The notes under the pieces were generated by a model. That model was not told the origin of the DNA. It did not search any database and saw nothing but the letters and a program-made list of their open reading frames with translations. Below are positions 1 through 44,304 of a DNA stretch of 44,304 bases, piece after piece; the stretch's first letter is position 1; each line of letters starts with the position of its first letter. The stretch is from contig NZ_WVUD01000032.1 in the NCBI RefSeq assembly GCF_009856865.1, positions 1 to 44,304 of the forward strand. Reading direction: 5' to 3'. The translations under genes were made by a program, and so were the position numbers. This DNA is from Solidesulfovibrio aerotolerans (GTDB lineage: Bacteria > Desulfobacterota > Desulfovibrionia > Desulfovibrionales > Desulfovibrionaceae).

Positions 1-127
1 GCTGGAGGCTCAAGCACAGAAGCCAATGAGGCGCCCCCCCCCCCCGATTAGATGGAGGGCGGACATCAACATCGAGGGGGTCAATTTTGGACGCTGATTG
101 GGGGTCACTTTTCGGTGCTGTTTGACA
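1..127. mobile_element. Terminal remnant of an IS21-family insertion sequence
   Basis: Bases 76-127 carry two imperfect copies of a GGGGGTCA-TTTT-G-GC module (near 76-98 and 100-117) and end in TTTGACA. This resembles the repeated right end of IS21-family (istA/istB) elements, whose termini finish with CA. A run of 12 C residues lies at 34-45. Directly after base 127 the reading becomes typical HsdR sequence. I infer that the element, or a deletion that started from it, removed the front of hsdR. No target duplication can be checked because the other end is outside the window. The family name rests on memory of the end pattern. Confidence 0.55.
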
Positions 128-1905
128 GCCTGAATGAGCGCTCGAACATCATCGTGATGGTGGACGAGGCGCACCGCACCCAGGAAGGCGACTTGGGGCG
201 CAAGATGCGCGATGCACTGCCCAACGCCTTTCTCTTTGGTCTGACCGGTACGCCGATCAACAAGCGGGACCGCAACACTTTCTGGGCCTTCGGCGCGGAC
301 GAGGATGAGCAGGGATATATGAGCCGCTACTCGTTCCAGGATTCGATCCGGGACAAGGCCACGCTGCCGCTGCATTTCGAGGCGGTGGACGTGAAGCTGC
401 ATATCAACAAGGACGCCATCGACGAAGCCTACTCCCAGATGACTGATGAGTTGAGCGAGCTGGATCGTGACGATCTGGCCAAGCGGGCCGCCAAGATGGC
501 GGTGCTGATCAAGGCCCCGGCACGGGTGAGCGCCATCTGCCAGCACAACGTCAAGCACTTCCAGGAGAAGGTGGAGCCGAACGGCTTCAAGGCCCAGGTG
601 GTGACCTTCGACCGTGAATGCTGCGTGCTCTACAAGAAGGCCATGGACGAGTTGGTCGGTCCAGAGGCCAGTGCCATCGTCATGCACACCCAGGGAGGTA
701 AGTCCGATCAGTACGCGGAATGGAAGCTTACTAAGGACGAAGAGGAAAAACTCCTCGACCGCTTCCGCGATCCGATTGACCCGCTCAAGCTCCTGATCGT
801 CACCTCCAAGCTGCTGACCGGTTTTGATGCGCCCATTCTGCAGGTGATGTACCTCGATAAGCCAATGAAGGATCACAACCTGCTCCAGGCCATCTGCCGC
901 ACTAACCGTGTTTACCCTGGCAAAACCCATGGCCTGATCGTGGACTACCTGGGCATCTTCGATGACGTGGCCTTGGCCCTCGATTTCGATGAGAAGGCGG
1001 TTCAGAAGGTCATCACCAATCTGGACGAGCTCAAGAAGGATTTGCCCGGCGTGGTGACGAGATGCCTAGCGTTCTTCCCCGGTGTGGACCGTACCGTGGG
1101 CGGCTACGAGGGGCTGATCGCGGCGCAGGATTGCCTGCCAGATAACGAGACCCGGGACAAGTTCGCGGCGGAATATTCGGTGCTCTCCCGTCTGTGGGAG
1201 GCGCTGTCTCCAGATCCATGTCTCGGCCTTTATGAAAAGGACTACAAGTGGCTGACCCAGGTATATGAGTCGGTGAAGCCGCCGAGTGGCAACGGCAAGC
1301 TGCTATGGCACGCCCTTGGGGCCAAGACCATCGAACTGGTACATGAGAACGTGCACCTAGAAACGGTGCGCGACGACCTCGACACACTGGTGATGGACGC
1401 CGAGGTCATGGAAGGGCTGCTCGATGCCAAGGACCCGAACAAAAAATCCAAGGAAATCGAGATCAAGCTCATCGCCCGCCTGCGCAAGCATAAGGACAAT
1501 CCGAAGTTCGTTGCCTTGGGCGAGCGTCTCGAAAAATTAAAAGAGCGCCATGAGCAGGGCCTACTTAATAGCCTCGATTTTCTGAAAGAACTTTTGGTGT
1601 TAGCTAAGGAAGTTGTCCAGGCTGAACAAGCAGTCGACCCAGAGGATGAGCAGTTCAAGGCTAAAGCTGCATTAACAGAACTACTTACTGAAGCTAGGAA
1701 CGGTAAAACACCCGCGATTATTGAGAGGGTCGTCACCGACATCGATGAGATAGTTCGCTTGGTTCGTTTTCCAGGATGGCAGGATACAAAAGCTGGAGAG
1801 CGAGAGGTTCAAAAAGCATTGAGGAAAATTGTTTACGTGAAATATCAATTTAAGGATCAAGATTTATTCGACAAAGCATTTATTTACATAAAACAGTATT
1901 ATTAG
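128..1905 (+). pseudogene. hsdR: Type I restriction enzyme R subunit HsdR, 5'-truncated
   Basis: HsdR is the DNA-translocating and cleaving subunit of type I restriction systems. The frame carries the superfamily 2 helicase DEAH box (VDEAHRTQEG, about base 160), the motif III-like GLTGTPIN (about 238), the later helicase motifs LTGFDAP (about 820) and QAICRTNR (about 885), and the helical C-terminal domain. The N-terminal nuclease domain (PD-ExK) and the Walker A motor motif are missing, because the homologous sequence starts at an IS21-like end. An ATG at 52 would give a 617-residue chimera whose first 25 residues are IS sequence. Without nuclease and P-loop it should not restrict. No hsdM or hsdS is in the window. 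Codon use turns from GC-rich to AT-rich at about 1530 within the gene, which suggests recombination between two hsdR alleles. Confidence 0.85.
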
Positions 1906-2002
1906 CGTGTACATATTTTGCTTTGCGACATACATATTATGTAATGAATTTGCACGACAAAACATGGCATGCTTATCTTTCCATTTTAGAGGATTATAGC
2001 AC

Positions 2003-2305
2003 ATGGAAGATTGCTACACATTTTTCATATCTGAGCAAATTTCGAAGATAAGGGCATCGTTGAGAAGAAAAGGATATTATCCTTCAAGAGATAGACTGGT
2101 CAAAAATCTAAATATTGCTATTGATGCTTTTGCTGATAGATATGCAGACTTGCAAGATTGAGATGGTTTGATCGGAAATTATTATGAAGAAGAAGAGACT
2201 TATGATTTTTGCATAAAAAAGGACGCAATAAAACTTATTATGGAGGAAATGATCGCAGAAGGCATTACAAGAGATGAAAAGAAACAAAATAATATTCTAG
2301 CTTAG
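2003..2305 (+). pseudogene. Small unknown gene interrupted by one in-frame TGA
   Basis: An ATG at 2003 follows an AGAGGA element (about 1987-1992) and opens a 52-codon frame that ends in TGA at 2159-2161. The same frame then continues without interruption for 47 more codons to TAG at 2303-2305. Both halves read like one acidic, AT-rich protein: the first ends LNIAIDAFADRYADLQD and the second begins DGLIGNYYEEEETYDF. A single TGG-to-TGA change in a 100-residue gene explains this best. No hairpin of selenocysteine type is evident after the TGA. The first 52 codons alone could still be a functional small protein. I do not recognise the family. Confidence 0.45.
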
Positions 2306-2330
2306 ACTATGGTCGCATATAAACTCTCGC

Positions 2331-2429
2331 GACAGGATGAACGACTACATCTCCAAGCAAGTAGATATGGCCAAATTGCGAGCCGTCATCGATCGGGTAA
2401 GTGCAGAATTATCCTCCACAACCACCTAA
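2331..2429 (+). pseudogene. C-terminal scrap of a response-regulator receiver domain
   Basis: The frame reads DRMNDYISKQVDMAKLRAVI and ends at TAA 2427-2429. This matches the conserved end of CheY-like receiver domains, as found at the C terminus of hybrid histidine kinases (usual pattern GMNDYISKP, here with Q in place of the conserved P). Nothing of the rest of the domain precedes it, so this is a remnant left by deletion or by insertion of neighbouring DNA. Confidence 0.65.
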
Positions 2430-2487
2430 AATGTCACGCGATTCGGCTGTTATACGGATCGGAAATGATATTGAGTGGATAGCCTCC

Positions 2488-2705
2488 AGTACCACCATTT
2501 CTTGCCCAAAAATACCGCTTTTTGCACTTCTGAGGGTGGTACTGTAAAATTTTAAAAAATTATCCTAGGCGGTTATCCTGCGGGGCTGGCCTATGGGGTA
2601 CAGGTGCTCTAGGTAGTAAAGCTAATTTTTAAAATTTTTTATATCGTAATTTCAGGTTTTTATGTTCCTCCTGGCGCTGTCGGGCTCCTGAAATAAATTA
2701 CGATA
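2488..2705. repeat. Three back-to-back inverted repeats in non-coding DNA
   Basis: Three stem-forming repeats follow each other almost without gaps. Stem A pairs AGTACCACC (2488-2496) with GGTGGTACT (2535-2543). Stem B pairs the AT-rich arm at 2546-2562 with 2623-2638, one T different, and contains an inner CCTAG (2564-2568) / CTAGG (2609-2613). Stem C pairs TATCGTAATTTCAGG (2642-2656) with 2687-2705, where four extra bases are inserted. No credible gene overlaps it. It could be a structured RNA, a miniature transposable element or a replication/transfer structure; the sequence alone does not decide. Confidence 0.5.
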
Positions 2706-2868
2706 CTCTCTCGCTGCAAAATTTGGCACGATTTTAAATGTTTTATTTCAACGTGATGGCGAAAGAATCTTTTTGTGTCTCGTCTTATTCCTCGCCGACA
2801 CCCTGAAAAATGAAATGTACCCGGCTGATACTGATTTGACGGGTCAATACCGGCAGTTGTACTTATGA

Positions 2869-3066
2869 AGAGAAGCTCCTGCTTGGGGGCGTCTGTGCGC
2901 AAGAAGAAACGGTGAACGTTTTGGTGATCGGGAAGCGCACCGCATCGCGGTGCTTGATTTCGATGACACCAGTGTGGATCGGGTGGTCGATCTCACCAGG
3001 CGACGAGGCTATTGCGTTTCGGTCCTGAGCCCGGCACACCTCAACCGAGAAAGGATCCCGCAATAA
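2869..3066 (+). pseudogene. Open frame without start codon, probable gene fragment
   Basis: A 65-codon frame is open from the TGA at 2866-2868 to TAA at 3064-3066. It has protein-like composition (for example HRIAVLDFDDTSVDRVVDL) and lies just upstream of the small gene at 3081. There is no ATG; a GTG near the VLDF segment is possible. It may be the 3' end of a gene cut by the rearrangements around it, or a short gene with a non-standard start. I do not recognise the family. Confidence 0.3.
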
Positions 3067-3080
3067 TGAGAGGCTAATCC

Positions 3081-3263
3081 ATGAAAACAAAAAATGAAGA
3101 TAAGGACAGCTTGTCATGGAAAGCGGATGCGGCGTTCCTTCAAGCAGCTAAGAAAGTCATCCAAAAAGCCAAGCAGACAGATACGCCTGTGGTCATCTGG
3201 GAAGAAGGGCAAGTTAAAGAAGTATCCGCGACGGAAATGGAGTCGAGGCTGAAAGCTAAATGA
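3081..3263 (+). CDS. Small conserved-type hypothetical protein (60 aa)
   Basis: ATG at 3081 is preceded by GAGAGG (3068-3073). The 60-residue product is charged and Lys-rich, with an amphipathic helix (residues 15-35) followed by TPVVIWEEGQVKEVSATEME. Short proteins with this 'PVVIWE-GQVKE' ending occur widely on bacterial accessory DNA. Its TGA overlaps the ATG of the next small ORF (ATGA, 3260-3263), so the two may be translationally coupled. That layout resembles an antitoxin-toxin pair, but neither product carries a motif that proves it. Confidence 0.5.
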   Translation: MKTKNEDKDSLSWKADAAFLQAAKKVIQKAKQTDTPVVIWEEGQVKEVSATEMESRLKAK

Positions 3264-3424
3264 TAAATGCGGGAATTTTTCCTCGATTTGACGCTCATGG
3301 TCTTTGTCGACAACTGAAAAAGAGCTACATCTTCGCTCTGTCCCCGGATGTGATGATCGGCACGGCTTTCTTCGACCGGATGCGAGCATGTCCCCGGTGG
3401 GCCAAATCTTGTGAGCAGAGGTGA
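3260..3424 (+). CDS. Small ORF coupled to the preceding gene (54 aa)
   Basis: This 54-codon frame starts inside the stop codon of the gene at 3081-3263 (ATGA overlap) and ends at TGA 3422-3424. It includes the segment KKSYIFALSPDVMIGTAFFD. The start overlap is the main support; there is no independent ribosome-binding site. It may be a truncated partner gene of the upstream ORF or a chance frame. Confidence 0.3.
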   Translation: MINAGIFPRFDAHGLCRQLKKSYIFALSPDVMIGTAFFDRMRACPRWAKSCEQR

Positions 3425-3450
3425 GTAAATTCTCGCGAGCGTAGAAGAAA

Positions 3451-3777
3451 GTGACAGAAATAAATAACCACCAAGACGTTCAGGAAGAACTCATTAACGA
3501 TTTTATGCGAATTCAAAAGTCTGGAAAGGTAACAGTTTTAGAGGTTGCTATCGTTTCATGGGACTGTCAAAACCCCTATTTGGAATGGAAAATTTTTTGT
3601 ACATGGCAGGGGATACCTACTTCCTCAGAGGTTGCCGCAGCAGAGCAGCAGGTCCTGTTGGACAAAGAATTTTTCGGTCGTTGTTCGCGTTGTGGTAGAC
3701 TGTGCAACTCTGGCCACATGCACAATGACAATACATGTCAGGGATGTGCAGAGAGATATTTAGGTATCGTTCACTGA
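3451..3777 (+). CDS. Hypothetical protein with C-terminal zinc ribbon (108 aa)
   Basis: The frame starts with GTG at 3451 behind a weak purine-rich stretch (AGAAGAAA). The C-terminal third has a four-cysteine zinc-ribbon pattern: C78-x2-C81 and C96-x2-C99, with H89, H91 and an extra C85 between them, and ends AERYLGIVH. The first 70 residues are mixed alpha/beta with several aromatic residues and carry no known motif. Zinc ribbons of this size usually bind nucleic acid or protein partners; the actual role is unknown. It is followed by about 300 bases without a gene. Confidence 0.55.
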   Translation: MTEINNHQDVQEELINDFMRIQKSGKVTVLEVAIVSWDCQNPYLEWKIFCTWQGIPTSSEVAAAEQQVLLDKEFFGRCSRCGRLCNSGHMHNDNTCQGCAERYLGIVH

Positions 3778-4074
3778 CGAGAGGTTCTTGCTATACGTAT
3801 TTTCTGCATCAGTATGATTATTCCCGTACGAATTTATAGCTCTGTGTGCTAGATATGTAATTTGTTGCGAATCTGCCTGGAGATGAAGGCAGCCTGGACC
3901 GGTTATCAAATTATTATCGGAGCAAATTACACACCGGAGTCGGTAAGAATCGCTTGCGGTCGTTCCAAACGGAAATAGCCAATTTTGTAACTTGCTTGTG
4001 TGACAGAGAAAGTTTCGCAAGGCCGTTCCTTGTCTGATAAAATTCAAAAATAATTTAGCATGGGAGGAAACCCA
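3778..4074. other. Intergenic stretch, no gene seen
   Basis: I see no convincing gene here on either strand. A 95-codon minus-strand frame that covers most of it lacks a ribosome-binding site and reads like random sequence. The last bases carry the strong Shine-Dalgarno sequence of the glutaredoxin gene. Confidence 0.5.
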
Positions 4075-4332
4075 ATGTCAACCCAGGTCAAGATCTACAC
4101 GCTTTCCACATGCTCGCACTGCACTAAGGCTAAAGAATTCCTTGACGAGAAGGAGATTGCCTATGACAGTGTCAGTGTAGACTTCATGTCCGGCGACGAT
4201 CGTACTCAAATTCTTGAGATCATTCGAAAATTAAACCCATCGATAACGTTCCCGACTATTGTTATCGGTAGCAAGGTCATCGTAGGTTTCCGCCGAGATG
4301 AGATTGAAGTAGCCCTCAAAGATTGCGAGTGA
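4075..4332 (+). CDS. Glutaredoxin-family protein (85 aa)
   Basis: A small dithiol oxidoreductase that exchanges disulfides with target proteins or low-molecular-weight thiols in the cytoplasm. The CxxC active site is C13-S-H-C16, followed by TKAKEFL. The cis-proline is P60 in TFPTIVI, and GFRRDEI (71-77) fits the substrate-binding loop. The length is normal for the family. The start is ATG 4075, because GGGAGGAAA sits at 4062-4070; the in-frame ATG at 4060 would place that site inside the gene. CSHC-type glutaredoxins are common in anaerobic deltaproteobacteria. Here it stands alone on the element, with the radical SAM gene convergent behind it. Confidence 0.85.
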   Translation: MSTQVKIYTLSTCSHCTKAKEFLDEKEIAYDSVSVDFMSGDDRTQILEIIRKLNPSITFPTIVIGSKVIVGFRRDEIEVALKDCE

Positions 4333-4547
4333 TAACGAATGTTAAGGTCAATGCATGGCAGCAACCTTGATGTCGCCATCTGTGAAGGGCTTGTCCGTAA
4401 TGCTGAAAAGTAAATTATTTCGATGTTTTTGGAAGATTTAAGCCGGCCTTCATTGCAAAATTCTGTGACAAAGCGAAACGCAAGAGATTGCGTTTGGGGA
4501 TAACCAGGTCGGCGCTAACCAAATCTTGCCATTAAAGTTAAAAAAAA

Positions 4548-4572
4548 GGGGAAGTCTCGACAAAACTTCCCC
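4548..4572 (-). terminator. Rho-independent terminator of the radical SAM gene
   Basis: Read on the minus strand, a perfect 8-bp GGGGAAGT / ACTTCCCC stem with a 9-base loop is followed by a run of eight or more T. It lies 10 bases after the stop codon of the 4583-5524 gene. Confidence 0.9.
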
Positions 4573-4582
4573 TATCTTGTCA

Positions 4583-5524
4583 CTATCTTTTCAACCATAC
4601 AACCGCAGAATCGTCAACGTCAAACCCGTCTCCATCTGAATTGATTACGATCTTTGTTTTGTCAAGTATTCCAAGGCTACGAGCGCTATCTGTAGATGCA
4701 CCAATGAGAGATTTAATGTAAGAAGTGTAAGAAGGTTTTGTCGCGAATAATTTGAGCTCTCTGGCCATTTTATCGTATCCATGTGTTTCTAACTCCTTTG
4801 AACATTTATCGATGTTGCTGTTTTTGATACTAATTGGTTCAATCCAAATTCCATCAGGTTCAAACTTGGCCAATGAAGAAAGAATGGAATGGATGTCGCT
4901 TTTGCCGTTAATAAGTGCGGGCATACAGGGGCTTATCATTCCAAACGTTGATATTCCATTTTCGTGAATTATTCTATAGGCTTCTAATCTTTCCGAGATA
5001 GACGAGCAATTCGGTTCCAGCATTTTACAAAAGTTGTCTTTACTTAACGGCGCAGGAATGCTTATTCCAATAGAAACCCGGTCTTTATAGTATTTAAACA
5101 AATCTAAGTCGTAGAGAACGGATGTGCTTCTAGTTAAAACTCGTACATATGCATCGGACTTGCTTAACACTGCTTCAATGCACTTACGACCAAGTCCAAT
5201 TTCAAACGACTCTGGTGCATAGGGGTCTAACAATGCTGAAATCAATACAATATCGGTTTTGTTTAGTTTGTATCCAGTTCTAGCGGTGCGAATAGGTGTC
5301 CATGGGTCTATTACTCCAACGTTTTGTTCAAATAATTCGAAGGCGGTGTATTTGATCTCTTTGAAAAATTCATGCCTGTACACATAACTAGGGTTAGTGC
5401 AGAATTTACAGCCGAGACTGCAGATCATTCCTGTGTTAACGGTGTGTGTAGCCAGTTGTCTTTTTAAGTAGTCCTTGGTTTTGGTTATAGCTACGTTTCT
5501 TTGTAAAATAAATTTTGTCGTCAT
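4583..5524 (-). CDS. Radical SAM protein, SplB-like family (313 aa)
   Basis: The CxxxCxxC motif that binds the radical-generating [4Fe-4S] cluster is at C35-x3-C39-x2-C42 (CSLGCKFC). The remainder fits the partial TIM barrel of the SplB / COG1533 group: VRVLTRSTSVLYDLDLF, then ISIPAPLSKDNFCKMLEPN with SERLEAYRIIHENGI, then MISPCMPAL. Members include spore photoproduct lyase relatives and many uncharacterised enzymes. The true substrate cannot be told, and the photolyase role is not implied. A clear GAGGAGAA site precedes the ATG, and a strong terminator follows the stop. The gene is markedly AT-rich, unlike the core chromosome, and is monocistronic. Confidence 0.8.
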   Translation of the reverse strand: MTTKFILQRNVAITKTKDYLKRQLATHTVNTGMICSLGCKFCTNPSYVYRHEFFKEIKYTAFELFEQNVGVIDPWTPIRTARTGYKLNKTDIVLISALLDPYAPESFEIGLGRKCIEAVLSKSDAYVRVLTRSTSVLYDLDLFKYYKDRVSIGISIPAPLSKDNFCKMLEPNCSSISERLEAYRIIHENGISTFGMISPCMPALINGKSDIHSILSSLAKFEPDGIWIEPISIKNSNIDKCSKELETHGYDKMARELKLFATKPSYTSYIKSLIGASTDSARSLGILDKTKIVINSDGDGFDVDDSAVVWLKR

Positions 5525-5735
5525 AAGTTCTCCTCAATGTGTAATTATTTTAGAAACTTTGGTCAATAAGTTTAGTTTCCCAAGTTTCTGATTCCATTAT
5601 ATCTTTAATTTCTTTGCAAAGTAGAACTTATCAATAGAAAATAAGAAGAGATTTAAAGATGCAAGTGCAAGTCTTTAACTATTGGGGAAGACAATTCTGT
5701 GGAGCATAGGATGGCGACTTGGAGAGGGGAGGGGG

Positions 5736-5873
5736 AATAGCAACTGCTAGCAAAATCTGAAATTGCTATTGCTAATCAAATGATTTCAAATAGTTAAGCC
5801 CCTTTTTGAATAGCAATTTGGGGTTGCTATTGCTATCGATAACCCCTTGAAATATTTAGACTAGCAATAGCAA
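5736..5873. repeat. Cluster of 12-bp direct and inverted repeats
   Basis: TTGCTATTGCTA occurs at 5763-5774 and 5824-5835, and its reverse complement TAGCAATAGCAA at 5862-5873. Degenerate half copies (TAGCAA) lie near 5738 and 5811. GGGGTT / AACCCC (about 5820-5845) can also pair around the second copy. The spacing is irregular. The cluster is upstream of the minus-strand radical SAM gene. It could be an array of regulator sites, iteron-like replication sites, or RNA structure. Confidence 0.6.
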
Positions 5874-5888
5874 AACGCTATATATATT

Positions 5889-5916
5889 GGGAGGGGTTGC
5901 TTTTGCAACCCCCTCC
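5889..5916. terminator. Strong hairpin, possible terminator
   Basis: GGAGGGGTTGC (5889-5899/5900) pairs with GCAACCCCCTCC (5905-5916) around a TTTT loop, with one bulged C. There is no T tract directly after it on either strand, so termination is only a possibility. It closes the repeat cluster at 5736-5873 and may belong to the same element. Confidence 0.5.
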
Positions 5917-6374
5917 TGTATCACAGTAATGTCGAAGCGAGTTGCTGTAGAAGTTGAACCAATTAAAAAAATCTATTGAAAATATCTAACTAGATTATTG
6001 TAACAAAATTATAAAATTTATATTGTTTCTAAACAAATTTTATTTCAATATTATGAACCACTGGGGCAGTATTTATTTTCAGTTTTTCAGGTATTGTAGG
6101 CAGCTATTGTTTCAGTTTTGGCGTCATCTACAAGGGCTATTGAGCAGAGATATTTTTTTAAAGATATTATTTAGAGCATGCTCAGTGAGCTGATTTTGTT
6201 TGGCATATGAAGGAAAACGGGTATCCAGGTTGTTTGTTTTTATAAGTGAAAGTTTTTAGTCTGCTTTGCTGGGATTTTGATCATAGTGGTTTTGACGGCT
6301 GCAAGAATTTTTTCTACTATTGACGGTAATTAAAAAAATTTGAACTATAAGCGGATAATTAAATTTCCAACGAC
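5917..6374. other. AT-rich intergenic stretch, no gene seen
   Basis: No frame longer than about 30 codons looks coding on either strand. The DNA is strongly AT-rich and without clear repeats. It separates the repeat cluster from the gene debris and unknown gene that follow. Confidence 0.5.
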
Positions 6375-6545
6375 ATGCAAATTATTGCTTAATCTGAAAA
6401 TTTACCAAGAGAAAATGATCTATTCGCTTTTGGTTATAACGCGAAGCAGCATAATCTTACGGCCTTCTTTCATGCAATTTATAGAGCAACTGTAGGAATT
6501 TCTCTTTTTGACGGAACGAAAATTGACGATGGAACTTCATGGTAA
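6375..6545 (+). pseudogene. Possible gene remnant upstream of the 318-aa gene
   Basis: ATG at 6375 is followed after five codons by TAA (6390-6392). The same frame then stays open for 50 codons to TAA at 6543-6545 and reads like protein: LFAFGYNAKQHNLTAFFHAI, then ATVGISLFDGTKIDDG. A second short frame in another phase runs from ATG 6529 to TGA 6646-6648 (39 aa). Either may be the decayed front part of the gene at 6645 or an unrelated fragment. Confidence 0.25.
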
Positions 6546-6644
6546 ATTTTGTATGCTTAAGCTAAAGAACGTCCAAGGGTATGGCCTCTTGACGTGTTTT
6601 AAAAATCCTTCTGGCTCAGGTGGAGCATCTGGTCAATTGCATCA

Positions 6645-7601
6645 TTGAATGCTCCTGTGTCAAAATGTTGGGATGTGGCTAAGAAATTTTTGGGTTTTGA
6701 CTCTATTGCGAGGTACAGGATGAAAAATACAGCAGATATAATTGCGAGGAAACTTCTTGAATATAAAATGCCGAAAGTAGTCAATCTCGACAGCTATCGA
6801 TCTGAAGTTGAATTTCTTTCAGCGAACAACCTTGGGCCGACAGCATTAGATGATATGGTTAGCCAAGGATACGATGTTTCACATGCTGCATACGTATTTA
6901 CTATGAATTTTACTTCTGTCCTTTCGGAACAAATGGCAAGCCTTAAAGAAGCGAAAAAGTTGTTTAAAATTCTAAACGATGCTACAGAGGAATATATACC
7001 TCAAGGCCCACCTATTAGCCCCTTGACTAATAGTTACTTTTCTTTATGGGCCTGCTTCGACCTGGTCTTTGGTGGCGGGCAAGTAACAATTGGCAATTGT
7101 GCTCTTGCTTTCGCTGAAAAAGCAAAGATTGGGAGATGGTTATGCGATACATTGCTATTTTTGTCCGTCTCGAGAATGGGTTTTTATGTCCATTGCGGTA
7201 AAGATGGCGATTTCGTGAAACTCAGGGAAATCGGCACTCAAGAAATCTTGTATTGCCATGTCCCTGTAGATTACAAAGGTAAAAAAGGAGAATTGTGGTT
7301 CGTTAGACTGGCTCCTGCAGTGTTCTCTCCTGACAAGTATTTTGTAGTACTGACGACTCCTTATATTGTGGTCGGCTACTCAGAGTCGGATTATCTGTCG
7401 AGTTTCCAGCGTGAATTCGAACGGACGAAGTTATCTGTCAAGAAGCTTGATGAGGAAACTTTTTTGGCTGATTATTACAAATTTGGGTCAAGCAGAATGC
7501 ATTGGAATGAATATATTTTCTGTGCTTACACTTCGCATACAAAAGACGCTATTTTTCTAACGGGAGTTCCTGATTTAAAAGAAACTTTGCCACATGCTTA
7601 G
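6645..7601 (+). CDS. Unknown protein upstream of recD2 (318 aa)
   Basis: I do not recognise the family. The frame is open from TAA 6600. Possible starts are TTG 6645 or ATG 6720 (GAGGTACAGG precedes the latter), so the N terminus is uncertain. The protein is soluble and mixed alpha/beta. Residues 130-160 contain ISPLTNSYFSLW and a Gly-rich LVFGGGQVTIGN. The best conserved-looking block is SRMGFYVHCGKDGDFVKLRE through GELWFVRLAPAVFSPDKY and FVVLTTPYIV (about 180-245). No catalytic motif or membrane segment is visible. Its stop is only 18 bases from the recD2 start, so the two are probably co-transcribed, which hints at a shared DNA-related role. Codon use is AT-rich compared with recD2. Confidence 0.55.
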   Translation: MNAPVSKCWDVAKKFLGFDSIARYRMKNTADIIARKLLEYKMPKVVNLDSYRSEVEFLSANNLGPTALDDMVSQGYDVSHAAYVFTMNFTSVLSEQMASLKEAKKLFKILNDATEEYIPQGPPISPLTNSYFSLWACFDLVFGGGQVTIGNCALAFAEKAKIGRWLCDTLLFLSVSRMGFYVHCGKDGDFVKLREIGTQEILYCHVPVDYKGKKGELWFVRLAPAVFSPDKYFVVLTTPYIVVGYSESDYLSSFQREFERTKLSVKKLDEETFLADYYKFGSSRMHWNEYIFCAYTSHTKDAIFLTGVPDLKETLPHA

Positions 7602-7619
7602 GTTTGTATAGGTAATGGC

Positions 7620-9872
7620 ATGGAGACAGATGGAAATATAAAATCACAACTTGCGGACCTGCAGGGGCAAATCGAGCGCGTAACATTCTCAAACGAAGAG
7701 AATGGCTATACTATTGCAAAAGTTAAAGTCTATGGACGCCGAGAGCTTGTAACTGTAGTCGGCAATATTGTTTGTCCTACTCCTGGTGAAATTATCAAGA
7801 TGAAGGGGGAGTGGTCGAACCACCCGAAGTTTGGGGAGCAATTCAAACTTGCCTATTACAAGACAACTGTCCCCGCATCCGTTCACGGCATCGAAAAATA
7901 TCTTGGCTCCGGTCTGATCAAGGGCATCGGCCCGGTCATGGCGAAGAGGATTGTCAAACTATTCGGTGAAGCCACCCTGGATGTCATCGAAGCCGACATC
8001 CAGAAACTTGTTGAGGTTCCTGGCATCGGCAACAAGCGGATCGGAATGATCAGTCTGGCCTGGGAAGAGCAGAAAGAAATCCGCTCCGTCATGCTATTCC
8101 TCCAGACCCACGGCGTCAGCTCCGGCTACGCGACGAAAATTTACAAGCAGTACAAAAACGAGTCGATAGCCGTCGTCCAGGAGAATCCTTACCGTTTAGC
8201 CCATGACATCTTCGGAATCGGTTTCGTAACCGCTGACAAAATAGCCCAAAAACTTGGCTTCGATAAGAATTCCCCACTCCGAGCAGAAGCCGGCATCCTG
8301 TACGTCCTTCACCAACTTTCAGACGAGGGGCACGTATTCTACCCCAACGATCCATTGATTGAGAAGGCCAACGAGATTCTTGAGGTCGAGCCTGGTGTCC
8401 TGTCAGACTCCATCATCCGGCTAGAAGCAGAGAAGAAAATAGTCGTTGAAACCGTGGACGCTCCGAATGGCCCCGTAGAGGCCGTTTATCTGGCCAAGTA
8501 CCATCTTTCCGAGAATCAGGCAGCAACGCGCCTAAAGGGCCTCCAGGACGCTCCTAAGGGGGTCCGGTCCATAGACGCCGCAAAAGCCGTTGCATGGGTC
8601 CAAGGTCAACTCGTCATGACTCTGGCAGCCAAGCAGGTAGAGGCTGTCATGGCGGCGGCCACGAATAAGGTTCTGGTCATCACTGGTGGCCCTGGCACAG
8701 GTAAAACGACAATTATCCGGGCTATCCTGAAAATTTTCTCTGCGATTACGAAACATATTTTACTGGCGGCTCCGACAGGGCGTGCGGCTAAGCGAATGTC
8801 TGAAGCCACCGGCCATGAGGCGAAGACTCTTCACCGACTGCTCGAATATTCGATGCAAAAGGGTGGCTTCCAGAAGAATGAAGATCATCCCCTTGATTGC
8901 GAACTCATCGTTGTCGACGAAGCATCGATGATCGACTTGATTCTCATGCACCACCTTCTCAAAGCGATTCCTAAGCCGGCTACCTTGATCCTGGTTGGGG
9001 ACGTTGACCAACTGCCCTCAGTTGGTGCCGGTAACGTTCTCAAGGACGTGATCGCATCTGGCGTCATCCCGGTTGTCGAATTGAACGAAATTTTCCGGCA
9101 AGCCCAAGAGTCCTCAATTATTATCAACGCCCATCGAATTAATAAGGGCAATATGCCGGATACCCGGCCTAGAAAAGATCTCACCGATTTCTATTTCGTA
9201 GAGAAAGAGGACCCCGAAGAAGCGCTCCAAATGATCATAAAATTGGTAAAGGAACGCATACCGGCCCAATTCGGTTTAGATGCGATCGACCATATCCAGG
9301 TGCTGACACCGATGAACCGTGGAGTCGTTGGCACTGGAAATCTAAACACCGCGCTTCAGGCTGCCCTAAATCCTGGAGAAGGGGGAGTTCTCAGGGGTGG
9401 GCGTACATTTAGGATCGGCGACAAGGTCATGCAGATCAAAAACGATTACGACAGGGAAGTCTTCAACGGTGATATTGGCAGGATCGCCGCCATTGATGAT
9501 GAAGCCCAGGAGGTGACGGTTGCCATAGACGGCCGGCCCGTGGTCTATGAATTTGCCGACCTAGACGAATTAGTGCTTGCTTACGGAGTCTCGATCCATA
9601 AGTCCCAAGGCTCTGAATATCCCGCTATCGTGATTCCAGTTATGATCCAACATTATATCATGCTTCAAAGGAACCTGCTTTACACCGGGGTGACTCGTGG
9701 AAAGAAACTTGTTGTCCTCGTAGGCACGAAAAAAGCTCTCGGAATTGCCGTTAGAAACAACAAAACAATTGCTAGAAATACTTATTTAGCCCAGCGCTTA
9801 GCAAAAAATGTGGTTCAAAGACGTGGTGTGGAACGTGTCAGAATTCAAGCTTCATCTTTAGATCTGGAATAA
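7620..9872 (+). CDS. recD2: RecD2-type 5'-3' DNA helicase (750 aa)
   Basis: A superfamily 1B ATP-dependent helicase of the RecD2 (YrrC) type, which works in DNA repair without RecBC. The N-terminal domain (about 12-95) is followed by helix-hairpin-helix segments (GIGPVMAKRI and VPGIGNKRI, about 100-150), then the motor: Walker A GGPGTGKTT (about 355-363), Walker B VVDEASM (about 430), the GDVDQLPSVGAG motif (about 460), and motif VI NLLYTGVTRGKK (about 683). The C-terminal domain has the usual AYGVSIHKSQGSEYP sequence. The length is normal and no key residue is missing. It follows the 318-aa gene by 18 bases. RecD2 genes on mobile elements are thought to support element maintenance or defence; that is inference here. 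Confidence 0.92.
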   Translation: METDGNIKSQLADLQGQIERVTFSNEENGYTIAKVKVYGRRELVTVVGNIVCPTPGEIIKMKGEWSNHPKFGEQFKLAYYKTTVPASVHGIEKYLGSGLIKGIGPVMAKRIVKLFGEATLDVIEADIQKLVEVPGIGNKRIGMISLAWEEQKEIRSVMLFLQTHGVSSGYATKIYKQYKNESIAVVQENPYRLAHDIFGIGFVTADKIAQKLGFDKNSPLRAEAGILYVLHQLSDEGHVFYPNDPLIEKANEILEVEPGVLSDSIIRLEAEKKIVVETVDAPNGPVEAVYLAKYHLSENQAATRLKGLQDAPKGVRSIDAAKAVAWVQGQLVMTLAAKQVEAVMAAATNKVLVITGGPGTGKTTIIRAILKIFSAITKHILLAAPTGRAAKRMSEATGHEAKTLHRLLEYSMQKGGFQKNEDHPLDCELIVVDEASMIDLILMHHLLKAIPKPATLILVGDVDQLPSVGAGNVLKDVIASGVIPVVELNEIFRQAQESSIIINAHRINKGNMPDTRPRKDLTDFYFVEKEDPEEALQMIIKLVKERIPAQFGLDAIDHIQVLTPMNRGVVGTGNLNTALQAALNPGEGGVLRGGRTFRIGDKVMQIKNDYDREVFNGDIGRIAAIDDEAQEVTVAIDGRPVVYEFADLDELVLAYGVSIHKSQGSEYPAIVIPVMIQHYIMLQRNLLYTGVTRGKKLVVLVGTKKALGIAVRNNKTIARNTYLAQRLAKNVVQRRGVERVRIQASSLDLE

Positions 9873-9906
9873 TATGATATTTTTTATGTGATCATAAATT
9901 TTTTAT

Positions 9907-10923
9907 CGTGGGTATGCACTTGACTCCGGTAGACTATCTCCATAAATGCCAAAAGGATGGAGCAAAATTTTCCTAATACCCTGCTTGAACTTGAAGACCG
10001 TTTCGGGACTGATGATGCATGCAGAGAGTATTTGCTGCAGCTTCGTTGGCCTGATGGCTTCTGTTGTCCTCGTTGCAACCACGATGAATATTGGACACGC
10101 TCAAACGGATTGCTTGAGTGTAAACAATGCTCCTTTCAATCCTCCGTAACCGCTGGGACAATATTTCAAGATACTAAGAAGCCGCTTCGGCTCTGGTTCC
10201 GTGCCATGTGACACATTACGAGCCAGAAATACGGGGCAAATGCGCTTGGACTGCAGCGTGTTCTTGGACTTGGCAGTTATCGAACCGCTTGGTCTTGGAT
10301 GCACAAAATGCGTCGGGCAATGATACGACCTGGAAGGGAGCGAATATCCGGCATCATTCAGGTAGACGAGACACTTGTAGGAGGGCAGAAAACAGGCAAG
10401 CGGGGACGTGGGGCTTTTGGAAAAACCTTGGTGCTCGTCATGGCCCAAGTTGACGGCAAGTGGATTGGAAGAATTCGCCTTTGCATTATCCCTGATGCTT
10501 CTGGAAAGAGCCTGAGAAGTGCCATACTGCAATTTATTGAGCCCGGGTCTATTGTGCGAACCGACGGATGGAAAGGGTACAACATCATCGAGAAAGATGG
10601 TTACACTCACCAAATTGTCAGGGGAGATGCCCAGGTTGGAGATGATTTGCTTCCCTACTGCCATCGCGTCGCCAGCCTTCTCAAGAGGTGGCTTATGGGA
10701 ACGTTGCAAGGGGCAGTCAGTTCTGAGCATCTCGCATACTACCTGGATGAGTTTACGTTTCGGTTCAACCGCAGGCGGTCAAAATCTCGTGGCAAGCTGT
10801 TCTATCGTCTTGTACAGCAAGCTGTCATGGTGGAGCCAGCTCCGCTCAAAACGCTGGTCAAACAAGCCAGAGGCAAGAGACCTGGGTTGAAAACTTAGAA
10901 CCGGAGTCAAGTGCATACCCACG
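9907..10923 (+). mobile_element. Complete IS1595-type insertion sequence with 8-bp target duplication
   Basis: Perfect 23-bp terminal inverted repeats lie at 9907-9929 and 10901-10923 (left end begins CGTGGGTATGCACTTGACTC). Identical TTTTTTAT sequences flank the element at 9899-9906 and 10924-10931, an 8-bp target duplication as expected for IS1595. Total length is 1017 bp with one transposase gene. It sits in the intergenic space 34 bases after recD2 and interrupts no visible gene. Intact ends and duplication point to fairly recent insertion. Confidence 0.92.
9957..10898 (+). pseudogene. IS1595-family transposase with premature TGA
   Basis: The frame encodes an N-terminal zinc ribbon (CPRCNHDEYW with CKQC, about residues 38-60) and an ISXO2-like DDE domain (VDETLVGGQKTGKRGRG, later TDGWKGY). 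It is cut by TGA at 10209-10211, directly after WFRAM, a place where a Trp is expected (AMW in related transposases). Downstream the same frame runs on to TAG at 10896-10898. A single TGG-to-TGA change therefore explains it. No frame change occurs. The element should be immobile unless helped in trans or by readthrough. Confidence 0.85.
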
Positions 10924-11022
10924 TTTTTTATACTTCCATTTCTAATTACTGTCAAATTAAATCCTGGGCCAGTCCGCGTGTCACCGTCAGGCCGAAATTA
11001 TTAGGAGATATGTACTACAAAC

Positions 11023-11054
11023 GCCAAAAGGCGGCCTTTCGACCGCCCTTTGGC
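11023..11054. terminator. Terminator-like hairpin after the TGT-like gene
   Basis: GCCAAAAGGCGG (11023-11034) pairs with CCGCCCTTTGGC (11043-11054) with one mismatch and an 8-base loop. It lies 45 bases beyond the stop of the minus-strand gene 11100-12002 and can terminate that transcript; no clear T tract follows. Confidence 0.6.
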
Positions 11055-11099
11055 TGTAGTTGTTCAGGATTTTCCCAGGCGCAAGTTATTGCGTTTCCT

Positions 11100-12002
11100 C
11101 TAACACTTGAATGACCACCCGTTCTTAGCGTGGGCAGCAGTAATCCGGCGTTCCATTTCTGTGAAGAAGACGATGTTCAGCAGGTTCCGATACTGCACAC
11201 GATTGACCCCAAGAAGATGGCCGATTTCGATGTTTAACGTGTTGCCGAGGTATTCCTCAAACTCCTTCCTGTGGTTATAGGTCAGATAGAAGTTCCCTCT
11301 TTTAGGGTCAGGCTGGCTGTTGTCCTTCGGGAAGTATAGACGGTCATAGCCAGGATTCTTTGTTGTGGGTTCCTTATGGTTGTTCCACCACATGACATTG
11401 CCATATTTGAGATATCGAGACCATGAGCTTGAATCGCTACTCCATGCGGGCATCCCGGCAAGGTGGTTGTAGTTTGTGTTGCCAAATATATGAACGAGAA
11501 CGCCCTTGTTGTGAAATCGCCAAACGGCTGATTCCATTTGATCAAAGGCCCGTCCTTCCTCACATTGCCCAATTGCAACGATCTTGTACCCTTGGCCGAT
11601 ATAGTACTCGATTTCTCCTCGAAACAAGTCATGAACGACCGGGATAGCATCTACGCCATGGCGTTCGAGATAGAGTTGGTTCCGAAGGTTGGCTTCCCGT
11701 CCGTAGATGCTGAAGTCTTCGTCAAGATTGAACATCAAGTCGTAGCAGCTAGCTGCGGCTGATGCAAAATGACCATACTTCTTGGCAATGTCGAACATCT
11801 GCCGGGTCCACTGACTTTTGTTAAGGGTGTAAGCTCCGCTGTCGAGCAGAAGGCATCCAATTTCATCGCGATACGTTTCTTGAAACGCTTCCTTGTCCAC
11901 TTTACTCGCATAAGTAATGAGGACGTTGATCTTATGATCCCGGAATATCGCTTTATAAACGAGGATGTCGTTTATGCGAGGTGAAGAAATTGCCAAACGC
12001 AT
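11100..12002 (-). CDS. tRNA-guanine-transglycosylase-like (DpdA-type) protein (300 aa)
   Basis: The protein follows the active-site order of the TGT superfamily, which swaps guanine for 7-deazaguanine bases in tRNA or, for DpdA, in DNA. LLLDSGAYT (D54) matches the TGT SDSGGFQ motif; NLDEDF (about 92-97) the substrate-binding Asp; PVVHD (121-125) and VAIGQ (142-146) the VQGG and GGLAVG elements; HIFG (171-174) and SSDSSSW (D190) the HxMG and nucleophile region; and GHLLGVNRVQYRNLL (261-275) the terminal HNLxxYxxLM helix. The C-x-C-x2-C zinc site of bacterial TGT is absent, and the protein is 75-80 residues shorter than TGT, as in phage and island DpdA relatives. Motif alignment was done by eye. 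It lies downstream of the 353-aa gene on the same strand, separated by a hairpin. No 7-deazaguanine synthesis genes are in the window. Confidence 0.6.
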   Translation of the reverse strand: MRLAISSPRINDILVYKAIFRDHKINVLITYASKVDKEAFQETYRDEIGCLLLDSGAYTLNKSQWTRQMFDIAKKYGHFASAAASCYDLMFNLDEDFSIYGREANLRNQLYLERHGVDAIPVVHDLFRGEIEYYIGQGYKIVAIGQCEEGRAFDQMESAVWRFHNKGVLVHIFGNTNYNHLAGMPAWSSDSSSWSRYLKYGNVMWWNNHKEPTTKNPGYDRLYFPKDNSQPDPKRGNFYLTYNHRKEFEEYLGNTLNIEIGHLLGVNRVQYRNLLNIVFFTEMERRITAAHAKNGWSFKC

Positions 12003-12019
12003 TACTTTGCGGCTCCTTA

Positions 12020-12047
12020 CCCCTCCCCAGGGATGCCCAGGGAGGGG
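12020..12047. terminator. GC-rich hairpin between two minus-strand genes
   Basis: CCCCTCCC (12020-12027) pairs perfectly with GGGAGGGG (12040-12047) across 12 bases. It lies between the end of the 353-aa gene and the start of the TGT-like gene. It may attenuate read-through or stabilise one of the messages. No T tract follows. Confidence 0.45.
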
Positions 12048-12066
12048 TGGCTGTAGTTGGTAGATT

Positions 12067-13128
12067 CTAGTCCTTAGAGGACACCTTCAGCTTGAGAGCT
12101 TCCAGTCCCTTGATCAGAGCATCGATACGAGAGAGTTCGATCGGCGTCTCTATCGTGGGCAACTCCATGAACTTGTTTACTGTGTCGAGCAGGATTTGAG
12201 CCTGTTCATGGATGTTGGGCAGTTTAGGGGAGTTTTCAGACTCATCCCCAGGGCGCTTCCCGTCATTCTTAATGATTGACAGGAGGTATGCATCAAGTTG
12301 TTCGTTTGTGCCGTTACTCGCCTTTATGGCCTTAAGCGCTTTGATGTCACGGCCTTCAATCTTATGGCCGGCCTCAGTATACTTAAGGTTTGTTTCCTTG
12401 CTCCCGTTTAAGCCATTGGCTTGTAAACGGGCATAGGAAATACTAGCGTTGATCTTTTCCAGGACCTCTTCGTATACCGAGTCAGCGCTAATGTCGTATA
12501 TTGACATCAGGCTGCCGAGTGGATCGGTCTGGTCCAACCAATCGATTTTAGACAGGATCGGACCTACTTTTCCAAGCTTGTCAACTCCCCAGTACAAGTA
12601 AGATGTGACGCCAGGGATTCTGGCGATGGACATGTACAGTTGGCGAATGCGTGCCTTGATCTTCAGATTGATGCCTTTTGCTTCGCAATAACCTTCCCAG
12701 CTTTGGGTTGAATCATTGCGGACCTGGCTTTCCATATTGATCAAGATTGTTCCAACGATGTACGCGTGCTTTCCTGCTAAAGCATTTGCTTTGCCGATAG
12801 CCACTTCACACCGTTTTGTCTCTTGATCTAATAAGTCCAGAAGATCGTCAGGGGAGGTTGCTTCCTTGAGCTTCTTTTTTAACTCTTTTAAAGCCTTGCC
12901 CTCAAGGTCCACGGTGACTTCAACCGTAACATGCCCATGCTCATCTGTAGGGATGCCCCCAACACCGCCGGTTGCGCCGGTAAACGCCTCCACATTTTCT
13001 TTCCGCATGGATTTTACGATTTCATCCAGCGTTTCTTTTTGCGGAGGTTTGCTGGTGAACCCTTCCATAGGTCCACCAGGTAGAGCGGAGCCACCAACTT
13101 TGTTAACAGCACCATTGTAGTCAGCCAT
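12067..13128 (-). CDS. Unknown element-borne protein (353 aa)
   Basis: I do not recognise this protein with certainty. The ATG is preceded by AAAGGAG. Residues 1-60 are Gly-rich and probably disordered. Residues 75-110 form a charged helix (KALKELKKKLKEATSPDDLL). Residues 107-195 (CEVAIGKANALAGKHAYIVG, then SWEGYCEAKGINLKIKARIR and YMSIARIPGVTSYLYWGV) loosely resemble the DUF3102 type of plasmid and island proteins, where a host-range or regulatory role is suspected. Residues 215-350 are mostly helical with a second disordered spot (GDESENSPKLP). There is no membrane segment. It is the first gene of a minus-strand pair with the TGT-like gene, and its upstream region contains the long inverted repeat at 13381-13440. 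Confidence 0.45.
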   Translation of the reverse strand: MADYNGAVNKVGGSALPGGPMEGFTSKPPQKETLDEIVKSMRKENVEAFTGATGGVGGIPTDEHGHVTVEVTVDLEGKALKELKKKLKEATSPDDLLDLLDQETKRCEVAIGKANALAGKHAYIVGTILINMESQVRNDSTQSWEGYCEAKGINLKIKARIRQLYMSIARIPGVTSYLYWGVDKLGKVGPILSKIDWLDQTDPLGSLMSIYDISADSVYEEVLEKINASISYARLQANGLNGSKETNLKYTEAGHKIEGRDIKALKAIKASNGTNEQLDAYLLSIIKNDGKRPGDESENSPKLPNIHEQAQILLDTVNKFMELPTIETPIELSRIDALIKGLEALKLKVSSKD

Positions 13129-13511
13129 TTTGTCTCCTTTGTGATGCCCCGACGGTGCCGATATAGCGGTGGGCTATAGGGGTAGTCAGGGCAACACGTG
13201 GCTGCAAGTTGTCAAAGAACGTCGATTGGACAATTGGTGCGTGTAGTTCTGTCTATGGCGGTTGCATCGTGTGTTCCTCCTTCAGTGTAGTCTGCGAGTT
13301 GACTTAGCAGGAGGAGTTCCACATCTCGTTTCTTCAATTATTTCAGCGAAACGTTCACAAATTCTAGTCCAAAAGATGGTTTTTAAATAAGAAGTTCCTA
13401 TTTTAAAAATATTTAATTAATAGGTACTTCTTATTTAAAAGCTAAGGGTTGGATTCGGCAATTTTTACTATATACTTGAATTTGTTTATATAGCTTGATT
13501 ATAGGCAGCGT
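13129..13511. other. Divergent intergenic region of the element
   Basis: This 383-base stretch separates the minus-strand 353-aa gene from the plus-strand integration genes, so it should hold promoters for both directions. I see no gene in it. Its main feature is the 60-base inverted repeat at 13381-13440. The DNA to the right of 13370 is strongly AT-rich. Confidence 0.6.
13381..13440. repeat. Long inverted repeat upstream of the integration genes
   Basis: Two 22-base arms (13381-13402 and 13419-13440) match at 21 of 22 positions when one is reversed (arm core TAAATAAGAAGT, then CCTATT) around a 16-base AT loop. It is 72 bases before the excisionase-like start. The symmetry fits a pair of operator sites or a protein-binding recombination or replication site rather than a terminator, because no GC stem exists. 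Confidence 0.7.
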
Positions 13512-13949
13512 ATGCACGTCTTTTGCTTATTGGGCTGTATGCGATGCCAACTGCTTGAAAATAATTTAGGCCGCAGGATGTCTGCCCAAGAAGTCGCCGA
13601 TTTTGTTGGCAGATGCTCGGGATCCGTATATAAAAATTATCGCGACTATGGCGGTGTCCGAGACGGCCGCCACATCCTGTTCTTTGAAAAATGGGTGTTG
13701 GAGGCCCTCGAAAAACGGAGGAGCCATGCCTGTTCGCAGGAAAGATCGGAAGGGGAATCGGTATTGGTACGGGCGGATCACACTCCCTTCGGGCAAGAGC
13801 GTAGAGAAGCGGTGCGAAAGCAAGCGGGAAGCCCAGGAGTGGGAAGTACTGGCTCGATCGAGGGTCGAAACCTTCGAGGAGACCGACACGGTATCTTTGG
13901 CCCTCTTAGCGGAGAAGCACCTGGACCATGTGAAGACCCGACTCTCTGA
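13512..13949 (+). CDS. Excisionase-like helix-turn-helix protein overlapping int
   Basis: The first 75 residues carry a compact helix-turn-helix of the AlpA / excisionase kind: MSAQEVADFVGRCSGSVYKN followed by YGGVRDGRHILFFEKWVLEA. Such small proteins commonly precede integrases and steer excision. ATG 13512, 13539 and 13578 are all possible; the last fits the domain start but has a poorly spaced GCAGG. The frame continues 224 bases into the integrase gene in another phase and there reads as low-quality sequence (residues 80-145), so the functional part is probably residues 1-75. The coupling suggests that integrase is translated after this gene. Confidence 0.65.
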   Translation: MHVFCLLGCMRCQLLENNLGRRMSAQEVADFVGRCSGSVYKNYRDYGGVRDGRHILFFEKWVLEALEKRRSHACSQERSEGESVLVRADHTPFGQERREAVRKQAGSPGVGSTGSIEGRNLRGDRHGIFGPLSGEAPGPCEDPTL

Positions 13950-14793
13950 AAAATCCTACGATGAGAAGCGCCGAGTCTTTCGCAGGCTGTGCCAGGAAAT
14001 TCCGCCAGCAACCGAAGTTGCCAAGGTGACCTATGCCCGGGTTGAGACTGTCCTTGATAAGATCAGCCGGGAGAAATCCGGGCACCGAGCTAATAAGTAT
14101 CGTGTCCACTTGGTCCGGGCATACAACTGGGGGATGAAAGCCCTTGGGTTGCCTAGTCCGAATCCCTGGCAGATTGAAAAGTACAAGGAGGAGAAAAATC
14201 CTCGGTATGTGCCGTCTGAGGCTGATTTCTGGAAGGTCTACGCGGTTGCCGGCGAGGAAGACCAGCGGATGCTGCTCACCTACCTGCACACTGCCGGGCG
14301 GATGCGCGAGATTTTCAACCTCAGCTGGGATGATGTGGATTTTGAGAGCCAGCGCCTTCAGCTCTGGACCAACAAGCGGAAGGGCGGCCGGGAATGCGAT
14401 TGGATTCCCATGACGGATGAGTTGGCACAGGCCCTCCGGGTTCAGCGGTTGGTGACGGGATTCCAGAATTACGTCTACGTAAACCCTGATACTGGGACCT
14501 GTTACAAATGGCACCAGAAATTCATGCCCCGTCTTTGCATAAGGGCAGGGGTCAAGGAATTTGGGTTCCATGCCATTCGACATCTCTCGGCGAGCATCCT
14601 TGACCAAGCGGGGATTCCTCTGGCGGCCATCCAGGCCATCTTGCGGCACAAATCCAGCCATACGACCGCTCGATACCTGCACACGCTTTCGGGGACGAAG
14701 GTGGCCTTGAATGAGGCTTTCAGACGATCGACAGGTATTGATGGCGTTGGGGCAAAGAAAAAGGCCCAGGAAGGTGGAGCTTCCCGGGCCTAG
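13726..14793 (+). CDS. int: Site-specific tyrosine recombinase / integrase (355 aa)
   Basis: It catalyses integration and excision of the element at tRNA-Arg. The catalytic set is complete: R192 in TAGRMREIFNL, a Lys in the beta-hairpin (K217/K219), H282-x-x-R285 in FHAIRH, H308 in LRHKS and nucleophile Y317 in ARYLH. Residues 1-50 form the AP2-like arm-binding domain (VRRKDRKGNRYWYGRITLPS) and 55-140 the SAM-like core-binding domain. The start is ATG 13726, which has GGAGGA in front and begins with the usual MPVRRKD; a longer frame from 13603 would overlap the upstream gene in nonsense sequence. It ends 81 bases from the tRNA-Arg 3' end. Base composition is intermediate between element and core. 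Confidence 0.93.
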   Translation: MPVRRKDRKGNRYWYGRITLPSGKSVEKRCESKREAQEWEVLARSRVETFEETDTVSLALLAEKHLDHVKTRLSEKSYDEKRRVFRRLCQEIPPATEVAKVTYARVETVLDKISREKSGHRANKYRVHLVRAYNWGMKALGLPSPNPWQIEKYKEEKNPRYVPSEADFWKVYAVAGEEDQRMLLTYLHTAGRMREIFNLSWDDVDFESQRLQLWTNKRKGGRECDWIPMTDELAQALRVQRLVTGFQNYVYVNPDTGTCYKWHQKFMPRLCIRAGVKEFGFHAIRHLSASILDQAGIPLAAIQAILRHKSSHTTARYLHTLSGTKVALNEAFRRSTGIDGVGAKKKAQEGGASRA

Positions 14794-14839
14794 GCCGAAA
14801 ACAGAATAGTGAGTCAGCGGGTGAGTCACCAATGAAAAA

Positions 14840-14864
14840 GGGGCTAAGCTTGTAGCCTAACCCC
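14840..14864 (-). terminator. Terminator of tRNA-Arg
   Basis: On the minus strand an 11-bp stem with two mismatches (plus-strand arms 14840-14850 and 14854-14864) and a 3-base loop is followed by TTTTT. It lies 10 bases after the tRNA CCA. Two GTGAGTCA copies (14809-14816, 14821-14828) between it and int may be recombinase arm sites; that is only a guess. Confidence 0.7.
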
Positions 14865-14874
14865 TTGAAACATT

Positions 14875-14895
14875 TGGTGCGCCCGAGAGGATTCG
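14875..14895. other. Inferred attachment site (attR) at the tRNA-Arg 3' end
   Basis: Elements with a tRNA-adjacent tyrosine recombinase recombine within the last bases of the tRNA gene, usually the T arm to CCA end. The partner site would repeat these bases and lies outside the window, so the core length is not known. Placement is inferred from int orientation and distance. Confidence 0.5.
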
Positions 14896-14951
14896 AACCT
14901 CTGACCTACGGATTCGTAGTCCGGCGCTCTATCCAGCTGAGCTACGGGCGC
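14875..14951 (-). tRNA. tRNA-Arg (anticodon ACG)
   Basis: A 77-base cloverleaf with CCA encoded: acceptor GCGCCCG / CGGGCGC, D arm GCTCAGCTGGATAGAGC, anticodon loop CTACGAA (anticodon ACG, reads CGU and, after deamination, CGC/CGA), TTCGAAT T loop and discriminator A. The terminal pair of the anticodon stem is mismatched (C-U). It is the integration target; the element lies at its 3' end and the tRNA remains intact. Confidence 0.95.
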
Positions 14952-14964
14952 GCCGAGAAGGAGG

Positions 14965-14993
14965 TATCTACGGAAAGACCCCGGGCCCGTCAA
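14965..14993 (-). promoter_or_regulatory. Sigma-70 promoter of tRNA-Arg
   Basis: On the minus strand TTGACG (14988-14993) and TAGATA (14965-14970) are separated by exactly 17 bases and lie about 13 bases upstream of the tRNA 5' end. The tRNA-His promoter near the other end of the window has the same TTGACG -35 box and spacing. Confidence 0.75.
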
Positions 14994-15122
14994 CAGGAAA
15001 TTTCAGATCAGTCCATTTTTTTGCAGGCCACTGGCCTGAAGTGCGAAAACGGAGACGGCGTTTACCCCCGGCCCAGGCCAGGGAGCGCCACTTTGCAGCC
15101 GTCCGGCCGCGCGCCAAAAAAA

Positions 15123-15142
15123 AGCCCCGGTTGCCCGGGGCT
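15123..15142 (-). terminator. Rho-independent terminator of the isomerase gene
   Basis: A perfect 8-bp AGCCCCGG / CCGGGGCT stem with a 4-base loop is followed on the minus strand by eight T residues, 31 bases after the stop codon of the 15174-15782 gene. Confidence 0.95.
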
Positions 15143-15173
15143 GTCGCTGGCGCGCCAAGAAACCGAATGCCGG

Positions 15174-15782
15174 CTACTCGCTGACCACTTCGGCCTTCTC
15201 GATCACCACCGGGGCAACCGGCACGTTCTCGTGGAAACCCTTGGTCATGGTCGGCACGGCCTTGATGGCGTCCACCACTTCCTGGCCCGAAACCACCTTG
15301 CCAAACACCGCATAGCCCCAGCCCTGCGGATTCTTGCCGGTGTGGTCCAGGAAGCCGTTGTCGGCCACGTTGATGAAAAACTGGGCCGTGGCCGAATGCG
15401 GATCGCCGGTGCGGGCCATGGCCAGGGTGTAGGCCTTGTTTTTCAGCCCGTTGTCGGCTTCGTTCTGGATGGGAGCGTCGGTGGCCTTTTCCTTCATGGC
15501 CTTGTCCATGCCGCCGCCCTGCACCATAAAGCCGGGGATGACCCGGTGGAAAATCAGACCGTCGTAGTGGCCCTTTTTCACGTAGTTCAAGAAATTGGCC
15601 GTGGTGGCCGGAGCCTTTTCCTTGTCCAGCTCGATAACGATATCGCCCTTGCTGGTCGTCAGTTTGACCATCGGATTGCCTCCCTTGGCCCAGGCGGCAG
15701 ACATGCCCCCCAGGGTTACGGCCAGAACACAGCACAGTGTGAGAATCACCCGCAGCCAGTTCATCCGGCCTTTTAATACCAT
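15174..15782 (-). CDS. Secreted cyclophilin-type peptidyl-prolyl isomerase (202 aa)
   Basis: It catalyses cis-trans isomerisation of proline peptide bonds during folding of exported proteins. A signal peptide (positive start, hydrophobic core [17 protein letters not shown], cleavage after AWA near residue 32) sends it to the periplasm. The cyclophilin core shows [13 protein letters not shown] with the catalytic Arg, then [10 protein letters not shown] and [10 protein letters not shown]. The start at 15782 was chosen because GGAGG lies 8 bases upstream; an in-frame ATG further up (15845) has no such site. It is monocistronic with its own terminator and diverges from korD. Confidence 0.9.
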
Positions 15783-15944
15783 TACGTCAACCTCCGGAAA
15801 AAGTTTTATCGCCCTATGAGAATTTTTCAATTTCGTCGAGTCCAAAAATAACCGGCTTTAACCGTTGCCAATTTTCCCGGTTCGCGTCAATGATCACTGC
15901 AATTTCCATCCTTTCCCCAGGTTGCGGGCAAAAGTGGGTCAAAC

Positions 15945-16196
15945 ATGGGACGAAATCGAGTCGTTGTCTATCCGGACTGGTGTAAGGGCTGCGGCATTTG
16001 CGCCGCATTTTGCCCGAAAAAGGTGTTTGCCGTCGGCTTGGACGGCAAAGCCCAGGTCGTAAACGAGGAGGCCTGCGTCAATTGCGGCTTTTGCGAGCCG
16101 CATTGCCCGGATTTTGCCGTCATGGTGATCCCGGAAAACGACGTGCCCGAAACACCCGAACCTGCTCCAACCGAGGCCAAGGAGGAGACGCTGTGA
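15945..16196 (+). CDS. korD: 2-oxoglutarate:ferredoxin oxidoreductase, delta (ferredoxin) subunit (83 aa)
   Basis: A two-[4Fe-4S] ferredoxin subunit that carries electrons from the catalytic subunits to free ferredoxin. Both clusters are complete: C13-x2-C16-x2-C19-x3-C23 and C44-x2-C47-x2-C50-x3-C54. The tail is Pro/Glu-rich. The ribosome-binding site is weak (GTGGG). Its stop overlaps the GTG start of korA (GTGA). It is the first gene of korDABC. Confidence 0.88.
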   Translation: MGRNRVVVYPDWCKGCGICAAFCPKKVFAVGLDGKAQVVNEEACVNCGFCEPHCPDFAVMVIPENDVPETPEPAPTEAKEETL

Positions 16197-17335
16197 CCGC
16201 CCCGCGAAAAAAACACCGCGAAGCCTTTCTGCTCGGCAATGAGGCCGTGGTCGAAGGGGCGCTCGCCGCCGGCTGCTCCTTTTATGCCGGCTATCCCATA
16301 ACGCCCTCCACGGAAATCATGGAGTGCATGGCCAAGCGGCTACCCCATGTGCCGGACGGGGTCTTTCTCCAGATGGAAGACGAAATCGCCTCCATGGGGG
16401 CCGTTATCGGTGCATCCCTGGCCGGGCGAAAGGCCATGACCGCCACCTCCGGTCCCGGGTTTTCGCTCATGCAGGAGCAGATCGGCTACGCGGCCATGAC
16501 CGAAACGCCCCTGGTCCTGGTCAATGTCATGCGCGGCGGGGCCAGCACCGGCTTGCCGACCAGCCCTGGCCAGGGCGATGTGCAGCAGGCCCGCTGGGGC
16601 ACCCACGGCGATCATCCTATCATCGTGCTGTCGGCCGCCGACGTGCCCGAATGCGTGGAAATGACGGTGACGGCTTTTAATTTCGCCGAAAAATACCGGA
16701 CCCCGGTCATTTTGCTGCTGGATGAAATTACCGCTCATACGCGCGAAAAAATTGATCTGCCCGAACCCGGGGATTTCGAGATTTTTTCCCGCCTCACCCC
16801 GACCATGCCGCCGGAATGGTACAAGCCGTTTGAAGAAACCATGCGCGGTGTGCCGCCCATGCCGCCTATTGGCTCGGGCTACCGCTTTCACGTCACGGGC
16901 CTGACCCACGACGCCCTGGGCTTTCCCACCAGCCGCCCTGAGGAAGTCCGGGCTTTGACGGAACGGCAATTTCGCAAGATCGACCGGTTTTTCGAGGATA
17001 TCCAGCTCGTGGAGCATGTCGGGACTGCTGACGCCGAAGTGGTGGTCATCGCCTATGGCTGCGTGGCTCGTTCGGCCCGGTTGGCCGTACGCCAGGCCCG
17101 GGAAGCCGGGGTGCGGGCGGGCTTGCTTGTGCTCAAAACCCTCTATCCCTTCCCGCGCCGCCATGTGGAGCCGCTGCTGCGCTCCTGCCGGCTGGCCGTC
17201 GTGCCCGAACTCAACATGGGCCAGCTTTCGCGCGAGGTCAAACGGGTCAACGAGGGCCATACCGTCGTTCGCACCATCAACCGCATCGACGGACAGATCA
17301 TAACGCCCTCCCAGATTCTCAAGGAGATCGCGTGA
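16193..17335 (+). CDS. korA: 2-oxoglutarate:ferredoxin oxidoreductase, alpha subunit (380 aa)
   Basis: With beta and gamma it oxidatively decarboxylates 2-oxoglutarate (or a related 2-oxoacid) to succinyl-CoA and reduces ferredoxin. The pyrimidine-binding domain shows YPITPSTEIME (about 31-41), QMEDEIASMGAVIGAS and SGPGFSLMQEQIGY. The signature GGASTGLPTSPGQGDVQQAR followed by WGTHGDHPIIVLS is typical of KorA rather than pyruvate PorA. The transketolase-C-like domain follows (VVVIAYGCVARSA; VVPELNMGQL). GTG at 16193 is the start: GGAGGAG precedes it, and the 4-base overlap with korD couples translation. Confidence 0.9.
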   Translation: MTAPRKKHREAFLLGNEAVVEGALAAGCSFYAGYPITPSTEIMECMAKRLPHVPDGVFLQMEDEIASMGAVIGASLAGRKAMTATSGPGFSLMQEQIGYAAMTETPLVLVNVMRGGASTGLPTSPGQGDVQQARWGTHGDHPIIVLSAADVPECVEMTVTAFNFAEKYRTPVILLLDEITAHTREKIDLPEPGDFEIFSRLTPTMPPEWYKPFEETMRGVPPMPPIGSGYRFHVTGLTHDALGFPTSRPEEVRALTERQFRKIDRFFEDIQLVEHVGTADAEVVVIAYGCVARSARLAVRQAREAGVRAGLLVLKTLYPFPRRHVEPLLRSCRLAVVPELNMGQLSREVKRVNEGHTVVRTINRIDGQIITPSQILKEIA

Positions 17336-17336
17336 C

Positions 17337-18173
17337 ATGGCTGAAATTACCCAGTTAATCCATAAGTATCTGCGCCATAACAAAAAGTTCCCGCTGGTCT
17401 TTTGCCCTGGCTGCGGCCACGGCATCGTGCTTGGGTCTTTGGTGCGCAGCGTCCACGCCCTGGGGCTGAATAAGGACGATGTGGTCATTGTGGCCGGCAT
17501 CGGCTGTTCCGGCCGCATCGCCGCCTACGTGGACTTCAACACCGTCCACACCACCCACGGCCGGGCGCTGACCGTGGCCACCGGCATCAAGATGGCCAAT
17601 CCCAAGTTGACCGTCATCGCGGTCATGGGCGACGGCGACGCCTTTTCCATCGGCGGCAACCACTTGATCCACGCCGCCCGGCGCAACATCGGCGTCACGG
17701 CCCTGGTGCTCAACAACTTCATCTACGGCATGACCGGCGGCCAGTGTTCGTCCACCACCCCCGAGGGGGCCTATTCCCACACCAGCCCCATGGGCCAGCT
17801 CGAAAGCGCCTTTGACATCGTGGAATTGACCAAGGCGGCCGGGGCGGCCGGGGTGTCCCGGGGCACGGTCTATCACGTCAAGGAACTCGACGCCCTGGTG
17901 GCCGACGCCCTGTCCCGGCCGGGCTTTAACCTGGTCGAGGCGTTGACCCCGTGCTTTACCCAGTACGGGCGCGGCAACGGCTTTAAAAGTGCTGTGGAGA
18001 TGTTTCGCTGGCTCAAAGATTCCTGCCTGCCCATCGAACGCTTTGAAAAACTGGAGGATCGCACGGGCAAGATTCCTCTCGGTTCATTCGTGCGCCGCGA
18101 CATTCCCGGGCTGGAAACGCGCTATGCGGCCATGTGCGAAGGAGTGCGGCGCAAAAAGGGAGGTGCGGCATGA
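17337..18173 (+). CDS. korB: 2-oxoglutarate:ferredoxin oxidoreductase, beta (TPP) subunit (278 aa)
   Basis: This subunit binds thiamine diphosphate and the proximal cluster. FCPGCGHGIV (about 22-31) and GIGCSGR give conserved Cys residues. GDGDAFSIGGNHLIHAARRN with VLVLNN-type ending (about 98-130) is the TPP/Mg motif. It starts one base after the korA stop (TGAC-ATG) behind AAGGAG, and its own stop overlaps the korC start (ATGA). The length is normal for KorB, and shorter than PorB of pyruvate enzymes. Confidence 0.92.
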   Translation: MAEITQLIHKYLRHNKKFPLVFCPGCGHGIVLGSLVRSVHALGLNKDDVVIVAGIGCSGRIAAYVDFNTVHTTHGRALTVATGIKMANPKLTVIAVMGDGDAFSIGGNHLIHAARRNIGVTALVLNNFIYGMTGGQCSSTTPEGAYSHTSPMGQLESAFDIVELTKAAGAAGVSRGTVYHVKELDALVADALSRPGFNLVEALTPCFTQYGRGNGFKSAVEMFRWLKDSCLPIERFEKLEDRTGKIPLGSFVRRDIPGLETRYAAMCEGVRRKKGGAA

Positions 18174-18889
18174 GCGGGGCAGACAGCCGCGACAGTGCGG
18201 CGAAGGGTGCTATGGCAGAGCGCAACGGGAACGGGGGCGGCAACGGGAACGGCAACGGCCAGACCCTGGCCCGCTACGAAATCCGGCTGTCCGGGCTTGG
18301 CGGCCAGGGCATCCTGACCATGGGCAAGCTGCTCGGGCAGGCGTTGGCCCTGGGGCACGGCTACTACGTCACCCAGACCCAGAGCTACGGCCCCGAGGCC
18401 CGGGGCGGGGCCAGCCGGTCGGATCTGGTCGTCAGTTCCGAACCCATCAGCTACCCCAAGACCGAGTACCTCGATTTGCTGGTGGCCCTGTCCCAGGAAG
18501 CGGCGGCCAGCTACTATTCCTATCTCAAGCCCCGGGGCACGCTGCTGGTGGATTCGGAGCTGGTGCGCCAAAGCCCCACCAACGTCTTTTTGGGCCTGCC
18601 CTTTACCCGGCTGGCCCGGGAGAAGGTGGGTGTGGCTCAGGCCACCAACGTGGTGGCCCTGGGAGCGGTTGCCTATCTGCTCCCCTTTGCCCGCATCGAG
18701 GCCATGCGCAAGAGCCTGAAAACCGCTTTGCCTGAAAAAATCCGCGACGCCAATGTCAAGGCGCTCAACCTGGGTTACCAGGAGGCCAAAAAACATTTCG
18801 GCCAGCCCATCACCTTGCCGGACCCGGCCGGGGAGGGCGAGAGCAACGGGGTGCGCATGGATCTGACCGATATCATGGCTGAGGATTGA
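18170..18889 (+). CDS. korC: 2-oxoglutarate:ferredoxin oxidoreductase, gamma subunit (239 aa)
   Basis: The CoA-handling subunit of the complex. RLSGLGGQGILTMGKLLGQA (about 44-63) and QTQSYGPEARGGASRSDLVV are the family signatures. It starts within the korB stop (ATGA). About 40 N-terminal residues are extra relative to the usual gamma subunit and contain a Gly/Asn low-complexity stretch (NGNGGGNGNGNG) encoded by near-repeats of AACGGG, probably a flexible linker. An alternative start after the repeat cannot be excluded. A hairpin follows the stop. Confidence 0.9.
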   Translation: MSGADSRDSAAKGAMAERNGNGGGNGNGNGQTLARYEIRLSGLGGQGILTMGKLLGQALALGHGYYVTQTQSYGPEARGGASRSDLVVSSEPISYPKTEYLDLLVALSQEAAASYYSYLKPRGTLLVDSELVRQSPTNVFLGLPFTRLAREKVGVAQATNVVALGAVAYLLPFARIEAMRKSLKTALPEKIRDANVKALNLGYQEAKKHFGQPITLPDPAGEGESNGVRMDLTDIMAED

Positions 18890-18900
18890 GCCGCACCGGC

Positions 18901-18935
18901 CCCCTCTCCTACCCGGCATGCGGTCAGGAGAGGGG
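18901..18935 (+). terminator. Hairpin after korC
   Basis: CCCCTCTCCT (18901-18910) and AGGAGAGGGG (18926-18935) form a perfect 10-bp stem with a 15-base loop, 12 bases after the korC stop. There is no T tract, so it may be an mRNA 3' end or a partial terminator between kor and sucCD. Confidence 0.55.
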
Positions 18936-18996
18936 GGCAGCCGTCCCGGTCCCCAGCCGGGCGGCGTGCCAGCCAATCCCCATAACCCCCTTAAAT

Positions 18997-19066
18997 AACT
19001 TCTCCCATTCGGGGGGTCCGGGGGGATCATCCCCCCGGCCGCCGGAGGCCTCTTCCGTCTCTCTCC
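18997..19066. repeat. Dispersed palindromic intergenic repeat, copy 1
   Basis: The unit runs AACTTCTCCC - G-run - CCGGGGGG / CCCCCCGG palindrome (19018-19025, 19031-19038) - GGCCGCCGGAGGC - pyrimidine-rich tail. The reverse complement of the same arrangement is found after bioD (39936-40007), with 18 identical bases across the GCCTCCGGCGGCCGGGGG core. Only the palindrome centre and spacer differ. This is a REP-like element of the core genome; it lies just before the sucCD ribosome-binding site. Confidence 0.7.
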
Positions 19067-19088
19067 ACCAGCCAAAGGAGTACCCCAC

Positions 19089-21206
19089 ATGCTGCTGACT
19101 GAACACGCTGGTAAGGCGCTTCTGGCAAAAGCCGGCCTCATGGTGCCTCCGGGCATCGTGCTTGAGCCTGGGGACACCTTGGGCGATGCGCCGCCCTTTG
19201 CTGGTCCGTACTTTGTCAAGGCCCAGGTTCTGGCCGGCGGTCGGGGCAAGGCCGGGGGGGTGGTGCGCGTGGAGACTGCGGCCGATATCGCCGGGGTGGC
19301 GGGCGAATTGTTTGGGCGGCGTTTTGGCGGCCTGACACCGCCGTTTTTGCGGCTGGAGGCGGCTGTTGCCCATGTCCGGGCGGTGTACCTCTCCCTGGGG
19401 GTTTCCCGGGGACGCAAGAGCTTTTGCCTGTCCCTTGGCCGCCAGGGCGGGGTGGAGGTGGAGTCCCTGGCCGGCACACCGGAAATGCTTGTCTTAAACG
19501 TGCCGCCCTCGCTGGTTTGTCCGCCGTGGCTGGCCCGGACCGCCTTTTTCCATTTGCATCTGGACAGCGCCGTCTGGCCGGCCTTTGAGGCGCTCCTCGA
19601 CCGACTCTTTACCGCCGTGGCCGAGTACGGCTTACTGCTGGCCGAGATCAATCCCCTGGCCGTAACGGCCGAGGGTGCGTTCGTGGCTTTGGACGCCAAG
19701 TTGATCCTGGATGACAACGTGGTGGCGTTGCGACCTGATCTGGCCCGGTTTGGCGATGACCGGTTCGCCACCCCGGCCGAGCGCCAAGCCGCTGCCCATG
19801 GGCTGTCGTTTGTGAGCCTGGGCGGCCGGGTGGGGCTGGTGGCCAACGGTGCGGGGCTGGCCATGGCCACCATGGACGCGTTGGGTGCGGCCGGTTTGCC
19901 CGCTGCCAATTTTCTCGATTTTGGCGGCACGGCCGATACCGTGCGGTTGCGGGCGGCTTTTGACCTGCTGTTTGCCGATCCGGCCGTTACCGCCTGCTGC
20001 GTCAATATGTACGGCGGCATCCTGTCGTGTGCCGATGTGGCCGAAGCCCTGGCTGCCGCCCTGGGCGACGGGCCGGGGCGACCGGTGGTGGTGCGCTTTG
20101 CCGGCAACGCCGCCAAGGCCGGGTCGGACCGGCTGCGCGCCATGGCCGGCGGACGGGTCATGGTGGCCGACGACATGGATCAGGCCGTGGCCATGCTTTC
20201 CGAAGTCATCACCCCGGGCGCGCCGGCTGTGTTGCCGCTTGTCGGTACGGCGACCTGCCCGGCCCCGCAGTCGGACCACACCCCGGGAAGTCCCGCCGGC
20301 GGCCGCCTGCCTTCCCGGACGTCTCTGCCGGGCCTGCTTGACCTGGGGCCGGAGTCCGGGATTTTGGTGCAGGGGCTGACCGGCCGGGCCGGACGCGCCC
20401 ATGCCCGGCGGATGCGGGCCTACGGCGGGCGCATCGTGGCCGGCGTCACCCCGTGGCGCGGCGGGAGCGAGGTGGACGGTACACCGGTCTATCATACCGT
20501 GGCCGAGGCCATGGCCTGCCATGCCATTGACCTCTCCATCCTCTTTGTTCCGGCGCGTGGCGCAGCCGATGCCGTGTTGGAGGCGGCGGCGGCCGGGGTG
20601 CGGCGCATTGTCTGCATCACCGACGGCATCCCCCAGCGCGACATGCTGGCCGTTCGAGCGGCCCTGGCCGGGCAGGGGACGCTGCTCCTTGGCCCCAACA
20701 CGCCGGGTCTGATCGTTCCGGGACGCTTTCTGGCCGGCATTATGCCGGTGGAACCGTTTTCGCCGGGACCGGTGGCGATTTTTTCCCGCAGCGGCACCCT
20801 GACCTATGAAGTGGCCTCGCGGCTGAGCGCTGCCGGCATGGGGCAGGCCGTGGCGGCAGGGATTGGCGGCGATCCCTTCGGCGGCGTGGGGTTTGTGGAC
20901 CTGTGCGAACTGGTGCGCGATGATGCGCGGGTGCGGGCGGTCATGCTCATCGGCGAAGTCGGGGGGACGGCTGAGGAGGAAGTGGCGGCGTATGTGTCGG
21001 CCACGGGCTATCCCAAGCCGGTGGTGGCGTTTGTGGCCGGGTTGACCGCGCCGCCGGGGCGCACCCTTGGCCATGCCGGGGCGTTGTTGGAACGGCCGAA
21101 CGGGGTGGCCGAGAAGCTTGACTGCCTCGTGCGCGCCGGCATTACGGTGTGTGGCGAGCTGGGCGAAGTGGCGGGAATAATGGCCCTGGCGTTGTGCCAG
21201 GGGTAG
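19089..21206 (+). CDS. sucCD: Fused succinyl-CoA synthetase, beta-alpha (SucC-SucD) (705 aa)
   Basis: It converts succinyl-CoA, phosphate and NDP to succinate, CoA and NTP. Residues 1-385 are the ATP-grasp beta part: YFVKAQVLAGGRGKAGGVVR (about 42-60), AEINPLAV, LDAKLILDDN, then NFLDFGGTAD and NMYGGILSCADVAEAL. A Gly/Pro-rich linker (about 395-420) joins it to the alpha part: GILVQGLTGRAGRAHARRMR, GTPVYHTVAEA, LLGPNTPG, FSRSGTLTYEV and GHAGALLE with the phosphorylatable His. ADP-forming acetyl-CoA synthetases have the reverse domain order (CoA domain first), so this is a SucC-SucD fusion. AAGGAG precedes the ATG. Its position behind korDABC supports succinyl-CoA as substrate, though other acyl-CoAs remain possible. 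Confidence 0.82.
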   Translation: MLLTEHAGKALLAKAGLMVPPGIVLEPGDTLGDAPPFAGPYFVKAQVLAGGRGKAGGVVRVETAADIAGVAGELFGRRFGGLTPPFLRLEAAVAHVRAVYLSLGVSRGRKSFCLSLGRQGGVEVESLAGTPEMLVLNVPPSLVCPPWLARTAFFHLHLDSAVWPAFEALLDRLFTAVAEYGLLLAEINPLAVTAEGAFVALDAKLILDDNVVALRPDLARFGDDRFATPAERQAAAHGLSFVSLGGRVGLVANGAGLAMATMDALGAAGLPAANFLDFGGTADTVRLRAAFDLLFADPAVTACCVNMYGGILSCADVAEALAAALGDGPGRPVVVRFAGNAAKAGSDRLRAMAGGRVMVADDMDQAVAMLSEVITPGAPAVLPLVGTATCPAPQSDHTPGSPAGGRLPSRTSLPGLLDLGPESGILVQGLTGRAGRAHARRMRAYGGRIVAGVTPWRGGSEVDGTPVYHTVAEAMACHAIDLSILFVPARGAADAVLEAAAAGVRRIVCITDGIPQRDMLAVRAALAGQGTLLLGPNTPGLIVPGRFLAGIMPVEPFSPGPVAIFSRSGTLTYEVASRLSAAGMGQAVAAGIGGDPFGGVGFVDLCELVRDDARVRAVMLIGEVGGTAEEEVAAYVSATGYPKPVVAFVAGLTAPPGRTLGHAGALLERPNGVAEKLDCLVRAGITVCGELGEVAGIMALALCQG

Positions 21207-21264
21207 CGCAGCCTGGGGCTGGCGACGCCAACGCGGGGCATGGGGGGGACGGCGGGGATGGAAG

Positions 21265-21291
21265 CCGGACGCCACGCGCTGTGACGTCCGG
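21265..21291. terminator. Hairpin between sucCD and a convergent gene
   Basis: CCGGACG (21265-21271) pairs with CGTCCGG (21285-21291) around a 13-base loop, followed by TTT on the plus strand. It lies between the sucCD stop and the end of the minus-strand gene 21308-21658 and may serve both. Confidence 0.5.
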
Positions 21292-21307
21292 TTTCAGGAG
21301 AAGCGGG

Positions 21308-21658
21308 CTAGGGTTTGACGGCCTTGTCAGCCGGTTCGGCCTTGCCGTCTTTTTTCTCCCGCTTGGGGCGCACGTAGCCCTTGTATTTGCTTTCGATCTT
21401 GGACTTGTCCTTGGCGAATTCCGCCGCATCCTTGGCATGCTCTTTTTCCACCCACTCCCGGTAGCGGGCTTCCGCCGCGTCCGAGCGCGTGGTGGAGGGG
21501 CCGGCAGCCTTGCCCGGTGCGGCAGGCGGCGCTGCAACCGCAGGAGCGCTTGGAGCGGCAGCGGCAGAAGCGGGCTGTGCTTCCTGCCCGGCCCAGGCGG
21601 GCACAGCGGCAAGGAGCAGACTGGAGGCCAAAAGAGCCGGCAAGACGAGTATGCGCAT
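21308..21658 (-). CDS. Small secreted Ala/Pro-rich protein (116 aa)
   Basis: The N terminus is a signal peptide (MRILVLPALLASSLLLAAVP, cleavage after AWA near residue 23). Residues 25-55 are an Ala/Pro low-complexity linker, and 56-116 a charged Lys/Glu-rich helix (YREWVEKEHAKDAAEFAKDK) with a basic end. AGGGGAA precedes the ATG. No enzymatic motif is seen. A periplasmic scaffold or stress role is possible but unsupported. Probably lineage-specific. Confidence 0.65.
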   Translation of the reverse strand: MRILVLPALLASSLLLAAVPAWAGQEAQPASAAAAPSAPAVAAPPAAPGKAAGPSTTRSDAAEARYREWVEKEHAKDAAEFAKDKSKIESKYKGYVRPKREKKDGKAEPADKAVKP

Positions 21659-21861
21659 GAAGTTTCCCCTGCGGTCCTGACAACCGCGTTATGTGGGCCT
21701 GAGCTAACCACATTTTCCCCGGCCCGGCAATGGCGGCGGCAACCCTCCCGGCCGATTGCCGGCCAGACTCTCGGAGAGTGCCCCACGACGATACGATTGG
21801 CGCAACACGGTTGGCGCAACCCCTGGTCAAGTCAACCGGTCTGGGCTATTATCAGGCCACA

Positions 21862-23505
21862 ATGACGGAATCTGCTGCCCCCTGCATCGACCCCGCCTTG
21901 TTCGGCACCATGGTGGACCTTTCGCCGGATCTGTTTTTTTTCAAAGACGCCGATTTGATCTATCGCTATGTCAATAAGGCGTTTTGCGCGCTGTTTGACG
22001 TCGCCCCCCAGGCTGTGCTTGACCATACCGATTTTGACATATTTTCCGCTCCAAACGCCAAACGCCATCGCCTCGCCGACCAGACGGTCCTGGCCACTTC
22101 CCGCTCCCAGACCTTTGAATACGAGGTGGAGCGCAAGGACCGCTCGGTCTGGCTGCAAGTGCTCAAAACGCCGGTACTGGACGGACGCGGCCAGGTGGCC
22201 GGCGTCTTCTGCGTCGCCCGCAACATCACCAGCGCGAAAGCGGGTGCGGCCAACCAGCGTGACGCCCTGGCCATGCTGGAGCAGGACGCTGCTGACCGGG
22301 CCGAGGAACTGCGCCGGGCCAACCAAAAATTGCGCCATGAGGTGGATGAGCGCCGCAAAGCCGAAGAGGCTTTACAAGACTCCCACCGCAGCCTCAACGC
22401 CATCTTTGAAAACAGTCCCATTGGTATCAGCTTTGTGGCCGACCGCGTCGTGCGCCGGGCCAATCCGCACTTCCACCAACTCTTTGCCCTGCCCCAGGGG
22501 ACGGCCATAGGGCTGTCCACCTCGGCGATGTATCCTTCCCAGGAGTCCTTTGAGGATTTCGGCCGCCGGTATTATCCGGTGCTTGGCCGGGGCGGGCGGG
22601 TGGACGCCATTACGCGCATGCGCCGCCATGACGGTACGGATTTCATGTGCCGCATGATCGGGCAGGTCATTGATGCCGACCGGCCCCAGGCGGGTTCCAT
22701 CTGGCTTCTGGAGGATGTGACCGACCGGCTTTTGGCCCAGGAAGCGACCCTGGCTGCCGAGCGTCTCAAACGGGAATTTATGGACAACATGTCCCATGAG
22801 ATCCGCACACCCTTAAACGGCATCCTCGGCATGACGGAACTGCTCAAGAGCACGGAGCTTGACGCGCAGCAGCAGGAGTATCTCGAGACCCTTGTGGAAG
22901 CCGGGCGCAACCTGGAAACGCTGCTGGAGAGCGTGCTGGAATTCGCCCGACTGGATTCCGGCGACGTCGAGACGCATCTGGAGATGTTTAGCGTCAGCAA
23001 TCTGATTCAGGGGTCAGTCGCATTTTTTGGGACGGCGGCGCTGCAAAAAGGCCTTTCCCTGGTGTGTAACGTCGCAGAGACGGTGCCTGATCTGCTGCTC
23101 GGCGACGGCGGCGGGTTGCGCCAGATTCTGGCGGCGTTGCTCAGCAATGCCGTCAAGTTCACCCAGGCCGGTGCCATCGAGGTATCGGCGACAGTCGCGC
23201 CAGGCAGCCCGCCGGAGTCGTCCGCACCGGGCGGCCCGGAGGCGGTGGTTTTGACCCTCACTGTTCGCGATACCGGCATCGGCCTGTCCCCGGGGGAGCT
23301 TGAAACCATTTTCAAACCCTTCCGCCAGGCCGACGGCAGCAAGACCCGCCGCTTCGGCGGCGTGGGGCTGGGGCTGGCCATTGCCGGAAAACTGGCCAAG
23401 GCCATGGGCGGCAGCCTCACCGTGGAAAGCCTGCCGGGCCAGGGCAGCGTGTTTCGCTATAGCGCACCGTTTAAACTGCCCCCGGCCGACGACGACACGG
23501 CCTGA
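21862..23505 (+). CDS. PAS-domain hybridless sensor histidine kinase (547 aa)
   Basis: A soluble two-component sensor kinase. PAS 1 spans about 15-125 (LFFFKDADLIYRYVNKAFC), a coiled coil 130-175 (AEELRRANQKLRHEVDERRK) and PAS 2 180-300 (IFENSPIGISFVADRVVRRA). The HisKA domain has the phospho-acceptor H312 in FMDNMSHEIRTPLNG, and the HATPase domain has NAVKFTQAG, DTGIGLSPGE and GVGLGLAIAGKLAKAMGG. It has no receiver domain and no membrane segment, so the signal is cytoplasmic. ATG 21862 has no Shine-Dalgarno sequence and lies 10 bases after TATTAT (21847-21852); an upstream in-frame ATG at 21730 reads as non-coding. Its cognate regulator is not evident; the NtrC-type gene at 33451 is distant. 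Confidence 0.85.
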   Translation: MTESAAPCIDPALFGTMVDLSPDLFFFKDADLIYRYVNKAFCALFDVAPQAVLDHTDFDIFSAPNAKRHRLADQTVLATSRSQTFEYEVERKDRSVWLQVLKTPVLDGRGQVAGVFCVARNITSAKAGAANQRDALAMLEQDAADRAEELRRANQKLRHEVDERRKAEEALQDSHRSLNAIFENSPIGISFVADRVVRRANPHFHQLFALPQGTAIGLSTSAMYPSQESFEDFGRRYYPVLGRGGRVDAITRMRRHDGTDFMCRMIGQVIDADRPQAGSIWLLEDVTDRLLAQEATLAAERLKREFMDNMSHEIRTPLNGILGMTELLKSTELDAQQQEYLETLVEAGRNLETLLESVLEFARLDSGDVETHLEMFSVSNLIQGSVAFFGTAALQKGLSLVCNVAETVPDLLLGDGGGLRQILAALLSNAVKFTQAGAIEVSATVAPGSPPESSAPGGPEAVVLTLTVRDTGIGLSPGELETIFKPFRQADGSKTRRFGGVGLGLAIAGKLAKAMGGSLTVESLPGQGSVFRYSAPFKLPPADDDTA

Positions 23506-23591
23506 TCCGCTCTGATCTAGGCCCGTTGTGCCTTTGACCCCGTGCGGGTTCTCGTTGTCCCACGAGGCCGCCGACGACACGGCCTGATCCG
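23491..23591 (+). repeat. 19-bp direct repeat at the kinase stop codon
   Basis: GACGACACGGCCTGATCCG occurs at 23491-23509, covering the kinase stop codon, and again at 23573-23591. The period is 82 bases. The DNA between is non-coding. It may be the scar of a slippage duplication and a later deletion. Confidence 0.6.
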
Positions 23592-23660
23592 TCCCCTTGC
23601 GCCTCTTTCGTGAGGCTCCCCGCGCCACAACTGACCACTCCCCAACCCTTTCCGATCTGC

Positions 23661-24305
23661 TCAAAGCACCAACTGCGTCGGTTGTCCCGGCCCGGAACTC
23701 GCCTTCAGCCCTTGGGGCGGGGGCAAGGACAACAGCGGTTCGATGTCCGTGCGTTCGGTGCGCCCGGGATCAAGCCAGGCTGCCATGGTCCCGACGGCAA
23801 TGATCAGCGGCATGCGGGGATGGATTGCGGCGGCGGCACCCAACGCTGTCCGGGTGAGGATGGCCACGGTGTCGCGCACCTCGCCCTGGGCGGTGACAGC
23901 CCGTTCGTAAATGCCGGCCAGAGCCAGGACCGGGGAGCCGGGCAGGCTGCAATAAAACCGGGTTTTGCGTCCGTCGGCTTCCTTGCGCCACTCGTAATAC
24001 CCCTGGGCCGGGATGAGGCAGCGCCGGTAGCGGGCGGCGGCGCGAAACGAGGGCAGGGTCAGCACGGTCTCGCTTCTGGCGTTGATCATGGGCCGCGCCA
24101 CTGCATCGTCTTTGAGAAAGGCCGGCACAAAGCCCCAGCGAAACAGGCCGGCCATGCGCCGGCCGCTCTCCCGGGCCGTGAACACGGCCTCAATGAGTTG
24201 CGAGGGGAAAATTTCCGGCCGGGGCGGGACGTCCGGCATATCCGGTACGCCCATGGCTTCGGCCACCAGCCGCCTGGGCACGGCCAGGGCAAATCTGCCG
24301 CACAT
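23661..24305 (-). CDS. SRAP-family abasic-site protein (YedK/HMCES-like) (214 aa)
   Basis: SRAP proteins crosslink to abasic sites in single-stranded DNA through the N-terminal Cys and thereby protect replication forks. The start at 24305 exposes C2 after Met removal (MCGRFAL). The other family residues are present: FRWGFVPAF, NARSETV (Asn), IPAQGYYEWRK (Glu) and HPRMPLII (His). The length is typical. An upstream in-frame ATG would bury the catalytic Cys and is rejected. It is a single gene, divergent from the HD-GYP gene. Confidence 0.9.
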   Translation of the reverse strand: MCGRFALAVPRRLVAEAMGVPDMPDVPPRPEIFPSQLIEAVFTARESGRRMAGLFRWGFVPAFLKDDAVARPMINARSETVLTLPSFRAAARYRRCLIPAQGYYEWRKEADGRKTRFYCSLPGSPVLALAGIYERAVTAQGEVRDTVAILTRTALGAAAAIHPRMPLIIAVGTMAAWLDPGRTERTDIEPLLSLPPPQGLKASSGPGQPTQLVL

Positions 24306-24491
24306 GGGAAGACTCCTTTCTTTAGGCCCGGGTCTTGCTACAGCTTGAGCCAAAGTTGACTACGGGGCAAGGGAATGCCGTTTTGTTTCAATAACAGCCT
24401 GATATGACAGTGGGTATGGCATAATGTCTGAACGCCTTGACCGCTGGCTGGAACCGGTTGGCGCAGAAATTGTAACAAAGTCAAACGCACG

Positions 24492-25481
24492 ATGACGCAC
24501 TTGCCGCCGCCTCCCCCGGTCGATCCGGCCAGTGAGTACCAGCCGATTCCGGTGGGCCATTTGTTCCCCCATGTACCGGGCGATTTTCAGGTTTTTTTGC
24601 GCCACGGCGACACGCACACCCTGTTTGCCCGCAGCGGCGAAGCTGTCACGGGCCTGCGTCGGGAAATGCTCCACGAATACGGGGTCCAAACGGTCTACAT
24701 TCACCGGGACGAGCGGGACCGCTACCGGGACTATATGCGGTGCCATCTGGCCGGGGCGCTGTTGGGCGGACAGTTGCCGGCCGCTGAGAAGGCTGCGCTG
24801 TTTTACCACAATTGTTGCGAAATTGTCCGCGATCTGATTCGGCAGCGCCTGCCCCAGGGGATAAGCGACATTCACGCCCGGCTGTTTGTGGGCTATGCCC
24901 GGGACAGCGTGGCTTTTTTGTGTAGCGAGACGGGGCTTGCCCGCATCGGGTCGCTTATGGCCCATGACTACGACGTCTACAGCCATGGCGTGCACGTCTT
25001 TGTCTACACGGTCTATCTGCTGCGCTCTCTGGGGCTTCCCGGACCGACCATCGTCCAGGCCGGGGTGGGGGCGCTGCTCCACGACAGCGGCAAGGAGGCC
25101 GTGGACCCCGCCATCCTCAATAAACCCGGGCGGCTCACGCCCGAGGAATTTTTGGCCATAAAGGAGCATCCGGTCCGGGGGGCGCGGCTGTGCCGGGGAC
25201 TGTCCCTGTCGCGACTGGCCCGGGAGTGCATCCTGTGGCATCACGAGAAACTTGACGGCAAGGGCTATCCGGCGGGGCTGTCGGGCCAGGAGATTCCCGT
25301 GCATGTGCGGGCCGTGACCCTGGCCGACGTCTACGACGCCCTGACCTCCAAACGGTGTTACGCCGAGGCCGTGCGGCCCTTTGAGGCCCTTCGCATCATG
25401 CGCCACGAGATGGCCGGTGCATTTGACGTCGATCTCTACAAGCGTTTCGTGCTGCTGTTGAGCGGCGCGGCCCTCCTTTAG
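24492..25481 (+). CDS. HD-GYP domain protein, probable cyclic-di-GMP phosphodiesterase (329 aa)
   Basis: HD-GYP proteins hydrolyse cyclic di-GMP. The N-terminal 150 residues are a helical regulatory part of the DUF3391 sort. The HD-GYP domain is complete: H165/H168 region, LLHDSGKE (H197, D198), LNKPGRLTPEEF, HHEKLDGKGYP (250-260) and DVYDALTSKRCY. The start ATG lacks a clear ribosome-binding site. TGGCGCAGAAATTGTA at 24459-24474 resembles a sigma-54 promoter but has GT in place of the -12 GC. Confidence 0.88.
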   Translation: MTHLPPPPPVDPASEYQPIPVGHLFPHVPGDFQVFLRHGDTHTLFARSGEAVTGLRREMLHEYGVQTVYIHRDERDRYRDYMRCHLAGALLGGQLPAAEKAALFYHNCCEIVRDLIRQRLPQGISDIHARLFVGYARDSVAFLCSETGLARIGSLMAHDYDVYSHGVHVFVYTVYLLRSLGLPGPTIVQAGVGALLHDSGKEAVDPAILNKPGRLTPEEFLAIKEHPVRGARLCRGLSLSRLARECILWHHEKLDGKGYPAGLSGQEIPVHVRAVTLADVYDALTSKRCYAEAVRPFEALRIMRHEMAGAFDVDLYKRFVLLLSGAALL

Positions 25482-25553
25482 AAGCGGCTTCCCAAGTTCA
25501 ATCCCCCTTGTCGCGGCAGCCGGCCCGGGGAGCGCCTGGCAAAGGAGCCTCAC

Positions 25554-26237
25554 ATGCCCACTGTTTCGCCCAGAATCGCCACGGCCGTCGGCACCACCAA
25601 CAAACGCTTTCACTGGCTGCTAACCGCCTTGCTGCTCCAGCTCGTGGCCGCACCTTTTTTGGCGGGTGCAACGGCGGCAATCATTCAGGATTTGCTCTTT
25701 CTGGGAATACTCTTGGCCGCCTTGCGCGTGGCTGGTCAAAGCCGTTTGCACCGGGTCAATTGCGTTCTGGCGGGGTTGTGCGCCTGTGCGATACTCGTAA
25801 AATACGCAACAGGCCAGTTGTCTGTTGATATCATAGGAGACTTTCTCGGGGCGATGGTCATTCTGCTGACCACTGTCGAAGTGTCGCAGTATCTGTCGCG
25901 ACAACGTCGGGTGGATCTGGATACGGTGCTCGGCGGGCTGTGCGTCTATCTGTTTATGGGTGCCCTGTGGTTTCTGCTGTATTCTCTTATTGAACGTATC
26001 AACCCGGGTGGCTTTGATTTTACGGTTCACGGCCATGATCTGCTGGGAAATAAACGGGACAGCCTGCTTTTTTTCTTCAGCTACGTGACGCTGCTCACCA
26101 CCGGTTACGGCGACATTGTGCCGCTGTCGCCTGTGGCCCGGACGTTGGCCGTGTTGGAGGGCATCGCCGGCCAGTTTTACATGGTCTTTTTCATGGCCCG
26201 GCTGGTCGGGCTGCATGTGGCCGAAAAAGAGCGGTAA
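25554..26237 (+). CDS. Ion-channel family protein with K+ selectivity filter (227 aa)
   Basis: An inner-membrane potassium-channel-like protein. The selectivity filter TTGYGD follows the pore helix (FFSYVTLLTTGYGDIVPLSP, about 178-197) and precedes the last membrane helix (LEGIAGQFYMVFFMARLVGL). Upstream there are about four hydrophobic segments (20-45, 48-70, 73-95, 130-150), which gives a short six-helix layout without a recognisable voltage sensor or RCK domain. AAAGGAG precedes the ATG by 7 bases. Confidence 0.85.
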   Translation: MPTVSPRIATAVGTTNKRFHWLLTALLLQLVAAPFLAGATAAIIQDLLFLGILLAALRVAGQSRLHRVNCVLAGLCACAILVKYATGQLSVDIIGDFLGAMVILLTTVEVSQYLSRQRRVDLDTVLGGLCVYLFMGALWFLLYSLIERINPGGFDFTVHGHDLLGNKRDSLLFFFSYVTLLTTGYGDIVPLSPVARTLAVLEGIAGQFYMVFFMARLVGLHVAEKER

Positions 26238-26382
26238 GCCCCGCATAAACGCAACCGCAAGCACCGCTCCAGGTACTGGGCATCGCCCGGCCGCAACCCG
26301 CACCCCTGGGGCGAAATCGCCGCCGCAATCCCCTCCACGGTGCCGGCTGTCCCTGACGCGCCGGGCAGTTGCCGTGGATCGG

Positions 26383-27627
26383 CTAAAACGCCGTCAGAAT
26401 CCCCACCACCGCGCCAGTGGTCAAAGACGCCAGCATCCCGCCGACCAGGGCCCGGCCGCCCAGGGCCGTGATCTCGGTCTTGCGCTCGGGACACAACGAG
26501 GTCAGCCCGGCCAGCAGGATGCCCACCGAACCGCAATTGGCAAAGCTGCACATGGCATAGGTCAGAATCAGCCGGGAGTGTTCCGACAGCGTCCCGGCCG
26601 GCAGCTTGGCCATGTCAATGAAGGCGATAAATTCGTTTAAAACGATTTTCGTGCCCAACAGCGACCCGGCCGCTGCCGCCTCTGTCCAGGGAACGCCGAT
26701 CAGCCAGGCCGCCGGGGCCATGACCAGCCCCAGGGCGCGTTCCAGGGTGACGGGCGCGCTGTCCACGTCCGGCAGCCCGCCAAGCAGGATATTGGCCAGC
26801 TTGACCAGGGCAACGAACACCAGCAACGTGGCGATGATGCTCCAAAAAAGGCGCAGGCCGTCGGCTGTGCCGGAGATAAGGGCCTCCATGCTGCCTGAGG
26901 CTGCCGATTTGGGTATGGTGCGGCCAAGGGTCGGCTGGCCCGTTTCCGGCAGCATGAGGCCGGCAATGAGGAGCGCCGCCGGGGCGTGGATGACCGAGGC
27001 GGTGAGGATATGGCCCAAGGCGTCGGGGATGACGGCCTTAAGCACCGTGGCATAGAGGATAAGCATGGTGCCGGCGATGCAGGACATGCCGGTGGTCATC
27101 ATGGCGAACAGTTCGCTGCGGGTCATGCGGGCCAGATAGGGGCGGATTAAAAGCGGCGCTTCGATCATGCCCAGAAAGATGCAGCCCCCGGCTCCGACCC
27201 CAAGCACTCCGCCGATGCCCATGGCCCGTTCCAGAATCACCGAAAAAGCCCGCACCACGTAGGGCAGGATGCGCCAGTAATAGAGCAGGGCGGCCAGGGC
27301 GGCGATGACGATGACCAGGGCCAGGGCCTGAAAGCCCAGGATAAACGTCGCGCTGGGGTCGGTTACGGCAAAGGGGGCAGGCCCGCCGCCCACATAGCCA
27401 AAGACAAAGGCCGTGCCGGCCCGGGTGGCCTCGTCCATGGCCGCGACCAGGGCGTTTAAGCCCATAAAGACGCCGCGTAGAAAGGGAGCCTTGAGCATGA
27501 GCGCGGCGAGGGCAAACTGCAACCCCAGCCCTCCGGCCGCCATGCGCCAGGGGATCGTCCCCCGGCGTTCGCTTATAAGGGCGGCAATGGTCAGCAGGAC
27601 GGCCAGTCCGAACAGGGGTTGCAGCAT
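26383..27627 (-). CDS. Concentrative nucleoside transporter, NupC/CNT family (414 aa)
   Basis: It imports nucleosides with H+ or Na+. Characteristic parts are the N-terminal three helices (LFGLAVLLTIAALISERRGT), GTAFVFGYVGG, ILPYVVRAFSVILERAMGIG, the GMIEAPLLIRPYLARMTRSE core, TASVIHAPAALLIAGLMLPE, and FANCGSVGILLAGLTSLCPE near the end. The start at 27627 follows AAAGGAAG; the longer upstream frame lies in the neighbouring gene. It is probably co-transcribed with the TauE/SafE gene 25 bases upstream. Confidence 0.9.
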   Translation of the reverse strand: MLQPLFGLAVLLTIAALISERRGTIPWRMAAGGLGLQFALAALMLKAPFLRGVFMGLNALVAAMDEATRAGTAFVFGYVGGGPAPFAVTDPSATFILGFQALALVIVIAALAALLYYWRILPYVVRAFSVILERAMGIGGVLGVGAGGCIFLGMIEAPLLIRPYLARMTRSELFAMMTTGMSCIAGTMLILYATVLKAVIPDALGHILTASVIHAPAALLIAGLMLPETGQPTLGRTIPKSAASGSMEALISGTADGLRLFWSIIATLLVFVALVKLANILLGGLPDVDSAPVTLERALGLVMAPAAWLIGVPWTEAAAAGSLLGTKIVLNEFIAFIDMAKLPAGTLSEHSRLILTYAMCSFANCGSVGILLAGLTSLCPERKTEITALGGRALVGGMLASLTTGAVVGILTAF

Positions 27628-27652
27628 GAGGGCTTCCTTTGGCGGGACTGGT

Positions 27653-28456
27653 TTAGAACAGGCTCCAGAGCATACGGGTGGCCATGGCCAGAATGAACAG
27701 GGCAAAGCAGCGTTTGAGGGTGGCCACCGGCAGCTTGTGGGCCAGTTTGGCACCGTAGGGCGCGGTGAGGAAGCTCACCCCGGCGATGCCGACCAGGGCC
27801 GGCAGCGAGACATAGCCAAGGGTCAGGGACGGTAGATTGGGCGTGCCCAGGCCGTTTACGATGTAGCCGACGGTTCCGGCCAGGGCGATGGGGAAGCCGA
27901 TGGCGGCCGAGGTGCCCACAGCCGTGTGCATGGCCACGTTGCACCAGAGCATAAACGGCACGGACAGGGTGCCGCCGCCGATGCCGACCAGACTGGACAC
28001 CGCGCCGATGCCAAACCCCGCCCCGAACATGCCGGGCGTGCCGGGAATCTGGCGTTGGGCCTTGGGCTTGATGTTGAGCAGCATCTGGATGGCGACGTAA
28101 TAGAGAAAAAAGACGAAAAAGCCCTTGAGAAAGCCGGTGGAAAGCTTCGACGCCAGACAGGAACCGGCAAAGGTGCCGACGAGAATGCCCGGGGTGATGG
28201 CCTTAACGATAGGCCAGACCACCGCGCCCCGGCGATAGTGGGCGCGTGCGCTGGAGATCGAGGTGAACATGATGGCGGCCAGGGACGTGCCAAGGGCCAT
28301 CTGCATGATGATTTCCTGGGGGAACCCCTGGGCGGTGAAAAACCAGATCAGGGCCGGGACCACGACAATGCCGCCGCCAACACCCAGCAGGCCGGCTATG
28401 ATTCCGGCGATGGCGCCGAAGACGAGATAGGCAAGGATAAAGGTCAATGACGGCAT
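27653..28456 (-). CDS. TauE/SafE-family permease (267 aa)
   Basis: An inner-membrane exporter-type permease; relatives move sulfite, sulfoacetate or other small anions. The two-fold repeat shows GLLGVGGGIVVVPALIWFF near the start and VGIGGGTLSVPFMLWCNVAM in the middle, the two family glycine motifs, with about eight membrane helices. AAGGAG lies 7 bases before the ATG. In a sulfate reducer a sulfur-oxyanion role is tempting, but nothing in the sequence fixes the substrate. Confidence 0.9.
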   Translation of the reverse strand: MPSLTFILAYLVFGAIAGIIAGLLGVGGGIVVVPALIWFFTAQGFPQEIIMQMALGTSLAAIMFTSISSARAHYRRGAVVWPIVKAITPGILVGTFAGSCLASKLSTGFLKGFFVFFLYYVAIQMLLNIKPKAQRQIPGTPGMFGAGFGIGAVSSLVGIGGGTLSVPFMLWCNVAMHTAVGTSAAIGFPIALAGTVGYIVNGLGTPNLPSLTLGYVSLPALVGIAGVSFLTAPYGAKLAHKLPVATLKRCFALFILAMATRMLWSLF

Positions 28457-28670
28457 GGCTCGCTCCTTGGTGCAGATGGCAACGGGCAGGCTGTAACGGA
28501 ATCCGCCGGCATTGAAAAGGCTTGGATTGGTCTTTGGGGCACGTCCGTGGTGGGGCGGCTGGGGATGGCGGTCCTTGCCGGGGGAGGCGGCGCGGTCAAA
28601 GAGACCGTGGGGGTGGGGGGCGCTGTTGCCGCGTGCAAGCAGGGCACTTGCGGCCGGACCGGGCGCGGGA

Positions 28671-29096
28671 TCAGCGTCGAATGAGGATCAGGCCGCCGAT
28701 GCACAGCAGAACGCCGAGGAAATTCACCATGGTGAACTGTTCCTTATACAGCAGCAGTCCGAGCGGAACCAGGAACAAGGCCACGGCGACATTGGAAAAA
28801 ACAGCGGCGATGCTGATGTCCCAGCCGGCCCGGTAGGCCAGCAGAAAGCCGATTTCCAGGCCGACCACGGCAAAGCCCAGGGCGACGCTTGGCCAGATGC
28901 TCGCTTTAAAGCAATCGGACAGCGACGCCGGCTGCGGATAAAAGGGCATGATGAGCAGCGAAACGACGATGGCGGCGAGATAGGTGACGATGAGCGACAG
29001 GAGCGGGTTGATCTGGCTGGAGATGTTTTTTTGAAACACATGGTAGAAGGCATTGGACAGGATTGCGATAGTGATGGAGATATAAAATAACGTCAC
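28671..29096 (-). CDS. Short EamA-like membrane protein (141 aa)
   Basis: A half-size drug/metabolite-transporter-like protein with about five hydrophobic helices, ending FSNVAVALFLVPLGLLLYKE then FLGVLLCIGGLILI. This is a single EamA repeat rather than the usual two, so it should act as a dimer, as other short members do. GTG 29096 is chosen as the start (GGGGG about 7 bases upstream); the frame continues upstream but with low-quality sequence. No close partner gene is present. Confidence 0.7.
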   Translation of the reverse strand: MTLFYISITIAILSNAFYHVFQKNISSQINPLLSLIVTYLAAIVVSLLIMPFYPQPASLSDCFKASIWPSVALGFAVVGLEIGFLLAYRAGWDISIAAVFSNVAVALFLVPLGLLLYKEQFTMVNFLGVLLCIGGLILIRR

Positions 29097-29252
29097 GCGA
29101 TGCCCCCGGTTGGCTGCTTTGAGTGTCGGTCCATGGCGGTCTATGCTTACACGGCAGAAATTGCGGCGGGGGGAGGGCTTGTGCTGTTTTTCATACAGCG
29201 CATGGTACTGGCGGCCGTTGCGAACCAGGAACGCGCCCGAGGAAAAACAAAA

Positions 29253-29283
29253 GCCCCGGCCGGGCGCAGTACCGTACCGGGGC
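29253..29283 (-). terminator. Terminator of the 86-aa gene
   Basis: A perfect 7-bp GCCCCGG / CCGGGGC stem (29253-29259, 29277-29283) is followed on the minus strand by TTTTGTTTTT. It lies 119 bases after the stop at 29402. The remainder of 29097-29401 shows no gene. Confidence 0.7.
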
Positions 29284-29401
29284 GAAGGCTGCAGGCCGGC
29301 TCGTGTCACGCGCTGCAAACACCGGCACGCTATTCGGCGTGACAATGTGCCGGAATGCTTATTCTATCCCAAAAAGCAGAAACACTTTTTGAGATCGCGG
29401 G

Positions 29402-29662
29402 CTAGGCGATGCCGTAGCCGCTGATGTGCTTCATGTATTCATCGACTTCGTGGGCCAGATGGTCGAACAGTTTGCTGACACCCTTGTCCGGCTCGGTGCC
29501 GATCTTATTAAAGATGTTGCCGGCTTTTTTGTAGGCTTCATCAAAAGCGGTCTGTTCAATGCCGCACAACTCTTTGGCTTCCTCGATGGTCAGGTAGCCG
29601 GTGTGGGCGAAATAGGCGCAAACGACGGCATTGACCTTTTTGACGTGTTCTTTCTTCGGCAT
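29402..29662 (-). CDS. Small conserved-type hypothetical protein (86 aa)
   Basis: An all-helical soluble protein (KKVNAVVCAYFAHTGYLTIE, EEAKELCGIEQTAFDEAYKK, LFDHLAHEVDEYMKH) with AAGGAG before the ATG and its own terminator. The strong translation signals and regular composition support a real gene. The helix-turn spacing near 20-45 could suit DNA or protein binding. I do not recognise the family. Confidence 0.6.
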   Translation of the reverse strand: MPKKEHVKKVNAVVCAYFAHTGYLTIEEAKELCGIEQTAFDEAYKKAGNIFNKIGTEPDKGVSKLFDHLAHEVDEYMKHISGYGIA

Positions 29663-29790
29663 GGGCGACTCCTTGTGGATGCAGGCGTGGAGATTGTGAT
29701 TTTAAAAAAAGGTAGCTTTATTGCCTATGATAGCAAGCCTTGGGTCGAAAAACAATTGTTTTTGCAGCGCCGGGCTGCTGTTTCGCCGGG

Positions 29791-30198
29791 TCAGCCCTGG
29801 CCGCCCCGGTCGGCCAGAGGCTTTATGTCGATGATCGGCGTGCCGTCCAAAGCCTCCAGGGCCGCCACCGTGACCACGTTGCCGGCAAGGGTGCTAATGC
29901 GCACCTGATGCAGGCCGATGGGGTTGGGACGGTCCGGGGAGCGGGTGGAAAAGACACCGGTCAGGGGGCGGCTGTAGTCGCGGCGGGGATGCACGGCCTG
30001 GCAATCCCGGTCGGCCAGATGCAGCCAGGTGAAAAGCAGTATCTCCTGGCCCACGGCCAGATCCTTGGCCGCCGTGGCATAGGCCGGGTCAAGTAAAAGT
30101 TCGGCCGGCGGCGCGTTGTCGGTTTCAAATTTGGGGGCCGTTGCCTTGTCGGTGAGCGGCGAGCGCACGACGCCAATGACGTGAAGGCCGAGGTCCAT
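29791..30198 (-). CDS. trmO: TrmO/TsaA-like tRNA t6A methyltransferase, short form (135 aa)
   Basis: TrmO methylates N6 of t6A37 in certain tRNAs with SAM. The beta-barrel core is recognisable: VIGVVRSPLTDKATAP at the start, LLFTWLHLADR, VFSTRSPDRPNPIGLHQVRI (the family signature, about 82-101) and LEALDGTPIIDIKPL. It lacks the C-terminal domain of the E. coli protein, as many anaerobe versions do. The start at 30198 has AAGGAG in front. It is the last gene of thiL - eamA - trmO. Confidence 0.82.
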   Translation of the reverse strand: MDLGLHVIGVVRSPLTDKATAPKFETDNAPPAELLLDPAYATAAKDLAVGQEILLFTWLHLADRDCQAVHPRRDYSRPLTGVFSTRSPDRPNPIGLHQVRISTLAGNVVTVAALEALDGTPIIDIKPLADRGGQG

Positions 30199-30223
30199 GG
30201 GAGTCTCCTTGGGATGCTTCCGG

Positions 30224-31075
30224 TCAGGTCCGGCGTACCGAACCGAGATAGATGCCGGCCAGGGCCAGGGCCACGCCGGCCAGTTCCACCGGGCCGGTGG
30301 TCTTGCCGAAAAACAGCACGTCCCAGACATAGGACAAGGTGGGTTGCAAGAGAAGGATCAAGCCGGCCAGGGCCGGGCGCACGCCGGCTAAGCCGGTGGA
30401 AATAGCCAGCCAGCCGATGCCCTGGCCGATAACACCCAGGCCCAGCAGGGAAACCAGGGCCGTTGCCGTGGGCAGGGCCAGACTGTCGCCGCGCACCAGG
30501 AGCACCGGTGCCAAAAAGACGGCCCCGGCCAGGGACAACACCGCCATGGCCGCCATGGGAGCGGCCCGGCCGCCGTCGGTGACGGCCTTTTTGAGTGTTA
30601 GGATGAACAAGCCGTAAAAGACCGCCGTGGCCAGCCCGTAGCCGACGCCCAGCCGAAATTCCGGGGTTTGCTCGGCAAAGCCCCGGCCGACGACCAGATA
30701 GAGTCCGGCCATGGCCAGCCCCATGGCGGCCAGAAATCCGGCCTGGGGCAGACGGCGGGCCTGGATGGCGGCCACGAGGGTGATGAGAAACACCTGGAAG
30801 TTGCCGACCAGGGTGGCCAGCCCTGGCCCGATATAAATGATGCTGGCGTGCCAGCACAAAAGATCGGCGCTGAAAAAAAAGGCGCAGGCCAGGGCCGGCC
30901 AGGCCACGGCGCGGCGCACGGCTGACAGATTGCCCGTGGCAGCCAGCATGACAAGCAAGGTCAGGCCGCCAAAGAGCAGGCGGTAAAAGGCGGATACGGC
31001 CGGGGCCACGGCGGCCAGCTTCACGAACACGGCCGAGAAGCTGATGATGACGGCACCGAAAAGGAGTTGTCCCAT
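30224..31075 (-). CDS. EamA/DMT-family transporter (283 aa)
   Basis: A ten-helix inner-membrane exporter of the drug/metabolite superfamily with two EamA repeats (1-135 and 145-283). Marker segments are AFYRLLFGGLTLLVML and GVALALAGIYLGS at the repeat end. The substrate is unknown. The gene begins 5 bases after the thiL stop, so it is translated from the same message. Confidence 0.85.
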   Translation of the reverse strand: MGQLLFGAVIISFSAVFVKLAAVAPAVSAFYRLLFGGLTLLVMLAATGNLSAVRRAVAWPALACAFFFSADLLCWHASIIYIGPGLATLVGNFQVFLITLVAAIQARRLPQAGFLAAMGLAMAGLYLVVGRGFAEQTPEFRLGVGYGLATAVFYGLFILTLKKAVTDGGRAAPMAAMAVLSLAGAVFLAPVLLVRGDSLALPTATALVSLLGLGVIGQGIGWLAISTGLAGVRPALAGLILLLQPTLSYVWDVLFFGKTTGPVELAGVALALAGIYLGSVRRT

Positions 31076-31080
31076 GGGTG

Positions 31081-32043
31081 TCAGCCGAAGTGGTCGAAGC
31101 CGCGTTCGTTTATGGCCGCGCCATTAAGCGTATAACCGGGTGTGGCGGTGACGCGGCCGATGGCCTTGGCCTCGGGCAGGGCGGCGCGCAGGGTCGGCAA
31201 CGCGGCCGGGGCGACCGTGGCCAGCAGCGCATAGTCCTCGCCGCCGAAAAAGGCCACTTTCTCGGGCGGTCGGCCGTGGCCGGCGGCGTGGGCCGTAACT
31301 TCCGGGTGCAGGCTGGCCGGGGTGAAAAAGAGGTCGGCCCCGCAGTTTGGTGGCAAGAGGCGCGGCAGGTCGCGGGCCAGACCGTCCGAGACGTCCAGGC
31401 AGGCGGTGACACCATGGCAGGCGGCCAGGGCCAGTCCGGCTTCCAGACGCGGCACCGGGGCCAGATGGGCGGCCACGGCGGCGGGCCAGTCGGCAGCGGC
31501 GGCCAGACCGTCCTTTTCCAGCACAGCCAACCCCACCCGGGCCAGCCCCAGATCGCCCACAACCACCAGCACGTCGCCGGGTGCGCCGCTGCCCCGGGTG
31601 AGAAAGCGGCCCGATGGGCCGGGCGCGCCCCAGACCGTGACGGACACCGCGATTTTTTCCCCTTTGGACAGATCGCCGCCGACCAGTGGCACCTGGTGGC
31701 GGGCGGCAACACCGGCCATACCGGCCACGAGCGCGTCCCAATAGTCCCGGTCGGCGTCGTCGGGGCAGACAAGCCCCAGGACAAAGCCGGTGGGCACGGC
31801 CCCCATGGCGGCCACGTCGCTTACATTGACGGCCAGGGCCTTGGCCCCGATCTGGCCGGGGGTGAAATAGCGCCGTCGAAAATGGACGTCTTCCACAAAC
31901 AGGTCGGTAGTGACGCACAACTGGGGCGGGCAGGCGATGACAGCGGCATCGTCGCCGCGCGACACGACGACGCCGGCCCCGGTGCGGGGAAAATGGACGT
32001 CTAAAAGGGCCAGGAAATCATCTTCGGAAGCGATGCGGGGCAT
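31081..32043 (-). CDS. thiL: Thiamine-monophosphate kinase (320 aa)
   Basis: ThiL phosphorylates thiamine monophosphate to thiamine diphosphate, the cofactor needed for instance by KorB. Motifs in order: GDDAAVI (about 30), TTDLFVEDVHFRR (45-57), NVSDVAAMGAVPTGFVLGL (about 72), VGGDLSKGEKIAVSVTVWG (about 117), CLDVSDGLARDL and FFGGEDYALLATV. The start at 32043 begins MPRIASEDDF, which is usual for the family; the long upstream extension is non-coding. A hairpin separates it from the PfkB kinase gene. Confidence 0.92.
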   Translation of the reverse strand: MPRIASEDDFLALLDVHFPRTGAGVVVSRGDDAAVIACPPQLCVTTDLFVEDVHFRRRYFTPGQIGAKALAVNVSDVAAMGAVPTGFVLGLVCPDDADRDYWDALVAGMAGVAARHQVPLVGGDLSKGEKIAVSVTVWGAPGPSGRFLTRGSGAPGDVLVVVGDLGLARVGLAVLEKDGLAAAADWPAAVAAHLAPVPRLEAGLALAACHGVTACLDVSDGLARDLPRLLPPNCGADLFFTPASLHPEVTAHAAGHGRPPEKVAFFGGEDYALLATVAPAALPTLRAALPEAKAIGRVTATPGYTLNGAAINERGFDHFG

Positions 32044-32060
32044 GGGGATGGATTCCTTGG

Positions 32061-32096
32061 CTCGGGGGCGGGCGGCTTCTCGGCCACGCCCCCGAG
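32061..32096 (-). terminator. Hairpin between the PfkB kinase gene and thiL
   Basis: CTCGGGGGCG (32061-32070) pairs perfectly with CGCCCCCGAG (32087-32096). It lies 23 bases after the stop of the upstream minus-strand gene. It has no T tract and may reduce read-through into thiL. Confidence 0.5.
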
Positions 32097-32119
32097 GCAG
32101 ATAGGCGGGAGGGGCTACG

Positions 32120-33052
32120 CTACAGGGGGCCGAAAGTAGCGGCGTAGCGGTCGCAGAATTCCTGCCAGGTGTATTGGTGTTCCTGGGTGCCATGCTTTTC
32201 CACGACATAGGCGGCCGAGACCGAACCGAGCTTGGCCGCTTCGGCCGGGGTCTTGCCCAGGGACAGGCCCTTAATAAAGCCGGCCCGGAAGGCGTCGCCG
32301 GCACCGGTGGGGTCTTTGACGTCCTTGGCCGGACAGGCCGGGATGACGGTTTCCGTCGCGCCCTGGCGAAGGACCGAGCCATTTTCGCCCAGGGTGGTGA
32401 TGAGCGTGCCGGTGCGGGCCACGATCTCGGCCTGGGTCAGGCCGGTGCTGTTCTGAATCATCTGCAACTCGTAGTCGTTGGAGATGAGATAGGTCGCGCC
32501 GGTGAGCATCTCGGTCAGCTGTTCGCCGGAAAAGGCCGGGATATTCTGGCCCGGATCGACCATGCAGGGGATGCCCTTGGCTTTGTAGCGGCGGGGGAAG
32601 TCCTGCATGTCTTCAAGGTTGCCCGGAGCGACCACGGCGATGGTGTCGGCGGGATCGGCCTCGTCCACGGGGTATTCGGCCCGGTGCTTCATGGCCCCGG
32701 GATTAAAGCCCGTGATCTGGTTGTCGGCCTTGTCGGTGGTGATGTAGGCCCCAGCGGTAAATTCGCTGTTGACCCGGCGGATGCCTTCCAGGCTTAAGCC
32801 GCAGTGACGCAGCCAGGCCTCGTAGGCGGCGAAATCCTTGCCGGCGCTGGCTACTATGGTGGGGTTTTCCCCGAGCAGGCGCAGGCAGTAGGCGATGTTG
32901 CCGGCCGTGCCGCCAAACTTCTCCTCCAGCCCATCAACCAGAAAACAGACGTTTAAGATATGGATCTTGTCGGGCAGGATATGGTCGGCAAAGCTGCCCG
33001 GAAAGCTCATGATGCGGTCGTAGGCCAGGGAGCCGGAAACGAGAATGCGCAT
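32120..33052 (-). CDS. PfkB-family carbohydrate / nucleoside kinase (310 aa)
   Basis: A ribokinase-fold sugar or nucleoside kinase in the cytoplasm. The N-terminal GSLAYDRIMSFPGSF, the FGGTAGNIAYCLRLLGENP motif and the anion-hole DPTGAGDAFRAGFIKGLSLG with catalytic Asp are all present. The overall pattern (NYxLxxDG-type lid, AGNIAYCL) is closest to archaeal-type adenosine/nucleoside kinases, but the substrate is not certain. The start at 33052 was chosen because AAGGAGA sits inside the longer frame's first codons. Confidence 0.85.
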   Translation of the reverse strand: MRILVSGSLAYDRIMSFPGSFADHILPDKIHILNVCFLVDGLEEKFGGTAGNIAYCLRLLGENPTIVASAGKDFAAYEAWLRHCGLSLEGIRRVNSEFTAGAYITTDKADNQITGFNPGAMKHRAEYPVDEADPADTIAVVAPGNLEDMQDFPRRYKAKGIPCMVDPGQNIPAFSGEQLTEMLTGATYLISNDYELQMIQNSTGLTQAEIVARTGTLITTLGENGSVLRQGATETVIPACPAKDVKDPTGAGDAFRAGFIKGLSLGKTPAEAAKLGSVSAAYVVEKHGTQEHQYTWQEFCDRYAATFGPL

Positions 33053-33076
33053 GGGTGTGGTCTCCTTCATGCGGTT

Positions 33077-33406
33077 TTATTGTGGCTGGGGCGCAGACGT
33101 CTCGTCGTCGATCCAGCGCAGAAATGCAGGCAGCCCGGCGATTATGGGCAGCACGACAATGCAGGGGACTTCGTAGGTGTGCAGCTCCCGGACCCGGTTG
33201 ATAAGCGCCTGGGCCAGCGTTTCGCGGGTCTTGGCAATGAGCACCGTTTCCCCGGCCGTCTCCACCGCCCCTTGCCAGCGATAGATGGAGCGCATGCCGG
33301 GCAGGATGTTGGCGCAAGCGGCCAGCCGCTCGGCGACCAGGGCCTGGCCGATGCGCTCGGCCTGTTCCACCGATTCCGTGGTGACATAGGCAATAACGGC
33401 GGACAT
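33077..33406 (-). CDS. cutA: CutA-family divalent ion tolerance protein (109 aa)
   Basis: A small trimeric ferredoxin-fold protein associated with copper tolerance; its biochemical role is unsettled. VTTESVEQAERIGQALVAER, LAACANILPGMRSIYRWQG, ETVLIAKTR and VRELHTYEVPCIVVLPI are the family blocks. The second ATG is preferred because GGGAG is 7 bases upstream; the first ATG at 33412 is only one base away from it. It precedes the PfkB kinase gene by 24 bases on the same strand. Confidence 0.92.
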   Translation of the reverse strand: MSAVIAYVTTESVEQAERIGQALVAERLAACANILPGMRSIYRWQGAVETAGETVLIAKTRETLAQALINRVRELHTYEVPCIVVLPIIAGLPAFLRWIDDETSAPQPQ

Positions 33407-33450
33407 AGGCATGCTCCCGGGGGGCGTTTGCGTCGTGCTACGGCGTCGGA

Positions 33451-34872
33451 TCAGGTCCGGGTGGGGATGCCGTGGATGCGCAGGTAGCGGTACAGGCTCT
33501 GTTTGCCCAGTTCGGACAGTTCGCAGGCCTTGTGGATGTCGCCGCCGGCCGTCTGCATGAGCAGCTTGAAATAGCGGTGCTCAACGTCCCTTTTATAATC
33601 GTCAAACGGGGTCAGGACCAGCTCCTGGCCCGAACCGCCGCCTTGCTCCTGCACCGGCAGCAGTTCGTTGTCCTGGGCGGTCATGCCTTCCTGTCGCCGG
33701 CCGCTCATGATGCGGATGCGGATTTCCGGGGGCAGGTGCTTGGGATACAGTGTGGGCTCATACTGGGCGCGCACGATGATGTTTTCCATCAGGTTGACCA
33801 GTTCGCGCACGTTGCCCGGCCAGTCGTATTCTTCCAGGCTGTCCAGAAATTCCGGGGAAAAGCCCTTGAGCGGCACCTTGTATTTTTTGCAGAAGGCATT
33901 CATGTAATAAATGGCCAACTCCCGGATATCCTCGCCGCGATAGCGCAGGGCCGGGATGTTTAAATGCATGGTGCGCAGGCGAAAGAGCAGATCGTTGCGG
34001 AAATCGCCGGCAGCCACCAGGGTTTCGAGATCCTTGTTGGTGGCGGCCACCAGCCGAAAGTCGCTGGTTTCTTCTTCCTTGGCCCCGACCGGGCGGAACC
34101 GGTGCTCCTGGAGCACGCGCAAAAAGGCCTTTTGCTGGGAGATGGGCAGCTCCCCCACTTCGTCGAGAAAAAGCGTGCCTTTGTCCGCCTGCTTGATCAG
34201 CCCTTCCTGCTTTTTTTCCGCGCCGGTAAAGGCCCCCTTGGCGTGGCCGAAGAGCACGGATTCAATCAGCGTCTCGGTGAGGCTTGAGCAGTCCACCACC
34301 ACAAACGGGCCGTCGGCGCGTTCGCTGTTGTCGTGGATGGCCCTGGCAAAGAGTTCCTTGCCGGTGCCGGTCTCGCCGGTAATGAGCGTATTGGCGTCGG
34401 AATTGGCGGCCTGGGCCACCAGATCAAGACAACTCGCCACGCGCGGACTGTTGCCGATGATGCCTTCGCGCTTAAGGGCCACGGTGGGCGGGCGATGGGC
34501 GAATTTTTCTTTGCGGTATTGCAGGGCGCGTATAAGCGGCAGGGTCATGGATTCGGCGGTGGCCGGCTTTTCGATATAGTCCCAGGCACCGTTTTTAATG
34601 GCCAGTTCCGCGCCGTTGGGGTAGCTCGCGCCGGTAAAGATGATGACTTCCGGGGCGCGCTCGCGCTCGGTGATTTTGGGAATGGCAATCAGGCCATTGC
34701 CGTCGGGCAGATCGACGTCGAGATAGAGGACGTCAAAAAATTCGCGGTCCAAAGCGCTTAAGCCTTTGGCCAGGGTCGGTTGGGCCGTCACCTCGTGGCC
34801 CATGCCCTCGATGACCAGTTTGCACACCTCACGGATATGGGTGTCGTCATCAATGACTAAAATCTTCGCCAT
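33451..34872 (-). CDS. NtrC-type sigma-54-dependent response regulator (473 aa)
   Basis: A three-domain activator of sigma-54 promoters. The receiver domain has LVIDDDTH and phospho-acceptor D52 (LYLDVDLPDG). The AAA+ domain carries Walker A GETGTGKE (about 164-171), the sigma-54 contact GAFTGA (about 217-222), Walker B GTLFLDEVGELP and the R-finger segment FRNDLLFRLR. The C terminus has a Fis-type helix-turn-helix (DIHKACELSELGKQSLYRYL). GGAGG precedes the ATG. Target genes and partner kinase are unknown. Confidence 0.92.
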   Translation of the reverse strand: MAKILVIDDDTHIREVCKLVIEGMGHEVTAQPTLAKGLSALDREFFDVLYLDVDLPDGNGLIAIPKITERERAPEVIIFTGASYPNGAELAIKNGAWDYIEKPATAESMTLPLIRALQYRKEKFAHRPPTVALKREGIIGNSPRVASCLDLVAQAANSDANTLITGETGTGKELFARAIHDNSERADGPFVVVDCSSLTETLIESVLFGHAKGAFTGAEKKQEGLIKQADKGTLFLDEVGELPISQQKAFLRVLQEHRFRPVGAKEEETSDFRLVAATNKDLETLVAAGDFRNDLLFRLRTMHLNIPALRYRGEDIRELAIYYMNAFCKKYKVPLKGFSPEFLDSLEEYDWPGNVRELVNLMENIIVRAQYEPTLYPKHLPPEIRIRIMSGRRQEGMTAQDNELLPVQEQGGGSGQELVLTPFDDYKRDVEHRYFKLLMQTAGGDIHKACELSELGKQSLYRYLRIHGIPTRT

Positions 34873-35014
34873 GCCTCCTCCCTGTTGCTGCAAACGTCAA
34901 ATGGTGTAAGGCGTTGTGCGGCTTTTGTCGAGACGCGGCCGGGCAAAGCCCCAGCGGCATTTGACGCGGGCCGTGGTGCTTCGTACAGTGACCGGGCACG
35001 CCAAGGAGGCAGCC

Positions 35015-35464
35015 ATGGCCAAAGAGACCTCGATCACGCCCGGAGAAGCCCAGCCGCGCAAACGCCCGGTGCTGGTCTGGATTATTTTTCTTTTTTATCT
35101 GGTCAGCAGCATCTGGGTGATCGTGGCCATGTTTTTCGTGGCGGCCGGCGGCGTGGATATGGCCCCGGAGCAGCAGGCCTATCTGGCGAAATTCACAGTC
35201 ATGGACCGGGTGATCGGCTACGCCAACGCCGGCATCACGCTTGTGGGTGTCACGCTGCTTTTTTCCCTGCACCGTCAGGCCGTCAACGTGCTGGGGCTCG
35301 CCTTTGCGCTCAATCTCTTTTCCACGGCCGTGGTCTGGATCAAGACCGATCCGGCGGCGGTGACCAGCCCGACCGGACTGGCCGCCCAGGCCCTTGGCCT
35401 TGGCACCTTCGGGCTGGTGGTCTTTTATTCCTGGCGCTTGCTCAAGCGGGGGACGTTGGCCTAG
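35015..35464 (+). CDS. Predicted membrane protein (149 aa)
   Basis: Four hydrophobic helices (about 22-45, 62-85, 90-110, 120-142; for example VLVWIIFLFYLVSSIWVIVA) with a short charged N terminus. AAGGAGG precedes the ATG by 5 bases. Its 3' end overlaps the 3' end of the convergent bioC gene by 23 bases. Family and function are not recognised. Confidence 0.7.
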   Translation: MAKETSITPGEAQPRKRPVLVWIIFLFYLVSSIWVIVAMFFVAAGGVDMAPEQQAYLAKFTVMDRVIGYANAGITLVGVTLLFSLHRQAVNVLGLAFALNLFSTAVVWIKTDPAAVTSPTGLAAQALGLGTFGLVVFYSWRLLKRGTLA

Positions 35465-36212
35465 AGCCGGTCGCCGTCACCACGTGGTAGCTCGCCGCCA
35501 CGCCTTGGCCTACGCCAAAGCGCGCCGCATAAGAGCGCACGAAATCCCGATACCGCCCCGGGCTGGCCACGCGCCGGCCGGCCGTGTGGGTCACGCCGGC
35601 ACCTTTGAGGCTTTTTAAAAGCGCCCGCACGCTGTCGTGCACCACCGTGTGGCGCGTCTCTTCCATGCGCCAGTCGATCCCCGGCAGGCTGGCAAAAAGC
35701 TCCCGGTAATACGCCGCCGGCCGCATGGGATAGACCGAGCCAAAGCCCGTGGCCTGGGAGGCCTCTTCCAGTTCCCCCAATGTTCCCGCCACGTAAAAGG
35801 CCAGGGCAAAGCCAGCCCCGGGCCGCAGCAGCCGCAAATTGGCCGCCAAGGATGCGGCCGGATCGGCGTACCAGTGCATGGCCGAGGCCGAAGCCAGGAA
35901 ATCAAACGTGGCCGGGGCAAAAGGGGCGACCTCGCCGTTGGCGGCCAGCCGGCGCACGTTTTGCGGCATGGCGGCGTGGGCGAGCATCCCGGGGGAAAGA
36001 TCAAGGGCCACATAGCACCCGCCCGCCGCCAGTCGCGGGGCGAGGCGACGGGTCAGCAGCCCGCTGCCGGCCCCGATCTCCAGCACCCGGCCGGTGAGGC
36101 GCTGGGGACACAGCCCGGCCAGCCCCTCGGCCACCCGGTCCTGGACCACGGCCACGGCTTCATAGCTGCCGCCGGCCCGGTCGAAACGACGACGGATGTC
36201 AGCGGTGGTCAT
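35442..36212 (-). CDS. bioC: Malonyl-ACP O-methyltransferase BioC (256 aa)
   Basis: BioC methylates malonyl-ACP with SAM so that it can enter fatty-acid synthesis towards pimelate. The start MTTADIRRRFDRAGGSYEAV is typical, with motif I VLEIGAGSGLLTRRL (about 42-56), the acidic LDLSPGML and SASAMHWYADP. The ATG at 36212 overlaps the stop of the upstream esterase gene (ATGA), so it is translationally coupled and is the third gene of bioF - esterase - bioC. Confidence 0.88.
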   Translation of the reverse strand: MTTADIRRRFDRAGGSYEAVAVVQDRVAEGLAGLCPQRLTGRVLEIGAGSGLLTRRLAPRLAAGGCYVALDLSPGMLAHAAMPQNVRRLAANGEVAPFAPATFDFLASASAMHWYADPAASLAANLRLLRPGAGFALAFYVAGTLGELEEASQATGFGSVYPMRPAAYYRELFASLPGIDWRMEETRHTVVHDSVRALLKSLKGAGVTHTAGRRVASPGRYRDFVRSYAARFGVGQGVAASYHVVTATGSRPTSPA

Positions 36213-36811
36213 GGCCAGAGCGTGTCCGTTACCAGCGCCAAGCCGGGAAAATGCCCGCCGGCATGCTCCACGCGCCCGGCCCCGGGCAGGGCGGCCATAA
36301 CGTTGGCGATGGCCGCCGGGCGCACGATGCGGTCGGTTGCGCCTGAAATAATCGTGACATGGCCGGCAGCCAGCGGCGTGGCCGGGGCCTCGGACACCAG
36401 CAGATAGGCCAGACCGTCGGCAAGGAGCGCGGCCCAGGCCGGATTCCAGGCCGGGGGCGCGTCGATGCCGCAGTTTTTCCAAAAGCCGCGCACCGTTCTC
36501 TCGGGGTCCTGGGCCATATTCGCCGCCATGGCCCGGGTGAGCCTGGCCGGAAAGCAGTCGGTAAAGCGCAGAAACGGCGCGAAAAGAACCACGCGCTCAA
36601 AGCGCGGGAAGAGTTCCGCTGCGTATTTGAGCAACAGATGCGCCCCGGTGGACCAGCCGGCCAGCACCCGGGCGCGGCTGGCCCGGATCAGGGCGAGCAG
36701 AGCCGCTTCGTTGCCGTCCAAAAACGGCGCGGCAAACTGCCAGCGTCCCGAAAGGCCCGGATAAAGCGCCTCGGGACCGGCAAAGCCGGAGCAAAAAAAG
36801 ACGTCGGTCAT
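36209..36811 (-). CDS. Probable pimeloyl-ACP methyl ester esterase (BioH/BioG-like) (200 aa)
   Basis: An alpha/beta hydrolase expected to remove the methyl ester from pimeloyl-ACP methyl ester. The nucleophile elbow is GWSTG (S54). A candidate acid is in ISGATDRIV (about 160) and the His is in EHAGGHFPG (about 186). It is shorter than E. coli BioH and has only a small lid. The role is inferred mainly from its position between bioF and bioC with ATGA overlaps on both sides (36808-36811 and 36209-36212). BioG, BioJ and BioV are alternative labels. Confidence 0.72.
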   Translation of the reverse strand: MTDVFFCSGFAGPEALYPGLSGRWQFAAPFLDGNEAALLALIRASRARVLAGWSTGAHLLLKYAAELFPRFERVVLFAPFLRFTDCFPARLTRAMAANMAQDPERTVRGFWKNCGIDAPPAWNPAWAALLADGLAYLLVSEAPATPLAAGHVTIISGATDRIVRPAAIANVMAALPGAGRVEHAGGHFPGLALVTDTLWP

Positions 36812-37986
36812 GGGAAAAAGGTAACCCGGAGCCTGGAAAATCCCAGGCGGATGCGTTTGAGGTCGTCGTCGGTGAGATCGGCCCGAAGCGACAGGCGAAG
36901 GCGCGCCGTGCCCTGGGGCACGGTGGGCGGGCGTACGGCAGCCACGAGCAGACCCTCGGCACGAAGCAGCGCCTGGGCATGGAGCGCCACCCGGTTGCGC
37001 CCGCAGGACACGGGGATGATCTGGGTGGTGGAGCCCATGGTGTCAAAGCCCAGGCCGATCAAGTGGTCGCGGATTTGCTTGGACAGCCGCATGAGCCGCG
37101 CTCCCAGGCCCGGATTGGATTTGATATGGCGCAGGGCGGCCAGGGAAGCGCCCAGGACGGCCGGCGGCAGGGCTGTGGAAAAAATAAATGAGCGGCCCCG
37201 GTTGCGCAACAGTTCGATGGTTTCCACCCGGCCGGCCACATAGCCGCCCAGCGATCCGAGCGCTTTGGAAAGCGTCCCCACATGGACGTCCACGTCTTCG
37301 GACAATCCCAGCGCGGCCGTCAGTCCCCGCCCTCGGCCGAGGACCCCCATGGCATGGGCCTCGTCCACCACGATAAGCGCCCCGTGGGCTTTGCCAAGCT
37401 CCACCAATCGCGCTAAAGGGGCCACGTCGCCGTCCATGCTGAAGACCGAGTCGGTGACGATAATTTTTTTATCGACCAGGGCCTCGCGCGCCAATAACCG
37501 CTCCAGATGGCCCATGTCCAGGTGGCGGTAGCGCACCAGCCGCGCGCCGCTGAGCAGGACGCCGTCGATGATGCTGGCATGATTGAGGCGGTCGGAAAAG
37601 ACCACGGTGTGGCGGTCGGCCAGGGCAGTGAACACGGCCAGATTGGCGGCGTAGCCGCTGCTGGTGACCAGGGCCGCTTCCTGGTGCTTGAAGGTGGCCA
37701 GCTCCGCTTCCAGGGTTTCGGCCAGGGCGAAGTTGCCGGTGATGAGCCGTGAGGCCCCGGAGGAACAGCCGTGGCGGGTCGCCGCTTTGGTTGCGGCCTC
37801 GATCAGTTCGGGGTGGCTGGAGAGGCCAAGGTAGTTATTGGAGGCGAGGTTTAACAGCCGCGTGCCGCCATACAGGACTTCCCGGGCCGCGCCGTCGTCG
37901 ATGGGCGGAATGGTCCGGTAGCTGTCCGTATTGCGCAGCGTCGCTGCCTCGGGGACGATATATTTACCGAAAAAGGATGTGCTCAT
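36808..37986 (-). CDS. bioF: 8-amino-7-oxononanoate synthase (392 aa)
   Basis: BioF is a PLP enzyme that condenses pimeloyl-ACP with alanine. The key residues are seen: NNYLGLSSHPE (50-60), H136 (RLNHASIIDG), D208-x2-H211 (VVDEAHAMGVLG) and PLP lysine K241 (GTLSKALGSLGG). The start codon (37986-37984) overlaps that of the divergent bioA gene, so its promoter and leader must lie inside bioA. No strong Shine-Dalgarno sequence is present. It heads bioF - esterase - bioC. Confidence 0.93.
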   Translation of the reverse strand: MSTSFFGKYIVPEAATLRNTDSYRTIPPIDDGAAREVLYGGTRLLNLASNNYLGLSSHPELIEAATKAATRHGCSSGASRLITGNFALAETLEAELATFKHQEAALVTSSGYAANLAVFTALADRHTVVFSDRLNHASIIDGVLLSGARLVRYRHLDMGHLERLLAREALVDKKIIVTDSVFSMDGDVAPLARLVELGKAHGALIVVDEAHAMGVLGRGRGLTAALGLSEDVDVHVGTLSKALGSLGGYVAGRVETIELLRNRGRSFIFSTALPPAVLGASLAALRHIKSNPGLGARLMRLSKQIRDHLIGLGFDTMGSTTQIIPVSCGRNRVALHAQALLRAEGLLVAAVRPPTVPQGTARLRLSLRADLTDDDLKRIRLGFSRLRVTFFP

Positions 37987-39328
37987 GTCTCACGTTGTTG
38001 GCAAGGAGGCCATGCGGATCTGGCACCCGTGCACCCAGATGAAGGACCACGAGAAACATCCTCCCGTCTTTATCGACCGGGGTCAAGGGATTTACCTCTA
38101 CGACCGGGAAGGGCGGGCCTATATCGACGCCATTTCCTCCTGGTGGGTCAACCTGTTCGGCCATGCCAACCCCCGCATCACCCGGGCCGTTGGCGAGCAA
38201 CTCTCGCGCCTGTCCCATGTCATTTTCGCCGGCTGCACCCACGCCCCGGCCGAGGAACTGGCCACGCGGCTGCTCGCCCTGGTCCCGGCCGGGCTGACCC
38301 GGGTTTTTTTCGCCGACAACGGTTCGTGCGCCGTGGAAGCGGCCCTTAAAATGAGCCACGCCTTCTGGCGCAACCTGGGCCAGCCGGAAAAATGCCGGTT
38401 CATCTATCTGTCCAACGGCTACCACGGCGAGACGGCCGGAGCCTTGGGCGTGTGCGGCGACCGGCTCTACGCCGCGCCCTTTGCGCCGCTGATCATACCG
38501 CAAATCGAGGTGGCCGGACCCGAGTGCCACGCCTGTCCCTGCGGCAAAACGCGGGAAACCTGCGACGCCGAGTGTTTCGAAGGCATGCAGGTGGCCCTTG
38601 ACGCCAACGCCGATACGCTGTCCGGGGTCATCATCGAACCGCTGGTGCAGTGCGCCGGCAGTTTCCGCATGCATCCGCCGGTCTATCTGGCCAAGCTGCG
38701 CCGGGCGACCCAGGCGGCCGGCTGCCACCTCATTGCCGATGAAATCGCCGTGGGTTTTGGCCGCACCGGCAGCCTGTTCGCCTGCGAGCAGGCCGCCATT
38801 ACGCCGGATTTTCTGTGCCTGTCCAAGGGCATCACCAGCGGCACGCTGCCGCTGTCATGCGTTGTGACGACCGACGCGGTCTTTGACGCTTTTTACCACG
38901 ACTATGCCGATGACAAAGCGTTTTTGCACAGCCACAGCTACACCGGCAACCCGCTGGCCTGCGCTGCCGCCTGCGAGACGCTGCGTATTTTCGAGGACGA
39001 CGACGTGATAGCGGCCAACAAACCCAAAATAGCCCATTTGCAGGCTGCCGTGCGGCAACGTTTCGCCGGACACCGCCATGTGTCCGATATCCGCTCCACG
39101 GGCTGGATAACCGCCGTGTCCCTGGCCGCCGACCCGGAAAAAGGCAGGCCCTTTGACGAGCGCGACCGCACCGGTTTTCGCATCTATCGCGAGGCGGTCA
39201 AACGCGGGGCCTTGTTGCGCAATCTCGGCGACATGCTCTATTTCATGCCGCCCTATGTGATTACGCTCCAAGAGATCGACAAGCTGGCCGACATCGCCCT
39301 TGATGCGGTGGAGGCGGTGCTGGGATGA
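37985..39328 (+). CDS. bioA: Adenosylmethionine-8-amino-7-oxononanoate aminotransferase (447 aa)
   Basis: BioA makes 7,8-diaminopelargonic acid with SAM as amino donor. IWHPCTQM, SSWWVNLFGHANP (51-63), the GYHGET motif (145-150), ADEIAVGFGRTG (251-262) and PLP lysine K281 (LSKGITSG) identify it. Residues 178-197 hold five Cys (C181, C184, C186, C193, C197), a cluster that could bind metal. ATG 37985 follows AAAAGGATG; ATG 38012 with an over-close GGAGG is a possible second start. The start overlaps that of bioF on the other strand. Its stop overlaps the bioD start (ATGA). Confidence 0.93.
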   Translation: MSHVVGKEAMRIWHPCTQMKDHEKHPPVFIDRGQGIYLYDREGRAYIDAISSWWVNLFGHANPRITRAVGEQLSRLSHVIFAGCTHAPAEELATRLLALVPAGLTRVFFADNGSCAVEAALKMSHAFWRNLGQPEKCRFIYLSNGYHGETAGALGVCGDRLYAAPFAPLIIPQIEVAGPECHACPCGKTRETCDAECFEGMQVALDANADTLSGVIIEPLVQCAGSFRMHPPVYLAKLRRATQAAGCHLIADEIAVGFGRTGSLFACEQAAITPDFLCLSKGITSGTLPLSCVVTTDAVFDAFYHDYADDKAFLHSHSYTGNPLACAAACETLRIFEDDDVIAANKPKIAHLQAAVRQRFAGHRHVSDIRSTGWITAVSLAADPEKGRPFDERDRTGFRIYREAVKRGALLRNLGDMLYFMPPYVITLQEIDKLADIALDAVEAVLG

Positions 39329-39921
39329 CGCGCTATTTCATAACCGGCACCGGAACCGGCATCGGCAAATCGTATTTTTCGGCCCTTTTCGCCCAAAAGC
39401 TGACGGCCGAGGGCCAGACGGTGCGCTACATCAAACCCGTGGCCACCGGCTTTCCCGAGGATGACGACGCCGCCTTTGTGGCCCGGCAGGCGGGCCTTGC
39501 TCCCCAGGACGCCGTGACGCTTTACACGGCCGCCGAACCGGCCTCGCCGTGCTTTGTCTTTGACCCGTTTCCGTTCGCCGCATGCGTGGCTAGAATCGAG
39601 GAATTAAGCGTTGATTGCGACGCAGTGCTGATCGAAAGCGCCGGCGGGCTGGGCGTGCCGCTGGGCCAGATGCGCTACAACTACCACTTCGGCCTGGAAC
39701 TGGACCTGGACGTGATTCTGGTCGTGCCCAACCGGCTGGGCTGCTTGTCCGACGCCATCGTCTACGGCCATTTCGCCAAGCGCCACAAGCTGGCCCTGAC
39801 GGCCGTGGCGATAAACGACCATTTCGCGGCGAACATGCGCGAGGCCGACCGCAACGCGGCGGTTATCGATGCGCATTATACCAGCCAGACGATCTATCGG
39901 TTTGATACGGCGCTTCGATAG
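39325..39921 (+). CDS. bioD: Dethiobiotin synthetase (198 aa)
   Basis: BioD closes the ureido ring with ATP and CO2. The P-loop GTGTGIGKSYFSALF (8-22), the IKPVATGF lysine (about 36), ESAGGLGVPLG (about 108) and VVPNRLGCLSDAI match the family. Translation is coupled to bioA by a 4-base overlap. bioB, the final step, is not in the window. A palindromic repeat follows. Confidence 0.92.
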   Translation: MTRYFITGTGTGIGKSYFSALFAQKLTAEGQTVRYIKPVATGFPEDDDAAFVARQAGLAPQDAVTLYTAAEPASPCFVFDPFPFAACVARIEELSVDCDAVLIESAGGLGVPLGQMRYNYHFGLELDLDVILVVPNRLGCLSDAIVYGHFAKRHKLALTAVAINDHFAANMREADRNAAVIDAHYTSQTIYRFDTALR

Positions 39922-39935
39922 CGGCCGGGAGCGCG

Positions 39936-40007
39936 AGAGGAGAAAGCAGAAGAAGCCTCCGGCGGCCGGGGGCCTGAGGCCCCCGGCCCCCCCGCCGGGA
40001 GAAGTTG
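39936..40007. repeat. Dispersed palindromic intergenic repeat, copy 2 (inverted)
   Basis: This is the inverted counterpart of 18997-19066: purine-rich AGAGGAGAAAG, then GCCTCCGGCGGCCGGGGG, the palindrome CCGGGGGCC / GGCCCCCGG (39966-39974, 39978-39986, loop TGA), a C run and GGGAGAAGTT. It directly follows bioD and can act as its terminator. The centre of the palindrome differs from copy 1 but keeps pairing. Confidence 0.7.
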
Positions 40008-40121
40008 TTGTGGGGGGGGCTGGTTGGTCATCCGGTCGGTTGCGGATCGGGAAAACCAGCGCTTGCCTGTGACAGAAACCACCGTTGCTCCGGCTTGGAT
40101 GCAAAAGCCGCATCATGAAAT

Positions 40122-40156
40122 CCGGGGGCCTGGGACGGCTGGTCCCAAGCCCCCGG
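40122..40156 (-). terminator. Long hairpin after the aldolase gene
   Basis: An outer CCGGGGGC / GCCCCCGG stem (40122-40129, 40149-40156) and an inner TGGGAC / GTCCCA stem (40131-40136, 40142-40147) form one long hairpin. It begins 7 bases after the stop of the 40164-40967 gene. No T tract follows. Confidence 0.65.
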
Positions 40157-40163
40157 AATCGCC

Positions 40164-40967
40164 TTATTCCCCCCGTCCCAGCATCGCCATGGCCGCGTCC
40201 ACACTTTTGCCTTCATGGACAATGGCCGTCACCGCCTCCAGCAGCTTGGCCGGGTCCGGGTCCTGGAAGATGTTGCGGCCAACGGACAGGCCCGCACCGC
40301 CGGCCATGATGCTGTCGGATATCATGGTCAAAAAGCCGCGCGTGGTGTCGGTCTTGGGGCCGCCGGCAATGACCACCGGCACGCAGCAGCCGGCCACGAC
40401 CTTGGCAAAGCTGTCCACGTCGCCGGTGTAGGGCACCTTGACGATGTCGGCTCCCAGTTCATTGCCCACCCGGGCGCAGTGGGCCACCACATCGGCGTCG
40501 AACTCGTTGGAAATTTTTGGCCCCCGGGCGTACATCATGGCCAGCACCGGAATGCCCCAGGACACGGCCGCTGCGGTGACCCGGCCCATATCGTCAAGCA
40601 TCCGCGCTTCGGTGGCGTCGCCCAGGTTCACATGCACCGACACGGCGTCAGCTCCCAGGCGCATGGCTTCTTCCACGGTACATACCAACGTCTTGGCGTT
40701 GGGGAAGGGCGACAGGCTGGTGCTGGCCGAAAGATGGATGATAAGGCCAACGTCGCGCCCGCGCGCCCGGTGGCCGCAGCGCACCACGCCCTTGTGCATA
40801 AGGACAGCATTGGCCCCGCCGGCCACGATGTTGGTGACGGTCTCGCGCATGTCGGCGATGCCGGCGATGGGGCCGACCGTGACGCCGTGATCCAGAGGCA
40901 CGATGATGGTACGGCCGGTGTCGCGGTTGACGATGCGTTCCAAACGGATGGATTTGCCGATGGTCAT
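40164..40967 (-). CDS. Archaeal-type aldolase: 2-amino-3,7-dideoxy-D-threo-hept-6-ulosonate synthase (267 aa)
   Basis: A class I aldolase of the FbaB/LacD-like group. [11 protein letters not shown] (about 23-33), [23 protein letters not shown], the Schiff-base lysine in [12 protein letters not shown] (about 175-186) and [10 protein letters not shown] followed by [13 protein letters not shown] fit AroA' (ADH synthase), which starts the alternative dehydroquinate route to aromatic amino acids, known from methanogens and present in Desulfovibrio. Fructose-bisphosphate aldolase is the alternative. The Tyr-rich leader peptide and terminator directly upstream (41021-41160) argue for the aromatic role. 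AGGGAG precedes the ATG. The partner dehydroquinate synthase II is not in the window. Confidence 0.8.
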
Positions 40968-41020
40968 GTCGATTCTCCCTGGCGGTTGTCGCCCGGAGCC
41001 GGACCCCGGCTGCGCTTATG

Positions 41021-41053
41021 AAAAAGGGCCGCCGGGCGTGTTGCCCGCGGCCC
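41021..41053 (-). terminator. Attenuator terminator in the aldolase leader
   Basis: On the minus strand GGGCCGCGGGC (41053-41043) pairs with GCCCGGCGGCCC (41037-41026), with one bulged G and loop AACAC, followed by TTTTT (41025-41021). It lies 26 bases after the leader peptide stop and 53 bases before the aldolase start, so read-through is needed to express the gene. The 5' arm can instead pair with GCTCGCGGC inside the leader-peptide coding region (41112-41104) as an antiterminator. Confidence 0.8.
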
Positions 41054-41079
41054 CTGTCGGCGGAGTTTTCAGGTGCGGC

Positions 41080-41160
41080 TTACAAGGCCACACCACCCGC
41101 CAAGCCGCGAGCGCGAAAGCCGTAATAATAATAATACGGTCCGAAGCTGAGGATGCGCAT
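41080..41160 (-). CDS. Tyr-rich leader peptide for transcription attenuation (26 aa)
   Basis: A 26-codon frame begins MRILSFGP and is followed by five consecutive Tyr codons (TAT x4, TAC; 41136-41122), then GFRARGLAGGVAL and TAA. An in-frame ATG at 41181 would give 33 residues; neither start has a clear Shine-Dalgarno site. Five adjacent Tyr codons followed by an antiterminator segment and a rho-independent terminator are the hallmarks of amino-acid attenuation: scarcity of Tyr-tRNA stalls the ribosome on the Tyr codons, leaves 41112-41104 free to pair with the terminator 5' arm, and allows transcription into the aldolase gene. A -35-like TTGACG lies at 41217-41212 with only a weak -10. The mechanism is known for other amino acids; its use here is inferred. 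Confidence 0.8.
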   Translation of the reverse strand: MRILSFGPYYYYYGFRARGLAGGVAL

Positions 41161-41213
41161 GGCGGGCTGACGAGTTTGCATGGCGGCAAGGTAAACGCAA
41201 TTCGGGCGGCCCG

Positions 41214-41831
41214 TCAAGAGACTGTGTACCCGGAGTCCGTGTACCCGGAGTCCGGCGCGGCCGGAGTGGGAGCGACCGGGGCCGGGGATACCTGTCCCGG
41301 ATACGGCTGCCCCTGATACAGCTGGCCCGGATATGCCTGGCCCGGATAGGCCTGGCCCGCAGCGCCAGGGTTGGCCGGGGCTGGCGGGGAGCCGACCGGC
41401 GGTGCCGCCTGGGGATAGACCGGCACCATATACACAGAGCCCTGCGGCGCGGTTTGGGGATAGCCCGGCGGCAACGCCTGGGGAGCGCCCGGTGCGACGA
41501 GGCCTTCCTGGAGGATGGTCTGGGCGTCGCCCTGGGGGCCGGCCCCGGGGGTCAGGATGTTGCCCTCGGTGATGCCGGGCGTCCCCTGCCAGGATTGCTG
41601 CCAGTGCCCGGCTTGCGACTCGTAGCGTCTGGCCGCGTCACAGCGTCCGGCGCAGGGCGGGCAGGCGGCGTTGCACACTTGCGAAGGCACAATGTCGGTG
41701 ACCGTGCCGGTGTCAATGACGCAGACCTCGCGTCCGGCGGCGTCCACACAGGTGAAAAGGCCGTAGGCTTGCGCCTGTGTGGCCACGGCCAGAGTCGCGA
41801 GAACAACCAACGTACGCAGTATCAAGAGCAT
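41214..41831 (-). CDS. Secreted protein with Cys-rich head and Pro/Gly/Gln repeat tail (205 aa)
   Basis: A signal peptide (LLILRTLVVLATLAVATQAQA) precedes a small cysteine-rich part (residues 25-68: TCVDAAGREVCVID, then CNAACPPCAGRC) that resembles DUF4124-like secreted domains. The rest is low-complexity, with four AYPGQ-like repeats (about 165-185), encoded by imperfect 15-bp DNA repeats at about 41295-41355. The last residues repeat DSGYT (15-bp DNA duplication near 41224-41253). Probably a periplasmic or surface protein; its function is unknown. The candidate promoter of the attenuated aldolase gene overlaps its stop codon. Confidence 0.7.
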   Translation of the reverse strand: MLLILRTLVVLATLAVATQAQAYGLFTCVDAAGREVCVIDTGTVTDIVPSQVCNAACPPCAGRCDAARRYESQAGHWQQSWQGTPGITEGNILTPGAGPQGDAQTILQEGLVAPGAPQALPPGYPQTAPQGSVYMVPVYPQAAPPVGSPPAPANPGAAGQAYPGQAYPGQLYQGQPYPGQVSPAPVAPTPAAPDSGYTDSGYTVS

Positions 41832-41851
41832 GACGACCTCCTTGGCGGATG

Positions 41852-43102
41852 TCAGGCAATGCGTTCGATATCCGCCCCGACGTTTCGCAGTTTCACTTCC
41901 ATGGCTTCGTAGCCCCGATCCAGATGGTAGACGCGCTGAATGAGCGTTTCGCCCTGGGCGGCCAGACCGGCCAGCACCAGCGAGGCGCTGGCCCGCAGAT
42001 CGGAAGCCATGACCGGCGCGCCGGCCAGGCCCAGGGCACCCCGGATAAACGCGGTCTGGGAGGAAATGCGGATCTGCGCCCCCAACCGGACCAGTTCCTG
42101 GACGTGCATGAACCGGTTTTCGAAAATGGTTTCGCGAATGGAGCTTGAGCCATTGGCCACGGCCATAAGCGACATGATTTGGGCCTGCACGTCGGTGGGA
42201 AAGCCGGGATAGGGCTGGGTGGCCACGTCCACGCCGATGAGCTGTTCGCGCCGGCGCACCACCACCCCGGCATTGGTTGCCTCAATGGCAACGCCCATCT
42301 CCCGCAATTTGGAAACCACGGCGTCGAGTTCCATAAACGGGCAGCATTCCAGGCGCAATTCGCCGTCGGTGATGGCGGCGGCGATCATGTAAGTGGCGGC
42401 TTCGATGCGGTCAGGCATGACGCTGTAGCTGCCGCCGCCAAGGCTCGGCACGCCCGTAATGGTGATGACCGAGGTGCCGTGCCCGGTGATTTTGGCCCCC
42501 ATGGCGTTTAGAAAGTCTGCCAGATCGGCCACTTCCGGCTCTCGGGCGGCGTTTTCCAGGACAGTCGTGCCTTCGGCTAAGCTGGCGGCCATGAGCAGAT
42601 TTTCCGTGCCGCCCACCGTGGGGAAGTCGAAGACAATGTGCGCCCCGGTGAGACGGTCGCAGCGGCCTTCGATATAGCCGGCCTCCAGGGTGAAGGTGGC
42701 ACCCATCTTTTCCAGGGCGGTCAGGTGCAGATTGACCGGCCGGGCACCGATGGCGCAGCCGCCGGGCAGGGCGACCCGGGCGTGGCCGGCCCGGGCCAGC
42801 AGTGGCCCAAGGACCAGCACCGAGGCGCGCATGGTGCGCACGAGGTCGTAGGGTGCCTCGGGGTTGAGGCGGCCGGCCGGCTCCATGGTGACTGTGTTGC
42901 CCTCAAAGGTGGAGGGGCAACCAAGGATATCGTTGAGCTTGAGCGTGGTATGGATATCGCGCAAGCGCGGCACGTTATCGACCACCGCCGGCTTGGTGAG
43001 CAGGGGGGCGGCCAGCAGGATGGGCAGGGCGGCGTTTTTGGAGCCGCTGACCCGGATGGGGCCGTAAAGGGGCTTGCCGCCCCGGATGAGCAGTTTATCC
43101 AT
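41852..43102 (-). CDS. murA: UDP-N-acetylglucosamine 1-carboxyvinyltransferase (416 aa)
   Basis: MurA transfers enolpyruvate from PEP to UDP-GlcNAc, the first committed step of peptidoglycan synthesis. K22/N23 (GSKNAALP), the active-site loop with C116 ([12 protein letters not shown]), [22 protein letters not shown] and GFPTDVQAQ identify it. The Cys means it should be fosfomycin-sensitive type. Length is normal. It is followed on the same strand by the secreted-protein gene 21 bases downstream. Confidence 0.96.
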
Positions 43103-43211
43103 GACAATAATCCTTAGCTGGTTTGGGAGGCAGTGGCAAGAAACGGCGGGCCGACTTGCCTCAGAAGAATAGCGCGGCCGAGCTTTGAGAGCAAGCGAGG
43201 GAAAATATCTG

Positions 43212-43240
43212 TTGACGCCGGGCCGGGTCTTGGGTAAAGA
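43212..43240 (+). promoter_or_regulatory. Sigma-70 promoter of tRNA-His
   Basis: TTGACG (43212-43217) and TAAAGA (43235-43240) are spaced by 17 bases and lie 18 bases before the tRNA. Confidence 0.75.
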
Positions 43241-43258
43241 CTTCCTTCTTCGTCAATG

Positions 43259-43334
43259 GTGGCTGTAGCTCAGTTGGTAGAGTCCCAGGTTGTGGCCCTG
43301 GTTGTCGTGGGTTCGAGCCCCATCAGTCACCCCA
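43259..43334 (+). tRNA. tRNA-His (anticodon GTG)
   Basis: The acceptor stem is GTGGCTG / CAGTCAC with discriminator C73 and encoded CCA. The anticodon loop TTGTGGC contains GTG. A G at 43258 can serve as the His-specific G-1 opposite C73. The D and T arms (GGTTCGAGCCCC) are regular. Confidence 0.95.
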
Positions 43335-43350
43335 GTAATTTTCCTTGCAA

Positions 43351-43373
43351 AAGGCCCGGTTAACCGCCGGGCC
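43351..43373 (+). terminator. Terminator of tRNA-His
   Basis: GGCCCGG (43353-43359) pairs with CCGGGCC (43367-43373) and is followed by TTTTTG. It lies 17 bases after the tRNA. Confidence 0.9.
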
Positions 43374-43690
43374 TTTTTGTTTTGCGAGCTGAGTGCCTTT
43401 AACTGATTGCGATGACCCAACCCAAAAGGCAGAGGGGCATTTACCGTTTGTCTGTTCTATTTTCTCATTGTAATTGTGCGGTTACGTCAGATGACCGCTG
43501 CAATCCCATCCCAGCCCCACCTCGTATCCTTGCAACTCCAGACGAAATGACCGAAAATCAGAAGGAACGGTGTCTCCAGGAGGCCGGGCGAATCTTTCCT
43601 TTTCTACGGCCGGAAAGCCATCTCCGGCCAGAGAGCCAAGGCTTTTCGGGCGCAGCAAACGCTTCGTAACAATCTGATTTGGAAGGTTGT
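43374..43690. other. Intergenic stretch, no gene seen
   Basis: An 85-codon plus-strand frame and minus-strand frames exist here but have no ribosome-binding sites and unnatural composition. A short repeat (CCGGAAAGCCATCT / CCGGCCAGAGAGCC) near 43608-43640 is the only regularity. Confidence 0.5.
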
Positions 43691-43975
43691 ATGAAAACAT
43701 TCATTCTGTTCATGCTGTGTTGTGTTCTTTTTTTGGGCATTGCCTATGCAGGAGATAAACCGGATGCCGCTGCGAATGTTGGCAATGACGATAAAAAATC
43801 CGGCCAGTCAGGACTGAAGTCCACTCCTCGGTTAAGCTATCGAAGCAATGCCCCGGCTGATGAAAATAGTTCGCTTGAAAAGCTTAAGCCAATGCTCAAT
43901 CAAGTGTTGGGAAGTGGACAAAACGGTCAGGCAGGCGGTGCTGAAGTTCCAGGCAGCACCAAGATGAGTTTTTAA
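43691..43975 (+). CDS. Small secreted protein (94 aa)
   Basis: ATG 43691 follows GGAAGG. The signal peptide is MKTFILFMLCCVLFLGIAYA, cleaved before GDKPD. The mature 74 residues are hydrophilic and probably disordered (NVGNDDKKSGQSG, then LEKLKPMLNQVLGSGQNGQ). No family is recognised. Codon use is less GC-rich than in the neighbouring core genes, so it may be recently acquired. Confidence 0.6.
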   Translation: MKTFILFMLCCVLFLGIAYAGDKPDAAANVGNDDKKSGQSGLKSTPRLSYRSNAPADENSSLEKLKPMLNQVLGSGQNGQAGGAEVPGSTKMSF

Positions 43976-44003
43976 GTTCTGTTTTTGAAAGAGTCGTTAT
44001 GAC

Positions 44004-44025
44004 CTGAGATCCTTTTTAGGATCAG
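44004..44025 (+). terminator. Hairpin after the small secreted protein gene
   Basis: CTGAGATCCT (44004-44013) pairs with AGGATCAG (44018-44025) with one bulged G and a TTTT loop, 29 bases after the stop codon. There is no T tract, so the terminator role is tentative. The final bases of the window, to 44304, show no gene. Confidence 0.4.
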
Positions 44026-44304
44026 TCAATTCTTGCGGGTTGCTCACTGGGTCGCAGTGCTGCCAACCTGCTGGCGTGCGCTCACGGCATTATTTTGCCA
44101 AAATTTGAGTGCAACGCACCTCTTCACTGGTCTTGTTGCGAGATGCAGCAGTGCCAGATGCCTTCCGCTGCTTACTAAAATCATTTCTGTCCGGCTAATT
44201 TAGAAGAGATAGCCTGCTAGAATTGTTTGGTTTTAAGCGTTGCCGTCGCGGGTCAATGAGGTCGAGAATTTCACATTGCTGAAACAGATTTCGTTGCACC
44301 AGCC

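Follow-up and report, generated by a model that had tools for sequence, protein, structure and literature searches.

In Solidesulfovibrio aerotolerans, the gene for 2-amino-3,7-dideoxy-D-threo-hept-6-ulosonate synthase (ADH synthase) very probably lies behind a ribosome-mediated transcription attenuator that is tuned to tyrosine. The window (the whole stretch of DNA analysed, 44,304 nucleotides) contains a leader peptide ORF with a run of Tyr codons, followed by an intrinsic terminator whose 5' arm can also pair with a segment of the leader (Table 1).

Table 1. Features of the putative attenuator and of the gene behind it, in window coordinates.
Feature	Position	Strand	Basis or remark
Candidate promoter: -35 box TTGACG, 18-base spacer, weak -10 box TACCTT	41217-41212; 41193-41188	minus	box and spacing
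Leader peptide ORF, MQTRQPAMRILSFGPYYYYYGFRARGLAGGVAL	41181-41080	minus	33 codons and stop; predicted leaderless
Segment 1	41176-41155	minus	can pair with 41114-41094, hiding segment 2
Sensor, TATTATTATTATTAC, five successive Tyr codons (TAT x4, TAC)	41136-41122	minus	
Segment 2, antiterminator 5' strand, GCTCGCGGCT	41112-41103	minus	all 10 positions pair with segment 3
Inner antiterminator hairpin, with the leader stop codon inside it	41102-41058	minus	z -2.77
Leader stop codon	41082-41080	minus	
Intrinsic terminator: stem, then TTTTT	41054-41026; 41025-41021	minus	-26.3 kcal/mol for 41057-41021
Segment 3, terminator 5' arm, used by both antiterminator and terminator	41052-41043	minus	
Ribosome-binding site of ADH synthase, AGGGAG	40980-40975	minus	sequence; GGAG kept in the genus alignment
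ADH synthase, stand-alone isozyme	40967-40164	minus	TIGR01949

The leader ORF and its gene

The leader ORF sits on the minus strand between the gene of an exported-looking protein (41831-41214) and the aldolase gene that we assign to ADH synthase. An earlier sequence-only reading of this DNA had recognised the run of five Tyr codons, which stands, within a frame of 26 codons, which does not: the true start is 41181, giving 33 codons. We rejected the shorter frame, starting at ATG 41160, because this ATG is absent from all 12 other sequences of the genus, whereas ATG 41181 is common to them. Leader start, frame, Tyr run and stop are shared by 13 loci of the same genus, and changes in length ahead of the stop amount to whole Tyr codons. 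Five successive TAY codons have a single match in the whole 4,613,545-base (4.61-Mb) assembly, the window run itself, and a control pattern read backwards has two; given this uniqueness, we also rejected a chance origin of the run. Codon choice carries no argument. Seventeen Tyr-type leaders use TAT 49 times and TAC 20 times, and the aldolase stretches behind them TAT 4 and TAC 33 times, but seven other genes of the window, pooled, mix the two about equally (26 TAT, 28 TAC).

By curated cut-offs the aldolase is an ADH synthase. It scores 380.4 bits against the equivalog model TIGR01949 (cut-off, 299.45) and only 205.3 bits against NF040816, the archaeal-type class I fructose-bisphosphate aldolase (cut-off, 430), and on these scores we rejected a glycolytic aldolase. 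The sequence-only reading had claimed that control by Tyr-tRNA would settle the role of this enzyme as the first of the alternative dehydroquinate (DHQ) route rather than of glycolysis; the role holds, on the evidence of the protein family more than of the leader. The next genes downstream, bioD and bioA, are on the other strand.

A second ADH synthase of the genome, 65% identical, is located on contig C92. Its leader reads MQTLRNLTSGFYFWFWFSHARGLGGVRSN (Phe/Tyr/Trp), and behind it we read frames for DHQ synthase II, chorismate mutase/prephenate dehydratase, 5-enolpyruvylshikimate-3-phosphate (EPSP) synthase, prephenate dehydrogenase and trpE, the last also matched by a family model with a score under the model cut-off; trpC follows 9 kb downstream. 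Since this sister copy, at the head of an aro-phe-tyr-trp operon, has a Phe/Tyr/Trp leader, the two isozymes would answer different signals. When tyrosine is low, the Tyr leader probably turns on its gene, which encodes a spare first enzyme for the synthesis of aromatic amino acids.

Among the 59 genomes searched with the aldolase, 56 gave a match. An ortholog was found in 13 of 14 genomes of the genus, including that of the window; none came from G002, which is 69% complete. Solidesulfovibrio magneticus and S. alcoholivorans are among the named members. All 13 loci keep the frame, three to five successive Tyr codons, segment 2, the terminator and the stop, so that the conservation check proposed with the sequence-only reading, a Tyr run plus terminator in relatives, came out in its favour for 12 of the 12 other same-genus orthologs found and for three further lineages with Tyr-dominated leaders (L014, Fundidesulfovibrio; L021; L055). 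Of the 14 genus genomes, 12 hold both a Tyr-type and a Trp-bearing leader.

Leader codons and gene context

The 59 genomes, together with 80 named loci kept of 313, yielded 149 distinct ADH synthase-like genes with an identity of at least 50%. By our working rule 122 have a leader and 25 have none (four of these being second genes of tandem pairs); two lack upstream sequence. Leaders were classed as Trp-bearing (any Trp near the run), Tyr-type (at least three Tyr, at most two Phe, and more Tyr than Phe), Phe-type (at most one Tyr) or, for the rest, Phe/Tyr. Counted as genes, many of them closely related, rather than as events, Trp codons are present in 79 of the 84 leaders that have DHQ synthase no further than about 1.2 kb downstream and in 3 of the 35 that lack it (context unknown for three more). 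The 35 copies without DHQ synthase comprise 16 Tyr-type, 12 Phe-type, 4 Phe/Tyr and 3 Trp-bearing leaders.

The exceptions are Trp codons with no DHQ synthase nearby (L125, L129, L137) and DHQ synthase without Trp codons (L121, L150, L156, L159, L162). For the latter, no trpC match was found in the genomes of L156 (G021) and L162 (G025, 83% complete), and trpC is 31 kb away in that of L150 (G032) and on another contig in that of L159 (G016). Among Trp-bearing leaders that could be judged, trpC is within 13 kb downstream of 38 and elsewhere for 3; one more is in a genome without a trpC match (83% complete), and seven contigs end too soon. No trpC was found within this distance for the judgeable 14 Tyr-type, 3 Phe-type and 4 Phe/Tyr leaders. 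Three genomes (G014, G018, G037) have a Trp codon in the leader though trpC is elsewhere; in two of them, G018 and G037, a separate trpE is preceded by a Trp leader.

A quick tree of the 149 enzymes gathers the stand-alone Tyr-type copies, 16 in all, into a single group, whose SH-aLRT support of 94 falls just short of the starred level. Phe-type leaders arise at least twice, in one clade (98) and among the Humidesulfovibrio-type paralogs (clade 99), where four copies have Phe leaders and seven have none, and the sister operon copies read YWYYWF. Leader type requires 22 changes on the tree, compared with 59 when labels are shuffled. Where tandem ADH synthase pairs head an aro operon (L030/L048, L049, L050, L158), a leader was found before the first copy only. 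Two sets of stand-alone clades have no aromatic leader by our rule (L015, L017, L019, L020, L022, L066; and L034, L134, L146, L153).

The same attenuator might sense Phe, or general translation speed, instead of Tyr. Phe codons flank the window's Tyr run, one three codons before it and one two codons after, and another aromatic leader responds to Phe only: according to excerpts of PMC11802643 (citing Neshat 2014), the Corynebacterium glutamicum aroR leader (Phe-Tyr-Phe), located before aroF, responds to Phe and not to Tyr. Codons thus do not prove a response. Across the genus, however, the number of Phe codons near the run drifts between zero and two (zero in L010) while that of Tyr stays at four to five, and other stand-alone copies carry at least five Phe codons near the run (12 Phe-dominated leaders). 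We therefore regard a Phe or translation-speed sensor as unlikely, and tyrosine as the amino acid that is probably sensed.

Promoter, terminator and antiterminator

The window has a TTGAC box 36 bases ahead of the shared ATG. The distance is 35-40 bases in all 91 leaders whose in-frame ATG has such a box no more than 50 bases away (35 bases, 4 leaders; 36, 23; 37, 41; 38, 16; 39, 3; 40, 4), a spread that is somewhat too tight because our script, given several ATG or box options, chose the distance nearest 36. Outside this count are three leaders with a looser box at other distances (L050, L092, L124), three candidate frames with no box (L017, L066, L112), and two further frames that were set aside beforehand. 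Given the -10 box and normal initiation, the spacing would place the transcription start at or next to the ATG; no Shine-Dalgarno site was seen before the window's leader ORF, which is probably leaderless. A strict consensus scanner reported neither promoter nor terminator between 40940 and 41300, probably owing to a bulge in the terminator stem and to the weakness of the -10 box. The stop codon of the upstream gene overlaps the leader's -35 box; the short protein that this gene encodes carries YPGQ-type repeats and matched nothing in Pfam or NCBIfam.

The strong terminator noticed in the sequence-only reading was borne out: the stretch 41057-41021 folds with a z score of -4.14 (200 shuffles), its stem starting after 25 bases that separate it from the leader stop codon. 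By script, 84 of 94 leaders have a stem ahead of a T run, that of L084 being trivial. Between terminator and ribosome-binding site there is a GC-rich inverted repeat, GCCGGGGTCCGGC (41020-40981), with similar stretches in the genus alignment.

Segment 2 begins 9 bases past the Tyr run. The pairing with the terminator that the earlier reading had proposed for 41112-41104 holds and includes one base more, with all ten positions paired if G-U is counted. Of 94 leaders, 89 allowed a segment-2/segment-3 pair to be placed (10/10 in 70, 9 in 12, 8 in 4 and 7 in 3), taking as segment 2 the best-pairing stretch behind the aromatic run, a choice that favours pairing; in the other five, segment 3 could not be placed. 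In a swap control on one variable position, 33 of 34 unique pairs were paired; 1000 swaps gave 24.2 on average and never more than 29.

For a count without selection by pairing, we aligned 36 diverse leaders, hand-picked from those placed, with MAFFT. The antiterminator is paired in 98.6% of cells, as opposed to 36-44% when the strands are slid, and has double changes at four of its ten pairs (18 cells), with a covariation score matched by none of 500 shuffles. The most variable base, the seventh of segment 3, pairs with segment 2 in all 35 ungapped rows (U-A 16, C-G 13, U-G 5, A-U 1; one gap), whereas it can pair with the terminator 3' arm in no more than 6 of 36. A second count, over unique leaders, gave 55/55 and 11/55, respectively; it omitted one leader whose 3' arm could not be recognised and three with fewer than eight pairs (among them L113, which has C-A at this position). 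Segment 3 thus tracks segment 2 at a position that the terminator can do without, a pattern indicative of selection for the antiterminator. Within the genus alone the antiterminator hardly varies, and no compensatory change was seen in sequences too conserved for covariation.

The stretch between segments 2 and 3 folds more stably than shuffled sequences do: over 79 unique leaders its z score averages -2.0, and it lies below -1 in 57 of them and below -2 in 40. The alternative pairing of segments 1 and 2 was drawn from one member's own fold (L004), which favours it, and counted in genus sequences only: 89.4% of cells are paired in 12 distinct sequences, compared with 32-47% when slid. Two pairs changed on both sides, a number reached by 21 of 500 shuffles, and the covariation score was reached by 1 of 500.

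We built a covariance model, R1, on the switch core from 36 training rows that include the window site and the sister copy (E-values, 4.4e-15 and 4.8e-20). In 55 of the 59 genomes the best matches reach E 1.3e-8 or lower; three genomes have only weak ones (E 0.01-0.07) and one has none. Of 20 further sites, picked among the matches listed and not at ADH synthase, 14 have aromatic leaders; the other six (L210, L212, L213, L215, L216, L217) are plain terminators without a leader. These six, together with the absence of a promoter at the leader in the strict scan, are what could be expected if the window too had just a terminator between genes, a chance aromatic frame and an aldolase promoter further downstream. 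Against this stand the preservation of frame, run, segment 2 and spacing across many genera, the covariation specific to the antiterminator and the uniqueness of the Tyr run in the genome; we consider a plain terminator very improbable and rejected it on the covariation and the variable-base pairing counts. A T-box or other tRNA- or ligand-binding riboswitch is more improbable still: T-boxes control aromatic amino-acid genes in other phyla, but at the gathering threshold the only Rfam matches in the window were two tRNAs, 12 leader loci had none, and a loose threshold gave just two weak matches (E 0.11 and 0.24), so T-boxes and known Rfam leader families were rejected.

The proposed switch

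In the proposed attenuator, transcription would begin at or beside the leader ATG. With Tyr-tRNA scarce, the ribosome would stall on the Tyr run and leave segment 2 and the inner hairpin free; segment 2 would then pair with the terminator 5' arm, resulting in read-through into the ADH synthase gene. With plentiful Tyr, the ribosome would reach the stop codon inside the inner hairpin and break the antiterminator, so that the terminator could form. If there is no translation, the 1:2 pairing may hide segment 2, in this genus. The sequence shows the parts, their conservation and the covariation of the antiterminator; from these we infer the transcription start, the stalling, read-through and its response to tyrosine.

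Masked folding of the window leader gave an antiterminator probability of 0.99 with the last Tyr codon in the ribosomal A site, 0.19 with the stop codon there and 0.69 for the naked RNA. Of 86 leaders folded, 62 exceeded a probability of 0.5 when the last aromatic codon occupied the A site, 82 when the ribosome was stalled four codons earlier, 36 when it stood at the stop codon and 76 as naked RNA. The modelled effect is in the right direction on average, but not clean: since the stop mask leaves the antiterminator intact in 36 leaders, kinetics, the 1:2 pairing or a wider ribosome footprint must matter there.

Comparison with known attenuators

Attenuation by leader peptides is classical. In enteric trpL and pheL, a leader ORF with a run of codons for the controlled amino acid is combined with a terminator, a competing antiterminator and an alternative 1:2 pairing; the putative switch has the first three, and a 1:2 pairing is supported in its genus. 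It differs in using Tyr codons, in having segment 2 within the ORF and the stop codon within the antiterminator, in the lack of a visible Shine-Dalgarno site (the ORF is probably leaderless), and in serving a first-step enzyme rather than a terminal branch. What would be new is a Tyr sensor ahead of ADH synthase, and an aromatic switch core with exchanged sensor codons. We know of no earlier Tyr-specific attenuator; Vitreschak and colleagues are said to have worked on proteobacterial attenuators. Neither a Tyr-only attenuator nor an ADH synthase attenuator was recognised in searches of the open-licence PMC literature by terms other than the enzyme name; a term search of PMC4833913 gave nothing on either, and in the main text of Rodionov 2004 on delta-proteobacteria (PMC545781) the terms 'leader peptide', 'aromatic amino' and 'tyrosine' do not occur.

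The published systems closest to ours are characterised here from excerpts of the papers cited. The trpL and pheL attenuators are named in PMC11802643. The C. glutamicum aroR leader described there similarly attenuates the first enzyme of the aromatic pathway through a leader peptide with aromatic codons, but it serves a DAHP synthase in another phylum; we set it apart by its description, not its sequence. In Sinorhizobium meliloti trpL/rnTrpL, also an attenuator leader, the 5' end of the RNA is the ATG of the leader ORF (PMC7298713), a leaderless start that for the window is only predicted; unlike the window leader it has Trp codons and serves trpE(G). Its possible relative, we surmise, is the Rfam family Atu_C8, which scores 20.7 bits against the window (cut-off, 50). 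The uORFC-13-1 motif upstream of aroF in Acholeplasma (PMC8632094) is, like ours, a predicted uORF attenuator ahead of the first enzyme of the pathway, but has a U run with at least one Phe codon, a ribosome-binding site, and another enzyme and phylum.

In E. coli, the first-step isozymes AroF, AroG and AroH are allotted to different aromatic amino acids (PMC5343134) by feedback inhibition and repressors, whereas the isozyme split proposed here is read from leader codons. Leader peptides are a natural record of the amino acid that a gene answers to, and here this record would separate the two isozymes of the alternative dehydroquinate route. Together, the leaders suggest that Desulfovibrionales control aromatic synthesis through RNA.

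Related switches at other genes and in the wider phylum

Family models were run on 8 of the 14 genes behind the aromatic leaders picked with R1, and for trpE on two more; the remaining four (L201, L202, L203, L204) were judged by eye. At six sites, Phe-rich leaders with the same core precede a sodium:solute symporter of about 532 amino acids (L198, L199, L200, L201, L203, L204; that of L200 is Phe/Tyr). Trp-run leaders are located before trpE (three sites), a TrpB-like enzyme (one) and DctP genes of TRAP transporters (four: L202, L209, L211, L214). The leaders offer substrate predictions: phenylalanine or aromatic amino acids for the symporter, tryptophan for the TRAP transporters.

By its sequence, the window's putative switch is a member of an attenuator family whose core is kept while the sensor codons change with the gene served. 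On balance, we favour a single ancestral pan-aromatic attenuator of Desulfobacterota that was copied and retargeted by exchange of sensor codons, with isozymes, trp genes and transporters each reading their own amino acid. Tyr would then be read here, Phe at other stand-alone isozymes (with at least two origins there) and at the sodium symporter, Trp at trpE, the TrpB-like gene and the TRAP transporters, and all three at the aro operon. Such a family would mirror, at the level of RNA, how AroF, AroG and AroH divide their labour, would make the substrates of unnamed transporters readable from their leader peptides, and would include the first Tyr-specific attenuator known to us. It would also supply numerous natural replicates in which the exchange of a sensor run around a retained switch core can be studied.

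In the wider phylum we took the best 30 loci of 118 genomes. Leaving aside the window's own genome and a near relative, 21 of 28 have an aromatic leader, about half of them with another antiterminator motif (of the GGTCTGCCC type). For 9 of these 21 leaders the pairing arises in fewer than 1 in 20 shuffles, and 12 have a ribosome-binding site by a loose pattern. Many ADH synthase leaders outside the order (L170, L171, L172, L191 and others) have the antiterminator motif GGTCTGCCCAC with GTGGGCAGACC. A search of plasmids gave no match to the leader and one weak match to the window gene: an annotated ADH synthase on the Klebsiella michiganensis plasmid NZ_CP048110.1 (30215-30529), 66.5% identical over 30% of the query.
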